In this document: positions 1 through 64,000 of the stretch, piece by piece
How positions within the stretch are numbered: the stretch's first letter is position 1
How the letters are laid out: the number at the start of each line of letters is the position of its first letter
Source of the DNA: Aureococcus anophagefferens
Taxonomy: Eukaryota; Sar; Pelagophyceae; Pelagomonadales; Pelagomonadaceae
DNA: 64,000 nucleotides
Reading direction: 5' to 3'
NCBI RefSeq assembly: GCF_000186865.1
Contig: NW_008705570.1
Coordinates: forward strand, 1,061,350-1,125,349
Translations under genes and position numbers: made by a program
Notes under the pieces: generated by a model
The model's input: only the letters and a program-made list of their open reading frames with translations
Database searches by the model: none
What the model was told of the DNA's origin: nothing

Positions 1-3000
1 TCGTCGCGGCGGCGGAGCGGCGCGCGGCGCTCGCCGCGGGCTTCGGCCGCCTCGCGGCGGCGCGCGACGCGGGCCGGCGGCGCGACGCGGGCGCGGGCCG
101 GCTCGCGCGGCGCGCCGCGCGGCGGCGGCGGCGGCTCGCGTTCGGCCGCTGGGCCGCCGGCGCCGCCGCGGGCCGCGCCGCGGCGGCCGCGGCGGCGCGC
201 GTCGCGGCCGCGCGCGCCGACGACGGCGTCGCGGCGTCGCGCGTCGCCGCCGCGCGCGTCGCCGCCGCGCTCTGGAGCGGCCGCGGGCGCACGGCGTCCG
301 CGGTCTTCTTCTCGCGGTGGCGGCGCGCGGCGACGGCGACGGCGCTGGCGCGGGCGCGCCGCGCGGGCGCGGCCTGGCGCGTCGCGAGCCACGCGAAGCG
401 CGCGCGCGTCGCGGCCGCGTTCCGGGCCTGGGCCGCGCGCGCGCGCCTCGACGTCGCCCGCGGGGACGCCGCGGCGGCGGTCCTCGACGCCGCGGCCGCC
501 GCGCGGCTCGGCGCGGCCTGGGTCCGCTGGCGGCGAACCGTCGACCGCGGCGCGGCGACGGTCGCCGCTCTGGTCCGCTTCGAGCGCGACGCGGGGCGCT
601 GGCGCCGCGCGCAGCTCGGCGCCGCGTTCCGGTCCTGGCTCTGCCTGGCCGCCGTCCGGCGCGCCGTCGGCGCGCGCCGGGGCCTCGCGGCGGCGGCGGC
701 CGCGGGCGCGCTCCGCCGCGGCGTCCTCCGGGGCGCGCAGGCGGCCCTGCGCCGCGGCTTCGCGGCCTGGCGCGCGCGCCGCGACCGCCGCGACGACGCC
801 GCGCGCGTCCTGCGGCGCGTCGGCGCGGGCTGCCGGTCGCGGAACCGCGCGGCGCTGGCGGCGGGCCTGCGGCGCTGGCGCTACGCGCTCCACCGCACGA
901 AGCTCGTCGACGCCGCGGGGAAGATGCGGCGCCTCGCCGCGGCGAAACAGTTCGGTTTGATCGTTTCGAAGCGACTGGTCGCGCGGCGGTTCCGCGCGTT
1001 CCGCCGCTGGGCGCGGCGGACCGCGGCGCTCCGCGGCTTCGCGACGTGCGTTTCCAAGGTCGCGGCGCGCGCGGCGCGCGGCGCCTTCCGGCGCTGGGCG
1101 CTGCGCGCGACGCGGTCGGCGCTCGCCGAGGGCCGCGCGCGCCGCGGCGCGGCGCTCGCGCGCGCCGCGCTGAAGCGGGCCGCGGCGCGCGTCGCGACGA
1201 AGGCCTTCCTCCGCTGGTGGGCCGCGGCCTGCGTCGACGGCCTCCGCGCGGCGTCGCTGCGAGCGCTGGAGACGCGCGCGGCGCGGCGCCGGCTCCGTCG
1301 GTCCTTCCGGAGCCTCGCGCGCCGCGCGGGCGACGCCGCGCGCTGCGCGGCCGCCGTGGCCGCGCTCGAGCGCGTCGCGGCGCGCGTCGCGACGTCCGCC
1401 GCGCGCCGCGGCTTCGCCGCGTGGCGCGCGCGCGCGGCGGCGCGGACGGCGACGGCGACGGAGGCGCGGAGTCGGCTCTTGGCGTCCGCGCGGCGCGTCC
1501 GCCGCGTCGCGCTCCGCCGCGCGTTCGCGCGATGGAACGCGCACGCGCGCCGCGTCGCCGCCGCGGAGGCCGCATTCCGCAAGAGCGACCGGCGGCGGCG
1601 GCTCCGGGCCGCGGGCCGCGCTTTCCGCGCCTGGGTGAACGCGCCGGCGTCGGACTCCGAGGACTTTGAGTACGCGAACGCCTTCTTCCGGCGGGCCGTG
1701 TCCCGGGCCGAGCTCGGCGGCGACGACACGCTGCGCCTCGCGCTGACCACGGTCGTGCTACGCGCGGGCGACCTCGAGGTCGGCGGCGCGCCGCGCCGCG
1801 CTGCGCTCGCGGCGGCGACGCTCGACGACGACGGCGTCTACCTGGGCCCGGCCCTGCGCTGCTTCGAGGGCGACCGCGTCGTCCTGGAGGCGCCGCTCTT
1901 CGGCGACGACGCCGGCGCGCGCGCCGTGTCCGCGACGGAGTTCCAGGTCGGCCACCGCGAGGTCTTCGGCGCGGCGTCCGAAACGGACCGCGACGGCTGG
2001 CTCGACGCGCTGGCCAAGTGCCTGGCGCACCACAGAGCCCTGCTGGCGAAGCTCCACCGCGACGCGCGCCACGAGCGGCCGCGGTCGCGGCTCGAGCGGT
2101 CGCGGCGGCGCGCGGGCCGCGCGCCCGACGATTTGGACTGGCTGAAGACGCACGCGGAGCTCCTCACCGAGGGGCTCGGCGAGGACCCGGCGCTGCTGGC
2201 GGCGCTGCGCGAGGAGCTCGCGGGCGCGTCGGAGGCGTCCGTCGCGGACAAGGTCCACGCCGTCGAGCGCGGCGCGTCGGAGCTGCGCGGGTCGTTGGAG
2301 AACGTCGAGCTCTGCCGCGGCGCGCTCCACAAGCGCGGCGGCATGCTCAAGACGGGCAAGAAGATCTTCCACCGCCACGCGTGGAAGGAGAAGACCTTTG
2401 TCTTGCGGGCGCGCGCCTTCGACGACCGCAACGTCTACGTGGGGCCCGTGCTCGAGTTCTCGTGCGCGGGCGAGGACTCGGGCCGCTACGCGCTCGACGG
2501 CTGCGGCGTCCGTGGCTTCGAGAAGCCCGCGACGATCTGGGCGGGCTCGGAGCCGCGCGACGCGTTCCGCTTCGATGTCGTGGAGCGGTCCGGCGCGATC
2601 AAGTCGCTCTACGCGCCGACGGCGGCGGACCGGGACCGCTGGCTGGGAGCGGTAGGGGAAGCTTTGAGCGGCCACCACGTCGTCGCCGCGCGGCTCGCGG
2701 TGCTCGACCCCGCGGGGCAGGAGGCGCGGGACGCGGCCGTCGAGGCGCTGCGGCGCGAGGCCGACGACGCGCCCCTGGGCTTCGCGGCGGCGGACGAGCT
2801 CGCCAAGGGCATCGCGGACGTCGAGCGCGACGTCGACAACACGGATTTCCTGCGGACGGGCCTCTGCGGCGTCGTCATCCACGGCGGCTTCTTAATTCAC
2901 AAGCGGAAGAAGCGGCGCTACTTCAAGGTGCGCGCCGTCGCCTTCGACGACGCGGGCGCCTACGTCGGGCCGCGGCTCGAGTACGCGGTCGAGGAGGACG

Positions 3001-4167
3001 ACGACGTCGTCCTGGGGACGTACCTCTTGGACGGCGCGCGCGTCGAGGCGGGCGAGGGCTCGGGCTTCGACCTGCGCTACGACCACGGGACCGTCGCCTT
3101 GGTCGCGGCGTCCGCCGAGGACCGGAGCGAGTGGCTGCTCGCGCTCGAGGAGGCGCTGAGCCAGCACCACGACATCGTCGAAGCGTTACGGCGGCGGAGC
3201 GGGCCGGCGCCGCGCGGCCGGTCGCCCGCGACGCCGCGGCGGTCGCCGAAGCCGCTCGCGGAGCCCGCGAGCCCGCCGGACTCGCCGGCGCTCTTCCGCT
3301 TCGGCGTCGGCCGCCCCGCGGACGAGTTCCAGTGCGAGTTCCAGTGTGGAAATCAACCACTGGTTTGGGACGTCCCCACCAAACTTCAGAACTCTCTATC
3401 TCGATCAAATCGACGTCGATTCGGCTGATTTTTGGACGAATCGATTGCTCTCGTCGAGTTCTCGAAGCACAGCGGAAGAGTACGGCGCAATCCGTTCAAT
3501 TACGCGCACATTGAAGTCGGGTTGAATATTTGATTTCCACGCAGGCGAGTTCTGCGAGTTCCGGGGCTCGTACGAGACCGTCGCGTTCCACGAGCGGTCC
3601 TGCCCCGTCGCGAGCGCCGACGCGCTCGCCGCCGACGTCTGCGCCGTCGAGGACCGCGGCGACGAGGCCGCGCGGCGGCGCCTCGCGGGCGCGGTATCGC
3701 GGCGCGGCCCGCTGTCCGTCGCCGACGGCGGCACGTGGCGCCGCGCGGCGTGCTCGCTGGCGGCGGCGACGTTCACCGCCGCGGGCGACTACGCCGGGCC
3801 CGCGCTCCTCGAGGAGTGCGGCGGCCGCGTCGTCGCGACGCCGCTCGCGGACCGCGTCGCGCGGCCCTGCGACCCGAGCGGCTGGGATCTGGAGCCCGCC
3901 GCGGGCGGCGACCCGCGGTCCTACGCGGCCGCGGACCGCGAGGACCGCGACGCCTGGACGGCGGCCATCGGCGACGCCCTCGCGGGCCACGGCCGCGTCC
4001 TCGCGGCGCTGGGCCGCGGCCGCGCGCCGAAGACGCCGCTGACCCACGACGATGCGATCCGCCGCGCGCTCGAGGCCGCGGAGCACCGCTACGCGAAGAC
4101 GGAGCCCAACAAGAAGTACGGGCCCCGGCTCTACTCGCCCTTCCAGGACCCGAGGGAGTTCCTGTAA
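1..4167 (+). CDS. Sfi1-like W-repeat and PH-domain protein (5' partial)
   Basis: The frame is open from base 3 to the intron at 3334-3544 and resumes to the TAA at 4165-4167, giving at least 1,317 residues; the start lies upstream of the window. The first ~550 residues are Ala/Arg-rich with regularly spaced AFRxW-type motifs (FGRW, AFRAW, AFRSW, GFAAW, AFRRW, AFLRW, AFARW), resembling centrin-binding repeats of Sfi1. Then come three PH-like domains, each with a beta-rich core and a C-terminal helix of the type DRDxWLxAL (DRDGWLDAL, DRDRWLGAV, DRSEWLLAL), and a diverged fourth one after the intron (DRDAWTAAI). Known of the families: Sfi1 repeats bind centrin at basal bodies, PH domains bind lipids or proteins. 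A centrosome/basal-body to membrane scaffold is inference. The stop lies inside a GTAAGT motif, so a further 3' exon is possible. Confidence 0.75.
3342..3544 (+). mobile_element. Introner element B1 (family B) forming a GC-AG intron
   Basis: This 203-bp element is flanked by the perfect 8-bp duplication GCGAGTTC (3334-3341 and 3545-3552). Its ends are inverted repeats: it starts CAGTGTGGAAATCAAC and ends TGATTTCCACGCAG. The host frame hits a stop inside it (3426-3428). Splicing from the GC that opens the left duplication (3334) to the terminal CAG restores codon T|GC and runs on in frame into the fourth PH-like domain. The intron is therefore 3334-3544, phase 1, type GC-AG. The core CGGCTGATTTTTGGACGA is shared with family A. 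See B2 at 37972 for the second copy. Confidence 0.85.
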
Positions 4168-4247
4168 GTAAGACCTATGACTGTTTCGCTTCATCTCTCA
4201 TCCTTCGACATGGCACCGAGCATGCTGCCTTGAGTAGGCGCAGGAAC

Positions 4248-7200
4248 TCAGGCGCCGTCCACGTGGCGGAGAAGGCGGGCCTCGATGGATCGGGCGTCGC
4301 GCAGATCTGCGGGGCCAAAGGGGCGGCTTGCCTCCACACTAACGCACTTGTGCCGCTTCCTTGTCCCGGGTAAACTTCGCAGGGGCTCCAGGGTGAGCGC
4401 AGTGCTGCTGGCGAGCTGCGCGCGGATCAGTTCGAGCGCGCCCGTGGCGCCGGACTCGTCTCCGCCGCCGCGCTCCCGGCGGACCGCGCGCACGGCCCGC
4501 GTCAACGCCGCGGGCGGCCGGGCGCGACGCCTCGTGGCGCTCGCCGCGGCCGCGAGGAGCGGCTCGACGAGCGCCGCGCGGCGGCCGTAGACCGCGAGCT
4601 CGAGCGGCGTCAAGCCGAGCATCGACGTATCATCCCACTTCCTGCCGCCATTGACGGGAGAGACGACGAGCGCGGGCGACGCTCCCGCGTCGAGGATCCT
4701 TCGGAGGACCGGGAGACTCGACGCGCCGTCCTCGCGCCGCGGCGCGACGCTCCCGTAGTTCGCGACGTCGCATTCGTCGTCGTCGCCCGGCAGCGCGGTC
4801 CAGGCGAAGACCTGGTCGTAGCATTCCAAAGGCCGCAGACTGTCGGCGCCGCCGCATTCGTCGGCGACGAACTCGAAGCCTCCGATCGCCGCGTAGTGCA
4901 GCGGCGTCAGGCCCTTGGCGTCGCGCGCGTCGCAGGCCTCGGCGGCGCGCGCGCCCTCGGCCGAGAGGAGCGCGTCGGCGGCGCGCGCGTCGTCGAGGAG
5001 CGCGGCCGCGTGGAGCGGGCCGAAGCCCGGGGCGCCGTCCGGCCGGCGCGGCGCGTCGGGCGCGACGCCGGTCGCGCACCAGTCGCGGGCCAGGAGCTCG
5101 CGCAGGCAGTCGTGGTGACCGAGGAGCGTCGCGAGCATCGCGAGCCGCGGGCCCGGCCCCGGCGACGCGAGTTCCGCGGCGGCCGCGGCGGCGCGGCGGC
5201 GCTTCGGCGGCGGCGCTTCGACGACCGCGGACGGGCCCGCCCGCTCGGGCGGCGGTCGGACGGGCCCGGCGCGGAGGCCCGCGTCGAGCAGCGTGCGGAG
5301 GACGGCAACGTCGCCGCCGACGACCGCCGCGACGAGCAGCCGAGTCGGGCCGTCGAGGCGCCGCGGATCGTACCACGTGGCCGCGCGGCGGTCCGGCGCG
5401 GCCGCCGCGAGAGGATCGTGCCAGGCGCCCGCGTCTTGCGGCGATAGAGGACGGTCCCACCCGGCTCTCGTTCCGACGTCGAGCTTCGCGACGACGGCCG
5501 CCTGGCCCCGAGCGGCGGCGACGACGAGCGCGGCCGCGCGTGCCTCGGGCGCGCGGGCGACCATGGTCTCGACGACGTCGCCAAAGCCGCGCGCGGCCGC
5601 GAGCTCCGCCGCCGAGAGCCGGCTCTCGTCGATCTTTTTCGAGATACGCCACTTTTGGTTGGCAAAGCTCGCGTCCTCACACCGCGCGAGAAGCGCGGCG
5701 GCGCAGGTCTCGTGGCCGTTGGCGAGCGCGAGGCGAAGAGGATCCGCGGAGATGATCGCGTCCCGTGATGGTTCGGTCGGCTTTCCCCAAGCGTCGCCGC
5801 TGCGAAGCGCCCATGCTCCATTGGCGTCCGCGCGCGCGCCGAAATCGAGGAGCAGCTCGACCGCCGAGAGGTTCCCGTCCGCCGCGGCCCAAAAGAGCGC
5901 CGTGTTGGACTCAAAAAAACGGTACCCGCAATCTGATTCCTGGACCGCGACCTTGCGATCGACTTTGGCCCCGTGTTCCAGAAGGACGCGGGCTGCGGCC
6001 AGGTGATCGTGTACGATCGCGAGCATGAGGGGCGTCGCCGGCACGTCGCGGCTCGCCGAGATGGTATCGCGCGCCTCGCGCCAGCGCCCGTCGTCCGCGC
6101 GCAGCAGCAAGCCGCAGATTTGCGCCGCGCCCGCGGCCGCGGCCGCGTGGAGCGCCGACTCCCGGGAGTACCACCTTCGGAACGGCCTCGGAAGCTCGAG
6201 CGCCGCGGGCTCGTGTTCCAAGCAGAACTCGACGATCTGCTGCGCGAAGGCCAGCGTGACACTCGTAGAAGAGGCCAGCTCTAAAGCCGTGTCGAGCGCG
6301 TCGCGAGCCTCATAGAAGAAGCGATGGCCTTCCTCGGCCGCGGATTCCGCGCGCGCCGCGCGCTCGCGATGCTGCGCGCGGAGGAGCGCCGCGGCCGACG
6401 ACCACTTCTCGTGTCGGACGGCGAGCTCGAGCGGCTGATAGTAGCGGTCCTTGCCCGCGTACGGATCGCTTTGGCTGCGCTCCCCGAACAGGAACCCTCT
6501 GCCGCGCTCCGGGTTGTCGGCCAGGAGATGGCCCGAGGGCGCGTCGGGCCGCGCGCCGTGCTCGAGGAGCGCCTCGAGGATCGCCGGAGCGTCCGCGCGG
6601 TGTGCGACGGCGAGGACCGTGGGGTAGGCGAGGTCGGAGGACCGGTGCAGATTCGGATCCGCGCCGGCCTCGAGCAGCGCCTTCACAATGGCCTCGGCGG
6701 CGTCGTCGTCGCCGTCGTCGTCCGAGTCGCCGTCGCGCGGGAGGAGCGCCCGTATCAGGGGCGTCGAGCCGTCGCCCGAGGACGCCTTGTCGAGGTTCGC
6801 GAAGCGCTGCGCCGCGAGGAGCGCCTCGACGGCGCCGACGCGCTTGAGCGCCGCGGCCCGCAGGAGTGGCGTGTCGCCGTCGTCGTCCTCGACGTCGAGA
6901 TCGCAGAGGCCGGACTGGAGGAGGAGTTCGACGGTCGGCGCCTCGCCGGGGACGTCGTCGGCGGCGACCGCGGCCGCGAGCGCGCTCTCGACGCGCTCCG
7001 TGTCCTGGTTCCAGTGGAGGCCGTTGACGTCGTCGCTCGAGAGCGGCGCCGCCGCATCGAGGATCGCCCGCAGCTTGCGCTCGCAGCCGGACGTCGCCGC
7101 GGCGAAGAGCGGCGGCACGCCCTCGTCGTCGCGGCCGCGCGGGTCCGCTCCCGCGTCGAGGAGCGCCCGGACGACTTCGGCGCTCGCGCCCTCCTGGACG

Positions 7201-8006
7201 GCCGTGACGAGCACGGCGTCGCCGTGGCGTCGCCCGGGCTCGCGCGCGTCGTAGAAGCCGGCGCCCTCCGCTCCGTCGCCGCGCCACGCGAGGCGCGCGA
7301 GGAAGGCGGCGGTCAGGTCGACGTCGAGCAAGACGGCGCGCGACGCGAACGCGGTCGTCGGTATCGGCGCGCCGCGCTCGAGCAGCGCCGCGAGGGCCTC
7401 CACCGCGAGGTCGTGGCGGCGCGCGACGCGCGCGACGACCGCGGCGACCGCGGCGCGGCGCGCGGCGTCGTCGTAGCGGTCGTAGAGGACCGCGACGACC
7501 GCCGCCGAGCCGGCGCTCGCGAGCGCGTCGCGGCCGGCGCCGTCGCGCGCGCCGACCGCGGCGCCGAGGCGGAGGAGCTGCGCGACGTTGTCCGCGGCGC
7601 CCGCGCGCGCCGCCGCGATGAGCGCCGTCGCGCCGTCGCTCTCGCGCCGCTCGGCGACGAGCCGCGGCGTCCGCAGCGCCTCCGCGCGCAGCTTCCGCGG
7701 CGTCTCCGGCGCCGTCGACCGCGCGAGCGTCACGAAGTCCTCCGCGCCCGCGCGGAACGCGCGGCGCCGCGACACCGCGTCGCCCGCGCAGCGCTCGACC
7801 GCCGCGCGGAGCGCGCCGCAGACCGCGTAGCCGGCCCGCGGGATCTCGCTCCGGCACACCGGGCACGTGCCGTGGTCCTTCGTCCACGACAGGAGGCAGC
7901 GCTCGTCGAACGCGTGGCCGCAGGGAGTCACCACGGGCGCGAGCAACACATCCTGGCAGATCGCGCACGTCCACTCCGCCGCGACGTCCGGTTCATCGTC
8001 GCTCAT
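4248..8006 (-). CDS. RING/U-box-like and ankyrin-repeat protein (putative E3 ligase)
   Basis: I start at the ATG at 8006 because the RING follows at once; the longer open frame to 8183 adds only low-complexity sequence. The product is 1,252 residues. N-terminal zinc finger: C14-x2-C17, C29-G-H31, D34, C37, C48-x2-C51. Asp replaces the usual fifth Cys, and the stretch TPCGHAFDERC also looks like a U-box. The rest carries many ankyrin repeats (for example TPLMLAIVHDHLAAARVLLE and TPLHYAAIGG) up to about residue 1,150. Known of the family: RING/ankyrin proteins are ubiquitin E3 ligases with ankyrin substrate binding. Its start is divergent from the GH79 gene 175 bp away, and its end is convergent with the Sfi1/PH gene, 80 bp apart. 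Confidence 0.8.
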   Translation of the reverse strand: MSDDEPDVAAEWTCAICQDVLLAPVVTPCGHAFDERCLLSWTKDHGTCPVCRSEIPRAGYAVCGALRAAVERCAGDAVSRRRAFRAGAEDFVTLARSTAPETPRKLRAEALRTPRLVAERRESDGATALIAAARAGAADNVAQLLRLGAAVGARDGAGRDALASAGSAAVVAVLYDRYDDAARRAAVAAVVARVARRHDLAVEALAALLERGAPIPTTAFASRAVLLDVDLTAAFLARLAWRGDGAEGAGFYDAREPGRRHGDAVLVTAVQEGASAEVVRALLDAGADPRGRDDEGVPPLFAAATSGCERKLRAILDAAAPLSSDDVNGLHWNQDTERVESALAAAVAADDVPGEAPTVELLLQSGLCDLDVEDDDGDTPLLRAAALKRVGAVEALLAAQRFANLDKASSGDGSTPLIRALLPRDGDSDDDGDDDAAEAIVKALLEAGADPNLHRSSDLAYPTVLAVAHRADAPAILEALLEHGARPDAPSGHLLADNPERGRGFLFGERSQSDPYAGKDRYYQPLELAVRHEKWSSAAALLRAQHRERAARAESAAEEGHRFFYEARDALDTALELASSTSVTLAFAQQIVEFCLEHEPAALELPRPFRRWYSRESALHAAAAAGAAQICGLLLRADDGRWREARDTISASRDVPATPLMLAIVHDHLAAARVLLEHGAKVDRKVAVQESDCGYRFFESNTALFWAAADGNLSAVELLLDFGARADANGAWALRSGDAWGKPTEPSRDAIISADPLRLALANGHETCAAALLARCEDASFANQKWRISKKIDESRLSAAELAAARGFGDVVETMVARAPEARAAALVVAAARGQAAVVAKLDVGTRAGWDRPLSPQDAGAWHDPLAAAAPDRRAATWYDPRRLDGPTRLLVAAVVGGDVAVLRTLLDAGLRAGPVRPPPERAGPSAVVEAPPPKRRRAAAAAAELASPGPGPRLAMLATLLGHHDCLRELLARDWCATGVAPDAPRRPDGAPGFGPLHAAALLDDARAADALLSAEGARAAEACDARDAKGLTPLHYAAIGGFEFVADECGGADSLRPLECYDQVFAWTALPGDDDECDVANYGSVAPRREDGASSLPVLRRILDAGASPALVVSPVNGGRKWDDTSMLGLTPLELAVYGRRAALVEPLLAAAASATRRRARPPAALTRAVRAVRRERGGGDESGATGALELIRAQLASSTALTLEPLRSLPGTRKRHKCVSVEASRPFGPADLRDARSIEARLLRHVDGA

Positions 8007-8181
8007 CGATGCGGCGCCTCCTGCCGCTGCTGATGCTACAGCTGCTGCCGCGCAGGCTCGTCTCCTTGCAACCGCGGCACGGCGCGCGAGTTTAAAGAGC
8101 TTGCCACATGCCACCACGACACCGTCGATGCTCCTTGTCGTAAATATCGACGTTGAACTGATCTCCGAATCGCGGACGAGC
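8007..8181. promoter_or_regulatory. Divergent intergenic region between RING/ankyrin and GH79 genes
   Basis: These 175 bases separate two divergent start codons and must hold both promoters and 5' leaders. They are less GC-rich than the flanking coding DNA on the GH79 side. I see no clear TATA box or other named element. Confidence 0.4.
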
Positions 8182-9610
8182 ATGATGGGTCTGGGCAGCC
8201 TCTACGCGCTCTTGCTGCCGTCGGTGCACGCGGCGGCGAGTTTCGCTGTGAACGTGGCAAGCGAGCACGTCTGGGCGACGGCGCCCCACGGCCTCGCCTC
8301 GGTCACCATGGACTTCCACCCGGGAGTCCAGGGCCCGACCGCGTCAATACTGGAGATCGACCTCGATAACCCAGCCCTGCGGAGCGCCGCGCGCTCGCTC
8401 AGCCCGGCGATCCTGCGTCTCGGCGGCAGCGAGGCCGGCGAGCAGCTCGTGTACGCGGGGTTCCCCGGGGGCCCGGCGTGCCCGCCCGGCTACTACTACT
8501 GCCTCACGCCGGAGCGATGGGACGCGATCGTCGCCTTCGCCGACACCACGGGCCTGCGCCTCATGCTCGACCTGAACATCATCGGCCCCGGCAACTCGAC
8601 GGACTTCGACGGCGCCGGGCTCGACCAGATCCGCGCGCTGCTCCGCCACTCCGCCGCGGTGGCGCCGGCCGACGTGGGCCTTTGAGGTCGGCAACGAGAA
8701 CCAGGCCACGCTCAACGCCACCGAGGCCGCGCGCCGCGTCCGGGCCGTGCGCGCCGCGGTCGACGCCGCCTACGGCGCCTTCGAGAAGCCGCTGGTCGTG
8801 GGTCCGTCGCCGCACATCTTCCCCGACTGGATCGAGGACTTCGTCGCGGCCGCGGGCGACGCCGTCGACATCTTTTCCTACCATTTGTACGCGGGCTACG
8901 GCCTCGCGCCGTCCATCGCGGCCCAGGTGAAGAGCGCGGGGTTCCTCGACGACAGCCGGAGCCTCGTGGAGCTCGCGGCCGCCGCCGCGCGGAAACGGGC
9001 GCCGGCGCTGCCCGTGCTCGTCAGCGAGACGGCGGCGGCCTGGAACTCGGGGGCGCCGGGCGTGACGGACTCCTTCGAGAGCGGCTTCTGGTATCTGGAC
9101 CACCTCATGTCCGCGGCGTCTTCGGGCCACGTCGCGACCTGCCGCCAGACCTTGATCGGCGGCAACTACTCGCTGATCGACTCGCGGACCTTCCTCCCGA
9201 ACCCCGACTTCTTCGTCGCCCGGCTCTGGGGAGAAGTCGTGGAGAGCGGCGACGGGGCGACGCGGTACCTGCGGACGGGCCGCGGCGCCGTCATCTCCGT
9301 CGACGCGCGGCGGTCGCTCCGGGCCCAGGCCGCGTGCGGCGCCGACGGGTCCCTCGCGCTCGCGCTCGCGAACGTTTCGCCCGACGCGGTCTCCGTGGGG
9401 CTCGGCGGCGACGAGGGCGCGCGCGAGGAGTGGGTCCTCGATGCCCACGCGGGCGACGGCCGCCGCGTCGACCTCAACGGCGCGGTGCTGGAGGGGGTGG
9501 ACGCGCCGCTCGCGCCGCGCGTCGTCGACGGCGGCGGCGCCTTCGAGGCGCCGCCCTGGTCCCTCGCCTTCGTCCGCTACCCGAACCTGCGCCCGCCGGC
9601 GTGCGCTTAG
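8182..9610 (+). CDS. GH79 family glycoside hydrolase (heparanase-like), with a one-base frame change
   Basis: Start at the first of two adjacent ATGs, followed by a hydrophobic signal peptide (MMGLGSLYALLLPSVHA). The N-terminal half runs in one frame to about 8673, then needs removal of one base: GAC-G-TGG GCC TTT GAG gives D-W-A-F-E-V-G-N-E, the GH79 acid/base motif. The rest, to the stop at 9608, holds the nucleophile motif LVSETAAAWN (Glu codon 9026-9028), the family-typical APGVTDSFESGFWYLDHL, and a C-terminal beta-sandwich. Corrected length is 475 residues. Known of the family: retaining cleavage of beta-glucuronide or related linkages in glycans. Secretion is inferred from the signal peptide. 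The frame change may be an assembly indel, since downstream sequence shows no decay. Confidence 0.8.
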
Positions 9611-9964
9611 GCGGCTCTGCGACGCTTCCGCCTGCCCCCGCCTCCGCAGACATATCCCGCGCGCCGCGCTCTAAACACTGCTCGGACTCAGGAAGCTCCT
9701 CGCGGCGCGTGTCGCGCCTGCCAGTGTGTCGCAGGATGCGACCTCGGAGACTAAGAGAGTGAGGGTGGCGGTGGCCTTAGAAGTCATCCCCCTAAGACCG
9801 CCCCCGCCGGCTGCCGAGTACTGGGCGCGGACGTCCGGCCGCGGCGGCCGGGGCCCGGCTCACGAAGAAGCCGGGCCCCGGACCCCCGATGTCGCAGACG
9901 CCCGCGCGGTTCCGTCGAAGCGTCGCCGCCGGGGCCGCCGCGGCGACCTTGGCAAGGCCGCCGC
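9611..9964. other. Convergent 3' region between GH79 and eL41 genes
   Basis: These 354 bases lie between two convergent stop codons. I see no supported ORF, RNA gene or repeat; the stretch presumably holds two 3' untranslated regions. A short inverted GC-rich stretch near 9848-9880 (GGGGCCCGGCTC then GCCGGGCCCCGG) could form a stem. Confidence 0.4.
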
Positions 9965-10537
9965 TTACTTGGCGCGCTGGCGCATCTTCCTGCGCTTGCG
10001 CTGGAGGCGGCGCGTGCGCTTCTTCTTCCACTTCCAGCGCATCTTCGACGTCGACTTCTTGTAGCGGCTCGCCTCGCCGCCGCCGTCGACGTTGAGGAGG
10101 AGCTGGACCGTGCAGCCCGCGGCGAGGCCGTTGTCCTCGAGCGTGCCCGCGGCGAGCTGGCGCGCGCCGAACTGGAGGCGCTGGAGCTCCGCCGGGATGA
10201 ACTCGACGTCCTCGACGACGTCCTTGAGCTCGCTCACCGTGAGCGCGGGGTCCACCTCGAGGGTGGACGTGGCCCCCTCCGCGGAGAGGAAGATCTGGAC
10301 CTAGGCGAGGGAACGGGGTGAGCGCGGGGGGGCGCGGGGGCGGCGATTTGGGGCGAGTTTGGGCTGGGTGGCGGGTGTGCCGCGGCGCGCCGCCCCCGCG
10401 GCGCGTCACGGCGCGGGCGATGGATCGCCCGGCGCGGCGCGGCGCGGCGGAGGCGATGGGCGCGTTGGCAGGCGGTGGGGAGGGCCAGGGGGAGCGCGCG
10501 CGGCGCGTAAAGTCAGCGGACGCCGAGCTGCGACCAT
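9965..10537 (-). CDS. Ubiquitin-like protein fused to ribosomal protein eL41
   Basis: Exon 2 (10300-9965) encodes 75 residues starting VQIFLSAEG and ending LLLNVDGGG, then the linker EASRYKKSTSK, then a 25-residue tail beginning MRWKWKKKR and ending RRKMRQRAK, which is ribosomal protein eL41 almost residue for residue. With an initiator Met the ubiquitin-like part is exactly 76 residues and ends Gly-Gly, like ubiquitin. The codon before VQIF is preceded by a pyrimidine-rich CCTCGCCTAG 3' splice site, so I place the ATG in a separate exon; a candidate is ATG-GTCGCA at 10537-10535 (intron 10301-10534, 234 nt). Known: ubiquitin is fused to eL40 and eS31, and FUBI to eS30; processing proteases cut after GG. 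That a DUB releases eL41 here is inference. The position of exon 1 is uncertain. Confidence 0.8.
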
Positions 10538-11152
10538 GATGCCCCAAATCAGCTCGGCGAGCACCTCGCCAGGCTCGCCGGGGGTGTTTGTCACCTCGCT
10601 TCGACTTCCCCGACCGTTCTTTTCGCGCGCGCGGGCACGGCGTGCGCGACGCCTCGCGCGATGCGCCTCTTGGAAGCGACTGCTGCGGGCCACGCGGCCG
10701 CGGCGGGCGCGGAGAGGCGGTGGTGGCTGCGGAATGATGCGCGCGCGCGAGGGTTCGCGGGACCGGGCCGGAGCTCGCGGAGCTGCTTCCGCGCGACGCG
10801 GGTCACCACGGAACGCCTTTCCGGAAGAATCGAGCGCATCGTTCATCGCAGTGTAGAAGGCCGCTCCGCCTCTGGACCGGCCCAAGTTGGCCGCCGCGTG
10901 CTTGCCAGTGAACACGGGCGCCACAGCTGGCCGAGACGCAGGACCGCGCCGCCGGTGATCCTCGGCGAGATCGCGAAGGCGCGGTCTGAGAAGGCCAAGC
11001 TCGCCTACGCCGCGGGCAAGTTCCCGCACATCGGCAACTCGGCGAAGTCCAAGCTCGACTACGCGGAGGGCCCGGGGAACTTAAAAATCAGGGGCCCGCC
11101 GGCTGGCGCCGGAGTGCCGGCGGAGGTCGACGGTGTCCTTCATCAAGCTGAA
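10538..11152. other. Region without a convincing complete gene
   Basis: Upstream of the eL41 gene. There are long open frames on both strands, but they are high-GC shadows without recognisable domains. One plus-strand stretch, about 10950-11080, reads GEIAKARSEKAKLAY, KFPHIGNSAKSKLDY and looks more protein-like than its surroundings. Followed by a possible 3' splice site (AAAAATCAG|GGG near 11090), it could belong to a small spliced gene ending VSFIKLN at the TAG at 11154-11156. I do not recognise it. Confidence 0.3.
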
Positions 11153-11275
11153 CTAGCTCAGGACCTCATCGTAGCTGGGATCCACGCTCGAGCAGAAGAC
11201 CTTGATACGTTTGTATGTCAAGTCCTCACGCTGCTTCTTGAGCTTATAGGTGTGTCGGTGCCGTCCTCCTGGCAT
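11153..11275 (-). CDS. Small ORF, 40 residues, unknown
   Basis: ATG at 11275 and TAG at 11155-11153 give 40 residues starting MPGGRHRHTYKLKKQRED and ending SSVDPSYDEVLS. Codon use is less GC-biased than in neighbouring shadow frames and the sequence is rich in charged residues, so it may be a real micro-gene or the last exon of a longer gene (a CAG lies just inside the ORF). Its stop overlaps the TAG of a possible plus-strand exon. No family recognised. Confidence 0.3.
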   Translation of the reverse strand: MPGGRHRHTYKLKKQREDLTYKRIKVFCSSVDPSYDEVLS

Positions 11276-11517
11276 GCGCTACGGACGAGCGACTCGCGGC
11301 GCGCGCGGCCGCGGTGAGACCCCTCCAGTGCGGACTCGGAGCTTCGGCGGCTACTTCGCGCACACCCGTCGGCGAATACTTCGCGCGCGGCCGCGCGAAC
11401 GGCCTGGTCCAGACGCCAGCGACGCGCGCCGATGCAACTTGAGCTGCAACTCAAAGTCGTTGCCGCAGTAGCCAGCGATGAGCCACATCTAGGAAGCGAC
11501 ACAGCGCTGCCACAACA

Positions 11518-12819
11518 ATGGCCTCCTTCGCGACGCCAACCAACGACGACGACGACGACGACGACGGCTACTTCGACCTCAGCGACATGATGCCGTCGTG
11601 GTCGGAGGAGGAGCGCGCCAAGTACCTCGCGTCCCTCGACGACGACGACAACGAGATGCCGCTGCTCGCCGAGAGCCTCGACGAGATGGACCCGGCGCTC
11701 GTCGAGGGCCTGATGCAGCTGCGCGACGGCGACGACCCGCCGTCGGCGCTGGCGGCCGCGGCGAAGGACCGCGGCAACGCGCACTTCCAACGGGCCGTCG
11801 CCGTCAAGAACAAGCTCTTCTACCGCGAGGCGGCCAAGGCGTACACGGAGGGGTTCCACCTCTGCCTCGCGGCGAAGCACGAGGCCGGCGACGAGGAGCC
11901 GCTGCCGCTCAAGGCGACGCTGCTGAGCAACCGGGCCGCGTGCTCGCTCGTGCTCAAAAACTACGGCTCCGCGATCGCCGACTGCAAGGCGTCGCTCGCC
12001 ATCGACGGCCAAAACGCCAAGTGCTGCTTCCGCCTCGCGCGCGCCTGCCTCGGGCTCAAGAAGTGGGAGCCGGCGGCCAAGGCCGCGCACTGGGGCCTCG
12101 AGATCGATCCGGCCTCGAAGCCGCTGCGCCAAACTTTGAAACACGCGACGGACGGCCTCGCCGAGGCGAAGCGCCAGGCGGCGAACAAGGCCAAGATCGA
12201 GGCGGCGAAGCTCGCCAAGTACGCCGCCGTCTTCGACGCCGCCGAGGCCGCGGGCGTGCGCCTCGCGCCGTCGCCGCCGCCGGGCGTCCACGCGTACGAC
12301 AGCCACCCCCACTTCGAGGGCGAGGGGCTGCGCTGGCCCGTCGTCTTCTGCTACCCCGAGGCGCCGGCGGCCCAGCCGGATCTGCTCGAGAGCGTGCCGG
12401 GGACGGACCTGCTCTGCGACTGGCTCCTGACGCTATTTCCCGAGCCGGGCGAGGGCGCGGGGCCGGACTGGGACGCGAAGCGCGTCTACCGCGCCACGGA
12501 GGTGTCCGTCTACACGCGGCTCCCGGAGACGCCGTCCTTCAAGTCGGCGAAGGACTACGCGGACTACCGACAACGGTCCGCGGACGGCGCCGAGTGCGAG
12601 ACCCTCGAGTGGCAGGACGCGTGGCTCGAGGTGTCGCCGGCGGCGACCTTCGCCGACATCCTCTCCCACCCGCACTACGCCTTCTGCGGCGTCGTGTCGC
12701 TCCACGTGCGGCCGGCGAAGTCGGAGCTCCACGCGGGCTGGCGCGCGGACCTGGAGAAGCGCCGCAAGCTCCGGCCCCTCCAGCTCTCCTCTCGATCGCT
12801 CGGAGTCCAGCCGAAGTAA
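11518..12819 (+). CDS. TTC4: TTC4/Cns1-like Hsp90-Hsp70 co-chaperone
   Basis: 433 residues, single exon, ATG in context ACAACAATGG. An acidic N-terminus (DDDDDDD) is followed by the family block DMMPSWSEEERAKYL, then three TPR motifs between about residues 80 and 200 (KDRGNAHFQRA, LLSNRAACSLVLKNYGSAI, CCFRLARACLGLKKWEPA). A long Ala/Lys helix precedes the C-terminal wheel domain (RWPVVFCYPE, VHVRP-like SLHVRPAKS). Length and order match TTC4 of animals and Cns1 of yeast, which bind the C-termini of Hsp90/Hsp70 and serve client loading and eEF2 folding. The stop codon lies inside the first copy of an 80-bp direct repeat. Confidence 0.85.
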   Translation: MASFATPTNDDDDDDDGYFDLSDMMPSWSEEERAKYLASLDDDDNEMPLLAESLDEMDPALVEGLMQLRDGDDPPSALAAAAKDRGNAHFQRAVAVKNKLFYREAAKAYTEGFHLCLAAKHEAGDEEPLPLKATLLSNRAACSLVLKNYGSAIADCKASLAIDGQNAKCCFRLARACLGLKKWEPAAKAAHWGLEIDPASKPLRQTLKHATDGLAEAKRQAANKAKIEAAKLAKYAAVFDAAEAAGVRLAPSPPPGVHAYDSHPHFEGEGLRWPVVFCYPEAPAAQPDLLESVPGTDLLCDWLLTLFPEPGEGAGPDWDAKRVYRATEVSVYTRLPETPSFKSAKDYADYRQRSADGAECETLEWQDAWLEVSPAATFADILSHPHYAFCGVVSLHVRPAKSELHAGWRADLEKRRKLRPLQLSSRSLGVQPK

Positions 12820-12957
12820 GTCGAGTCGCGGCGCGGCGTTTTATACATGCCCCGAAGCGTCGAACCTAGACAACACACTTACGCATCCAGCCGAAGTAAG
12901 TCGAGTCGCGGCGCGGCGTTTTACGAGGAGTCGAACCTAGGGACAACACACTTACGC
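12806..12957. repeat. 80-bp tandem duplication over the TTC4 stop and 3' region
   Basis: Copy 1 (12806-12885) starts TCCAGCCGAAGTAAGTCGAG and includes the last codons and stop of TTC4. Copy 2 (12886-12957) repeats it with a small deletion and ends next to the stop of the convergent ankyrin gene. Each copy ends CAACACACTTACGC. The high identity suggests a recent duplication; it now forms the whole shared 3' intergenic region. Confidence 0.85.
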
Positions 12958-15265
12958 TACCGCTTCTTCTTCTTCTTCGCGCCGCCCTTCTTGCCGCCCG
13001 ACGACTTCTTGCCGCCGCCCTTCTTCTCGGGCTTGGGCTTCGTCGGCGCGGGCAGGTGCAGGTTCGTCCGCAGGGCCTGGAGCATGTCGTAGGCGTGGGG
13101 CGGCGGCTCGGGCGCGCGCGCGACGCGCCCCGCGATCGTGACGGCCGTGTGGTAGTCGCCGCCCGGGTTCGCGGCCTTGACGCCCGCGTTGGCGCCGCGC
13201 CGCAGGAGCTCGTTGAGCAGGGCGCCGTGGCCCGCCGCCGCGGCGCACTGGAGGGGCGTGAAGCGCGCCGCGTGGGGCTCGCCGGTGGCGCGGTGGCCCA
13301 GGTGCGCGACGTCGGGCACGCGCGGATCCGGCGGCGGCGGCGGCGGCGGCTCGTCGTCGTTTTTTTCTTCTTTTTTCGCCTTCTTGGACGAGCCCTTGCT
13401 CGCCTTTTTCGACGACGAGCCCTTCTTCTTGCCCTTCTTGCCCTTGTCCTCGTCGTCCTTCTCCTCGGCGGGCGGCGGCGGCGGCGGCTCCGCGTGGGCG
13501 TTGCGCTCGTCGGCGAAGCCGTCGGGCGACGCGCCGTGGTCCATGAGGACGCGCGCGACCTCGACGGCCTCGGGCCCGCGCTCCCGCGGCAGGCGGCTCA
13601 CGTAGTGGAGCGGCGTCTCGCCCGACGTCGTCGTCGCGTTGGGATCCGCGCCGGCCGCCAAAAGCTGGCGCACGACGTCGCCGTTGCCCGTCGCCGCCGC
13701 GTAGTGGAGCGCCGTCGCGCCGCCGGACGTCGCCGAGCAGGACGGCGCCGACGGCCACGCGCCGCGGCTCAGCAGCGCCAGGATGGCCTTGGGCCGCTCG
13801 CCCATGGCCGCGATGGCCAGGGGCCGGTCGCCGTGCTCGTCGGGCGCGTTGCAGGCGTGGGCGTCCAGATGCGCGACGAGGTAGAGGCGCCCCATGGCGA
13901 CGCCGTGGGCCATGAGGGCCGCCGCGCGCGGGGACGCGGGCCCCGCGTCCGGGTCCGGGGCCGAGTCCGCGAGCGGCCCCCGGCGGTGGCCCTCGTGGGC
14001 GCGCTTGTGCTCCAGGGACTGGCCCCGCGAGTCGCCGCGGTTCGCCGGGTAGAAGGCCGCGTCGAGGGCCTTGGCCGCCTCGGGGCACGTCGGCCGGCAG
14101 AGCGCGGAGACCTGCGAGTCGGACACGTTGAACTCCTTGCGGATCAGCTCCTGGAGCGCGGCCCACTTCGTCTTGTCGTAGGGGAAGCCGCCCTCGAAGG
14201 TCTCGCCGCAGTACTCGAGGAACCGGAAGAGGCGGTGCAACGGCACGCGCCGCGGCTTGAGCAGCTGCGACGGGTCGCGCTGCGCGTGCGCCTGGGCAGC
14301 ACAAGAGTGATTCAACGTCGCTTCAACGTGAGTGTTCCGCGCGCGCGCGTTACGAAACAAGCATCCACGCTTCGAGACCGTTCCGAGAGATGATCGCTCG
14401 TCCAAAAATCAGCCGAAACGAGTGGAAAACGGCCGAGATCGGAGCCTTTGAAGTTGGGAATTTCGCTCTCTTTTGCTGCCCTGGCGTGCGCCTGCCGCGC
14501 GACGGCGCGGACCATGCCCCGCCGGTTGCCGCCGGCCGTGCGCGTCGCGCGGTGGAAGAGCGCGTGGATTTTGGTGGCGGCGCGGTCCTTGTCGGTCTCG
14601 TGGTGGGGCGGGTCGTGGTGCGCGGCGCCGAGCGCTCCCGGTATGGACGTGAACGGCTCGAAGTGGCACCGCAGCAGCAGCCAGCACCGCTCGACGCCCT
14701 TGCGGTCGTGGCCGCCCGTCGCGAAGCGCGGCAGGCCGTCGCCGCGCGTCCGCGGCATCTTCGCCAAGAGCAGCTTCTCCTCGGGCGTCGGCCGCGCCAC
14801 GGGGACGGGCGTCGTCCACTCGCTGTTCGCGGGGATCCAGTTGATGGTCACGCCGCAGGGGCTCACGAACGTGGGCATGGTCTCGATCTCCTTGGCCAGC
14901 TCCTTCTCGTCGCCGTCGAAGGCGGCCATGAGCGCCGTGCGCAGCCGGTCCTCCTCGCCGCAGCGGTCGGGCAGGACCAACGGCTCCTTCGGCGCCTCCT
15001 CGACCTTGTTCTCCTTCGCCGGCTCCTCCTCCTGGACGCCCTTCTTCTTGCCCTTGGACGCGGACCGGTCCTTCTTGCCCTTCTTCTTGTCCTTGCTCTT
15101 CGACCGGCCCTCCTTGGACGCGCTCTTGTCCTTTTTTTTCTTCTTGTCCTTCTTGTCCTTCTTCTCGCTCCGCCCGCGGGGCTCGGCGCTCGCCTCGCGG
15201 CTCGCGGGGGGCGTCGCCGCGTCCTTGGCGCCCTTCTTCTTCTTCTTCCGCTCCGGCGACGCCAT
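12957..15265 (-). CDS. Lys-rich ankyrin-repeat protein with IQ-like motif
   Basis: Two exons: 15265-14492 (258 codons, start MASPERKKKKKGAKD) and 14291-12957, joined by removing introner A1. Product 702 residues. N-terminal ~110 residues are Lys/Asp-rich and low complexity. An IQ-like segment follows (ATKIHALFHRATR). Exon 2 has ankyrin repeats (GDRPLAIAAMGERPKAILALL, TALHYAAATGNGDVVRQLLA, TPLQCAAAAGHGALLNELL) split by a Pro/Lys-rich insert, and a very basic C-terminus ending KKKKKR. Splicing yields the continuous RRQAHAQRDPSQ across the junction. Function unknown; calmodulin binding via the IQ motif is inference. Start is divergent from WBP11, 240 bp away. Confidence 0.75.
14292..14483 (-). 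mobile_element. Introner element A1 (family A) forming a GC-AG intron
   Basis: 192-bp element in the transcribed sense of the minus-strand gene, flanked by perfect 8-bp duplications that read GCGCACGC on the minus strand (14484-14491 and 14284-14291). It starts CAGGGCAGCAAAAGAG and ends CTTGTGCTGCCCAG. Removing 14292-14491 (GC from the duplicated target, AG from the element end) joins the exons in phase 0. It is nearly identical to A2 and A4. Confidence 0.9.
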
Positions 15266-15505
15266 GATTGGGCGCGAGCGGTCGCTTATGGGGCTGCTTG
15301 TCTGCTCATCATCGAGCGTTGATGGCGCTTCAACGAGGACAACTCCGGTTTGTTTGCCCCCATCCAGCAAGGACGAGGTGGGCCCGCCCCGCAGCGAGGA
15401 CCGGCTCCCGCGAGGACCAGCGCCCGCGCGCCGTGGCCTGCGCGTCTGCGCGCCCCCGCGCCTCCTCGTTCTCGTCTGCGGCGCGCCGCCTCCACCACCG
15501 CCACG
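15266..15505. promoter_or_regulatory. Divergent intergenic region between ankyrin/IQ gene and WBP11
   Basis: 240 bases between two divergent starts. The part next to the ankyrin gene (15266-15365) is noticeably richer in A/T than its surroundings and includes GCTTGTCTGCTCATCATCGA. No specific promoter motif recognised. Confidence 0.4.
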
Positions 15506-16702
15506 ATGGGCAAGAAGGAGAAGCTCTGCGCGAACCCGCTGATGGCCTACAAGAAGCAGCTCAAGAAGAAGGAGATCAAGAAGTCGAAGAAGCAGCAGGT
15601 CGAGCGCGTCGAGGCGCGCACCCTGCTGCGCGACCCGACGAAGCTCGGCGAGGAGATCGAGAAGCTCGAGGCCGAGGCGGCGACGAACCGCGCGGACCTC
15701 GAGCTGCGGCGGAAGCTGCAAGCCTTGCGCGCGCACCAGGCGGTGCTCGAGAAGAAGCACCGCAACGACGAGAAGCGGCCGCCCGCGGACCTGGGCTACG
15801 CCGGCGCGCCGTCGCCCTACGCGCCGCCGCCGCGGCCGCCGAGCCAGCAGCAGCCGCGCGGGCCGCCGCCGGGCGCGCCGCCGGGACACGCCGCGGCGCC
15901 CCGGCCGCCGCCGGGCCCGCCGCCCGGCGCGCCGCCGCCCCACGCCATGCTCCACGCGCCGCGGCCGCCGCCCGGCGGGCCGCCGCCCCACGCCATGCTC
16001 GGCGCGCCGCGGCCGCCGCCGCCGCCGGGGCCGCCGCCGCCGCACGCGATGCTCGCGCGGGGGATGATGATGATGCCGCCGCCGCCGCCGCCGCGGGGCA
16101 TGCCGGCGCGCGGCTGGTCCGGCCTGATGGACGGCCCGCCGCCGCCGCCGCCGCGGCCGCCGCCGGGCATGTACCCCATGGGGGGCCGGCCGCCGCCGCC
16201 GCCGCCGATGATGCCGCCGCCGATGACGCTGACGCCGCTGGCGCCGGGCGCGCCGGCGCCGCCGGGCGCGCCGGCGCCGCCGCGCGGCGGCTTCCGGCCG
16301 CCGCTCCCGCCGGGCCCGCCGCCCCGCGTGCGCGTCCGGCCGCCGCTGCCCGCGGGGCCGCCGCCGCCGCACGCGTTCGAGCCGCTGCCGGCGCCGCGCG
16401 ACGACGGCCCCGTCGCCGGGCCCGCGATGCCGGGCGCGCCGCCGGCCGACGAGGCGCCGGCGGCGGCGAAGCTCGGCGCCGTGGAGACCGACGACGTCCA
16501 GCGCGTCGTCCTCGACCAGTCGTTCCTCCCGTCGCACCTCCGCGTGAAACGGTCGCGGCCGACGAAGGCGCGCGCCGTCGCGCAGCTCCCGGGCGAGGTC
16601 GTCGAGATCCACTCCAAGCCCGCGAAGCCCGCGCCCGCGCCGGCGGCGGGCGACGCCGAGGCCAACTTCTCCGACTTCCTCAGCGAGGTGCGCGACTTGT
16701 AG
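15506..16702 (+). CDS. WBP11: WBP11-like proline-rich splicing factor
   Basis: 398 residues from MGKKEKLCANPLMAYKKQ. The N-terminal NPxxxYKKQLKKKEIKKSKKQ, followed by a coiled-coil with Arg/Glu, matches the WBP11 N-terminal domain. The middle is a long Pro/Gly tract of PPPPPP and PPG repeats, the usual ligand of WW domains and profilin-like partners. Near the C-terminus, LDQSFLPSHLRVKR and a short acidic end fit the family. Known of the family: nuclear protein bound to the spliceosome (PQBP1 partner, activator of Prp43 class helicases). An upstream in-frame ATG region (from 15350) is low complexity and less likely the start. The stop is 52 bp from the convergent membrane-protein gene. Confidence 0.7.
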   Translation: MGKKEKLCANPLMAYKKQLKKKEIKKSKKQQVERVEARTLLRDPTKLGEEIEKLEAEAATNRADLELRRKLQALRAHQAVLEKKHRNDEKRPPADLGYAGAPSPYAPPPRPPSQQQPRGPPPGAPPGHAAAPRPPPGPPPGAPPPHAMLHAPRPPPGGPPPHAMLGAPRPPPPPGPPPPHAMLARGMMMMPPPPPPRGMPARGWSGLMDGPPPPPPRPPPGMYPMGGRPPPPPPMMPPPMTLTPLAPGAPAPPGAPAPPRGGFRPPLPPGPPPRVRVRPPLPAGPPPPHAFEPLPAPRDDGPVAGPAMPGAPPADEAPAAAKLGAVETDDVQRVVLDQSFLPSHLRVKRSRPTKARAVAQLPGEVVEIHSKPAKPAPAPAAGDAEANFSDFLSEVRDL

Positions 16703-16754
16703 CGCCCGGAGCGCGCGCCGAGCGCAGGCGGGCCCCGGAGCGCGCGAGTAACCT

Positions 16755-18311
16755 TTACGCGGCGCTCGCCTCGATGGACGCCGCGTCGACGTCGTCGCTC
16801 CGCGCCTCGACGTCGTCGCTCCGCGCGTCGGACGGGCCTCCGCGAAACGCCGCGGCCTCCTCGTCGTCCCCGTCGTCGCCGGGGATCGCGCCCGTGGCGG
16901 CGCAGACCTCGTCGACGCACCTGCCGATGCTGTGGCCGCGGCTGATGGAGTTCCGGAGCGCCCTCTGCGCCCGGTGGGCCTTGAGGAACTCCTTGCGGAT
17001 GATGAACTTGCCCGGGTTCATGTCGCCCTCGGTGTAGAGGAAGAAGGAGAAGATGGACGCGACCGTCGAGAGGATCGCGAAGAGGATCGCGTAGAGCTCC
17101 GAGAGGCTCCGCTGCGCGTACTTGCGGTGGACCATCATGTGGCGCGACGGGTAGTTGTACCAGAAGTACGTCGGCTGCGCGTCGCCGAGCGTCACGTCGG
17201 GCACGACGACGTAGGACTGCGTCACGGGCGAGAAGAGGAACTCGATGTCGACGTCGCCGCGCAGGTTCACGTACTTCGTGGGCGTGATGAAGACGTTGTT
17301 GATGGCGTTCGTCGGCACCCAGACGTGCGCGTCGTCCTCGCCGTCGACGAGCACCTCGAAGGAGTCGGGCATCTGCGACGCGCTCGGCGGCCAGAAGGGG
17401 CACGCGTCGAGCGCGTCGTTCCAGAGCGGGCACGTGTTTTTGTAAAATGCCGCGAACTCGTTCCAGAAGTAGACCTGGAGGTGCGTCGCGGGGCCCGGGA
17501 CCTACGACGCGTCGGTGAGGCTCTTGCTTCGGTCGAAAGCTCTCGACGTGCGTCGTGGCCGCGGGACGCCGCCCGGGACCTTGCCGTAGTCGGCGGCGTG
17601 CACGCGCAGGCAGACGCCGTCGCCGCCGCGGTCTATGGACGACGTGTTGACGAAGTCGTAGTCGATTTCCGCCGACAGGCGCCCGTCGTCCCAGACGGCG
17701 ACGTAGACGTTCTTCCAGTCCGCCGGCCGGAAGTTGAAGACGACGGGCCACGTGTGGCAGATCACAAAGTCGGGGAAGACGAGCTCGTGCGTCGCGTCTT
17801 CCGCGTACCTTTACATTTCATAAGTTGAGTCGATTTTCGCGTCTCAGCCCAGGACGCCGTGGAGGTACATGGCCGTCAGGGGCTCGAGCTGGAGCCAGTC
17901 CATGATGTTGATGACGCCGAGCGTCGCGAAGGTGACAACGCAGACGAAGAGCACGCCGAAGAAGGCGCCGACGCTCCTCTCGTCGACGTGGTTCAGCACC
18001 AGCCGCCGCAGGCGCAACAACTTCTTCGTCGGCGTCGTCGAGAGCTCCGCCGCCGGCGGCGCCGGCGGCGGCGCGTCGCTCAGCGGCGACACGCCGCGCT
18101 TCCGCTTGGCGGCGCTCCCCGGCTCCCGCTGGCGCTCCGGCAGGCCGTCGTCGCGGTCGTCGCCCGTGCTCCACGTGCCGCAGAAGATCAACGTCGACGA
18201 CGTCCCCTCCGCGACGGAGCACTCCGTCTCTTTCTCCCCCTCGCCCGCCGCCACCTCCCGCACCCTTTCCATTTGATCCTCCCGCGCGCTCTCCTCCCGC
18301 ACGCTCTCCAT
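16755..18311 (-). CDS. Two-pass membrane protein with large lumenal domain, unknown family
   Basis: Three exons fit together in one frame: 18311-17849, 17797-17580 and 17501-16755, about 475 residues. Exon 1 has a Ser/Glu-rich cytosolic head and a TM helix (FFGVLFVCVVTFATLGVI). Exons 2-3 give a lumenal/extracellular domain (HTWPVVFNFRPADWKN, QVYFWNEFAAFYKNTCPLWN, Cys-rich), then a second TM (LYAILFAILSTVASIFSFFLY) and an acidic tail. Intron 1 (17798-17848) is GC-AG, 51 nt; intron 2 is the TSD-flanked 78-nt intron listed separately. Topology resembles two-TM scaffolds with an exoplasmic loop, but I do not recognise the family. Confidence 0.6.
17502..17571 (-). mobile_element. 70-bp TSD-flanked mini-introner candidate (type D)
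   Basis: On the minus strand the exon ends GGCAAG, followed by GTCCCGGG, a 70-bp insert ending CGTCGTAG, and GTCCCGGG again (17572-17579 and 17494-17501). Splicing from the first GT of the left copy to the terminal AG removes 78 nt and restores AAG|GTC CCG GGC in phase 0. The layout is the same as the larger introners, but the body is unrelated to families A-C and inverted ends are weak. It may be a decayed or distinct introner; a chance 8-bp match is possible. Confidence 0.5.
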
Positions 18312-18436
18312 CGGATCAGTCGGGAAGGGGTGCCAATAGATGGTGCCAACGGGGCCCTTTCTTCAATTTGAAGTTCAAATTGGGAACGCGCTAATCGCAT
18401 GGCCGCGCTCTCTTGGCAATCCTCTGATTGGTGACG

Positions 18437-20075
18437 ATGGCCGCCTTCGGCGCCGCGCGGTGCCAGGCGACCGTGGGGCGCGAGCTCGAGGACGACGACG
18501 AGGCCGTGACGGTCGTCCCCGGCGACGCCGAGGAGGCGCCCGCGCCGACGACGCTCGTGCTGCTCATGGCGTCGCACATCGCCTCCGCGGACCGGCTCTG
18601 CGCCCTCGGCGACGCCCTGCGCGCGGCGTCGGCGGCGCAGACGGCGGCGCCCGACGGCATCCTGCTGTCCTGGAGCGCGGAGGAGGCGTGGAGAGAATCC
18701 GCGCGGCGGCTCGTGAAGGAATGCGACTGCGACGCGGTCGAATGCGCGGGCCGGCGGTCCCAGTTCGAGCACCTGGCGGCCCTCGGCGCGCTGGTCGCCC
18801 ACCGCTGGGGCAAGAAGCGCAGCGTCTGGTGCTTCTTCGGCGACGACGACGACCTCGCGCACCCGTCGCGGACCGCGGAGTACCGCGCGGTGACGCCGAC
18901 GCGCCGCGGCGCTGCGCGTCCGTCTGCGCCATGTGGCGCGCCGAGGCGGCGCGGGCCGCCGCCGACGCGCCGCCGCGGCCGCGGTCCGCGGCGGACGTCG
19001 AGGCGCTGCTCGCCGCGGGCGCCGCGGAGCGCGTCGGGGCAGCACAAGAGAGCGAAATTCCCAACTTCAAAGGCTCATAGCTCGGCCGATTTCCACTCGT
19101 TTCGGCTGATTTTTGGACGAGCGATCATCTCTCGGAGCGGTCTCGACGCGTGGGTGCTTTTTCCGGAACGCGCGCGCGCGGAACACTCACGTTGAAGCGA
19201 CGTTGAATCACCCTTGTGCTGCCCAGGAGCGCGTCGGCGAGCCCTACGAGTACTTCCACTACGCGGTGCGCGTCCCCGCGCTCCTGTCCTTTCTGGGCGC
19301 CGCGCCGCCGGCGCTCAAGGCCGCGCGCTTCTGCGACGTCGCCTTCGTGGAGTTCCTGCGGCGCACGGACCGCGTCGTCTTCTCGCCGCGGAGCGGCGCG
19401 TTCAAGGCGTGCTGGCTCTACTTCTACGGCGGCTGCGACGGGCCCCGCGCGTCGCGGTCCGTGCCCGTGGACGCCGCGGCGCGGACCTTCGCGGCGGCGC
19501 ACGTCGACGCCGCGCGGCGCCTGAGCTGCGGCGCGGCGCTCGATTTGGACTCGTTCGCGCGCTACGCGGCGCACTTCCGGAGCCGCCTCGAGTTCTTCGC
19601 CGCGCGCATGGTCGGCGGCGCGCCGCGGCGCGCGGACGCGTTCCTCCAGCTCGCGCCGGACGTCGTCGGCGACCTCGCGCGCCTCGGGCTCCACAAGTGC
19701 CCCCACCTCTTCCTCTGGTGCGCGAGCCGCGCGCTCCACGGCCTCCTCGAGTTCGCGCGCGACTTCGGCGTGCGGCTCAGGCCCGACGCGGCGGCGCTCC
19801 TCGACGCCGCGGACACCGTCGCCGACCTGACCGCGGCGGCGCTCGTCGCCGTCGTCGCGCCCCGCAAGGGCCCGGCGCCGCGGCGGCCGCCGGCCTTCGG
19901 CCAGGACCGCGTCGTCCTCATGCAGGCGAGCGTCATGCGCGCGGCGGCGGCGCACGTCGCCGCGGCGCTCCCGCGCAACGGCGACGCCGCGCCGCCGGGC
20001 GTCGCGCGCGTCCGGGCCATGGCCGCGACGTGCGCGGCGGACGCGCTCCTCAAGGAGCTCGTCGCCCGCGGCTGA
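18437..20075 (+). CDS. Unknown protein interrupted by introner A2
   Basis: Exon 1 starts MAAFGAARCQATVG and reads to about 18895 in one frame (LVLLMASHIASADRLCALGD, GKKRSVWCFFGDDDDLAHP). It then continues one base out of phase (CASVCAMWRAEAARAAAD) to the introner; this shift is a one-base indel or a very short intron. Exon 2 (from 19227) starts ERVGEPYEYFHYAVRVPAL and ends LLKELVARG at 20075. The DDDD-L stretch after a hydrophobic strand is vaguely glycosyltransferase-like, but I do not recognise a family. The start is 125 bp from the divergent membrane-protein gene, the stop 55 bp from the convergent Cys-rich gene. Confidence 0.55.
19035..19226 (+). mobile_element. Introner element A2 (family A) with an atypical target duplication
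   Basis: 192 bp, starting CGGGGCAGCACAAGAG and ending CTTGTGCTGCCCAG, flanked by GAGCGCGT (19027-19034 and 19227-19234). Unlike the other copies the duplication begins GA, so exact restoration would need a GA-AG intron. A GT is present as the last two bases of the left copy (19033-19034). Using it gives intron 19033-19226 and keeps the frame but leaves six extra bases (GAGCGC, Glu-Arg) in the mRNA. This copy also has a stop (TAG, 19078-19080) created by a small deletion relative to A1 and A4. Confidence 0.85.
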
Positions 20076-20130
20076 GCGGCTTTAAGGAAGTTACCGGAGC
20101 GAGTCGGCGGAGCCTCGGCGGACCGGGCGC

Positions 20131-21271
20131 CTAGGCCATGCCGGCGCCGGCGGCGGCCGTTGTCGCCTCCTGGCTCTCCGCGGCGCGCCGCGCCTCCGCG
20201 CCTTGCGCGGGCACCTCGGCCATGTCGATGCCGCCGCCCTCCTTCGTCCCCTCCTGACGCGCCCGCAGACACGCCAGCAGCCGCGGACAATCCCGCCGTA
20301 GGTAGGAGCCCAGGAAACAGTGGAAGGTGGCGGAAATCCAGAAGATTGCGCTGGAGATAAACAAGAGGCGGGCCCTCACCAGGGCGGCGTTCTCCCTCTC
20401 GCTCTCGGAAAGGCTCGAGCACAATGATTTCGACTCATAATCGTCGCAGTGGGGTTTGTCGCCGCCGCAGCACCAGGCGACAACAAATTCCTCCCCGGTC
20501 ATGTACGTGCCAATGTACGTGCCAATGTACGTGCACGTGTTGGACCCATCGGTGCAGGACTCGGTCTGGCTCCAGGAGGAGTACGACGGCAAGGGCGACA
20601 CCTCTGAGTAGTCGTCGATGTCGCAGACGTCGCTCGAGTAGACGTACGTCGTCGTCGAGCCCGCGTAGGGCTCGCCGTCCTGGTAGCCGCACATGACGTC
20701 GACGTCGTCGCACTGGCAGGTCCGCAGGCAGCCGATCATGTTGGTCCAGACCAGCGGGAACTCGGCGCAGGTCCCCGTGGACTCGCCGACGTCGCACTCT
20801 TCGACGAATCGGGCGCAGGCGGCCGCGGACGTGCCGATGAGGCCGACGACCCCTCTGACATCCGCGCACATCCGCGCACGCGAGCCGTCGTCGTCGTCGT
20901 CGGCGTCGTCGGCGTCGTCGGACGCCCCCTCGTCGTCGTCATCGGGAGGCCTGCAGAGCGTGGCGAGCGCGTTATACTCCAGCAGCTCGGCCTCGCAACC
21001 CGTGTAGCAGCGCCATCCCGTCGTCGCTGATGTTGAAGTGCGCGCCGGAAGGCGCCGGAGTGGGGTCGCCCTCGTCGAGCTGGCGCTGGCGGGCCGCCGC
21101 GCGCTTGAGCATCTTGTTGCCCAGGGCGCGGACCGTGCGGCGCGTCTGCCGTGAGCGGTCCACGCGGCCCATCGTCGCCTTGGAGACCGTCGGGTCGAGC
21201 CACGCCGGGATGTCGACGTCCAGCGCCGCCGCCGCAGCTGCCGAAAGGAGCACGAGCTTCATGGCTGCCAT
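20131..21271 (-). CDS. Secreted or single-pass Cys-rich protein, frame change near 21020
   Basis: Start MAAMKLVLLSAAAAAALDV at 21271 is a signal peptide. The first frame reads to FNISDDG, then shifts by one base to CYTGCEAELLEYNALATLC and an acidic Asp/Ala tract, followed by a domain with many Cys (CARFVEECDVGESTGTC, CLRTCQCDDVDVMC, AWCCGGDKPHC). Near the C-terminus is one TM helix (LLFISSAIFWISATFHCFLG) and an Ala/Glu-rich tail ending AGAGMA. A TGCCAATGTACG unit repeated three times near 20500-20530 encodes YIGTYIGTYM. Ectodomain anchored by one TM helix is the likely topology. Family not recognised. Confidence 0.55.
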
Positions 21272-21426
21272 TTCCGAGAACACGAGCGCTGGTCACCAAT
21301 GGAGATCGGGCAGCCCGGTTCTTCCAGTTGGTTCAGGTCCCTATTAGGTGGTGTTAAGGTCGAGATTGAAGTTCACGAAGCCTACGTCGAATTTGTGCGC
21401 CGGCGGGATACGGGAGAGAGTCCGCC

Positions 21427-22765
21427 TTACAGTCCCGTCGCGGGCGGCGGCGGCGCGGGCTCGCCGCAGGAGCAGGAGCAGGGCGTCAGGCAGCCGCAGC
21501 AGTAGAGGTCGCAGCATTTGAACTTGCATGCGCAGTTGACAGGGTCGCACGCGAGCGCGCCCTCGTCCTCGAAGAACATGTAGTCTAGCAGCAGCAGCGA
21601 CGAGAGCATGGCCGCCTTCGTCTTCTTGTCCGTGTCCTTGGGGAAATTCAGGACGAAGTTGTCCGCGTCCGTGAGCGACTGCTGGACGAGCTCGCCGAAG
21701 TCGCGCGCGCCCTCCTTCGTGACCTTGCCGATGGGCAGCCCCTCCGGCGACCAGACCGTGAACGTGGTGTCGAAGCAGGCGCCGCCGACGCAGCAGGTCG
21801 GCCCCGAGATGGACGCGAGCGCGTTGCCCTCGCGGTCCATGACGTCGAGGGACGGCGCGAGGCCGCCGCCGAGGAGCGGCTGCCGGACCGTCGCGATCTT
21901 GAGGGCCGGGTCGAGGGCCGCCTTCTGTTCTGGGGTTGCTGCGTAGACCTGCGAGGCGCACGCTTTCGGGCGCTCGAAACAGCTCGCTCGACGCCGGAAA
22001 ACGACGTCCAGCGTCTGCTGGCAGCACTCGTGGCACGTGCAGCAGCAGCCCGCGCACTTGAACGGCCGGTCGAGGAGGAGCACCTCCCTGGACCCGAACA
22101 TGCCCGGCGTGTAGACCTGGGCAGGACAAGAGAGATTCAACGTCGCTTCAATGTGAGTGTTCCGCGCGCGCGCGTTCCAAGAAAAGCAAAGCAATCGCGC
22201 TTCGAGACCGTTCCGAGAGATGATCGCTCGTCCAAAAATCAGCCGAAACGAGTGGAAAACGGCCGAGAAAGGAGCCTTTGAAGTTGGGAATTTCGCTCTC
22301 TTGTCCTGCCCGGCGTGTAGACGTGGAGCTGGAGCTTGTGGTTCGGCCGGCAGCAGGCGCGGCCCGTGGGCACCCAGCCCTCGTAGGAGCAGCGCTCGCT
22401 CGTCTCGACGACCTTGAACTGCCTGCCGCCGTTGCTCGTGTACGCGTCGTACTTGTTCGCCGTCTCGCCGAGCGCCGCGAACTCGCCGAGGCCCACGGCG
22501 CCGGCGACGGCGTTGGCGACGGCCTCCATGGTCTCGATCTTCTGCTTCACGAACAGCTTCTCCGTCTCCTCGAGGACGTCGAGCGGGTCGCTGGGCTCGT
22601 TGTGCTTGAGGGCGACCTTGACCTGTGGCGTGGCGTTCCAAAGGAGCGACGTGGAACATCGTCGCGGACACCGGCGGTCGCGGCCGCCGTCGTCGCGTCC
22701 TTGGCCGCGTCCAGGGCCTTGCCGGCGAGGGCGCTGCCCCGCTTCGCCATGCTCACCATGTCCAT
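21427..22765 (-). CDS. Phospholipid scramblase
   Basis: Three exons: 22765-22670 (32 codons), 22622-22323 (100 codons) and 22116-21427 (230 codons with stop); all lengths are multiples of three, total 361 residues. The first intron (22623-22669, 47 nt, GT-AG) is inferred from the frame change; the second is introner A3. Family blocks are clear: REVLLLDRPFKCAGCCCTC (Cys-rich, palmitoylation-type), GPTCCVGGACFDTTFTV, IGKVTKEGARDFGELV, DADNFVLNFPKDTDKKTK (calcium-binding-like) and LLLLDYMFFEDE (C-terminal hydrophobic helix). Known role of the family: calcium-activated bidirectional lipid movement at the plasma membrane or organelles. The extra Cys-rich C-terminus (CKFKCCDLYCCGCLTPCSC) after the helix is unusual. 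Confidence 0.85.
22117..22314 (-). mobile_element. Introner element A3 (family A, diverged) forming a GT-AG intron
   Basis: 198 bp on the minus strand, flanked by GTCTACAC (22315-22322 and 22109-22116). It ends CTTGTCCTGCCCAG and starts with a matching inverted end (CCGGGCAGGACAAGAG). Here GCAGGACA replaces the GCAGCA of the other A copies at both ends, so the two inverted ends changed together. Removing 22117-22322 joins CTC CAC|GTC TAC ACG in phase 0 inside the scramblase. The interior (ATTCCCAACTTCAAAGG, CTGATTTTTGGACGAGCG) is near-identical to A1. Confidence 0.88.
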
Positions 22766-22849
22766 CGTGTTTTTTGGTCGGCGAGCAAATGGTCGGTGTT
22801 GACTTCATCAAATAGGTCAACATCGTTAAATCTCGGGGCAGCCCAAACG

Positions 22850-23854
22850 ATGGAGTTCGCGCGGCTCGGCGCGCCGCTCGTGCGGCAGCTCGACGACGTC
22901 GGGCGCGCCTGCGTCGCCGAGGTCGAGGAGGCCTGCCCGGGCCACCGGTGCTACGTCTGCGGCGACGCGGCGGGCGGCGTCGTGCGCGCCTGCGGCTGCG
23001 CCAAGGGCCGGGACGCCCACCTCGCCTGCCTCGCGCGCGTCGCGTCCCGCGAGTCCGAGGCGAACGGCTCCTACCCGCGCTGGGACCGCTGCGCCGTCTG
23101 CGGCGACGCCTTCGCGGAGCCCGCGGTGCGCCTCGGCGTCGCGCGGGAGGCGTGGGCCGCCGCGGAGCGCGCGCCGGACGACGACTGGCGGCGCGTCGCG
23201 GCGCTGGCCGGCCTCGCCGACGCCCTCGGCGACCTCGGGCTCGACGCCGAGTCCGCCGCCGTGCGCCGCGTCGAGGTCGGGCTCCGGCGGCGCCACTTTT
23301 CGCACGAGGTCGACCGCGAGCTCGGCGCCAAGGCCAAACTCGCGGCGGCCTGCGCGCGCCTCGGCCGGTGCGACGAGGCGTTGGCCCTGCGGCGCAAGGT
23401 CGCCGCGGGCTACGCGGCGCTCCTCGGCGAGGACGACCGCGCCGCGCTCGACGCCGTCGTCGCTTTAGCGGAGAGCCTCGGCGACCGCGACCGCGTCCGC
23501 GAGGAGCGCGGCGTGCTCCGCGACGCGCTCCCCCGGGCGCGGCGCGCGCTCGGCGCCGCGCACGCGACGACCGTCGCCGTCGTCAAGGCGCTGGCCGTGA
23601 GCCTGCTCTACGGCGACGACGACGACGGCGCCGCGGAGCGGGCGCGCGACGCCGCGGAGGCCAAGGCGCTCGTCGAGGCGGCCCTCGTCGCCGTGCGCCG
23701 CGCCCACGGCGAGGGCCACGCGCTCGTCGACGCGCTCAACGCCCACCTCCACCACGCGAACCGCGCCCTCGGGCCCGTGAAGACGCCGAAGGGCTACGAC
23801 CCGCCGCCCGAGACGCCCGTGAACACGCCCGTGCCCTGGGTCCCGCCCCGCTAG
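22850..23854 (+). CDS. Zinc-finger (RINGv/MYND-like) and TPR-like protein
   Basis: 334 residues, single exon, starting MEFARLGAPLVRQL. Residues ~35-95 form a Cys/His cluster (CYVCGDAAGGVVRACGCA, AHLACLARVA, RWDRCAVCG) of RING-variant type (C-x2-C, C-x-C, H-x2-C, C-x2-C). The rest is alpha-helical with repeats of kinesin-light-chain/TPR type (AAVRRVEVGLRRRHFSHEV, ALALRRKVAAGYAALLGED, LVEAALVAVRRAHGEGH). Such zinc-finger plus TPR proteins are numerous in Aureococcus-like genomes; function unknown, E3-type activity possible. Its ATG lies 84 bp from the divergent scramblase start. Confidence 0.7.
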   Translation: MEFARLGAPLVRQLDDVGRACVAEVEEACPGHRCYVCGDAAGGVVRACGCAKGRDAHLACLARVASRESEANGSYPRWDRCAVCGDAFAEPAVRLGVAREAWAAAERAPDDDWRRVAALAGLADALGDLGLDAESAAVRRVEVGLRRRHFSHEVDRELGAKAKLAAACARLGRCDEALALRRKVAAGYAALLGEDDRAALDAVVALAESLGDRDRVREERGVLRDALPRARRALGAAHATTVAVVKALAVSLLYGDDDDGAAERARDAAEAKALVEAALVAVRRAHGEGHALVDALNAHLHHANRALGPVKTPKGYDPPPETPVNTPVPWVPPR

Positions 23855-24015
23855 CACCCCTTGACGACGGGGGAATGGTACGCGCCTCGTGACCCTACTA
23901 TTAAATCGGGCGTCTTCGACCGATCACGCGCCGCCACCAGAGCCGATTTTCCACAGATCGCCGACGCAAAGACCCGCGCTCTGTCCGCTCTCTTCCGCGA
24001 GCAAAACAAGCAAGC

Positions 24016-24810
24016 ATGGCCGAAGACGAGCCCGCCGCCAAGCGCTCGAAGGTTTGCGGTTGCAAGATGACGGAAGGCGCCGCCGCCGGCACGCTCGTCG
24101 ACTGCCTCGGCCTCGTCGCTCCGGAGCCCGGCAAGCCATTCCACACCCTCATCCTCTCCACGTCTTCCTGCTCGACGGACACGTTCGCCGGCGAGTACTA
24201 CGCGCGCGTGGACAACGCGTTCTGGTACATCGCCGGCCTCCGCCTCGGCCTGACGCCGGAGCGCACGATGCTCGGGAAGCTCAACCCCGCGAACAACAAG
24301 ACCGCGCACAAGATCCCGTCGAACTACGCCGCGGCGTTCGTCGAGGAGCACCCCAAGGCCGACTACGCGCAGCAGTGCGCGGCGCTGACGGGCGCCGGCT
24401 TCGGGCTGTGGACCGTGCTCTCGCGCTGCTCCGTGCCGGACGGCCACGACAAGATCACGGCGGCCAACTCCGAGGCCAACGCGATCCGCGCGTTGTGCGA
24501 GGAGCGCGGCGTCACGCGCGTCGTCCTCGCGGAGGGGACCAAGTGCGAGCAGGCCTTCGCGCTCTTCAACGAGGACTGGCTCAAGAGCGGCCTGCTGACG
24601 CTGGGGCCGATGGATCGCCTGCCGGGCGGCCCCGCGCGCTTCAAGCAGAAGAAGTTCGACGCGGTCCGGGGGGGCGCGGCGGCGGGCGGCGTGGAGCTCA
24701 CGGTGTGCATCTCCACGCAGAACGCCGTCAAGGGCCTCTACGCGGACAAGCGCGCGGACTGGATGCGCAAGGCCTTCGCCGAGGACGCGCCGGGCGACGA
24801 CGCGCTGTGA
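24016..24810 (+). CDS. Uracil-DNA glycosylase superfamily protein (hypoxanthine-DNA glycosylase-like)
   Basis: 264 residues starting MAEDEPAAKRSKVCGCK. The block HTLILSTSSCSTDTFAGEYYARVDNAFWYIAG matches the family-6 glycosylase pattern (a beta strand, then YYAxxxNAFW), with ITAANSEANAIRALCEERGVTRVVLAEG as the following Rossmann-like part and VCISTQNAVKG near the C-terminus in place of the usual LPSTSPAN-type motif. Known of the family: excision of deaminated bases such as hypoxanthine or uracil. The G-x-x-P-G turn normally seen after the first strand is replaced by STSSCSTD, so activity is uncertain. Convergent with the glycosyltransferase-like gene, stops 28 bp apart. Confidence 0.6.
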   Translation: MAEDEPAAKRSKVCGCKMTEGAAAGTLVDCLGLVAPEPGKPFHTLILSTSSCSTDTFAGEYYARVDNAFWYIAGLRLGLTPERTMLGKLNPANNKTAHKIPSNYAAAFVEEHPKADYAQQCAALTGAGFGLWTVLSRCSVPDGHDKITAANSEANAIRALCEERGVTRVVLAEGTKCEQAFALFNEDWLKSGLLTLGPMDRLPGGPARFKQKKFDAVRGGAAAGGVELTVCISTQNAVKGLYADKRADWMRKAFAEDAPGDDAL

Positions 24811-24838
24811 GGACCCTCCCTCCGGACTCGCACTAAGC

Positions 24839-26395
24839 CTAGGGGCAGCGCGCGCGGTCCGACACGGTGCAGGGGCGGTAGGTCTGCGCGTGGAAGTCGG
24901 GCTCGCCCGCGAGGACCGCGAAGGGCGCGGTCGCGAAGCGGAGCACGTGGAGCCGCGGGTCCGTGACGTTGACCCAGTTGGGCCGCTCGCGGTCGCAGTC
25001 GGCGCGCTCGAAGCAGCAGGTCGTCGGCTCGCGGAGGTCCGCGACCTCGTGGTGCTGTTTGGGCGCGTGCCGCGCGTCGACGTTGCCGAGGAACCGCGCG
25101 CGCTGCGCGACCCACTGCGTCTCGAGCTTCGTCGCGTTGCGCGTGATCTCGGGCGCCTCCATGAGGGGCACGAGGCGGTGGGGCGTGAAGACGGCCCAGG
25201 TGCCCTTGTCGCGCTCGGCCTGGAGCGTGCGGAGCATGTGGCCGAGGCCGCGGACGTGCGGGAGCTGGTCGCTCTCCGTGTAGTAGACGTAGCGGAAGAA
25301 GCCGTAGCGCGGGTCGTTCGCGAGGCGGACCTTGGCCATGTAGATCGTCGCGAGGCCCATGCAGCCGGCCTTGAAGGGCATGGACGGGTCGACGCCCTTG
25401 TGGCGCACGTGCATGCCCATGCGGTCCGCGGGGACGCGCATGACGTCGAAGAAGGGCAGGCCCGACTCGTTCCTCGCGTAGCGCTCGTCGAATTCGGTGC
25501 CGACGCAGACCGTGACGTGCTTGAAGAAGTGGCTCACGCCCCGGACGGTCATCGCGAGGAACGCGCGCCGCATGTCGAGCGACGAGTGGCCCGCGTCGCC
25601 GAGGCCCGGATCCGGCGTCGCGAAGAAGGGCATGAGCACGAGCGTCGCGTCGGCGGCGCGCTGGACCTCGGCGCTGTGGTAGGGCGTGCCGGACCAGGCG
25701 TAGCCGCGCACGCGGTCCAGGATGTGGGGCACGAACCAGGGCTTGAGGTGCCGCGTCATCCCAAACTGCGTGAGGTAGCGGTCGAGCCAGGACAGGTGCG
25801 TGATGGCGAAGGCGAAGAGGTCCACGGACTTCTTCACGGAGCCGGCGTGCTTCCAGCCGCCGCGGCCGTGGCGCGGGAAGATGCTAAAACTCGCGGACTC
25901 CATGTTCGCGACCTTGGAGCAAAAGTGCGGGTCCGGGATGTCGCTCACGTTCTCGAAGGTGTCGCGGTGCAGGAAGTAGGCCGCCGTGTAGGCCTCGCCG
26001 GGCGCCGGGCAATCATAAAAACCGTTGTGCGCCGCGTGGCGGTGGTCGCGCCTGTTCTGCCGCGGCGCCGTCGCCGCCTCGAGCGGACCGGCGAACGTGC
26101 CCGCGGAGCCCGCGGTGGCGCCGTGGTGCCAGGCGCCGCTCAGCGTGTGTGTCTTGTGGGCGTTGGCCACGGCCTGCTCCACGGGGTTCGGCCGCGGCGG
26201 CGGCGGCGGCGGCCGCCGCGGGCCCGGCGCGCGCGGCGCGGCGCGGTGCAGGTAGTTGGCCGTGCCGTCGCCGTTGAGCGGCTGGCCGCTCGCGCCGCCG
26301 GCGACGCCGGCGAGCCAGGCGGCGGCGAGCGACGCCGCGACGGCGCGGCGCCGCCGCCGCGGGGACGCGCGGGCGCGTCCGCGCGCGACGGCCAT
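24839..26395 (-). CDS. Type II membrane protein, glycosyltransferase-like
   Basis: 518 residues. A basic N-terminus (RRRRR) precedes one hydrophobic helix (AVAASLAAAWLAGVAGGA), then a Pro-rich stem, giving Golgi type II topology. The lumenal part has HFFKHVTVCVGTEFDERY, GCMGLATIYMAKVRLAND and FFRYVYYTESDQLPHVRG, where ESDQ may act as the DxD-type metal site of a glycosyltransferase. WVNVTDPRLHVLRFATAPFAVLAG near the C-terminus and several Cys support a folded secretory domain. N-glycosylation sequons are present (NVS, NES, NAT, NVT). No family confidently assigned. Confidence 0.55.
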   Translation of the reverse strand: MAVARGRARASPRRRRRAVAASLAAAWLAGVAGGASGQPLNGDGTANYLHRAAPRAPGPRRPPPPPPRPNPVEQAVANAHKTHTLSGAWHHGATAGSAGTFAGPLEAATAPRQNRRDHRHAAHNGFYDCPAPGEAYTAAYFLHRDTFENVSDIPDPHFCSKVANMESASFSIFPRHGRGGWKHAGSVKKSVDLFAFAITHLSWLDRYLTQFGMTRHLKPWFVPHILDRVRGYAWSGTPYHSAEVQRAADATLVLMPFFATPDPGLGDAGHSSLDMRRAFLAMTVRGVSHFFKHVTVCVGTEFDERYARNESGLPFFDVMRVPADRMGMHVRHKGVDPSMPFKAGCMGLATIYMAKVRLANDPRYGFFRYVYYTESDQLPHVRGLGHMLRTLQAERDKGTWAVFTPHRLVPLMEAPEITRNATKLETQWVAQRARFLGNVDARHAPKQHHEVADLREPTTCCFERADCDRERPNWVNVTDPRLHVLRFATAPFAVLAGEPDFHAQTYRPCTVSDRARCP

Positions 26396-26475
26396 CGCGA
26401 CGGGCAGCCCGGCCGCTGCGCGACGTCGATGAAGAAGTTCAAGAAAAAAGCTGGTAGAAGGCTGCCCGATCGAGC

Positions 26476-29184
26476 ATGGCCCACCTCGGCCTCGGCAGCC
26501 CGTCGCCGGTGGCGCCGGCGTCGCCGGGGCGGTACCTCGCCGGGTCGCCGCAGACCTTCGCGAGCGCCGTGCCCGAGTCCGGCGCCGTCGCCGTCGAGGA
26601 CGACAAGCGCTACCGGCGCAGCATCCACGCCCTCGAGGCCGAGGTGGACCAGCTGCTGTCGACGGCGGCGCGGGGCGGGCGCGGCATCTCGTCGCTCCGG
26701 GAGACGCAGCGGAGCCTGGAGATCACCAGGTCGCAGCTCGCCACGGAGCTCAAGGGCTCGCGGACGCGCGAGCGCGAGCTCGAGGCGCTGCTCGGGAAGC
26801 GCGAGGCCGACGACGCGAGCCACCGGTCCCTCCGCGCGGAGGTCGAGGAGGCGCGCGTCGAGATCGCGCGCCTGCGCGACGCCCTGCGGGCGGCGACGGC
26901 CGAGGCCGCGGACGCGCGGGGCGAGCGCGCGCGCGCCGAGAAGCACGGCGACGCGGTCCTCCGCGCGAATTTAGCCGACGCGCAAAAGGCCGCGAGCGAC
27001 GCGAAGCACGAGTGCGCGCGCCTGCGGTCCGCCTGCCGGAGCGCCCAGAGCGACGCGGAGCGCTGCGTCAAGGTCGCCGAGGCCGCCGCGGAGGCCGCGA
27101 CGAAGCGAGAGGAGGAGAACAAGCGCGAGTTCCTACGGCAAAAGGCGTCGCACGACGGCGCGCTCGTCGAGGCCCAGCGCCGCGTCGACGCGAAGATCGC
27201 CCAGCTCGAGCACGACTACCGCCGCGACGCCCACGCGACCCTGGCCCAGCGCGAGGAGTCGCACGCGGCGACGTTGCAGCGCGAGCGCTCCGAGCACGAG
27301 CAGATTTTGGCGACGGCGAAGCGCGTGTCCGAGGACCGCGTCAAGGCGCTGACGGCCGAGCTCGAGGGCGACCGGGACCGCTACGCGGCGACGCTCGCCA
27401 AGACGACGGCCATGGTCGACCAGCGCATCGAGGAGGTCGAGGCCGAGTACGCGCGCGAGCGCGAGCGCTACCGGACGCTCGCGGCGTCCCAGGAGGAGCT
27501 CGACCAGCAGGTCCAGCGCGAGCGGGACCGGGCCTTCGCGGCCATGCGCGAGGCGAGCCGCCTCGAGTCGCAGGTCGGCGAGCTCGCGACGCGGACGTCC
27601 GCGGCGGAAACGCGCGCGCACGCGGCCGACGAGCGCGTCGTCGCGTTGGAGCGCCAGGGCGCGGCGCTCGAGGCCAAGGTGGCGACGGCGGAGAACGCGA
27701 CGTCCGACGCCGAGAGCCGGTTGCGCTTCGCGGAGCAGCGCGTCGCCGAGGACGAGACGCTGCGCCTCGCGGCCGAGACCAAACTCGCGGACGCGGACCG
27801 CAAGCGCGCGGACGCGGAGCGCGTCTGCGCGTCCGCGGAGGTGCACCGCCAGTCGCTGGAGCGGCGCGCCGACGAGGCGGACCGGCGCCGCGAGGCCGCG
27901 GAGGCCGCCGCGCTCGAGGCGAACGCGCTCCGCGGCGACGGCGCGCGGGAGCTCGCGGAGGCCCAGGGCGCGCGCCTCGAGGCGGAGCTCGGCGCCCAGG
28001 ACGCGCGCCGCGACGCGGAGCGCGCCCTCGGCGCCGCGAAGAACGCGGCGCTCGAGGTCGAGGCCGCCAAGGCCGAGGCGTCGCGGCTCAAGGAGGCGCT
28101 CGAGGACGCGAAGCGCACGGCCGAGAACAACGCCATGGCCGTCGTCCGCGCGGAGCAGGCCGAGGCCGACGCCCGGCGGCTGACCCTGCGCTGCGAGACC
28201 GCGGAGCGGAGCCTGAGCGACGCGACGGCGCGGTCCGACGGCGCGAACGCCGCGCGGCTCAAGGCCGAGACCGTCGCCGCGCACGCGTCGAAGCGCCTCG
28301 AGGAGGCCGAGGCCGAGCTCGGCGCGGCGAAGCTGCGGAGCGCCGAGGCCGAGTCGACGGGCGCGGCCCTCGGCGACCAGCGCCACCGCGACGCGAGCCG
28401 CATCGCCGAGCTCGAGCAGAAGCTCGAGAACTTCGCGTCCGCCGTCAACGTCGCGGAGCTGGCGAAGAAGGCCGCGGAGCAGAAGCTCCGCGCGGCCCAC
28501 GAGGGGTCCGCGGCGACGGAGGCGTCGACCGTCGCGGCGACGCGGCGCGCCGAGGACGCGGAGGCGCGGTCCGAGAAGATCATGGAGCAGCGCGGCGTCG
28601 CGCTCCGCCGCGCGGAGACGGCCGAGGCGGACCGCGACGCGGCGCTCGAGCGCGAGGAGGCCCTGGGGAAGCGCCTCGAGGAGCTCAAGGCGCGGGCCGC
28701 GCAGTTCGACGACCGCTACCGCGACGTCGAGCGCCAGCTGTCGGAATCGCACGTCGCGGGGTCGCAGCTCCAGAGCCAGCACGACGAGTTCCTCCGCGTC
28801 TACGAGAAGGAGCACCACGCCTTCCAGAACTCGGACCGCGAGCGCCAGAAGTTGGTCGCGCGCATCGCGTCGCTCGAGCGCCAGCTCGACTTCGCGGCGA
28901 AGGCGCGCGACGACGCGCGGAAGCACGCCGAGGACGCGCGCGCCCTCGCCGACGAGCACGCGAACCGCCACAAGGAGCTCGTGAGCCGCCACCGGGCGCT
29001 GGACGCGCGCGAGGTCGAGATCGAGCACAAGGTGAAGCTCCACGAGCGCGCCAAGAAGGAGACGCCCAACTTCTCGCACCGCCCCGCGAACTGGGCCCGC
29101 ATGCAGAGCGACGTCACGCCCATCCACATGGCCAACCTCCCCGGCGAGCAGTTCCGCCGCTCCATCATCGAGAGCGACGTGTAG
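26476..29184 (+). CDS. Long coiled-coil protein
   Basis: 902 residues, one exon. After a ~45-residue Ser/Pro-rich head, nearly the whole protein is an Ala/Glu/Arg heptad coiled coil (for example LEAEVDQLLSTAARGGRG, RLEEAEAELGAAKLRSAEAE). It ends in a non-coiled tail (PNFSHRPANWARMQSD, LPGEQFRRSIIESDV). No motor, zinc or kinase domain. Basal-body, flagellar or Golgi scaffolds have this look; the conserved-looking tail may be a docking motif. Start 80 bp from the divergent glycosyltransferase-like gene. The antisense strand also shows long open frames, which are composition artefacts. Confidence 0.7.
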   Translation: MAHLGLGSPSPVAPASPGRYLAGSPQTFASAVPESGAVAVEDDKRYRRSIHALEAEVDQLLSTAARGGRGISSLRETQRSLEITRSQLATELKGSRTRERELEALLGKREADDASHRSLRAEVEEARVEIARLRDALRAATAEAADARGERARAEKHGDAVLRANLADAQKAASDAKHECARLRSACRSAQSDAERCVKVAEAAAEAATKREEENKREFLRQKASHDGALVEAQRRVDAKIAQLEHDYRRDAHATLAQREESHAATLQRERSEHEQILATAKRVSEDRVKALTAELEGDRDRYAATLAKTTAMVDQRIEEVEAEYARERERYRTLAASQEELDQQVQRERDRAFAAMREASRLESQVGELATRTSAAETRAHAADERVVALERQGAALEAKVATAENATSDAESRLRFAEQRVAEDETLRLAAETKLADADRKRADAERVCASAEVHRQSLERRADEADRRREAAEAAALEANALRGDGARELAEAQGARLEAELGAQDARRDAERALGAAKNAALEVEAAKAEASRLKEALEDAKRTAENNAMAVVRAEQAEADARRLTLRCETAERSLSDATARSDGANAARLKAETVAAHASKRLEEAEAELGAAKLRSAEAESTGAALGDQRHRDASRIAELEQKLENFASAVNVAELAKKAAEQKLRAAHEGSAATEASTVAATRRAEDAEARSEKIMEQRGVALRRAETAEADRDAALEREEALGKRLEELKARAAQFDDRYRDVERQLSESHVAGSQLQSQHDEFLRVYEKEHHAFQNSDRERQKLVARIASLERQLDFAAKARDDARKHAEDARALADEHANRHKELVSRHRALDAREVEIEHKVKLHERAKKETPNFSHRPANWARMQSDVTPIHMANLPGEQFRRSIIESDV

Positions 29185-29188
29185 CTGC

Positions 29189-29331
29189 GTTAGGGGATGT
29201 GCTTCAATTTCGACCTCAAGACGAGTCGTTGCCCCGGTCGAGCAGCTCGACAGCTGTTAGGGCGTGTGCTTCAAGCTTGACCTCAATTACAAGCTCCTCG
29301 AGTTGTTGCCTCGGTCGAGCTGCTCGACGCC
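29189..29331. repeat. Degenerate ~70-bp tandem repeat downstream of coiled-coil gene
   Basis: Copy 1 (29189-29255) and copy 2 (29256-29331) both read GTTAGGG, then GTGCTTCAA, GACCTCAA, GTTGCC and CGGTCGAGC. Each copy ends in an inverted GTCGAGC/GCTCGAC pair that can form a short hairpin. The repeat sits in the gap between the coiled-coil stop and the F-box start and could hold the polyadenylation region. Confidence 0.6.
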
Positions 29332-29404
29332 GCCGTCGGCGCCGGCGCGGCGGGCAGCGCGAGCATCGGCGCTGGAGTGCGCTTGACCGGAGAGCTCGAT
29401 CGTG

Positions 29405-29914
29405 ATGAGCGCGCTGTGGCGCCTCCCCGACGGCGTCGCCTCGCAGATCTTGAGGAACCTGGACGGCAAAAGCCTCGTGCGCAGCGGTCGGAGTTGTCGA
29501 CGGCTGCGCCAGCTCACGCACGACGGCGGCGACGCGCCGGCGCCGGCGCTGTCGCTCGCGGGCCAGACCTGGAAGGCGCTATGCGACGCGCGCGGCTGGC
29601 GCCAGCCGGGGACGCGCACGCGCGGCTGGGTGCCCTGGAGCCGCGTCTACCGCGGCGGCGTCTGCATCGAGTGCGCCGAGCCGGGCGGCGTGACGATCAA
29701 CGACCCGTCGAACTCGCTCGGCTTCGCGTGGGGCCGCTACGCGCTCTGCGCGCGGTGCATCAAGCCGTCGGCGGCGCTCTGGCGGCTGAAGGACCGGCCG
29801 GAGATCGCGGGCTCGGAGACGAAGCTCAACCACCTGCTCTTCCGTATCGCGACGGTGCGGCGCGAGCTCGGCTACGCGCCCGCGTCGCCGGGCAAGCGGA
29901 AGCGGCGGCGCTAG
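29405..29914 (+). CDS. Small F-box protein
   Basis: 169 residues starting MSALWRLPDGVASQIL. Residues 5-45 fit an F-box (LPDGVASQILRNLDGKSLVRSGRSCRRLRQL): Leu-Pro start, alternating hydrophobics and Arg/Leu end. After it comes a Trp/Cys segment with two CxxC pairs (CIECAEPGG, ALCARCIKPSAALW), possibly a small zinc site, and a basic C-terminus (GKRKRRR). Known of the family: substrate adaptor of SCF ubiquitin ligases. Confidence 0.7.
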   Translation: MSALWRLPDGVASQILRNLDGKSLVRSGRSCRRLRQLTHDGGDAPAPALSLAGQTWKALCDARGWRQPGTRTRGWVPWSRVYRGGVCIECAEPGGVTINDPSNSLGFAWGRYALCARCIKPSAALWRLKDRPEIAGSETKLNHLLFRIATVRRELGYAPASPGKRKRRR

Positions 29915-30032
29915 ATTAATCGCGCGTTCGAGCAACTCAATAGTCGACAGTGCCTTCCTTAAAGTTGCAGCGCGCGCACGAGAAGCGAGAGGCACCACCG
30001 ACAACCGCGGTTGCACCAAAAGAAAGCGGTCT

Positions 30033-30878
30033 TTAGACGGGCCCCGGGTCGTAGAGGTCCAGCGTCGCCGTGAAGATGTAGGGGATGCCGTGGGACACGG
30101 TCGACGAGTAGACGGAGTAGTGGCTCCCGTTGTTGGAGATGAGGTCCTTGCAGATGTGCTCGTAGGGCGCGAGGGTCAGGTTCTTCTCGAAGATCTTGTA
30201 GAGCCAGAATTCGGCCGGCTTGATGCACGTCTCGCCGCAGTGGTCGTAGACGCCGTCCGTCGAGTAGTACTTCACGAGGCCCTGGGACGCGTCGCAGGTG
30301 TCGCAGCACTTGCCTTCCGTCCGCAGGGCGTCGTCGTCGCAGGTCGAGTGGTCCACGGGCGCGAGCGTCCGGTTGAGCCCCGCGGCCAGGAGCGCCTTCT
30401 CCTGCGCGGTCACGAGCGCCGGCGCGGGGACCCGGGCCCGCGTCGAGACGCGCACCTCCTCGTAGTCGACGCCGGCGACCGACGAGCAGAGGTACTCGGA
30501 CAGCGCGTCCACGGCGCCGTCGTCGTCGAAGGAGACGTCGACGACGACGCTGGGGAACGATCCGATGTGGAACGCGGACCGCGTAAAGACCGCGGGCTCG
30601 TCCGTGGGCTCGTAGACGAGCGGCAGCGCGAAGGGCAGCGGGCCGTAGCGCACGTCGAAGGACTGGGCGATGGCGCCGTCGTCGGTCACGACGTTGGTCA
30701 TCTTCTGGCAGGTGGCGCCGACCTGGGCGAAATCGTAGAAGGCCTGCTCGTAGAACGTGCCGGCCAGCGCCGCGGGGTCGAGGCCGCGGGCGGCGGCGCT
30801 GGGCAGCGCCGCGAGGTCCGGGCAGGCCGCGGACGCCGCGGCGGCCAGCGCGACGAGGCGCACGGGTGTCTTCTCCAT
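30033..30878 (-). CDS. Secreted lipocalin-like protein
   Basis: 281 residues from MEKTPVRLVALAAAASAA, a clean signal peptide; an in-frame ATG eight codons upstream (30902) is possible. The first block LAGTFYEQAFYDFAQVGATCQKM resembles the lipocalin GxWYE start (GTFYE) followed by a Cys. The beta-rich body and a C-terminal Cys cluster (CDDDALRTEGKCCDTCDASQG, HCGETCIKPAEFWLYKIF, HICKDLI) suggest disulphide-stabilised extracellular folding. Related proteins in algae include VDE/ApoD-like lipocalins; ligand unknown. The ATG is 65 bp (or 41 bp from the upstream ATG) from the divergent hydrolase start. Confidence 0.6.
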   Translation of the reverse strand: MEKTPVRLVALAAAASAACPDLAALPSAAARGLDPAALAGTFYEQAFYDFAQVGATCQKMTNVVTDDGAIAQSFDVRYGPLPFALPLVYEPTDEPAVFTRSAFHIGSFPSVVVDVSFDDDGAVDALSEYLCSSVAGVDYEEVRVSTRARVPAPALVTAQEKALLAAGLNRTLAPVDHSTCDDDALRTEGKCCDTCDASQGLVKYYSTDGVYDHCGETCIKPAEFWLYKIFEKNLTLAPYEHICKDLISNNGSHYSVYSSTVSHGIPYIFTATLDLYDPGPV

Positions 30879-30943
30879 CGGGAGTATTGTCGTCCTCTCC
30901 ATCGTGTTCGGATGTGTGACGCAGGCAGCCCGAAGACCCCGGG

Positions 30944-32684
30944 ATGGCACGAGCGCCCCGCACCATGCTCGGCATGCTCCTCCTGTCGCTCCACAGCATC
31001 ACCGCGGCGCCCGTGCTCGTGCTCGTGCCCGCGGCGAACCGCTCCTTCGCCGCCGACGCCTACGCCGCGCTGGCGCAGGCGCTCGTCGGCCGCGGCGTCG
31101 ACGCCCGCGTCGCCGACGTGTCGGACACGGCGCCGGCGTCCGTCATCGATGGCGTCGTTTTGGCGCTCGCGGGCCACACCGGCGCCTTCGTGCTCGCGGG
31201 CCACGGCGACGGCGGCGACGCGGCCGAGGCGCTGGGCTACGCGAACGCGACCGTCGGCGGCCGCGCTCAAAGGGGTCGCGCTCCTCGGCGCCTGCGTGCC
31301 CCGGGCCCACTACGCGGCGCCGGCGCCGAACGGGACGACGCCGCCCTCCACGCGGGACCATCCCGCGCCGGTGCTCACGGTCGCCGGGAGCCTGGACGGC
31401 GTCTCGCGCGCCACGCGCGCCGCCGAGGCCTGGTACCGCCAGGCCGGCTCCGACGACGACCCCGTGCTGGTCGTCGAGGGCCTGAACCACGCCCAGTTCG
31501 CCGACGGCCGGCCGCTCGACGGGGACCTCGCGGCGGACCTCGAGCCGGCGGCCGCGATCGCCGCGGTCGCGGACGCGGTCGCGGCCTTTTCGCTCGACGC
31601 GCCGCTCGACCTCGCCGCGACCGCCGAGTTCGTGGCGCCCCTCGTCGCCGCCATGGAGCTCGAGGGCTCGCCCTACCTGCGCGCGCCCTGCCAGTCCGAC
31701 TGGCCGACGAACCCGACGTGCGCGTACCCGCGATGGCCCGACGCGTCGATCGGCCCCGCGGCGCCGGCGCCGGACCCGCTGCCGCCGGCGGACTGCACCT
31801 GCGGCTCGCCCTGGGTGGCCCGCGCCCAGGCCATCATGAGCGGCTTCGGGGCGAGCGGCCTCGCGAACGCGTCCGCCGCCACGAAAGACGCGTTCGAGGA
31901 CGTCTCCGACGTGCGGCCCTTCCACCTGCCGCACATCTTCAACGCCTGCGATAGCAACGACACGGACTGCGTGCTGGAGTCGACGACCGTGACCATGCCC
32001 ATCCACAGCCTGCGCGGCGACTACGGGCCCGTGGCGGCGAGCGAGTTCCGAACGAAGCTCAAGAGCCGCCAGGCCATGTGGCAGGCCTACGGACTCGACG
32101 CGTCCGACGACAACGCCACGGACGCGACGTCGCTGAACACGTGCGCTCACATCAACGCCGCGGCCATCGCGTGGGCGAAGGCCGCGGCCGCGCCCGCGGC
32201 GCTGGCGCGCTTCGAGGCCGCCGGCGCGCCGCTCGGCGTCGCGGCCGACGCGGAGGCGCCCATCGGACTCACGGGGCCGACCTGGATCAAGACGCCGCCC
32301 GTCTTCCGGCGGAACGACTCGGGCGTCGACGTCACGTCCTACTCCTTCACGATCGCGAACGTGCGCCGGGGCGACGTGCCGTTTTTTATTACTGCGGGGT
32401 TTCATTACTGCAAGCTCCTCTCGCCGCTCAAGGCCATGGAGTGGATCTACGTCGACGGCCTCCCCCGCGTCGGCGCCGCGGCGCGCGCGGCGGCCTGCGA
32501 GCGCTGCGTCGACCGGCGGGACCCCGTCAACGCGTCCTTCGCCGCCGCGCACTGCTGGCTCGACGACGGCTGCTACGCCGTCGGCGACGCGGCGAACCCC
32601 TGCGCGGCGACGCAGTGCGCGTCCCGGGCGCCCCTCTCCAGCTGCGCCTGCGGCGGCTGCGACGACCTCTTCTGTACGTTCTAA
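30944..32684 (+). CDS. Secreted alpha/beta-hydrolase-like protein, frame change near 31250
   Basis: About 580 residues with a signal peptide (MLGMLLLSLHSITAA). The N-terminal frame reads VLVLVPAANRSFAADAYAALAQAL and GAFVLAGHGDGGDAAEALGY. A one-base shift near 31250-31265 then leads to ALKGVALLGACVPRAHYAAP, PVLTVAGSLDGVSR (acid position) and VVEGLNHAQFADG (His position), the usual order of an alpha/beta hydrolase. The nucleophile elbow GHGDGG has no Ser or Cys at the expected spot. The C-terminal half is Cys-rich (CQSDWPTNPTCAYPRW, CTCGSPWVARAQ, CERCVDRRD, CSCACGGCDDLFC-like end), typical of extracellular proteins. Confidence 0.6.
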
Positions 32685-32907
32685 GGACTCGTCTGCTTTG
32701 TTTGTGGCAAATTGTGCGCCCGGAGCCGACGGAGTAGGACGAGGTCGCCTCGCCCTCGCCGACCCTGCCGGGAGCACAGACACCACAAAGACCGCCTCAA
32801 CACTAGCCGCGCGCCCCGCACGCTCGCCGCGTCACAACGCCCCGCTTCACGGAACCGTCACCCCTGGAGCTCCAAACAAGCGACGGGCCATACGCAAGCT
32901 CTAGACG
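32685..32907. other. Intergenic region upstream of the MYND/Sel1 gene
   Basis: 223 bases between two genes on the same strand. It is richer in A and C than its neighbours (CACCACAAAGACCGCCTCAA) and likely contains the 3' end of the hydrolase gene and the promoter of the MYND gene. No specific element recognised. Confidence 0.35.
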
Positions 32908-33981
32908 ATGGAGGAGAAGAAGGACGAACCTCTGATGGACTGGCAGATCAAGCAACGCGAGTTCGAGGCGAAAAAGGCGCGGGCGAAAGCGCTACAGCTG
33001 CGTTTGACGTGCACGATTTGTGGGGCGAAACCGAGGACCTTGCTCAACTGCCCCTGTGGAACTACGCAGTATTGTTCGACGGACTGTCAACGCATCGACT
33101 GGCGCGACCGCGGCCACCGCAAGGCGTGCAAGAAGATTCGAAACGAGCGCGCCGCGGAGGCGGCGCGGGCCGAGGCGCCGCCGTCGCCGCCGGAGGAAGT
33201 GTTCTACGGTCCCGCGCCGCGGTCGCGCGCAGACGAGGTCCGCGCGCGCATCGCGGCCGAACACGAGGCCGCTCGCGCGCGGCGCGAGGCGAACCCGGAG
33301 CCGGAGCCGACGTCGGAGCGGTACGGGTCGCGGTGCCCGGTCTGCCTAGAGGAATGGGATGTGAATGATGGGATTCTAACTCAATCCTGCTGCTGCCGCC
33401 GGATCTGCGAGACTTGCCAGGCCAAATCTCTACACGCGCCGTGTCCTATCTGTCGGACGCCGTTCCCTAAATCCAAAGAGGAAGATACGGCGCGGCTTCG
33501 TCGCCACGTGGAAAACGAGGTGCCAGAAGCGATCCATGCGTTGGGTGGCAGGTATATCGTCGGCTCGTACGGTTTCGTGAAATCCGCAAAAAAGGCTGCA
33601 AAAATCTTCAAGCGTGCCGTCGAGCTCGGAAGCGTGGATGCAATGATATCGCTCGGCTTATTGTATTATCAAGGCGCAGACGGCGTCAAACGCGACGTGA
33701 AAAAGGCAGAGAAGCTTTTTCGCCTGGCGGCTGACCGCGGCGACGCGGTCGCGCAATGCAATTACGGAACGATGGTGAAGGAGGCTTCTGTCTACTATTG
33801 GAAGCTCAGTGCGGCCCAGGGCTACGCCGCTGCCGAATACTATCTTGGACTCTTACATTATCACGGCGACTTGGGCGTGGAACGCGACCTTGCGGAGGCA
33901 AGGCGCTTTTTCGAGCTCGCGGCCGCCAAGGGCCTCGAGGAGGCCAAACGCAACCTCGCAATCCTAAACGCCCAAGCATAA
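32908..33981 (+). CDS. MYND zinc finger, RING-like and Sel1-repeat protein
   Basis: 357 residues, MEEKKDEPLMDWQIKQ. Residues ~35-74 are a MYND finger (CTICGAKPRTLLNCPCG, QYCSTDCQRIDWRDRGHRKAC). Residues ~141-180 are a RING-like finger (CPVCLEEWDVNDG, CCCRRICETCQAKSLHAPCPIC). From ~190 on, Sel1-type repeats follow (AAKIFKRAVELGSVDAMISLG, DVKKAEKLFRLAADRGDAVAQ, EARRFFELAAAKGLEEAKR); one is shortened (CNYGTMVKEASVYYW). Known: Sel1 repeats are adaptor solenoids, MYND binds Pro-rich peptides. The stretch 33350-33860 uses far more A/T at third positions than any neighbour. The TAA is 2 bp from the stop of the convergent giant gene. Confidence 0.8.
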   Translation: MEEKKDEPLMDWQIKQREFEAKKARAKALQLRLTCTICGAKPRTLLNCPCGTTQYCSTDCQRIDWRDRGHRKACKKIRNERAAEAARAEAPPSPPEEVFYGPAPRSRADEVRARIAAEHEAARARREANPEPEPTSERYGSRCPVCLEEWDVNDGILTQSCCCRRICETCQAKSLHAPCPICRTPFPKSKEEDTARLRRHVENEVPEAIHALGGRYIVGSYGFVKSAKKAAKIFKRAVELGSVDAMISLGLLYYQGADGVKRDVKKAEKLFRLAADRGDAVAQCNYGTMVKEASVYYWKLSAAQGYAAAEYYLGLLHYHGDLGVERDLAEARRFFELAAAKGLEEAKRNLAILNAQA

Positions 33982-33983
33982 AA

Positions 33984-36900
33984 CTAACAATACTTCGTCT
34001 CCTCGACCTCCGTCGCCGCGGCCAGGGGAAACTCGCCGCCCTCGAAGCCGCGGTCGTCGACGAGGAGCGTGTGGTCGTGGAGCGCGCTGCCGCGGCGGAG
34101 CCGCTCCGTCGAGTCCGCCGTCGGCTCGTCGTCGTCGTAGGTGAGGTCCGGCTCGACGGGTTTCTCCGTGTCGGCGATCTCGACGCCCATGACCGTCTGC
34201 AGCAGCGGCGTCGGCGACGTCGGCGGCGACGCCGCGGCGGGCGCGACCGGCGGCAATTCGACGGCCGCCGCCGAGGGCCGGCCCTCGAAGGGCACGGCGG
34301 ACGTCGCGGCGAAGGACGCGCGCCCCACGAGGACGACGCGGCCGTCGCCCCGGGACGCGCCGCGGTAGAGCAGGTACGCCGGCCCGTAGACCGCCGCGAC
34401 GAGGACCATGCCGACGCCGACGTCCGCCGCCGACCAGCCCGCGCCGCGCGCGTCCAAAAACTGCTCGTTGAAGAGCACGAGCACGAGCAGGAGTACGACC
34501 ACCAGCGCCCCGTGCATGGCAAGCGCGAAGCGCTTCGTCGCCGCGCGGACGTGCGGGTCCGCGACGGCGTAGACCCACGCGAAACCCAGCGCGAGCGCGA
34601 GCGCGACGTACGCGCGGCGCACCGTGTCGCCGTCGCCGATGGCCGGCAGCAGGCAGGTCATGACGATGCGCCGGAGCATGTCCACGGGCTCGAACCACCA
34701 GCGGGCCGGTGCGTACTCCGCGAAGAGGAACGCCAGGTGGTTGCAGCCGTCGTTCCGCGCCCGGCGCCGGCACACGTAGTCCGTCCCCAGGATCTCCACG
34801 GCGACGCCGACGCCGCGGCGCGCCGCGCCGCGCGACGACGCCTCGGCGTAGCGCCGCAGCTCCAGGTACTCGCGCGCGGTCCGCCGGTCGTCGTCGTCGC
34901 CGCCGCCGTCGGCCGCGAGCGCGCGGCGCGCGAGCGACGCCGCGCCGCCCGGCGGGTCGACGTCGTCCCGTTTCCGCCACAACAGCACGAAGCAGAGCAG
35001 CGGCACGCCGACGGGGTAGACGGCGATCATCAAGCGCCGCGTAGGCCCTGGCGCGCGCGTACCGTTTCGAGGCGCAATCGACGCGGTAGTCGATCCGCAG
35101 AAACGACGCGTCGAGGTACGGCGACGACCGGGGCTCGCCGTCGCTCCGCGAATAGTGGTCGTCGCAGTCGAAGGTCGCGAAGGCGACGGCGGCGCAGGAT
35201 GCGACGACCACGTAGGCCAAGAGGAGGAACAAACCCATGGAGAGCCGCGCCGCGGCGCCGCGCGCGCCGGCCGCCGCGCGCCGCGTCTTCGCCGCGTGCG
35301 CGACCAGGATGGCCCCGGACGCCGCGAGGGGCCAGAGCGTCGTCCCGACGAGCTCGTCGACGTGGTCCGCCTCGCGGCACAAGCCCGGCAGCGCCGCGTA
35401 GAAGTTCAGCGACACCGCCGACACCGCGAGCGCGAACCGCCGAAAAAGACGCGGAAACCGCAACACGTCGAAGGTGCGCTGCAGCGAGCCGCAGATCTGC
35501 CAGAAGGCGATCAATTGCTTCGCCTGGGGCCACAGGTCGCGGTAGAAGTCGCGGCTCGAGCGCCCGAAGCTCCGCACGAGCGAGCGCGCGCGCGCGCGTT
35601 CGACGACCGCGACGGCCGCGGCGACGAACAAGAGCCCGAGGCCGACGAAGACCACGGCGACGCGCAGGCTCCGCTTCTTGGCGCCGCGGCAGTCGACGCA
35701 GGACCCGTCGAAGCGGTCGTGGACGAAGCCGGCTTCGCAGAACGCGCAGAGCGCGCCCTCGCGCCGGTCGCCGCAGGGGTCCGCGTCTTTCGCCCAGAGG
35801 TCGACGCCACCTTTACAGTGGAACTCGAACTTGCACTTGGCGACGTTGCTGCTGAACGGCGTCGAGCGCCAGTAGCCCCGCCGCGGCCGTAGGTCCGCGC
35901 CGGGCGGCGCCGTGCCGTTGCCGCCGCCGTCGAAGGCGCAGTCGGCGTCGCGGGGGCACCGCGCGCACGCCGCGCCCGCGTTCCCGTTCTCCTGGACGCG
36001 CGCGCCGAAGTCGTAGACGTTGAACTCGTCGGACGCCGCGCAGGGCTCGCAGCGGTCGCCGACGAGCTGGTCGCCGACGCCGCACGCGTCGACCTCGACG
36101 AGGACGACCGCGCCCGCGCCGACGCCGGCGGCCGCGAACGTCGAGCTCGAAGGCCGCGCCCGGGCGGCCGACGACGACGAGGTCGGCGAAGGTCGCGACG
36201 CCATGTCGACACGTGGCCTTGCCGCCGGAGAAGCCCGTCAGGTTCGCGCCGCCGGCGACGACGACCGTCGACCCGTCCGTCGCCACGACCTGGCCGAGCG
36301 CGTCGAGGAGCGTCACGGACACGGGCGGCGCGGCCACGCCGCTGCGGACGTGCAAGATCCGTCGGTCGGCGACGAGCGCCGCGGCGCTCGTCGCCTCCGT
36401 CGGCCCGAAGGGCGCCGCGTTGTCCCGGAAGTCGCCGGCCACGCCGCCGACCGTCGACGCCGCGTCCGCGTAGAGCGCGCCGCCGCCGCCGGCCGTCGCC
36501 TCGTTCGCGACGAACTGCGTCGCGCGATCGAGGCCGACGGCGATGGTCAGCGGCGCCGACGAAAATTCGGCGACGGGCGGCCCCGCGACCATTTCGCCGC
36601 CTTTGACCCGGACCGAGAAGGACCCGCCGAACCACGACTGCCCGAAGTCGTCGAAGGCCCGCACCTGCACCTTCCCCGGGGGCAGGCAGAAGTCGAAGCG
36701 CCGCAGCGCCGCCGCCGCGGGGCCGCCGCGGCCGAGCTCCTCGCCGTCCCGCGTGATCGTGAAGTAGCGCGCCTTCGACTCCTCGTCGTCGAGACGCGAA
36801 CGAACACGCGCAGCCCGCGCAGTCGAAGACCTTGTCCCCGCCCTCGCAGGCCTTCGTGCCCTCGACGGCCCAGGCGTCGCAGGTTACACCCACCACACCC

Positions 36901-39900
36901 AGGAACGCCGTCGGCAGGCAGGTCTCCGTCGTGCGCCTCCAGTCGACGAAGACCGCGACGTCTCGGCAGTCGCCCGAAACCGCCGCGGGCGCGGACCCGC
37001 CGAGCGCCGCCAGGGCGCCGCCGCCGCCGTGGGCGACGTTCGCCTCGAAGGTCGTCGCGCGGCCGACGCCCAACGTCGAGCGCCAGAGCAGGACCGCGCC
37101 GCCGAGCGCGCCGGGTCGGCCCGCGGCGTTTCCGCGGAGCGTCGCGCCGTCCAGCGTCGCGTCCGCCACGTCGAAGAGGGCGACGGCGCCGCCGCCCGCG
37201 GCGAGCGGCGTCGCGACGTCGCCGTCGACGGTGTTCGACTTCAGGATCGCGTCGGCGACGGCGACGCGGTCGCCGCCGCGCGCCGCGACCGCGCCGCCGG
37301 CGACGGCCGCGGCGTTGCCCGACGCGAGGGACGTCGTCAGGCTCAGCGAGCTCATGGCGCCGCCGTACAGCGCGCCGCCCTCCGCGGCGGCATTGCCCTG
37401 GAGCAGGGAGTTGTTCGCGACGAAGGCCGCGAGGCGCCCCGCGTGGACGGCGCCGCCGGCGCCGCCCGCGCGGTTGTCCGCGAACTTGACGCCGTCGAGG
37501 AAGGCCGACGACGCGTCGGCGAGGTGGAGCGCGCCGCCGTCGACCGCGGCGTTGGCCTCGAAGAGGGGCAGCCCCGGCGCGCCGTCCTCCCGGAGGCGGA
37601 AGGTCCGCGCGTTCGCGTGCGAGCCGCTCGGCACGTCGAGGACGAGGTCGTCGGCGTCGTCCATGGGGAAGGCGAGGCGCAACCGGGCGCCGCGCCAGCC
37701 TTCCGACGTGGCGTCGAAGGCGCTCGCGGTCTGCGGCGCGGCCGTCGGCGCGCAGACCGTCGCGGGGCGGCCCTCGACGACGAAAGCGTGGACCGCGTCG
37801 CCCCGGAGGACGCCGCCGCCGTCGACGTCGTCGGCGTCGCCGAGCAGGGCCCAGCGGTCGCTCTCGACGAGGTCGACGGCGTCGCAGAGCGTCGAGTCGG
37901 CGAGCCCGCAGCCGACGGCCGCCGTCGAGACGTCGAGAACCGCGCGGACGAAGCGGCAGCGGCTCGCGGACCTGTGTGGATTCCAAACCTTCAACCCGAC
38001 TTCAATGTGAGCGTATTCGACGGTTTCGACGCAAGGCTTTCTGCCGTGCTTCGAGAACTCGACGAGAGCAATCGATCCGTCCAAAAATCAGCCGAATCGA
38101 CTTCGATTTGATTGAGATAGAGAGTTCTGAAGTTTGGTGGGGACCCCCCACCAGTGGTTGATTTCCACACAGTCGCGGACGCGTGGAGCGTCGACCGCGT
38201 CAGCGAGGCCGCGCCGCCGTCGCCGGCCGCGTTACTTTTGAAGACGACGCCGCCGTGGACGCTCAGCGCGGCGTCCTCCGCCGCGAGGCCGCCGCCGGAG
38301 TCCGCGGCCGCGTTCGCTTCGAGCGCCGCGCCGGATCGCAGGAACGCGCGCGACCCCCGGCCCAGCAACAGGCCGCCGCCGTCCCTCGCCGCGTTGCCCG
38401 CGACGCGCCCGCGCAGGTCCACCGTCGACGTCTCCGCGACGTGGACGCCGCCGCCGGACCGCGACGCGACGTTGTCCTCGATCGCGCCGCCCGCGGCGAC
38501 GACGACCCACGCGTCGCGCTCGCCCGCGACGCCGCCGCCGTCGAGCGCGTCGCAGTTCCGCACGGCGCCGTCGTCGATCACCAGGACGTCGCCCGCCGCC
38601 AGGAAGACGCCGCCGCCGCGGTCGCCCGCGCCGCAGTCCGCGATCTCCGACGCGCCGTCGACGACCAGGCTCCCGTGGACCCCGCCGCCGTCGCGCTCCG
38701 CGGCGCACGCGCGCACCGAGGACCCCCCCGACAGCCAGGCCGCGTGGGGCGTGAAGATGCCGCCGCCGACCATGGCGCCGCAGCGCAGGATCGACGAGCC
38801 CGCGTCCGCGTGGACCGTGCCCGCCTGCACGTTGATCGCGCCGCCGACGAACGTCGCGGAGCAGTCGGCGATCGTCGACGAGAACAGCGCCACGGGCACC
38901 AGCGTCGACGCGTCCTCCGCCTGCAACCCATAATAACTATAAATAGCACCGCCGCCGTGGCCGCCGAGCGCCTGTGCCGGAAACGACCAGTGAGCTGGAC
39001 CGGTCCGGCGAAACTTCTCGAGCTCGGTCGATTCGGCTCATGTTGGGACGAGTCGTTTGCTCTCGTCGCGCGCGTTCCAGAGAGCACTCGAACCTGTTCG
39101 ATGACGCGCACATTGAAGTCGTGTCGACTCTTTTGTGTCCCGCCCGGCCGCGCGCGTGGCAGTTGCTGATCGACGACGCGTCCAGGACCACCGAGTCGCC
39201 CGACGCGACGCCGCCGCCGCTCTGGGCCGCCGTGCTGTCGGCGATGCTGGAGCCCCGGCTGAGCGCGACGAGCCCGAAGGGTTCCGCGAAGACCGCGCCG
39301 CCGAAGCCCGCGTGGCAGTCCCGCAGCGCGCCGTCGACGACGACGAACGTCGCCGCGGCCGACACGTAGACGCAGCCGCCGCCCTCGTCGTCGCCGACGT
39401 CGCCGCCGGCGAGGGTCGCGCGGAGCACCGTCAGCGCCGCCATCGGCGTCAGGAATAGGAGCCGGTGCGGCGGGCCGACGGCTCGGAGCTCGTAGCGCGG
39501 CGCGGCGGCGTCGAGCTCGAGGCCCAGCGCCGCGTTCGCGAGCGCGGCCTCGCCGCCGCCGCCGAAGAGCGCCCGGGGCAGCATCGCGCCGGGGTAGCCC
39601 GCGTTTAAGGGCGCCACCTCGAGCGCCTCCGGCGCGTCGACGTCGCCGTCGAGCAGCGCCGTCGTCTCCGAGGAGCCCGCGAGCGCGTCGCGCACGCGCT
39701 CGAAGCGCGCCGACGGCTCCGGGAGCGCGGCGGACGGCGCCGGCGACGCGGCGGCGAAGGGCGCCTCGCAGCCCAGGGCGACGTCGCCCGACCACGCCGG
39801 GGACGCCGGCAGGGAGAAGGTGTCGCGGAAGCCCGCGCGGCCCTCGACGCGGCCGAGCTGCCAGTGGACCTCCTCGGGGCTCGGGCCGTCGCCGGAGACC

Positions 39901-42164
39901 GTCAGCGAGTAGCAGACGTCGAGCTCGAGGCAGTGGAAGTCGACGGCGGACGCGCCCGACTCGAGGCCCCCGGACCCGACCGCGCCCCGTTCGCCGCGGA
40001 TCTCGTAGGTCTCGCCCCAGCCGTCGCCCCAGAGGTCCCACATCTCCATGGGCGCCCAGACGCCGTCGCAGGCGCCGTCGTCGGGCCTCGCGACGCGCGC
40101 GTCGAGCGCCGTCGGCGCGGGCGCGACGGGCCCGTCCGCGTCGGGGAAGCCCGGGCACGACGCCGCGAGCGACGCGGTCCCCGCCTCGAGCGCGACGAAG
40201 CTCCGCGGCTCCTCGCAGGACACCGTCGTCCGCCAGAAGGCGTCCGCGTCCGCGGGCGCCGCGCCGGCGAACGCGGGCCCGAGGGTCCAGAAGCAGGGCG
40301 CGAAGACGCCCGGCCGCCCGCCGCTCACGTCGACGCGGTAGCAGCCGTCGCCGAGGCACAGGTCGTCGCGGACGTGCGCCGACGTGCGCTTCTCGCCGGC
40401 GGCGACGAGCGCCGCGGCGCCGTCGAAGACGGCGAGCGCGCGATCCTGCCACGCGCCGCGGAGCACGAGCGCGTAGCAGCGCCGCGCGTCCGACTCGAAG
40501 ACGACGCCGCCGCCGTCGGCGCCGCAGTCGAAGCCGCAGGCGCCCGTCTGGTCGTCGTAGGCGCAGCCGGGCGTGGCCGCGCAGGCCGCGACGTCGCACG
40601 CGTAGCACGCGTCGCGCGAGCACGCGGGCGCGAGGAACCCGGCCGCGAGGTCGACGGCGCAGAGGTCGCCCGCGCCCGGCAGGCTCTGGCTCGCGCAGCC
40701 CGGCACGGCGTCGCAGGCGGACGCCGTCGCGCAGAGCGCGCAGGACGCCGGGCCGCAGGCCTGCGCGCCGCAGCCGTAGTAGGCCTCGTCCTTGCCGCAC
40801 GCGTCGCCGAACGCGCACCCGGGCGCCGCGTCGCAGAGCTGCGGCACGGGGCAGAGCTCGCAGAGCTCCGCGCGGCAGGGCCCCATGCCGTCCTCGAGGA
40901 AGCTCAGGTCCTGGGCGCACGTCCCGAAGGGCGTCGTCGAGCAGAGGAGCAGCGCGTCGCACGCGGCGCCGGCGCCGCACGCGCCGCAGTTGACGTTCGA
41001 GCACGCCAGCGCGGCGTCGTCGGCCTCGCAGCGCGTCGCGTCCTCCGAGAGCTTGCAGCCGGGCACGTAGCCGACGGCGCAGAGGTCCTCGTCGCAATTG
41101 CCGCAGGCGTAGTAGGGCACGCACGCGTCCGGGCGCGCGCACGCGAAGGACGCGCCGAGCAGCGCCGGGTCGCCCTCGTAGAGCTCGCAGGTCTCGCTCG
41201 CGCGGCAGGCGCCCTCGCCGCAGGACTCGCAGTCGTCGCAGCGCGGGTCCACGCAGAGGTCGGCGCCGTCCGCGTCCTCGACGACCGCGCAACCCGCGGC
41301 GGCGCAGGCTTCCCCCGTCCCGCAGGCCCAGCAGTGGTCCGGGGAGCAGTCCCGGGCCTCGACGCACAGGCCCTCGTGGCGCATGCAGCCGTCCGTGGCG
41401 TCGCAGTCGTCCTCGAGGCAAAAGTAGCAGTTCGTCGGCGAGCAGGCCTCGACGCAGAGCTTGGGTCGGAAGTCGTCGTCCGCGCCGGCGAAGAGGTCGG
41501 AGGCGTCGACGAGGTCGCAGCCCCGGGCCTCGCACTCGTCTTCCCCGCAGACGTGGCACTTGCCCGCGCCGCACGCCTCGGCGCAGTAGTCGCCGAGCCA
41601 CTCGCAGCCGTCCGCGGCGCCGCACTCGGCCTCGGCGCACGCCCAGCAGTCGTAGTCGCCCGAGCACTCCCGGAACGCCGTGCAGCTCGGGTGGAAGTAG
41701 TCCGCCGCCCCGGGCCCGCCGCGCGGCGCGTCGAGCATGCACCCGTCGACGCCCGCGCACTCGTCGAGGCCGCAGGCGAAGCACGTCGCCGCCCCGCACG
41801 CGTGATTCGTGTCGCAGAACGGGTAGTCGCCGCCGACCCACGCGCAGCCGTCGCCCGCGGCGTCGCACTCGTCCGCCGCGCGGCAGGACCAGCACGCCGT
41901 CTCGGAGCAGGTCTCGCCGCAGTAGTCGAACTCGGCCTCGTAGAAGCAGCCCGCGGCCTCGCAGCTCGACGCCGTCGGGCAGGACCAGCACTCGGCGTGC
42001 TCGCAGGCGTCGTCGCCGGCGTCGAGGCGGCGGCGCGACCAGGCCTCGACGAGGCGCCGCCACGCGGGCGAGTCCGCCTCCGCCGGCGGCGCTGCGACGC
42101 CGCCGGCGGACGGCCGCGACGCCGCGACGAGCGGCAGCAGCCGCGCGACCCAAAGCGCCGCCAT
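33984..42164 (-). CDS. Giant Cys-rich, beta-helix-repeat, multi-TM cell-surface protein
   Basis: About 2,590 residues once introners C and B2 are removed (exons 42164-39156, 38971-38181, 37971-33984). Order: signal peptide (MAALWVARLLPLVAA); ~17 PSI-like Cys units (CWSCRAADECDAAGDGCAW pattern); a DLWGDGWGETYEI module; a long Gly/Ala beta-helix region of Pmp type (GGGVASGDSV, GGGVHVAETSTVDL, GGALYGGAMSSLSL); an Ig/filamin-like stretch (LHVRSGVAAPPVSVTLLD); a GCC2/GCC3-like Cys domain (CPRDADCAFDGG, CAFCEAGFVHDRFDGSCVDC); several TM helices (VAVVFVGLGLLFVAAAVAVV, PVGVPLLCFVLLW); and a cytosolic tail. Frame changes lie near 36790, 36150 and 35028. The last is an extra T inside a TM helix; the other two could be 46-nt introns. 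Family resembles algal TRP-like/Pmp surface proteins; adhesion or sensing is inferred. Confidence 0.7.
37972..38172 (-). mobile_element. Introner element B2 (family B) forming a GT-AG intron
   Basis: 201 bp on the minus strand, flanked by GTCCGCGA (38173-38180 and 37964-37971). Starts CTGTGTGGAAATCAACC and ends TTTGGAATCCACACAG, perfect inverted ends over CTGTGTGGA. Removing 37972-38180 joins CAC GC|G TCC GCG AGC in phase 2 and links HASA to SRCRFVRAV in the giant surface protein. It aligns with B1 over its whole length (shared TCCCCACCAAACTTCAGAAC and CGGCTGATTTTTGGACG). Confidence 0.9.
38972..39147 (-). mobile_element. Introner element C (inverted relative to families A and B) forming a GC-AG intron
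   Basis: 176 bp, flanked on the minus strand by GCGCGCGG (39148-39155) and GCGCTCGG (38964-38971), one mismatch. Ends: CCGGGCGGGACACAAAAG on the left and TTTCCGGCACAG on the right in gene sense. Removing 38972-39155 as a GC-AG intron joins NCH|ALGGHGGAIYSYYG in phase 0, perfect for the beta-helix repeat pattern. Its interior matches family B only as reverse complement (CGATTCGGCTCATGTTGGGACGA on the plus strand), so this copy sits in the opposite orientation with respect to transcription. Confidence 0.82.
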
Positions 42165-42291
42165 GGTGGCCGCCGCCTTCGAGGAGTTTCGAGGCTTCTT
42201 GACCTTCACCGCTCCTTCACCGTCGGTCGAGGACCCCCTAAGGACCCCCGCGGACGATCGGGGAGACCGGCCACGCTCCTCTATGACCGCC

Positions 42292-43182
42292 TCACCGTCG
42301 CCACTCGCACTCGAAGCTCTCCGTGGCGGAGTACTTGCAGTTGCACCGCGTGTTGAAGAGCTCCCGCTCGAAGTCCGGGAACCAGCCGCGCCAGCGCGCC
42401 TCCGCGACCATGATGGACCGGTTGAGGCCGTTGTCCTCGAAGGACTCGACGACGGCGTCGGACATGAAGAAGTAGAGGTAGTCGTCGTAGATGCGGTAGG
42501 CCCGCGTGTCCACGGGAGGCCCGAGGTTCGCGGCCGTCCAAGAAAATCCGTTGGCGTCGAACTCGGACGCGAGGCCGTAGGCGCAGAAGCCGCCGAAGCG
42601 CGGCTCGTAGCGGCCCGGGTCGTCGACGAAGGCGCGCCGGTTGATCGCGTTCTTGAAGTACCAGCGGTAGCCCTTGTAGTCGTAGGAGAAGTCGCGGCCG
42701 CCCTCGATGAGGTTGCCGTGGAACGGCGAGACGACGTCGAGGCCGTTGAGCACGGGCACCTTGGACGTCGTGCAGTTGCAGTCCTCCTTGCACGCCGTCG
42801 CGTGGTACTCGAAGGGCGCGTCGTCCGTGGCGTTGGCCGCGGGCGCGGCCGCGCCGTCGTCGTCGCCGGGCCGCGGCGGCGACGGCCGCGTCGTCGCCGT
42901 CGGCCAGGGCACGAAGGCGTTCGCCGCCGCGGCGGTCGGCGCCGGCGTCGCGATCTGCGCCGACGCGAGGGTCGCCGCGTGCGGGGCGAGCGGCGCGGCG
43001 GCGAGCGGCGCTTCGAGCGGACGTCGCCGCGCCGTGACCGCCGCGGCGGCGAACATGGCCGTCGCCGCGATGGCGGCGCCCGCGAGGGCCCGGCGGCCGG
43101 ATCGCGGGGCGGGCGGCCGCGCGGGCGCGTCGAGGGCGTCGGCCTCGGTCCCCCGAGGGCTGCCCATCTCAGAGTGCGCCAT
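42292..43182 (-). CDS. Type II membrane protein with YHS-like domain
   Basis: 296 residues starting MAHSEMGSPRGTEADA. One TM helix (AGAAIAATAMFAAAAV) at ~35-52, then an Ala/Pro-rich stem. Cys motif CKEDCNCTTSKVPVLNGLDVVSP leads into YDYKGYRWYFKNAINRRAFVDDPGRY and FGGFCAYGLA, which fits the YHS pattern (tyrosine-rich strand, F..pxxY, GGYCA). Known of the family: YHS domains bind metal or act as small structural units. Tail has CNCKYSATESFECEWRR. 127 bp upstream of the giant gene on the same strand, divergent from the kinase-like gene. Confidence 0.65.
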   Translation of the reverse strand: MAHSEMGSPRGTEADALDAPARPPAPRSGRRALAGAAIAATAMFAAAAVTARRRPLEAPLAAAPLAPHAATLASAQIATPAPTAAAANAFVPWPTATTRPSPPRPGDDDGAAAPAANATDDAPFEYHATACKEDCNCTTSKVPVLNGLDVVSPFHGNLIEGGRDFSYDYKGYRWYFKNAINRRAFVDDPGRYEPRFGGFCAYGLASEFDANGFSWTAANLGPPVDTRAYRIYDDYLYFFMSDAVVESFEDNGLNRSIMVAEARWRGWFPDFERELFNTRCNCKYSATESFECEWRR

Positions 43183-43245
43183 CGATTTGGCCACAAGTGC
43201 GGGTTGATATTCGCCGTCAAACAAAACGCTGCCCTTTTGTGCACT
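43183..43245. promoter_or_regulatory. 63-bp divergent promoter region (YHS-like / kinase-like)
   Basis: Only 63 bases separate the two divergent start codons. The stretch is A/T-richer than both genes (GATATTCGCCGTCAAACAAAAC) and must hold both 5' leaders or overlap them. No TATA box recognised. Confidence 0.4.
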
Positions 43246-44217
43246 ATGGTGGCCCTCTCTTTGCCCATCCCCAAGGAGCCCGTCGCCCGGGACGAGCCGA
43301 CGGCGGCCGACGGCGACGGGCTGCCGCCCTTCTTCGAGCTCTGGCTGTCGCAGAAGCTCGGGAAGACCGTGCGAAGCGTCCGCCTCCTCGACGAGCCGCC
43401 GAGCGCGCTCTCGCGCGTCCAGGTCGTCGAGGCGGCCTGCGAAGACGGGTCGTTCGTCGAGCTCGTGCTCAAGTCGACGCGCTTCCCCGTGCCCGCCGCC
43501 CGCGTCGCCCTCGGCCTCGCGCGCGAGGCCGACTTCTACAACGACGTCGCGCCGCGCCTCGGCGCGCTCGTCCCCCGCTGCTACTTCGCGGGCGGCGACG
43601 TCGCGACGGGCGACATGATGGTCCTCCTGGAGCGGCGCGCGCCCGGCGAGGCGGACCACGCCGCCGCCGCGCGCGCCTACGCGGCGCTCCACGCGGCGAC
43701 GTGGGGCGCGCCGCGGCGGCACTGGCATCGCGCCGCGGCGCCCGACGCGGCCGCGTGGCGCCGGCTCGGGGCGAGCGTGACGGTTGACGCGCGCCTCGCG
43801 GCGCGCGCCGCCGCGGGCGCCGCGGCCTACGACGGGCCCGTGTGCCTCTGCCACGGCCACGCGCGCGCGGACCACGCCGTCGCCGGCGGTTTCGCGAGCT
43901 TCGGCCTCGCCGGCGTCGGGCCGGCGACGGCGGACCTCGGCGCCTACTGCATCGCGGCCCTCGCGCCCGAGGAGCGCCGGGCGACGGAGCGCGCGCTCGT
44001 CGCGACGTACGCGCGCGCGCTCGACGCGGAGCTCGCCGCCGCGGGCCTCGACGCGGCCGCGGCCGCGCCGGACGCGTGCTGGCGCCGCTACGTCGACGGC
44101 GGCGTCGCCGCGTGGCTCGCCCTCCTCCCGGACCTCGCGCCGACGCTCCCGCCGGGCGAGGCCCAGACCATCGCGGACCGCCTCGCCGCGTTCGTCGACG
44201 ACCACCCGGGCGCCTAG
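43246..44217 (+). CDS. Aminoglycoside/ecdysteroid-kinase-like protein (PKL fold)
   Basis: 323 residues starting MVALSLPIPKEPVARDE. The N-lobe has FVELVLKSTRF (Lys of the ATP site) and LAREADFYNDVAPRL (Glu partner), MVLLERRAPGE (hinge), AARAYAALHAATWG, then the catalytic loop CLCHGHARADHAVAGG. The HGD core of the family becomes HGHARAD, so Asp is displaced by three residues. GLAGVGPATADLGAYCIAAL stands where the metal-binding DxxxxGPxxxDLA motif is expected, but its first Asp is missing. The fold is recognisable; activity may be altered or lost. Confidence 0.6.
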   Translation: MVALSLPIPKEPVARDEPTAADGDGLPPFFELWLSQKLGKTVRSVRLLDEPPSALSRVQVVEAACEDGSFVELVLKSTRFPVPAARVALGLAREADFYNDVAPRLGALVPRCYFAGGDVATGDMMVLLERRAPGEADHAAAARAYAALHAATWGAPRRHWHRAAAPDAAAWRRLGASVTVDARLAARAAAGAAAYDGPVCLCHGHARADHAVAGGFASFGLAGVGPATADLGAYCIAALAPEERRATERALVATYARALDAELAAAGLDAAAAAPDACWRRYVDGGVAAWLALLPDLAPTLPPGEAQTIADRLAAFVDDHPGA

Positions 44218-44423
44218 GCCGCCGGCGGCGGCGCGGAGCAGGGGGGGCACGATGTCCTTCGGTTCTTACACGTCTCGTTACGCGGGGTTCGACGCAGCGC
44301 CACTGGCAACTCGACTTCTGGCGGCCGCGGCACACGCACGGTAAATTTGGACGAAGGTAAGCTAGTTATCACATGCCAGGCTAGTCATCCGGGCTCGTTA
44401 TCCCCCCCGACGGCGACCTGCGC

Positions 44424-45842
44424 TCAGAAGTTACTCACGTGCGTGGCGTCGAAGGGCCGGAGCTTGTCGACGGCGCCGTAGGCCGCCATGGCGTGGGCCC
44501 GGCCGCCGAGGAAGGCGCGCGCGGTGGCGCGGAGGTCCTCGGGCGATACCGCGTCGACGCGCGCGAGGAGCTCGGCGAGGGGCACGCGGCGGTCGTAGGT
44601 GAGGAACTGGCGGCCGATCTCCTCGCAGACGTGGGCGAGCGCGTCGAGCTGGGAGATGACGTTCGCCTTGAGCTGCGCCTTCGCGCGCGCGACGGCGTCG
44701 TCGTCCATGAGGTCGCCGCGGCCGAGCGCGGCGAGGTGACCCATCGTCGCGGCGACGGCGGCGTCGCAGCCCGACGCCGGCGCCACGAGGTAGAGGCCGA
44801 AGAGGCCGCCGTCCTTGTAGCACGTGTTGAACGTCACGTACGAGTGGCAGTCGTCGGACGCCGCGAGAACGCGCGCGAGCGCGCCCGGCGCGCCGCCGGC
44901 GCCGCCCGCCGCCGGGTTGAGCCGGTCCCACTGGCCCAGCAGCGTCTGGAGCACCATGAGCGGCACCGCGTACTTGGACGTCCACGACGCGCCGGAAAAC
45001 GCGAGCGCGACGTGCGCGCGCGGCTCGTCGGCGTCGGGCCGCCGCACCTCCGTCGGCGTGAAGACGGCCGCGTCGAAGTCCGCGGGGAAGGTCGTCTGGG
45101 AGCTCCGCGGCCGCGCGCCCCAGTGCTCCGATGCCAGGTCGACGACGGCGCCGTGGTCCAAGTTGCCCGCGGCGGCGACGACCATGCGCGGCGCGGTGTA
45201 GTGCGTCCGCACGTAGGCGTCCAAATCGTCGCGCGAGATGGTCCGGATGTTCGCCTCGGGCCCCAAGATCGTGCGGCCCAGGCCGCCGCCGCGGTACGCG
45301 GCCTCGTGGAGCAAATCCAAGATGAGCTCCTCGTGCTGCTTGTTCACCTCCTCCATCTCCCTCAATATGACATCGCGCTCGCGCTCCACGGCGCCCGCGT
45401 CCAGGAGGGAGTTCTGGAGGATGTCGCCCAGGATCTCCATGCCCGCGCCGACGTCCTCCTTGAAGAGCTTCGCGTAGTAGACCGTCTGCTCGCGCGACGT
45501 GTACGCGTTGAGGTGCGCGCCCATGTCCTCGACCTCGACCTCGAGGGACCGCTGGCTCCGCTTCGCCGTGCCCTTGAAGGCGATGTGCTCCAGGAAGTGG
45601 GCGCTGCCGTTGTTCGACGCCGCCTCGTAGCGGCTGCCGGCGTCGATCCACACGCCCAGGGTCACGGTCTCGCACTCCGCGGGCGTGCGCTCCGTCGCGA
45701 CGCGCAGGCCGTTGGGGAGCGTCGAGCACTCCGTCAGCTCCGGCAGGGCGCCGAAGAAGCGCCGGGCCCCGAGGTCGCGGCCGAGGCGGCGAGCGGCAAG
45801 CATCGCGCCGCGCGGCTTCGCAGAGGCCAGCATTCGCTGCAT
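44424..45842 (-). CDS. Mitochondrial processing peptidase beta subunit (M16)
   Basis: 472 residues. Start at ATG 45842, giving MQRMLASAKPRGAMLAARRLG, an Arg-rich mitochondrial presequence. The zinc motif HFLEH is at residues 82-86, with distal Glu in the block ERDVILREMEEVNKQHEE. LPNGLRVATE, GVWIDAGSRYE, HLNAYTSREQTVYYAK, GRTILGPEANI and the flexible glycine-rich loop are all typical of beta-MPP. Known role: cleaves presequences from imported mitochondrial proteins as a heterodimer with alpha-MPP; in some lineages also core I of complex III. Complete zinc motif means catalytic. Confidence 0.9.
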   Translation of the reverse strand: MQRMLASAKPRGAMLAARRLGRDLGARRFFGALPELTECSTLPNGLRVATERTPAECETVTLGVWIDAGSRYEAASNNGSAHFLEHIAFKGTAKRSQRSLEVEVEDMGAHLNAYTSREQTVYYAKLFKEDVGAGMEILGDILQNSLLDAGAVERERDVILREMEEVNKQHEELILDLLHEAAYRGGGLGRTILGPEANIRTISRDDLDAYVRTHYTAPRMVVAAAGNLDHGAVVDLASEHWGARPRSSQTTFPADFDAAVFTPTEVRRPDADEPRAHVALAFSGASWTSKYAVPLMVLQTLLGQWDRLNPAAGGAGGAPGALARVLAASDDCHSYVTFNTCYKDGGLFGLYLVAPASGCDAAVAATMGHLAALGRGDLMDDDAVARAKAQLKANVISQLDALAHVCEEIGRQFLTYDRRVPLAELLARVDAVSPEDLRATARAFLGGRAHAMAAYGAVDKLRPFDATHVSNF

Positions 45843-46001
45843 CGCGCCGCGATACTCCCTCGTCCGGCCTGTGCGACGCCTCAAGTGACGCCTCTGTGTG
45901 TGGACGCCGTCAATTACGCCGTCGCCACCGGTCGCCGGACAACCGCGGGGGGCTCAACAGGCACGAATTAAAGCACGAGGGGCGTCCCGCCCGGCCGGCC
46001 C

Positions 46002-47159
46002 CTAGGGCGGCGCGGCGATGTCCAGCGCGACGTCGCGGGGCGCCGCGGACGGGCGGCGGTGGAGGACCGCGTCCGACGCGTGCGCCGCGCCGCTCGCCGC
46101 GTGCGCCGCCGCGCCGGACGCGCGGTGGACGACGCCCCCGGCGACGTGCGCCGCGCCGGCCGCGCCGTGGACGACGCCCCCGGCGACGTCGGCCGCGCCG
46201 TGCGCGACGACCTCCCCGGCGGCGCGCTCCGCGGCGGTCGCGGCGTCCGACGCGGCGAGCTTCACCTTGGACGCCGCGCGCGCCGCGGCCTCCTTGGCGG
46301 CCGCCATGTTCGACTCGATGAGGTCCGTTGTCACGCCGATGGCCATGGCGATGATGCCGACGCCGATGAGGATGAAGAGCACCTCCCAGAGCGTGACGTC
46401 GCGGATGCTGTAGTCGCCGAAGCCGATCGTCGACAGCGTCACGAACGCGTAGTAGCACCCGTTGCCCAAAGTCCAGCCCATCTCCTCGGACGCGTGGTAC
46501 CCGTAGGCCAGCACGAAGAGGAACGGCAGCGCGAACACGAACATGCACATGCACCCCTGGAAGGCCTTCGTGTCGCCTGCGGACGGCGGCGTGAGGGGGA
46601 GAAACAGGGACGGGGGGACGCCGCGCGCCTTTTCACCGATGCTCGCGAGGTCGTGGTGCACCTTCTTGTTGAGGCGCGCGATGCCCGCCATGAAGTAGCC
46701 CAGGGCGATGACGCCGGGGAAGAAGATGATTACGACGAGGACCTTGCCGCCCGCCGTCGCGGGCGTGAACGTGCCGTAGCCGATGGTCGTGAAGATCGTG
46801 AACGCGAAGTAGAACGACCCGATCCAGTTCCAGTTGCAGTGCTTGAGCTTCGACGTGCACTTGGAGTCGAGGTCCGCGCGGTTGCAGCGGCCGCAGCGCG
46901 GCGTCGGCACGGAGAGCGCGTCGACGATGTCCGCGTAGTCCGACTTCGTGATGTTGTACTTGGCCCGCATGCCGGCGAGCGTCACGCGGGCGTGCATCGC
47001 GCGGCTGAGCTCCTTGGGCGTCTCGATGGCCTGGAACGCCGACGCCGCGCAGGCCGTGAGCACGAAGAGGAGCACGACGGACTTCCATCCCCGCCATCCG
47101 CCCCGCTGCCCACCATCGTCTAACCAAAAACACTTTTTGTTTTCATTGAACCTAAACAT
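46002..47159 (-). CDS. Two-pore-domain potassium channel (K2P)
   Basis: 385 residues from MFRFNENKKCFWLDDGGQ. TM1 (SVVLLFVLTACAASAF), a Cys-containing extracellular loop, pore 1 with filter TIGYGT, TM2 (VLVVIIFFPGVIALGYFMAG), a cytosolic linker, TM3 (CMFVFALPFLFVLAYGY), pore 2 with filter TIGFGD, TM4 (EVLFILIGVGIIAMAIGV) and an Ala/His-rich tail. Two filters of this type in one chain define K2P channels, which set background K+ conductance. The tail (about 100 residues, AHGAADVAGGVVHGAAGAAH) is low complexity. Start is only 24 bp from the divergent SGNH gene. Confidence 0.85.
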   Translation of the reverse strand: MFRFNENKKCFWLDDGGQRGGWRGWKSVVLLFVLTACAASAFQAIETPKELSRAMHARVTLAGMRAKYNITKSDYADIVDALSVPTPRCGRCNRADLDSKCTSKLKHCNWNWIGSFYFAFTIFTTIGYGTFTPATAGGKVLVVIIFFPGVIALGYFMAGIARLNKKVHHDLASIGEKARGVPPSLFLPLTPPSAGDTKAFQGCMCMFVFALPFLFVLAYGYHASEEMGWTLGNGCYYAFVTLSTIGFGDYSIRDVTLWEVLFILIGVGIIAMAIGVTTDLIESNMAAAKEAAARAASKVKLAASDAATAAERAAGEVVAHGAADVAGGVVHGAAGAAHVAGGVVHRASGAAAHAASGAAHASDAVLHRRPSAAPRDVALDIAAPP

Positions 47160-47183
47160 CGGCCCGAGGCTGGGTCGTGGCCG
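47160..47183. promoter_or_regulatory. 24-bp divergent gap between K2P and SGNH start codons
   Basis: The two ATGs are separated by 24 bases. Either the 5' leaders overlap in antisense or both genes start with almost leaderless mRNAs. The A/T-rich block just inside the K2P gene (47120-47160, CAAAAACACTTTTTGTTTTC) may be part of the SGNH promoter. Confidence 0.4.
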
Positions 47184-48140
47184 ATGAAGGCCTCGATGAG
47201 GCTTCTCGGCGTCTGGGCTGCACTGCTTGCGTTGCCCATCGCAATTGCGAGGAACGCGACGTCGTGCTGGGGCAGCTGCGGCGTCTTCGACGACGAGCGC
47301 TGCTCCGTGTCGGAGGCGTCGTCGGTGCTGGTACTTGGCGACAGCGTGACGCAGAGCTTCATGCCGGCGCTGGAGGAGCTGCTGCGGCCCCTGGGCCTCG
47401 CACCGATCATGCCCTCGGGTGAGTCGCGCAAGGGCTGGTGCGGCTCTTCCCACGGGCTGCGAGGATGTTTGGAGCCCCTCGTCGACGGACGCCGCTTCGC
47501 GGTCGTCTATTTCAATTGGGGTTTACACGACATCAAGCCCCACACCTACGCCAAGGTCTCGCGCGCGGAGTACCGCAGCAATATGATCGACGCGTTCCGT
47601 CTGCTGAACGCGTCGACGCGCAGTCTCGTGTTTGCGACGACGACCCCGGTCGGCGCGCGAAACGCGAAGCGCGGCGACGGCGACGTCGTCGAGCTCAACG
47701 CGGTCGCGCGCGAGGTCTTCGCCGACACGGCCGTCCTCGACTTGTACGCGGCCGTCGTCGACGAGTGCCGGAAGACCTACCCGGGATTCCCGGAACAGTC
47801 GGACTGCCCGCGAATGCAAACCGACGAAATCCACCCGACGGCCGCGGGGCAGCGCCTGCTCGCGCTCCTCGCGGCGTCGGCCATCCTCCAGGCCGCCGAG
47901 GCGCCCATCGGCGAGGCCGTCGTCAACGCGTCCGCCGCGTCCTGCGTCCGCGACGTGCGCTACTACGACTCCCGCGCGCGCGACGGGAAGGAGCCGCGCT
48001 GGTGGATCATCGCCATCGCCGGCGCCGTCCTCGTCGTGCTCGCAGTGCTGGCCGCGGCCCTGCGCTGCCGCCGCGCAACCCCCCGACCCGAATCCCCGAC
48101 GTCCGGCGTCGCCCTCGTCCCCGCGGCCGCGCTCGCGTGA
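47184..48140 (+). CDS. SGNH/GDSL-type hydrolase, membrane anchored
   Basis: 318 residues. Signal peptide MRLLGVWAALLALPIAIA, then block I LVLGDSVTQSF with the nucleophile Ser, block III-like VVYFNWGLHDIKPHT (Asn), and DEIHPTAAGQ with the catalytic Asp/His pair. C-terminal TM helix (WWIIAIAGAVLVVLAVLAAAL) and short basic tail give a type I membrane protein with an outward-facing enzyme. Known of the family: esterases/acetylhydrolases acting on lipids or acetylated glycans. Stop is 16 bp from the convergent CLC stop. Confidence 0.8.
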   Translation: MKASMRLLGVWAALLALPIAIARNATSCWGSCGVFDDERCSVSEASSVLVLGDSVTQSFMPALEELLRPLGLAPIMPSGESRKGWCGSSHGLRGCLEPLVDGRRFAVVYFNWGLHDIKPHTYAKVSRAEYRSNMIDAFRLLNASTRSLVFATTTPVGARNAKRGDGDVVELNAVAREVFADTAVLDLYAAVVDECRKTYPGFPEQSDCPRMQTDEIHPTAAGQRLLALLAASAILQAAEAPIGEAVVNASAASCVRDVRYYDSRARDGKEPRWWIIAIAGAVLVVLAVLAAALRCRRATPRPESPTSGVALVPAAALA

Positions 48141-48156
48141 GACAGACAGTAATACG

Positions 48157-50751
48157 TTACGCGGGGTCCACGGGCGTGGACGCGCCGTCGTGGAGCGCGT
48201 CCTGCTTGTGGTGGGAGCAGGCGACGAGGTCCTTGCGCGTGAGGATGCCGACGACGCCGTTGTCGCGGTGGTCGACGACGACGAGGTGGCGGAGGCCCAT
48301 GGTCACGAAGAGGCGGTACGCGCGGCTCACGGGGCAGTCGTCGTAGACGACGTGGGGCGACCGGACCATGATGGGCGCGAGGTCGAGGTCGTGGTCCGGC
48401 CCGGTGTCCGCCGACGACTCGCGCGTGCCCGGGGCGTCGTCCGAGTCGCGGCCGAGCGGGTGCTCGGGGAAGAAGCGCGCCGCCGGCGCGCCGTCCCCGG
48501 CGGACCGCGACCGCACGCTAACCCCGGCGTCGTAGGACGACGTCGCGAGGCGCGTCGCCAGGTCCGGCGGGAACGCGCCGCGCGCCGAGTCGTCGAGGCC
48601 CGGCCCGTGGCGCAGGAGCGCGCGGACGTGCTCCCGGAGCACGAGGCCCAGGAGCACGCGCGGCGGCGGCCGCGCGCGCGCGGCCTTTGGGTTTTCCGCG
48701 TCGCCGCGCTCCGGCTCCTCCGGCGCGTCCAGCACCACGGGGAACGCGCCGTGGGCCGTGTGCTTGAGCACGCGCCGCGCGTCCGACGCCCTGGCGACGC
48801 GCGGCAGCGACACCACCGGCCGCCCGACGACCAGATCCGCGACGGGCCGCGCGTCGAGGCCGGCGTGGACGTGCTTCTCGAGGAAGGGCACGTGCTTGAG
48901 CTCCAGCGCGAGCTCGTACAAACCCTCCGAGAGGAAGTTGCCCGCGCCCCGCGCGCAGACCGTCGCCACGATGATCGGGATCAGCAGGTGCTGGTTGCCC
49001 GTGCCCTCGAGTATGATGACCACGAGCGACACCGTGGACCGCTGCACGCCCGCGAGCAGCGACACGGCGCCCAGCAGGGCCACGTGGCGCTCCGCGGCGC
49101 CGCGGAAGCCGTCGGGGATCGACGCGAGCCGCGCGAGCGCGCCGCCGAGGCACGCGCCGCAAAAAATGAGCGGCAGGAACAGGCCGCCCGGCAGCGCGTT
49201 GCCGAAGACGAGCGCGAGCGTCGCCAGGGTCAGGACGCCGCTCAGCAGCAGCCCGCCGCCGCGGAGCTCGCCCGCGCCGGCCTCGAGAATCTTCTTGATC
49301 GCGCGCTCGCGCGATCCGAACCAGAGGCTCGCGAGCTCGTGGACGTGGCCGGGCGCGCAGTCGAAGCGCCGCGCGAACTTGTCGTCCACCGTCCAGGCCG
49401 CGACGTCGGGCGACGCGCGCACGCAGGCCCACGCCGACGACGCGCGCGCGGCCCCGTAGAACGCGACCGACGTGACGGCGACGCCGACGACCGCGTCCGC
49501 GACCTTCAACGCCGCGCGCCGCCGCCCGGCGGCGCGCGCGTCCGGCGCGCGCCGGCCGACGGCGTCGCCCGCGCGTCGTCGCGCGCGCATGAGCGCGTGC
49601 CAGCACACGTTGAAGCCCGCGCCGAGCACGCCGCCGAGCACGCCGACGAGCGCGGCCAGCGGCAGCAGCGAGATCGCGACCTCGCCGTCGGACGCGCCGG
49701 CCAGAGAGATGAGGCCGTAGTGGCTCAGGCGCCGCAGGCGCCAGACCCGGTGCTTGAGCGCCAGCGCCGTGAAGGTCGAGAGCACCGTGCCCACGAGCCC
49801 GCGCCAGAGCAGGTGCGTCGACCAGAACGACGACGCCTCCTCGAGCGAGAAGAGCACGCCGCCGATGGGCGCCCCAAAGGCCGCGGAGAAGCCGCAGGCC
49901 GCCCCCAGGCTCAGGAAGTCGCGGCGGTCGACGTCGCTGTGGAAGAAGGGCGGCGGCCGCTCGTCCTCGGCCCGCGACGCGTCGGCCGCCGTCGCGCCGC
50001 GGCCCCGCCGCGTCGCGTAGAGCGCCGCGGGCCGCCTCCGACGCGCCGCGCAGCGCGTCGGGTCGAGCCCGCCCGTGAAGAAGGACCCGACGATGGCGCC
50101 GAGGTGGACGAGGGGGCCCTCGGGGCCCAGGGACGCGCCGGAGCCCACGGCGAGCGCCGTGCCGAAAAACTTCACGACGAAGACGCGGACGCTGAGGCAG
50201 CCCCGCATGCGCACGCCGTTGAGGTAGGCCTTGACGACGGGGATGCCGCTCGCCTCGGCGCCCGGCGCGCAGCCCACGGCCGCGGCCGCCGCGGCCAGCG
50301 CGAGGACCGCGTTGATGAGAACGAACGCGGCGAAGCCGGACCGTTCCCGCGGCGCGACGCGGCCGTTGCGCCACTCGACGAGCACGTCCGTGAGCTGGGC
50401 GAGGGCGATGGCGACGACGCCCATGGAGCAGCCGATGGCGCAGGTCACGACCCAGCGCGCGAGCGTCCGGCCGCTGTAGCCCACGCACGCGACGCGGCGC
50501 GCGGGCCGCCACCGCCGCCTCTCCGCGACGGACACGTCGTTGACGAAGTCGTCGTAGTTGAGCGACCCCCAGCTGTCCGCCGGCGCCGGAAGGGGCGCCG
50601 GCGCGTCGTCGGCGACGGCGACCTCCCGGCCGGACCGCGCGAGCTGCCAGTGGAAGGCCGACCAGAGGCTCGCGGCCTCCGACTCGCGGCCGGCGCCCTC
50701 GGGCTGGCCGCCGTCGAGGCGCGTGTACGTCTCCTGGTCGTCGTCGGGCAT
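48157..50751 (-). CDS. CLC-type chloride channel/exchanger with CBS domains
   Basis: 864 residues from MPDDDQETYTRLDGGQ. About 11 membrane helices. The selectivity motifs GSGASLGPEGPLVHLGA (gating Glu in GPEGP) and the CLC signature FSAAFGAPIGGVLFSLEEASSFW are intact. The later pore motif is GNALPGGLFLPLIFCGACLGG. C-terminal CBS1 (RPVADLVVGRPVVSLPRVARAS) and CBS2 (DLAPIMVRSPHVVYDDCPV, GLRHLVVVDHRDNGVVGILTRKDL) are separated by a long insert. Gating Glu and the exchanger-like layout suggest an intracellular CLC-6/7-type Cl-/H+ exchanger; this subtype is inference. Confidence 0.88.
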   Translation of the reverse strand: MPDDDQETYTRLDGGQPEGAGRESEAASLWSAFHWQLARSGREVAVADDAPAPLPAPADSWGSLNYDDFVNDVSVAERRRWRPARRVACVGYSGRTLARWVVTCAIGCSMGVVAIALAQLTDVLVEWRNGRVAPRERSGFAAFVLINAVLALAAAAAAVGCAPGAEASGIPVVKAYLNGVRMRGCLSVRVFVVKFFGTALAVGSGASLGPEGPLVHLGAIVGSFFTGGLDPTRCAARRRRPAALYATRRGRGATAADASRAEDERPPPFFHSDVDRRDFLSLGAACGFSAAFGAPIGGVLFSLEEASSFWSTHLLWRGLVGTVLSTFTALALKHRVWRLRRLSHYGLISLAGASDGEVAISLLPLAALVGVLGGVLGAGFNVCWHALMRARRRAGDAVGRRAPDARAAGRRRAALKVADAVVGVAVTSVAFYGAARASSAWACVRASPDVAAWTVDDKFARRFDCAPGHVHELASLWFGSRERAIKKILEAGAGELRGGGLLLSGVLTLATLALVFGNALPGGLFLPLIFCGACLGGALARLASIPDGFRGAAERHVALLGAVSLLAGVQRSTVSLVVIILEGTGNQHLLIPIIVATVCARGAGNFLSEGLYELALELKHVPFLEKHVHAGLDARPVADLVVGRPVVSLPRVARASDARRVLKHTAHGAFPVVLDAPEEPERGDAENPKAARARPPPRVLLGLVLREHVRALLRHGPGLDDSARGAFPPDLATRLATSSYDAGVSVRSRSAGDGAPAARFFPEHPLGRDSDDAPGTRESSADTGPDHDLDLAPIMVRSPHVVYDDCPVSRAYRLFVTMGLRHLVVVDHRDNGVVGILTRKDLVACSHHKQDALHDGASTPVDPA

Positions 50752-50973
50752 GGTCGTGCGAGCGAGCGCGCGATGCACTCGGTCGGCGCCCGCGGACCCG
50801 GTGCGGCGCGGCGCAGCTCGAGCTCTTGCCTGTGGACGAATTGCGACTGGCCGCAGCCAATCAGAGGCCGCCGCGAACGTTTTGGGTACCGGTGCTGTGA
50901 GATCTTGTGAGGGCACACACGTCTCTGCGGCGGCGCGCGCGCGACGCCGTCGTACTGCTCCGCAGCACAAAAA

Positions 50974-51777
50974 CTACATAACGGCGCACGCGGCGCTCGC
51001 TTCCCGCTGCTGCCTCCGGTCGCGGTCCTTCGCGAGGCGCCGCCAGAGGAGCATGGCCTGCATGAAGTCGTTCTTGTCGAGCGCGCCGTCGCCGTCGCTG
51101 TCGCAGGCGCGGACGAGATAGGCCGCGGTCTCGTCGTCGCAGCGCTGGAGCAGCGCGCCCGACTTGCAGCGCTGCTCGCGGACCCTGAAGTTGCCCTTCT
51201 CGAGGTCGTTGAGCGCGCGGCGCAGCTCGTCGTGCTCGAGGAGCCCGGACCCGTTGGCGTCGCAGGTCCGCCAGAGCGCGGCGATCTGCGGCGCCAGCGC
51301 CGCGTACTTGAGGTAGCGCTGGACGCAGGCCGCGAAGTGCGCGCGCGGAATGAGCTGCTCGGTCGTCGCCGCGTCGACGACGACGGCGACGGCCTCCTGG
51401 GGCCGCCGCGGCGCGAGGTCGGAGTCGCCGGTCGAGGGCCGCGGCGGCGACTCCGGCTCGGGCGCCGACTCGGCGACGGCCAGCGCGTCGACGGCGGCCT
51501 CGGGCACGGGCGTCGTCGCCGCCAGCGCGAGGGACCGCGCGTGCGCGAAGGCCACGTTGACGCCCTCGCCGTCGACGGGCTCGCCCGGGTATAACACGTC
51601 GAGAATTTCGCCGAAGACGGCGCGCGAGCAGCCGAAGGTCCGCTCCGGCGGGCAGCGCCGGTCGAAGACGACGAGCGCGCGCACCTCCTCGACGGCGCGC
51701 TTATTTGCGCGCTTGTTGCGCAGGTGGGATTTGCGGATGTTGTGAAAATGGTGGAAGGAGCCCTGGACCGCGGCCAT
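50974..51777 (-). CDS. EF-hand calcium-binding protein with CaaX-like C-terminus
   Basis: 267 residues. An N-terminal basic stretch (HNIRKSHLRNKRANKRAVEE), an Ala/Pro-rich linker, and two canonical EF-hand loops in the C-terminal half: DANGSGLLEHDE and DSDGDGALDKND, with acidic residues at 1, 3, 5 and 12. The last four residues are CAVM, a CaaX box of the type prenylated by farnesyltransferase. Calcium-dependent membrane-associated sensor is therefore a reasonable inference. Follows the CLC gene on the same strand at 222 bp. Confidence 0.75.
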   Translation of the reverse strand: MAAVQGSFHHFHNIRKSHLRNKRANKRAVEEVRALVVFDRRCPPERTFGCSRAVFGEILDVLYPGEPVDGEGVNVAFAHARSLALAATTPVPEAAVDALAVAESAPEPESPPRPSTGDSDLAPRRPQEAVAVVVDAATTEQLIPRAHFAACVQRYLKYAALAPQIAALWRTCDANGSGLLEHDELRRALNDLEKGNFRVREQRCKSGALLQRCDDETAAYLVRACDSDGDGALDKNDFMQAMLLWRRLAKDRDRRQQREASAACAVM

Positions 51778-51944
51778 GGGGGGCCTGCGATGGCCGCGCC
51801 CGCGCGCGGAACACAGGGGAAGGACGCCAGTCGTGGCGGAGAGGCCGCGCGCCGCCGGGCAGCCTCTGGGGCCAGTGCTTCCTGCAACGTTGACCTAGAA
51901 CTCGCCGAGCTTCTGCCCCGAGGGGGTTGACCGCCGGTATGCCT

Positions 51945-52405
51945 GGTAGTATGCGCCCGCTATGCGGGCTTTATGCGGGCTTTATGCGGGCTTTATGCGG
52001 GCTTTATGCGGGTGGTATGCGGGTGGTATGCGGGTGGTATGCTGGTGGTATGCTGGTGGTATGCGGGTGGTATGCGTCTGCTATGCCGGTGGTATGCGGC
52101 TGCTATGCCGGTGGTATGCGGCTGCTATGCCGGTGGTATGCGGCTGCTATGCTGGTGGTATGCGGCTGCTACGCTGGTGGTATGCTGGTGGGCTGCTATG
52201 CTGGTCTTATGCGCCTGCTATGCTGGTGGTATGCGGCTGCTATGCTGGTCTTATGCGGCTGCTATGCTGGTGGTATGCGCCTGCTATGCGCCTGCTATGC
52301 GTCTGCTATGCGCCTGCTATGCGCCTGCTATGCGTCTGCTATGCGCCCGCTATGCGTCTGCTATGCGGCTGCTATGCGGCTGCTATGCTGGTGTATGCCG
52401 TGGCT
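51945..52405. repeat. 11-bp minisatellite (TATGCGGGTGG family)
   Basis: About 40 tandem copies of an 11-bp unit. It starts as TATGCGGGCTT, becomes TATGCGGGTGG, then TATGCTGGTGG, and ends as TATGCGCCTGC/TATGCGTCTGC alternations, so variants are arranged in blocks. Because 11 is not a multiple of three and no stop occurs in the unit, all three plus-strand frames stay open (products such as MRVVCGWYAGG repeats). There is no evidence of coding use. It lies between the EF-hand gene start and the unknown fragment at 52.5 kb. Confidence 0.9.
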
Positions 52406-52493
52406 GGTGTATGCCTGGTGGTCGGCCCCCTCTGCTTCTGCCCCGGTTGCGCCTAGATGCGGAAGACGCCGTGCGACGAGTGAGCGCGGATCC

Positions 52494-52814
52494 TTAAGCG
52501 AGAGTTGACTTCGCACCGCGCTTCGGCAGGAACGGAAGCAGGTGGACCCACTGTTCGGTCACCAGCGGGACGCACGGGTGCCAGGTGTCCACGTAGAGCG
52601 CGCCGATCGGGACGCGCGCCTGGAGGGCGATTTCGAGCGCCGCCTGGTACTCGCCGATGATCTTCGCCGCCGGGAGAACCACGGCGCGCGTATGGCTGGC
52701 GAGGAGCATCTCGGACGTGACCCACGCGTCGTGAAGGTCGCGGACGAGGGCGAGGTTCCCGTCGAACGAGCGATCGAGCTGTTTAAGGGTTCTGGGAATT
52801 TGGCGGCCCCTCAC
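52494..52814 (-). CDS. Unknown ORF, possibly partial
   Basis: An open frame of about 100 residues containing TLKQLDRSFDGNLALVRDLH, DAWVTSEMLLASHTRAVVLP and GALYVDTWHPCVPLVTEQWV, ending PFLPKRGAKSTLA. Codon use is less extreme than in the shadows nearby and the sequence looks like folded protein, but there is no clear ATG (it opens at a GTG within GC-rich sequence), so it may be a 3' exon or gene remnant. No family recognised. Confidence 0.35.
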   Translation of the reverse strand: MRGRQIPRTLKQLDRSFDGNLALVRDLHDAWVTSEMLLASHTRAVVLPAAKIIGEYQAALEIALQARVPIGALYVDTWHPCVPLVTEQWVHLLPFLPKRGAKSTLA

Positions 52815-52960
52815 CCTTACCCTCCCGAGGGTTTCGCGGGTTCTCGGGTCGGCCCCTCGCCCTTGTGTGGCCCTGGCCGGGCGGATGCGCGAGGGCCTTG
52901 ACGTCGGACGCGTTGCCGGCGAAGAGCTCCGTGCCGCCTACGAGTGATCGTCAAATCGCC

Positions 52961-53736
52961 TCAAACGATCGACGCCGGCCGCGGGCCCCAGTTCTGCGAC
53001 TGGCCCTCCGCGAAGGAGCAGATCGTCCGCGTGCGCCAGGCCGTCGCGTCGCCGCCGAAAAGCAGCGGCGCGAGCGACCGCCCGTCCATGATGGGCGGCA
53101 CGGCGGCGCCCGCGAGGTCGAGCACGGTCGGCGCGATGTCGCTGTTCACGCCCATGACGTCGAGGACCGTCCCCGGCGCGATCCCCGGGCCCCGGATCCA
53201 GAACGGGATGCGCACGTCGTGCTCGTAGGGCCACATCTTCTCCATGGACGGCTGCGACGCAAGCGGCTGCCCGACGCACGACTTCAGCGCGTGCGAATGT
53301 GAATGAGTGCACAAATCAGATACATTGAAGATCTAACTAGGTTTTAACGATCGACGACGGCCCAAGCAAAAACACCGAGCATCACACCCGAAAACACCCG
53401 GACCGAGGGTCACACTGGGCATCACACCAACACACCTGGGCATCACACCTGGGCATCACCCGTCACTACTAAGCCCGGCCCGCGAGCGCCGGGCCGCACG
53501 TTGTGGTAGTGGCGGCCCGTGAGCTGGCCCGTTCTCGACGGCGTGCACTTGGGCGACAGCGTCCGGAAGCGGGAGAAGGTCGCGCCTTTGTCGCCGACGA
53601 GCGCCTTCGTTCGCGTCATGAGCGACGCGGAGCCGAGGAGCTCGTCCGTGTCGTCCATGAGGATGTAGACGAAGTTGGGCTGGCTCGCGGCTACGGCGAG
53701 GATGCAGCCGAGGAGGTTTGTTCGCGGCAGCCCCAT
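52961..53736 (-). pseudogene. Broken sulfatase (N- and C-terminal parts only)
   Basis: The 5' part (53736 to about 53455) reads MGLPRTNLLGCILAVAAS (signal peptide), PNFVYILMDDTDELLGS (metal-binding Asp pair) and LSPKCTPSRTGQLTGRHYHN, where C-T-P-S-R is the sulfatase signature whose Cys becomes formylglycine. The frame ends at 53443 in a short tandem repeat. The 3' part (53314-52961) reads MEKMWPYEHDVRIPFWIRGPG, MGVNSDIAPTVLDLAG and MDGRSLAPLLFGGD, the C-terminal sulfatase block. Around 200 or more central residues are missing. It is likely an internal deletion; a missing exon cannot be excluded but there is no space for one. Confidence 0.65.
53385..53465. repeat. Short tandem repeat at the sulfatase break
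   Basis: Units of the form CTGGGCATCACAC recur (CACTGGGCATCACACC, ACCTGGGCATCACACC, TGGGCATCACCCG) with a related block upstream (GAGCATCACACCCG). The array sits exactly where the two halves of the sulfatase gene fail to join, and may mark the deletion or a repair scar. Confidence 0.6.
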
Positions 53737-53861
53737 CGTCGGCGCGGGGGCGGCAATAAACCTTCAAGATGCCGTCCATCATGTACCTCAACTTTCTGAG
53801 GCCATCTTGCGCGAGTTGCTCGTCGAGCACCAGTGGCACCGCGCACCGCGACGCAACGACC

Positions 53862-55130
53862 ATGCGCCACGCCCTGCTCCGCCTGGCCGTCGTGCTCGAC
53901 TGCGCCGCGGCGCTCTTCCCCTTCCACGCCTTGAAGGGCCGCGTGGACCAGTCGTCCTGGATCACGCAAAAAACGCCAACGGCACCGACGGGGGGCCTCT
54001 TCGGCCGGCGCGTCGGCGGCGCGCGCCAGGCGCCGCAGCGCTTCATCACGCCGTCGCCCGCGCCGCGGCCGGCCGCCGAGGCCGACGCGACGAGCGCCGC
54101 GACGAGCTCGTGGGTCGCGCTCGCGCTCCTGCGCCAGGAGCTCGACGACATGGGCGTGGCGCAGCACGAGGCGGAGGCGGCGCACACCGCCACACGCCAG
54201 GAGCTCGCGACGGCCCTGCGCAATGCGACGGCCCTCGCCGCGGACCTGGCAAAATCTGAGCGGCTCCGGCGGCTCGTGCAGCGAGAGGTGCAGCAGCTGC
54301 GGGAAGTGGCTCGCAACGCGACGTCGAAAGCGCTGCGGGCGGAGTCGTCCGCGAAGCGCGCGACGAGCCGGCGGCCCGCGACGCGCGGCGCGGCGATGAC
54401 GCCGGAGAATCCGACGGCGCCCGGCTGGCTCGACGCGGAGGACGCGCTGTCGCCCGAGGCGCGCGCCGCGCGGCTCCGGGAGCGGAAGCCGCGCGAGGTC
54501 GCGGCGCGCCCGGCGGCGACGGAGCCGCCGGGCGCGCTGTCGCCCGAGGCGCGCGTGGCGCGGCTCCGGGAGCGGAAGCCGCGCGAGGTCGCGGCGCGCC
54601 CGGCGGCGACGAAGCCGCCGGGCGCGCTGTCGCCCGAGGCGCGCGCCGCGCGGCTCCGGGAGCAGAGCCTGCGGACCCGCGATTCCCAGATCCGCGTGTA
54701 CAAGAGCGCCGCGCCGCGGCGGCCCGCGGCGATCACGGGAACCTTCCAGCGCGGCATGACCGCCGAGGAGAAGCGCACGCCCCCGCCCGTCCTCGAGTCG
54801 CGCCACGCCGCGCCGCCCGCCGCGAAGAAAACGCGGTGGTCGCCGCTCGTCCCGCCGCGCGCCGGGAAGGCCCGCGCCGCAGCGCCGCCCGCTCCGCCCG
54901 CTCCGCCCGCGCCGCGGTGGTCGCCGCTCGTCCCGCCGGAAGTCTTCGAGCGCCGCGAGACCGGCGGCGGCGGCGCGGCCCGGCCCTCGGACTCGCCGCC
55001 CAAGAAGAAGTCAAAGAAGCTCGCCAGCGGCTCGGCGCTCTACCAGCAGCTGCAGATAGCCGAGATGGAGGCCGCGGCGGAGTTGGAGGCCGTGCGCCGC
55101 GTACGCCACCGACTTCGCAGGATGCACTAA
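53862..55130 (+). CDS. Unknown Ala/Arg-rich protein with 30-residue tandem repeats
   Basis: 422 residues from MRHALLRLAVVLDCAAALFPF, a signal peptide that may be part of a plastid-type bipartite leader (Phe just after the cleavage region). A coiled-coil region (LLRQELDDMGVAQHEAEAAH) precedes two and a half copies of a 30-residue unit (LSPEARAARLRERKPREVAA), then a Pro-rich basic C-terminus with repeated RWSPLVPP. No family recognised. A divergent broken sulfatase lies 125 bp upstream. Confidence 0.55.
   Translation: MRHALLRLAVVLDCAAALFPFHALKGRVDQSSWITQKTPTAPTGGLFGRRVGGARQAPQRFITPSPAPRPAAEADATSAATSSWVALALLRQELDDMGVAQHEAEAAHTATRQELATALRNATALAADLAKSERLRRLVQREVQQLREVARNATSKALRAESSAKRATSRRPATRGAAMTPENPTAPGWLDAEDALSPEARAARLRERKPREVAARPAATEPPGALSPEARVARLRERKPREVAARPAATKPPGALSPEARAARLREQSLRTRDSQIRVYKSAAPRRPAAITGTFQRGMTAEEKRTPPPVLESRHAAPPAAKKTRWSPLVPPRAGKARAAAPPAPPAPPAPRWSPLVPPEVFERRETGGGGAARPSDSPPKKKSKKLASGSALYQQLQIAEMEAAAELEAVRRVRHRLRRMH
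54444..54666 (+). repeat. 90-bp in-frame tandem repeat
   Basis: Two full copies and one partial copy with a 90-bp period (54444, 54534, 54624), each encoding LSPEAR-x-ARLRE and so on. The copies differ by only a few bases (GCC/GTG at one codon, GAG/AAG at another), so the expansion is recent. Confidence 0.85.
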
Positions 55131-55318
55131 GGATACACCGTAGAACTGGAAGCCCGCCGGCCTACTTGTCAACCTGCTGCATCCCCCCCCGGCCGCGCCG
55201 GGGCCCCGCGGCATTCTCCGCGCACACACTGGCAAGTTCTCTGGTGGCCGCCTCTAGCGAGCCGCGCGGCGGCGACGCGCGCGCGGCGTCGACGGCGAAC
55301 GCGGCGGACTCCGCGCGC

Positions 55319-55719
55319 CTAATCTCTCGTCAGGCGAATGGGTCCGTCGTCGCCCGATGCCGCCTCCGGGCTCTCTTTCAGCACCGCAAAGTACACGACG
55401 GCCGCGGCGACGACGAGGCCGAGCAGCACGGCCGGGATCATCATGCCGCCGCCGCCGCCGCCGGACCCCGTGCTAAAGTCTGCGAGCGCGCGCGCGTGCG
55501 TCGACGCGCGCGGCGGGCGAGGCGGCGGGCGCGTCGGAGGCGCGAGCGCGGGCGCGGAAGGGAATCGGGAGAAGCAGGGATGCGCGCACCCTTCTTGTTG
55601 GATTCGATGCCATACCGAGCCCGGAGCTGCGCGGCGGACAGGTCCGCGTCCGACGCGGAGCCGCCGGCGTGGTAGCGATTTCTCAGCTCCGACGCGGAGA
55701 GGCCGTCGTCGGCTCCCAT
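55319..55719 (-). CDS. Small single-pass membrane protein, two exons
   Basis: Exon 1 (55719-55590) encodes MGADDGLSASELRNRYHAGG and LSAAQLRARYGIESNKK. A GT-AG intron (55480-55589, 110 nt, GTGCGCGCAT to GCTCGCAG) is followed by exon 2 (55479-55319): DFSTGSGGGGGGMMIPA, one TM helix (VLLGLVVAAAVVYFAVL) and KESPEAASGDDGPIRLTRD. Exon lengths 130 + 161 give exactly 97 codons. Two SASELRNRY/SAAQLRARY units form an internal repeat, and a tail-anchored layout is likely. Function unknown. Confidence 0.7.
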
Positions 55720-55826
55720 GCTTGATCAACGTTCGCAGGTGCAGGGCTGCCCCGGAGTGCGCCAACGTTGGCTGCTTGACGCGTTACCACGAGCGCTATG
55801 GTGGCGAGATAGGGCTGCCTTCCACC

Positions 55827-58004
55827 ATGGGCGGCGGCTTCGACATGCAGAGTCCGAATCCCATCGCCCTCCGGAGCCGCCTCGCGGAGGACGCCTTCGA
55901 CGCGCCCCTGGCGTCGAAGACCGCGGGCTGCGTCGCCGGCCGCGTGTCCAGCAAGGTGCGCGCGTCCATGGGCCAGGAGCCCATCCGGTCGCGGAGCACG
56001 GGCACGCTCCAGGAGCGGTCCCGCGCCTTCGGGTCGTCGGCGCGGTCCGGCGCGCCCCGGGCCGCCGGCGACGACGAGCCTCCCTCGCCGTCGAAGTCGG
56101 AGGCCGTCGCGTCGACGCGGCTCATCCGGCGCCAGCACCGCAAGGGGAAGCGCTACGGCAACGACACGCACATGACGAGCCTCAAGTCCCTCGCCCTCAA
56201 CAGCAACTTTGCCTCGGCGTCGTCGAACGAGACCATGGGCCTCGAGTCCAAGGCCGCGGGGTGCCTCTTACCGCAGCTCGCGGCGACGCCCTTCGCGTTC
56301 CGCTACCTGGAGAATCTGGACCTCTCGGGCACGGTCGTCGGCGCGCCGGGCATCAAGGCCCTGAGCCGCTTCCTGGGCTGCGTCGAGGACTGCCACCTGA
56401 AGTCGCTGCGCCTCGACAAGTGCGGGCTCAGCGACAAGGTCGCGGCGCTGCTCTTCCGCGGCGTCGAGCGGACGTCCTCGCTCAAGGTGCTGAGCGTGTC
56501 GCGGAACCGCGTCGGCGACCTGGGGACGGCGGCCCTGGCCCAGTGCTTCCACACGTCGAAGACGGACCTGAGGGACGTCAACGTGTCGGGCAACAACGTC
56601 AACGGCGCGCCGTTCACGGAGCTCTGCGCGGAGCTCAAGCACTGTTTTACATTGACAAGGTTGGACCTGTCCTGGAATTTATTAACCAAGGTCGACATGC
56701 TCGAGCGCGTCGGCGGCGAGGCCGCGCCGGCCGCCGTGGCGTTGTCGTACGCGCTCGAGCACAACCGCGTGCTCCAGGCCCTCAACCTCAACAACTGCGG
56801 CCTCGACGCCGCCGCCGTGGAGACTTTAGCCGGGGGGCTCAAGCAGAACACGTCCCTGCTGGCGCTGCGGGCCACGGAGGGCAACTGCGGCCGCACAGAC
56901 CCCAAAATGTTCCTCGAGGTCGCGGAGCCGCACGGCGGCGGGCTGCTGGGCCTCCCGCGGGGCATCGCCAAGGCGGAGGGCAAGGACGCGGCCAAGGGCC
57001 ACTGCTGGGCCGACGCCTACGACGAGGTGCGCTTCACCTTCGCCGTCGGCGCGTCGGGCGCGTACGTGTCGACGCGGCCGCTCTTCCTCCACCTCGAGTG
57101 CGACGAGTGGCGCGGCGACGAGATGAAGCCCGAGATCTGGAAGGAGGGCGGCGACGCGGCCGCGCGCCACGAGACCGTGCGGCGGCACGCGGCCCACGAG
57201 TCCTTCAAGGAGAAGGGCAAGGAGCGGCGGAGCACGCGGCGCCGGAGCGAGCGCATGGTCTGCAAGATCACGGGCGCGACGATCTACCGCGTGCTGCCGC
57301 CGGGGCGCCACTGGTACTTCTTCAGCCAGGACGGCCGCGTGCTCTGCGCCGACGACCACGCGCTCGGCACGCACCCCCGGTACAAGGAGCGGCGGAACGT
57401 CGTCGACGTCGCACCGCGGCGCAGGCCCATCAAGCTCACGGACCTGACGGGCACGCGGCCCCGGAGCCAGGACTGGACCGATTTCCCCTACCTGGCGACG
57501 ATGATCCGGAGCCCCCACGCCTGGACGCTGACGTCGTCGTTTTTAGGATCCACGCGGCGCCTCGACGACGAGGAGAAGAGCGAGATCAACCGCCTCGGCA
57601 CGGAGATCGCGAAGATCAACCGCGCGCACAACACGGCCCACGTCGGCGAGCGGTGCCAGACGGCGACGGCGCCCCAGAACGACCGGGCCTACGCGGAGTA
57701 CGAGCTCTTTGACGTGCCGGGCCGCGCGCGCGCGGCCGCGGCGGAGGACTGGGCGGACATGAAGCTCATCAAGCTCCGCCTCATCCCGGAGACGGACGCG
57801 CCCGTCGCCCTCGAGGGGCTCACGGAGCACTACGTCCTGCTGGCGGCGCTCTTCCTCCACCTGTGCTGCACGGAGGACGCGGAGCACAACGCGACGTTCG
57901 AGACGTCCGTGACCTTCGACGACTTCCTCAAGCTCGGCGTCGACTGCGGCCTCGTCCGCGAGCCGCGCAACGACATCTACAAGCCCGACCCGGCCTTCGA
58001 CGAG

Positions 58005-58040
<36 letters not shown>

Positions 58041-60397
58041 TTCGACGTCGACAGGCCCCTCGCGAAGATGGGCGCGTCCGGCGGCGTTCCGCAGAAGCAG
58101 GGCCCGTCGGGCGGCTTCCTGCAGAAGCAGGGCTCGAGGCCCGCGCTGGTGAAGCAGGCGAGCTCGCGCCTCGCGCCCGAGGAGCCCAGGGTGCGCAAGG
58201 CGACCTTCGGCCGGCGGACGCAGTTCGCGGCGCCGCGCGGCCCGCCGGCGCCGCTCGCGGCCGCGGCGCGCGCGCGGCACCCGTCCTTGGTCCGCGAGGC
58301 CGCGGGCGGCCGCCGGTCGCTCCGGGGTCCCCTGGGCGACCCGAGCCGGCGCAAGTCGCTGGGCATCGACCACCAGTCCATGCCCGTCACGGAGCAGCAG
58401 CTCCGCGAGCTCTTCTATATCGTCAACGTCGACTTCAAGGACACGTTCAACGCGAACGAGTCGCGAAAAAACGACAAGAACGTGCTGGACCGCGGCGAGT
58501 TCATCGAATTGTTGACGCGCCTCGCGCTGCTGCGCTACGCGGACCCGAAGGAGCCCGACGGCAAGGCGCTGCCCGAGGCGCTCGCGCTGCTCGTCGCGAA
58601 CCACGTCGGCCCCTACATCAAGGCCGTCGCGGAGCTCAACGCGCCGGAGCTCGCGCCCGGCGCGGCGTCGCCGGAGTTGATCGGCAACAACGACGCCTTC
58701 CGGCGCGAGCTCTTCTACACGGAGAAGGTCGACGCCAGGGCAGCAAAAGAGAGCGAAATTCCCAACTTCAAAGGCTCCGATCTCGGCCATTTTCCACTCG
58801 TTTCGGCTGATTTTTGGACGAGCGATCATCTCTCGGAACGGTCTCGAAGCGTGGATGCTGTTTCCGGAACGCGCGCGCGCGGAACACTCACGTTGAAGCG
58901 ACGTCGAACCACCCTTTTGCTGCCCAGGTCGACGCGGTCTTCGCGACGTACGAGCCCGAGCTGAGGCGCATGTTCCAGGAGCACTGCTACGGCTTCGTGC
59001 CCGAGGACCACCCGAAGCACCCGTCGAAGAAGAAGAGGGGCGCCGCGGCGCCGCCCCTCGACATGTTCGGGCCCCGGGCGAAGGGCGAGGACGACGACGG
59101 CGAGGACAACGCGTCCGCGGTGCCGCGGCTCGCGTTCCGCGACTACCTCGAGCTCATGTCGCGGAGCGGCATCTTCGAGATGCGCTACCTGAAGCGGGAC
59201 CGGGAGAACCCGCGGGACGGCGTCGGGCGGGGGCGCCTGACCATGTACGAGATGCTCGCGGACGTCGCGAAGAGCCGGCTGCTGCCCATCGACGACCACG
59301 TGGCCATGGCGGAGAACCACGATTTGGCGTTTGGCGATTTCTTGGAGGCCGTGGGCCGCGCGATCTGGCGGCTGCAGCTGCTGGACGTCGACGGCGACTC
59401 CATGCACTACCACGAGCGCCTCGACAAGTTTTTGCGGAACCTGCGGTCGGAGCTCTACTTCACGGACGGCCACGGCGAGCTCCGCGCGCGCTACGTGCGG
59501 GGCAAGCTCCCGGCGACGCCCGCGTCGGAGGCGCGGCCCCTCGTGGACCCGGCGGAGCTCCGCGCGACGCGCGCGGGGCCCCAGACCGTCGTCGCGTGCG
59601 CGGGCGGCGCGGCGCGCATCGGCCTCAAGCTCAAGAACCTGGGCAAGAAGTTCCACGTGGAGCACCACGACATCACGGCGACGCAGATGGTCAAGTTCGG
59701 CCACAAGCTCAAGAAGATCGCGAAGCGCCACAAGAAGTCCGTCGACGCGGGCGCCGTCGAGCCCCAAAAGGCCGACGCGGCGAAGAACCCCTACGCGCTC
59801 GCCTCCGCGAAGAGCGCGCGGTCGTTGTTCGCGCCCGTCATGTCCGCCGAGGAGATCCGCAAGGCGAAGCCCCGCGTCGACAAGTCGAAGAAGCCCAAGC
59901 CCAACGCCATGCTCGCGGCGTTCGTACGGCAGAATACCGAACCTTTGGAAGCCCTGGCCAAGTCCATCACGGTCTACGAGGAGCCCATCGCCGAGGCGCC
60001 GTCCTACCCCTCGACGCAGGCCGCGGGCGGCTACGCGCCCCCCGACGACTACGCCGACGACTTCGAAGCGTCGCCGGCGCGGGCCAAGGTCGAGGAGCTG
60101 GAGAGCATCCAGGACGAGAAGCGGAAGGTCGCCGACGAGATCGAGGCGCTCAAGGCGCAGATCGCGCGCGAGCAGGCCAAGGAGCGCGCCGCCGCCGACG
60201 ACGACGCCTACGACGACGACTTCGAGGAGGAGAAGGGGCGACGGCCGGCCGTCGACGTCGGCGACGCGTACGCGGACGACGCGTTCGACGACGACGCGGC
60301 CTCGCCGCCGCCGCGGCGCCGCGGCGCCGAGCGGTCCGCGGCCTTCGACGAGCCCGAGAGCGACTCCTTCGACGAAGAGGAGGGGCCCGCGACGTAA
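55827..60397 (+). CDS. Large leucine-rich-repeat protein with introner A4
   Basis: ATG at 55827 in an ideal context (CCACCATGG). Exons 55827-58727 (967 codons) and 58928-60397; 1,456 residues. N-terminal basic/Ser-rich head, then LRRs at ~130-350 (YLENLDLSGTVVGAPGIKAL, LKSLRLDKCGLSDKVAALL, TRLDLSWNLLTKVDML, LQALNLNNCGLDAAAVETL), a long middle domain, an acidic poly-Asp run, then an EF-hand-like helical part repeated twice (LRELFYIVNVDFKDTFNANE; VFATYEPELRRMFQEHCYGF). The C-terminal tail has a coiled coil and DDYADDFE/YDDDFEE motifs seen in many flagellar proteins. A ciliary/flagellar role is inference. The splice restores EK|VDAVFATYEPEL. Confidence 0.75.
58736..58927 (+). mobile_element. Introner element A4 (family A), clean GT-AG copy
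   Basis: 192 bp, flanked by perfect 8-bp duplications GTCGACGC (58728-58735, 58928-58935). Starts CAGGGCAGCAAAAGAG and ends CTTTTGCTGCCCAG, inverted over GGGCAGCAAAAG. Intron 58728-58927 (200 nt, GT-AG, phase 0). The host frame stays open through the whole element, so retention would insert residues rather than stop translation at once. Best type copy of family A in this window. Confidence 0.93.
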
Positions 60398-60521
60398 GGA
60401 GGGGTGCTGAGGTGCGCGTTTTGCAGTGGAGTTGCAGGACGTGTCCCAGGTTGAACCTCTTCGCGGCCCCTTCGTCTGTGCATCGAGATTGAGGCCATCG
60501 TGATCGATCGAGGCCATCGTC

Positions 60522-60947
60522 ATGCTCGCCCAGCTCCTCGTAGCAACCTTCGCCGTCGCCGCGCAGGCCTTCGCGCCTCACGGCGCCACGCGCGCGACCA
60601 TCGCGTTGCGCGCCGTCGTGGCGGAGACGATGCCGGAGTCGCTCGCGGACGTCGGCTGCGACGAAGCGCTCTGGAAGGGCCTGCCTTTCGGCGCGAAGAA
60701 GGACCTGACGCGCTTCGCGGCGGACCCTGACCTCACGGACTACGCGGCGGCGCGCATCGAGACCATGAAGGCCGTCCGGGAGCACCTGAACCCGGACTTC
60801 CTCGACGCCGACTGGGACGAGGCGTCGTGGAACGAGGCAGTCAAGGCCCGCGAGGCCGTGTCCAACGCCGAGGCCGCCGTCGCGACCAAGAAGGCGAAGG
60901 AGTCGACGGCGGCCGACCTCGACGCGCAGTTCAAAGCCGACTCCTAG
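60522..60947 (+). CDS. Plastid-targeted small protein, paralogue 1
   Basis: 141 residues: MLAQLLVATFAVAAQAFAPHG is a signal peptide ending in an AFAP motif, the signature of import into four-membrane red plastids. The mature part has DVGCDEALWKGLPFGAKKDL, MKAVREHLNPDFLDADWDEA and a Lys/Ala C-terminus. It shares these blocks with the next gene (about 350 bp downstream), so the pair is a tandem duplication. Family and function not recognised; no TM helix or cofactor motif. Confidence 0.7.
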   Translation: MLAQLLVATFAVAAQAFAPHGATRATIALRAVVAETMPESLADVGCDEALWKGLPFGAKKDLTRFAADPDLTDYAAARIETMKAVREHLNPDFLDADWDEASWNEAVKAREAVSNAEAAVATKKAKESTAADLDAQFKADS

Positions 60948-61297
60948 GCGCCGCGCGGTAAGCCGAGATTCGTGTGACGAGCGGCCGGGACCCGTCGTGC
61001 TCGATCGAGGGAGAGTTGCCTGCCGGCACTGGGGCCCAGCAGCAGCCCTCGTGCCGCGTCGGGAATCGGGCAGAGTCCGTCTTGCTTGGCGCGGCAGGTC
61101 GAGGCACTATCGCGGCAACATGTGGCTCAACGAAAAGATCTCAGCGAGGCAGCGCCGGCCTGCACGCGCCATGAGCTGAGCCAATGTCGAGGCTTTGCGA
61201 CCTGCAAGTTGTGCGAGGCATCGATCGAGGTCTCAGTGCAAAGCGCGAGTGCAACGATTGCGAACAGCTTACATAAAACATCTGCTGCATCGCAGCC
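60948..61297. other. Intergenic region between the tandem paralogues
   Basis: 350 bases with no supported gene. Open frames here are short and shared between strands. Composition is less GC-rich toward the second gene (AACAGCTTACATAAAACATC at 61262-61281), consistent with its promoter and 5' leader. Confidence 0.4.
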
Positions 61298-61837
61298 ATG
61301 CTCACCAAGCTCCTCGTCGTCGCCGCGGCCGTGCATGGGTTCGCTCCTTCGCAGCGATGCGCCCGCCGGTCCGCCTTGCGCGCCGTGCCGCCGATGCCGG
61401 CGGAGCTGACGGACTTCGGCTGCGACGAGACGCTCTGGAAGGGCCTGCCGCTGGGCGCGCACAGGGACCTCGCGCGCTTCGTCGAGACCGGCAAGCCGGA
61501 CCTCGCGAAGGCGCGCGTCGAGAGCATGAAATTCGTCCGCGAGTACCTGAACCCGGACTATTTGGACGCCGAGTGGGACGAGGCGTCCTGGAACGAGGCC
61601 GTGCAGACCTCCGAGAAGGTCGCGGAGGCCCAGGCGGCCATCGCGAAGAAGGAGGCCAAGGCCGCGAAGCTGGCCGCGGCCAAGGCGAAGAACGCGGCCG
61701 AGAAAGCCGCCAAGGAGGCCGAGGCCGCCGCGCCGGCGAAGGAGGCGGCGCCCGACGTCGCCGCTGCCACGCCGGCAGGCCCAGAAACAGCGGCGACGAC
61801 GGCGAAGTGGGCCTGGAGCGGGCCCGTCTTCGATTAG
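61298..61837 (+). CDS. Plastid-targeted small protein, paralogue 2
   Basis: 179 residues: MLTKLLVVAAAVHGFAPSQR has a shorter signal peptide and the HGFAP plastid motif. The mature part repeats the paralogue-1 pattern (DFGCDETLWKGLPLGAHRDL, MKFVREYLNPDYLDAEWDEASWNEAV), followed by a longer Lys/Ala helix (KEAKAAKLAAAKAKNAAEKA) and a distinct end KWAWSGPVFD. Function unknown. Convergent with the carotenoid isomerase gene, stops 94 bp apart. Confidence 0.7.
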   Translation: MLTKLLVVAAAVHGFAPSQRCARRSALRAVPPMPAELTDFGCDETLWKGLPLGAHRDLARFVETGKPDLAKARVESMKFVREYLNPDYLDAEWDEASWNEAVQTSEKVAEAQAAIAKKEAKAAKLAAAKAKNAAEKAAKEAEAAAPAKEAAPDVAAATPAGPETAATTAKWAWSGPVFD

Positions 61838-61931
61838 CGGGCGCGAGTAAACCCGAGCCGACGGGCGTAGATTACGCGGGAGGCGTCGTCGCGCCGACCC
61901 CGAGCGGGAGTAGATGCAATCGACACGCGTC

Positions 61932-63755
61932 TTACGCGGCGCGGCCGAGCGTGTCCGCGGGCTCGCTCCGCCCCAGGGCGATGCGCCCGCCGGCGACGGG
62001 GTTCGGCGGCGCCGCCTCGCCCCACCAGGCCGTGCCCGCCTTGAGGTCGGCGCCCATGGCGTCGAGGAGCCGCAGGTGGTCGCCGAGGGGCGCGAGCGCG
62101 TTGGCCACGAGGATGCCCGACGCCGCGGCCGCGGGCACGCCGATGCCGGGAAAGTTCGAGTCGCCGACGGTGTAGAGCCCGTCCACGGGCGTGAGCCCGT
62201 TCGCCAACCCGGAAACGCCCGACGGGCCGTAGGAGCCGCGGTGCCGCCGGAGGAAGTCGCGGTGCGTGAGGGGCGTGCCGACGACGACCATCTCGCTCCG
62301 TTTCCGAATATCCGGCACGACGGCCTCGAGCGCGCGCCACAGGGGCTCCGCGGCGGCCTCCTTCTTCGCTTTATACTCTTGGCTCGTCCGGTCCAGGTGC
62401 TCCCAGGCCTCGAAGGGCTCGTGCGCCGCCGCGTAGCAGTGCGCCACGTGCTTCCCCTCCGGCGAGAGGGCCGCGTCGAAGAGCGACGGGATCGAGATGA
62501 TGTACATGTTCTCCCGCGCGTCGATGGCCGCCGCGTCGTCGCCGAGGAAGCCCTCGTTGAACACCGTGTGGTGCACGTCGAGGTCGGCGGGGATGTCGGC
62601 GCCGTCGAAGCCGACCCAGAGGTGCACGAACGACGGCGTCGGCGCCACGTCCCGCTCCGTCGCCGCCCGCCAGGCCGGGGCGACGCGCGCCGGCAGCAGC
62701 TTCACCGTGTTCCAGATGTCCGCGTTGGACACGACGCGGCGAGCTCTCACCTCCGATCCGTCGCGGAGCCGCACGCCGCGCGCTTCGTTCCCCTCGACGA
62801 GGATCTCCGCGACGTGGGCCCGCGTGCGCACCTCCGAGCCGGCCTTCGCGATGCTCGCCGCCAGCGCCTCGGCGACGGCGCCCGAGCCGCCGACGGGGTA
62901 GTCGAGGAACGCGCCCGGCCGGTGCAGGTCGCCGAGCGTGTAGGCGACGGCCGCGCCGACGGTGTCGTCCGCGGGGCGGCCGCTCAGCGCGAAGGCGAGG
63001 TAGTCGAGCCACTTGAGGACGAAGGCGTCGTCGACGTCCGCGAGGTCCGCGAGGGCCGCCGCGGGGCCCGTGAGCAGGTCCGGCATGAACGCGCGCGCGC
63101 GGACGCTCGTCGACGCGATCGCCGGGAGCAGGTACGGCCCCAGCGCCGTCCGCAGGAAGCCCAGCGGGTCGGCGCGCAGGGCCATGGGCGGGCAGGCCAT
63201 GGACGCGTCGACGACGGGCTCGATGGCCGCCAGCAGGCGCCGCCACTGGCCGACGTCGCCGTACTGTCGCACGACGGCCTCGAAGGCCTCGGGCCCGACG
63301 GACATGCGGAAGGCCTCGCCGGCCCGGAGGTCGTGGACGCCCCAGCCGTCGTAGGTCACCCAGTCCACCTCCGCGCCGACGGCGTCCATGACCTGGCGCA
63401 GCGGCGACGTCGACGGCACGCTGCAGCCCGCCCAGAGGCTCGGGCCGCTGTCGAGCGTGTACGCGCCGCGTCTGAAGCCGTGCGCGCAGCCGCCGACGTG
63501 CTCGTGCGACTCCAGCACGACGACGCGCTGGCCGTAGTGGGCCAGCAGCGCGCCGCAGCAGAGGCCGCCGAACCCGCTGCCGATGATGACCGCGTCGTAG
63601 GCCTCATCCGTCGCGGCGGCGCGGCGCGGCGCCGAGCGGCGCGCGGCGGAGCGCGGCGCGCTGCGCGGCGCGAAGCTCGACGCGCGCAGCGCGCAGAGCA
63701 GCAGCGCGAGGAGCTGCCATCGAGCACCCCGCAACTGAGATGACGCGGCGGCCAT
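61932..63755 (-). CDS. Carotenoid isomerase / phytoene-desaturase-like oxidoreductase (CRTISO family)
   Basis: 607 residues. A leader (LLALLLCALRASSFAPRSAP) with the SSFAP motif predicts plastid import. The mature part opens with the FAD dinucleotide-binding motif DAVIIGSGFGGLCCGALLA...VVVLESHEHVGG, then FRRGAYTLDSGPSLWAG, YPVGGSGAVAEALA, RARRVVSNADIWNTV and the C-terminal FAD motif VDGLYTVGDSNFPGIGVPAAAASGI. Order and length fit CRTISO/CrtISO-like proteins, which convert poly-cis lycopene or related carotenoids in the plastid. Which isomer or step it acts on cannot be told from sequence. Confidence 0.85.
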   Translation of the reverse strand: MAAASSQLRGARWQLLALLLCALRASSFAPRSAPRSAARRSAPRRAAATDEAYDAVIIGSGFGGLCCGALLAHYGQRVVVLESHEHVGGCAHGFRRGAYTLDSGPSLWAGCSVPSTSPLRQVMDAVGAEVDWVTYDGWGVHDLRAGEAFRMSVGPEAFEAVVRQYGDVGQWRRLLAAIEPVVDASMACPPMALRADPLGFLRTALGPYLLPAIASTSVRARAFMPDLLTGPAAALADLADVDDAFVLKWLDYLAFALSGRPADDTVGAAVAYTLGDLHRPGAFLDYPVGGSGAVAEALAASIAKAGSEVRTRAHVAEILVEGNEARGVRLRDGSEVRARRVVSNADIWNTVKLLPARVAPAWRAATERDVAPTPSFVHLWVGFDGADIPADLDVHHTVFNEGFLGDDAAAIDARENMYIISIPSLFDAALSPEGKHVAHCYAAAHEPFEAWEHLDRTSQEYKAKKEAAAEPLWRALEAVVPDIRKRSEMVVVGTPLTHRDFLRRHRGSYGPSGVSGLANGLTPVDGLYTVGDSNFPGIGVPAAAASGILVANALAPLGDHLRLLDAMGADLKAGTAWWGEAAPPNPVAGGRIALGRSEPADTLGRAA

Positions 63756-63853
63756 GCTCTCAGCGGCGCGATCACTTCAGGAGCAATCAAGATGAAGTCA
63801 ACAACTCGAGGCTTAGTGCGCTTCCTGATGGGCAGCCCTTGGCCACCGTGTTG

Positions 63854-64000
63854 ATGAACGCGATGAGTATTCTGGGCAGCCTTTTCGCCCTCCTGGCGGG
63901 CATCGTCGGCGGCGACCCGGCCGGGTGCCTCGTCTACCTGCACCAGAACAAAGCAGGCGGCACGACCATGAAGGCCGTGCTGCGCGAGAAGCTGCGCCCG
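63854..64000 (+). CDS. Sulfotransferase-like protein (3' partial)
   Basis: 49 codons before the window ends. MNAMSILGSLFALLAGIVGG is a signal peptide or signal anchor. CLVYLHQNKAGGTTMKAVLREKL fits the 5'-phosphosulfate-binding start of Golgi sulfotransferases (usual form HIPKTGGTTL). Divergent from the carotenoid isomerase gene, 98 bp apart. The rest lies outside the window. Confidence 0.6.
   Translation, partial: MNAMSILGSLFALLAGIVGGDPAGCLVYLHQNKAGGTTMKAVLREKLRP

Follow-up and report, generated by a model that had tools for sequence, protein, structure and literature searches.

Family A is a short repeat with four copies (A1-A4) in the 64-kb window, the whole stretch of Aureococcus anophagefferens DNA that we analysed (72.6% GC). 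Our analyses confirm it as a real introner-type element, with splicing predicted from sequence. It is very probably a non-autonomous, MITE-like DNA transposon that would act as an introner. Support comes from the target site duplications (TSDs), the terminal inverted repeats (TIRs), the hundreds of near-identical copies, a putative acceptor within the element itself, a putative donor taken over from the duplicated target, and coding flanks that meet in phase at 97 of the 106 copies examined. The mechanism appears to match that of the introners published for this species, and as such the finding is already known.

A sequence-only reading of the window had placed four copies of about 190 bp at 14292, 19035, 22117 and 58736. 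BLAST of the window located all of them at these positions, and the family consensus found no fifth full copy (Table 1). The 8-bp target duplications of that reading are exact 8-mers at every copy (plus strand: GCGTGCGC in A1, GAGCGCGT in A2, GTGTAGAC in A3 and GTCGACGC in A4). The common length and inverted ends hold for A1, A2 and A4, which measure 192 bp and end in GGGCAGCA/TGCTGCCC. A3 departs from this description: it is 198 bp long with an inner part of 193 bp, has three bases in place of CA at its gene-5' end, and both of its inverted ends are altered (GGGCAGGA/TCCTGCCC). The inversion does not extend to the terminal dinucleotides, which read CA...AG on the gene strand, or CG...AG in A2. 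The acceptor AG is on the minus strand in A1 and A3 and on the plus strand in A2 and A4. The window also contains a dense array of 11-bp tandem repeats (51884-52448).

Table 1 Introner features in the window (positions count from the first base of the window).
Feature	Position	Strand	Remarks
A4 TSD 1 (GTCGACGC)	58728-58735	+	source of GT donor
A4 element	58736-58927	+	192 bp; CA-GGGCAGCA...TGCTGCCC-AG
A4 proposed intron	58728-58927	+	TSD 1 + element, 200 nt
A4 TSD 2	58928-58935	+	opening bases of the following exon
A1 element	14292-14483	- (host gene strand)	192 bp; TSDs 14284-14291 and 14484-14491; GC donor
A2 element	19035-19226	+	192 bp; TSDs 19027-19034 and 19227-19234 (GAGCGCGT); starts CG, not CA
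A3 element (in scramblase gene)	22117-22314	-	198 bp; TSDs 22109-22116 and 22315-22322; GT donor
Family B copy B1	3342-3544	+	TSDs 3334-3341 and 3545-3552 (GCGAGTTC)
Family B copy B2	37972-38172	-	TSDs 37964-37971 and 38173-38180; acceptor-like CT/AG at both ends

Deletion of TSD 1 together with the element regenerates the host target to the base in A1, A3 and A4. In these three copies the putative AG acceptor comes from the element and the putative GT or GC donor from the TSD, as the sequence-only reading had proposed. Its further claim, that every copy sits where the host gene needs an intron, agrees with the same three and is in doubt for A2. The A2 target opens with GA at the expected donor, without GY at the start of the TSD, and is the exception among the four. 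We infer that the A2 frame would survive a candidate GT donor six bases in or a GC donor twelve bases in. Targets opening with GA instead of GT or GC were seen at A2 and at two copies elsewhere in the genome (L009 and L083).

The genome-wide search that the earlier reading had suggested was run on the host assembly (49.05 Mb, 86 contigs). It returned 468 copies with the exact ends CAGGGCAGCA...TGCTGCCCAG (CA...AG), the pattern being exact ten-base ends with 158-188 bases between them. BLAST with A4 gave 1906 candidates at a first look, and the 40 that we scored were all 96-100% identical. For the exact 16-base left end, CAGGGCAGCAMAAGAG, we counted 431 occurrences, and for its reversed control pattern none, which excludes chance. 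The right end, AAYCACYCTTKTGCTGCCC-NG, has 592 exact occurrences, with T in place of A in 108; among the 100 of these 592 that were listed, the base was A in 74, T in 23 and C in 3. We read out 106 distinct copies with their flanks, a non-random sample with 67 forward and 39 reversed interiors. They came from 30 BLAST-best loci, 30 loci with a TG end, 40 regions picked from the pattern lists, neighbouring copies within these loci and the window (L001 is A4 itself); three loci (L012, L088 and L103) yielded no usable copy. At first, 16 of the 103 core matches were left out because the two ends could not both be located; several of the 16 belong to family B. The genome thus holds many highly similar putative introns at unrelated positions, as the 468 exact-end copies and the 106 read out indicate.

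In this sample the gene-strand 3' dinucleotide was AG in 106 of 106 copies, and the 5' dinucleotide was CA in 95, CG in 8, CC in 2 and TA in 1. A TSD with at most one mismatch was readable in 98 copies, and the remaining 8 had two to four mismatches. The 98 readable TSDs open with GT (48) or GC (47) in 95 cases and with GA in 3. For an earlier set of 86 copies, 80 with readable TSDs, GC or GT opened the TSD in 77/80 on the acceptor strand. On the opposite strand of the same TSDs the figure was 32/80, which is above the background (GC or GT at 21% of in-phase coding positions drawn at random from the window) but far under that of the acceptor strand.

Coding strand and frame were called independently for each flank by codon-position composition, using 99 bases on each side. 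Removal of the element restored the coding frame, judged by this measure, in 97 of the 106 copies, all on the acceptor strand; nine were discordant and none was antisense. With 210-base flanks, available for 86 copies, 77 were in phase, one was out of phase and eight were discordant. Moving the junction by one or two bases left only 1 of 157 sense calls in phase. Since random window sites already give same-strand, in-phase calls at 67%, enrichment within genes as such is moderate, and strand and phase are the strong signals.

The host genes of two window copies were followed further. Without A4, its host has a stop-free frame of 1485 codons, with a third-position GC of 0.97 in the 3-kb part that was scored. 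Frame length is nevertheless weak evidence for A4 splicing, because the genome is GC-rich, other frames are also long and the same frame stays open over 1074 codons with A4 left in. No Pfam family matched the A4 host protein stretch. The predicted spliced product of the A3 host matched Pfam Scramblase (E 7.7e-28). A 134-residue piece around the A3 junction, which lies after residue 95, matched the same family over residues 8-131 (E 2e-07).

These features suggest the following course of events. A transposase supplied in trans would cut the target with an eight-base stagger, and where the coding-strand target starts with GT or GC, TSD 1 would provide the 5' splice site. Both the pyrimidine tract and the 3' splice site would come from the inverted repeat in its CCCTTTTGCTGCCCAG reading. 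The spliceosome would then take out 200 nt (the TSD plus 192), restoring the message exactly. Every copy for which a coding strand could be assigned has its AG on that strand. In the predicted A4 fold the two repeats pair, but overall stability is ordinary (z -0.24), and we set aside the idea of a specially stable RNA hairpin. Covariation between the two repeats is seen at position 9 (p 4e-7); it is weak at position 13 (p 0.005) and not clear at position 7 (p 0.11). This covariation can be explained by shared descent.

Two other explanations of the copies were weighed against DNA transposition. If excised introns were reverse-spliced into other transcripts and then copied back to DNA, one would expect insertions within genes in a splice-competent orientation, and the 97 in-phase copies with 0/106 antisense would fit. 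Such RNA-based spread is very improbable, however, given the local 8-bp duplication at each copy (98/106 with at most one mismatch) and the inverted repeats at both ends of a single interior that occurs in two polarities. The first eight intron bases also vary between copies, which reverse splicing does not predict. That the copies are just low-GC repeats of an ordinary kind, rather than introns, seems to us barely credible. The window does contain numerous other low-GC islands, but such repeats would not account for in-phase joining on the acceptor strand in 97/106 copies, against 67% on either strand at random window sites. Nor would they account for the loss of phase with shifts of one or two bases, or for a Scramblase domain that runs unbroken across A3. 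An introner moved by DNA transposition is therefore the reading that we keep.

Family A occurs in two polarities: the interior runs forward in the majority of copies and is reversed in about one in five. At 108 of the 592 right ends, interior and gene point in opposite directions, yet the gene-strand ends are still CA...AG. Thirty of these 108 TG-ended copies were read out and all 30 had CT at the other end; they are mirror copies that again read CA...AG on the opposite strand. Symmetric copies with exact ends were absent from the host assembly (CA...TG 0 and CT...AG 0, searched with the same end length and spacing, vs 468 CA...AG). Splicing should then follow the ends and not the direction of the interior, since the gene strand shows CA...AG in both polarities.

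A tree built from 104 interiors, 66 of them forward and 38 reversed, showed strong clustering of polarity, with 9 changes vs 31 in shuffles. Polarity does not form one clade, and the starred branches force at least two changes, with bootstrap not yet settled. Individual copies cross the divide. L091 has forward polarity, yet shows 0 differences from the consensus interior of the reversed copies, and L056 and L097 have reversed polarity with a forward haplotype. The haplotype 221111111 is found in both polarities (three forward and six reversed copies). Mosaic haplotypes suggest that copies may have exchanged sequence.

Polarity switches could possibly arise by inversion between the repeats, by conversion of the interior or by independent mutation of the ends; the last is disfavoured by the absence of symmetric intermediates. 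If the interior were inverted between the terminal repeats while the outer CA and AG were kept, exceptions such as L091, L056 and L097 would arise without passing through symmetric copies, and this would agree with the nine changes on the tree, at least two of them forced by the starred branches. We hold this account of inversion only tentatively, because the mosaic haplotypes allow gene conversion of the interior to explain these exceptions too. The strong clustering of polarity also speaks against inversion, and the haplotype shared by both polarities fits a single ancestor before the split.

A sister family, family B (about 200 bp), has an interior stretch in common with family A, and its two window copies have acceptor-like ends on both sides. 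Its exact left end occurs 383 times in the genome, and 95 of the 100 listed among these start with CT (CTGTG), an acceptor when read from the opposite strand. For 11 family B copies located in the retrieved DNA, direction was judged from the start of the TSD together with the coding call: five ran one way, five ran the other way and one was unclear. Coding calls backed four and three of these directions, respectively; L006 was discordant and two copies had too little flank. A diverged family B fragment lies at 39027-39127 of the window (80% and 86% identity over about 40 bases each).

The two families together raise the possibility, which we put forward with some doubt, that splicing polarity is uncoupled from the orientation of the element. 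The mirror forms of family A would be locked to CA...AG, and family B would have acceptors at both ends. The repeat would then serve both as a transposase site and as a reversible acceptor, with switching by inversion or conversion. We found no account of a switch in introner end polarity in the literature searched, most subscription papers lying outside that search. The polarity lock and the two-ended family B may be the new part of this work.

Huff, Zilberman and Roy (Nature, 2016) reportedly described introners that carry one splice site and co-opt the other from the duplicated target. The sequence-only reading had likened the window copies to Aureococcus introners, and the marks of that type are all present (8-bp TSD and TIR, putative acceptor in the element and putative donor from the TSD). 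In published accounts, A. anophagefferens introner elements have a characteristic length of about 210 bp (PMC9481584), and always show direct and inverted repeats whose length is constant, together with canonical splice motifs (PMC7789003). A report of insertion in both orientations is attributed to Huff et al. (PMC10228655), and we rate the finding as already known on account of such reports. Family A resembles these elements, as far as they are described, in length class, repeats, splice motifs and use of both orientations, and judged by description it is likely one of the published Aureococcus families. Gozashti et al. 2022 describe families in which the 3' site belongs to the introner and the 5' site is drawn from the TSD, and their method also looks for insertions in opposite orientation (PMC9860276). 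In their Aureococcus sp. example both splice sites lie within the introner and the transcript gains 12 bp (PMC9860276), whereas most copies here would restore the message exactly.

We also compared family A with known transposons and looked for a source of transposase. Elements of the hAT superfamily make 8-bp target duplications and have the end motif YARNG. Family A shares the duplication length and its CA end, CAGGG, fits the motif; its acceptor end, CTGGG, does not, and neither does the CTGTG of most family B ends (95/100 listed of 383). Only one end of family A thus agrees with YARNG. The Pfam hAT dimerisation domain gave 0 loci in the host genome at E 0.001. With E relaxed (up to 0.004), four loci scored over the curated cut-off, and 14 control genomes gave none. 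In a protein rescan the pieces from L033 and L032 passed the Pfam cut-off and that from L035 failed (18.2 bits vs 21.4). The earlier reading had proposed looking for a transposase bearing the introner ends, and the hAT-like loci examined revealed none. Three of them, viewed in 7-8 kb, lacked paired ends with 8-bp duplications as well as any GGGCAGCA or GGGCAGGA, and the fourth, L032, seen as 3 kb, had no introner ends. Two loci (L036, 1134-4034, and L037; C1 and C13) contain hAT-like transposase genes as two overlapping open frames. These genes lie within a duplicated 4.7 kb stretch (99% identity) with no detectable transposon ends. A 1217-codon open frame at L038 (2056-5706; C6) matches DUF4371 and the hAT dimerisation domain weakly, in each case below the curated cut-off, and is possibly a domesticated transposase.

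A pattern for ends that diverge at base 17, which misses any autonomous element with a longer shared subterminal sequence, matched nine times in the genome (reversed control 1). One match is A4, three coincide with copies already known, and the other five we presume to be point mutants. Neither this pattern nor the hAT-like loci examined turned up an autonomous partner. An interior 20-mer of the introner had 0 exact matches in IMG/VR. Viral carriage was considered and rejected: the sole end-pattern match (L031) is in a contig with bacteriophage-like frames, comprises the end only and was taken as chance.

Introners are a leading explanation for mass intron gain, and the window offers a clean example from an assembly in which copies number in the hundreds. 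With the polarity result, the ends that splicing would need can be told apart from the cargo in the interior of the element. It also offers a natural way of asking which bases at the ends transposition maintains and which ones splicing does.
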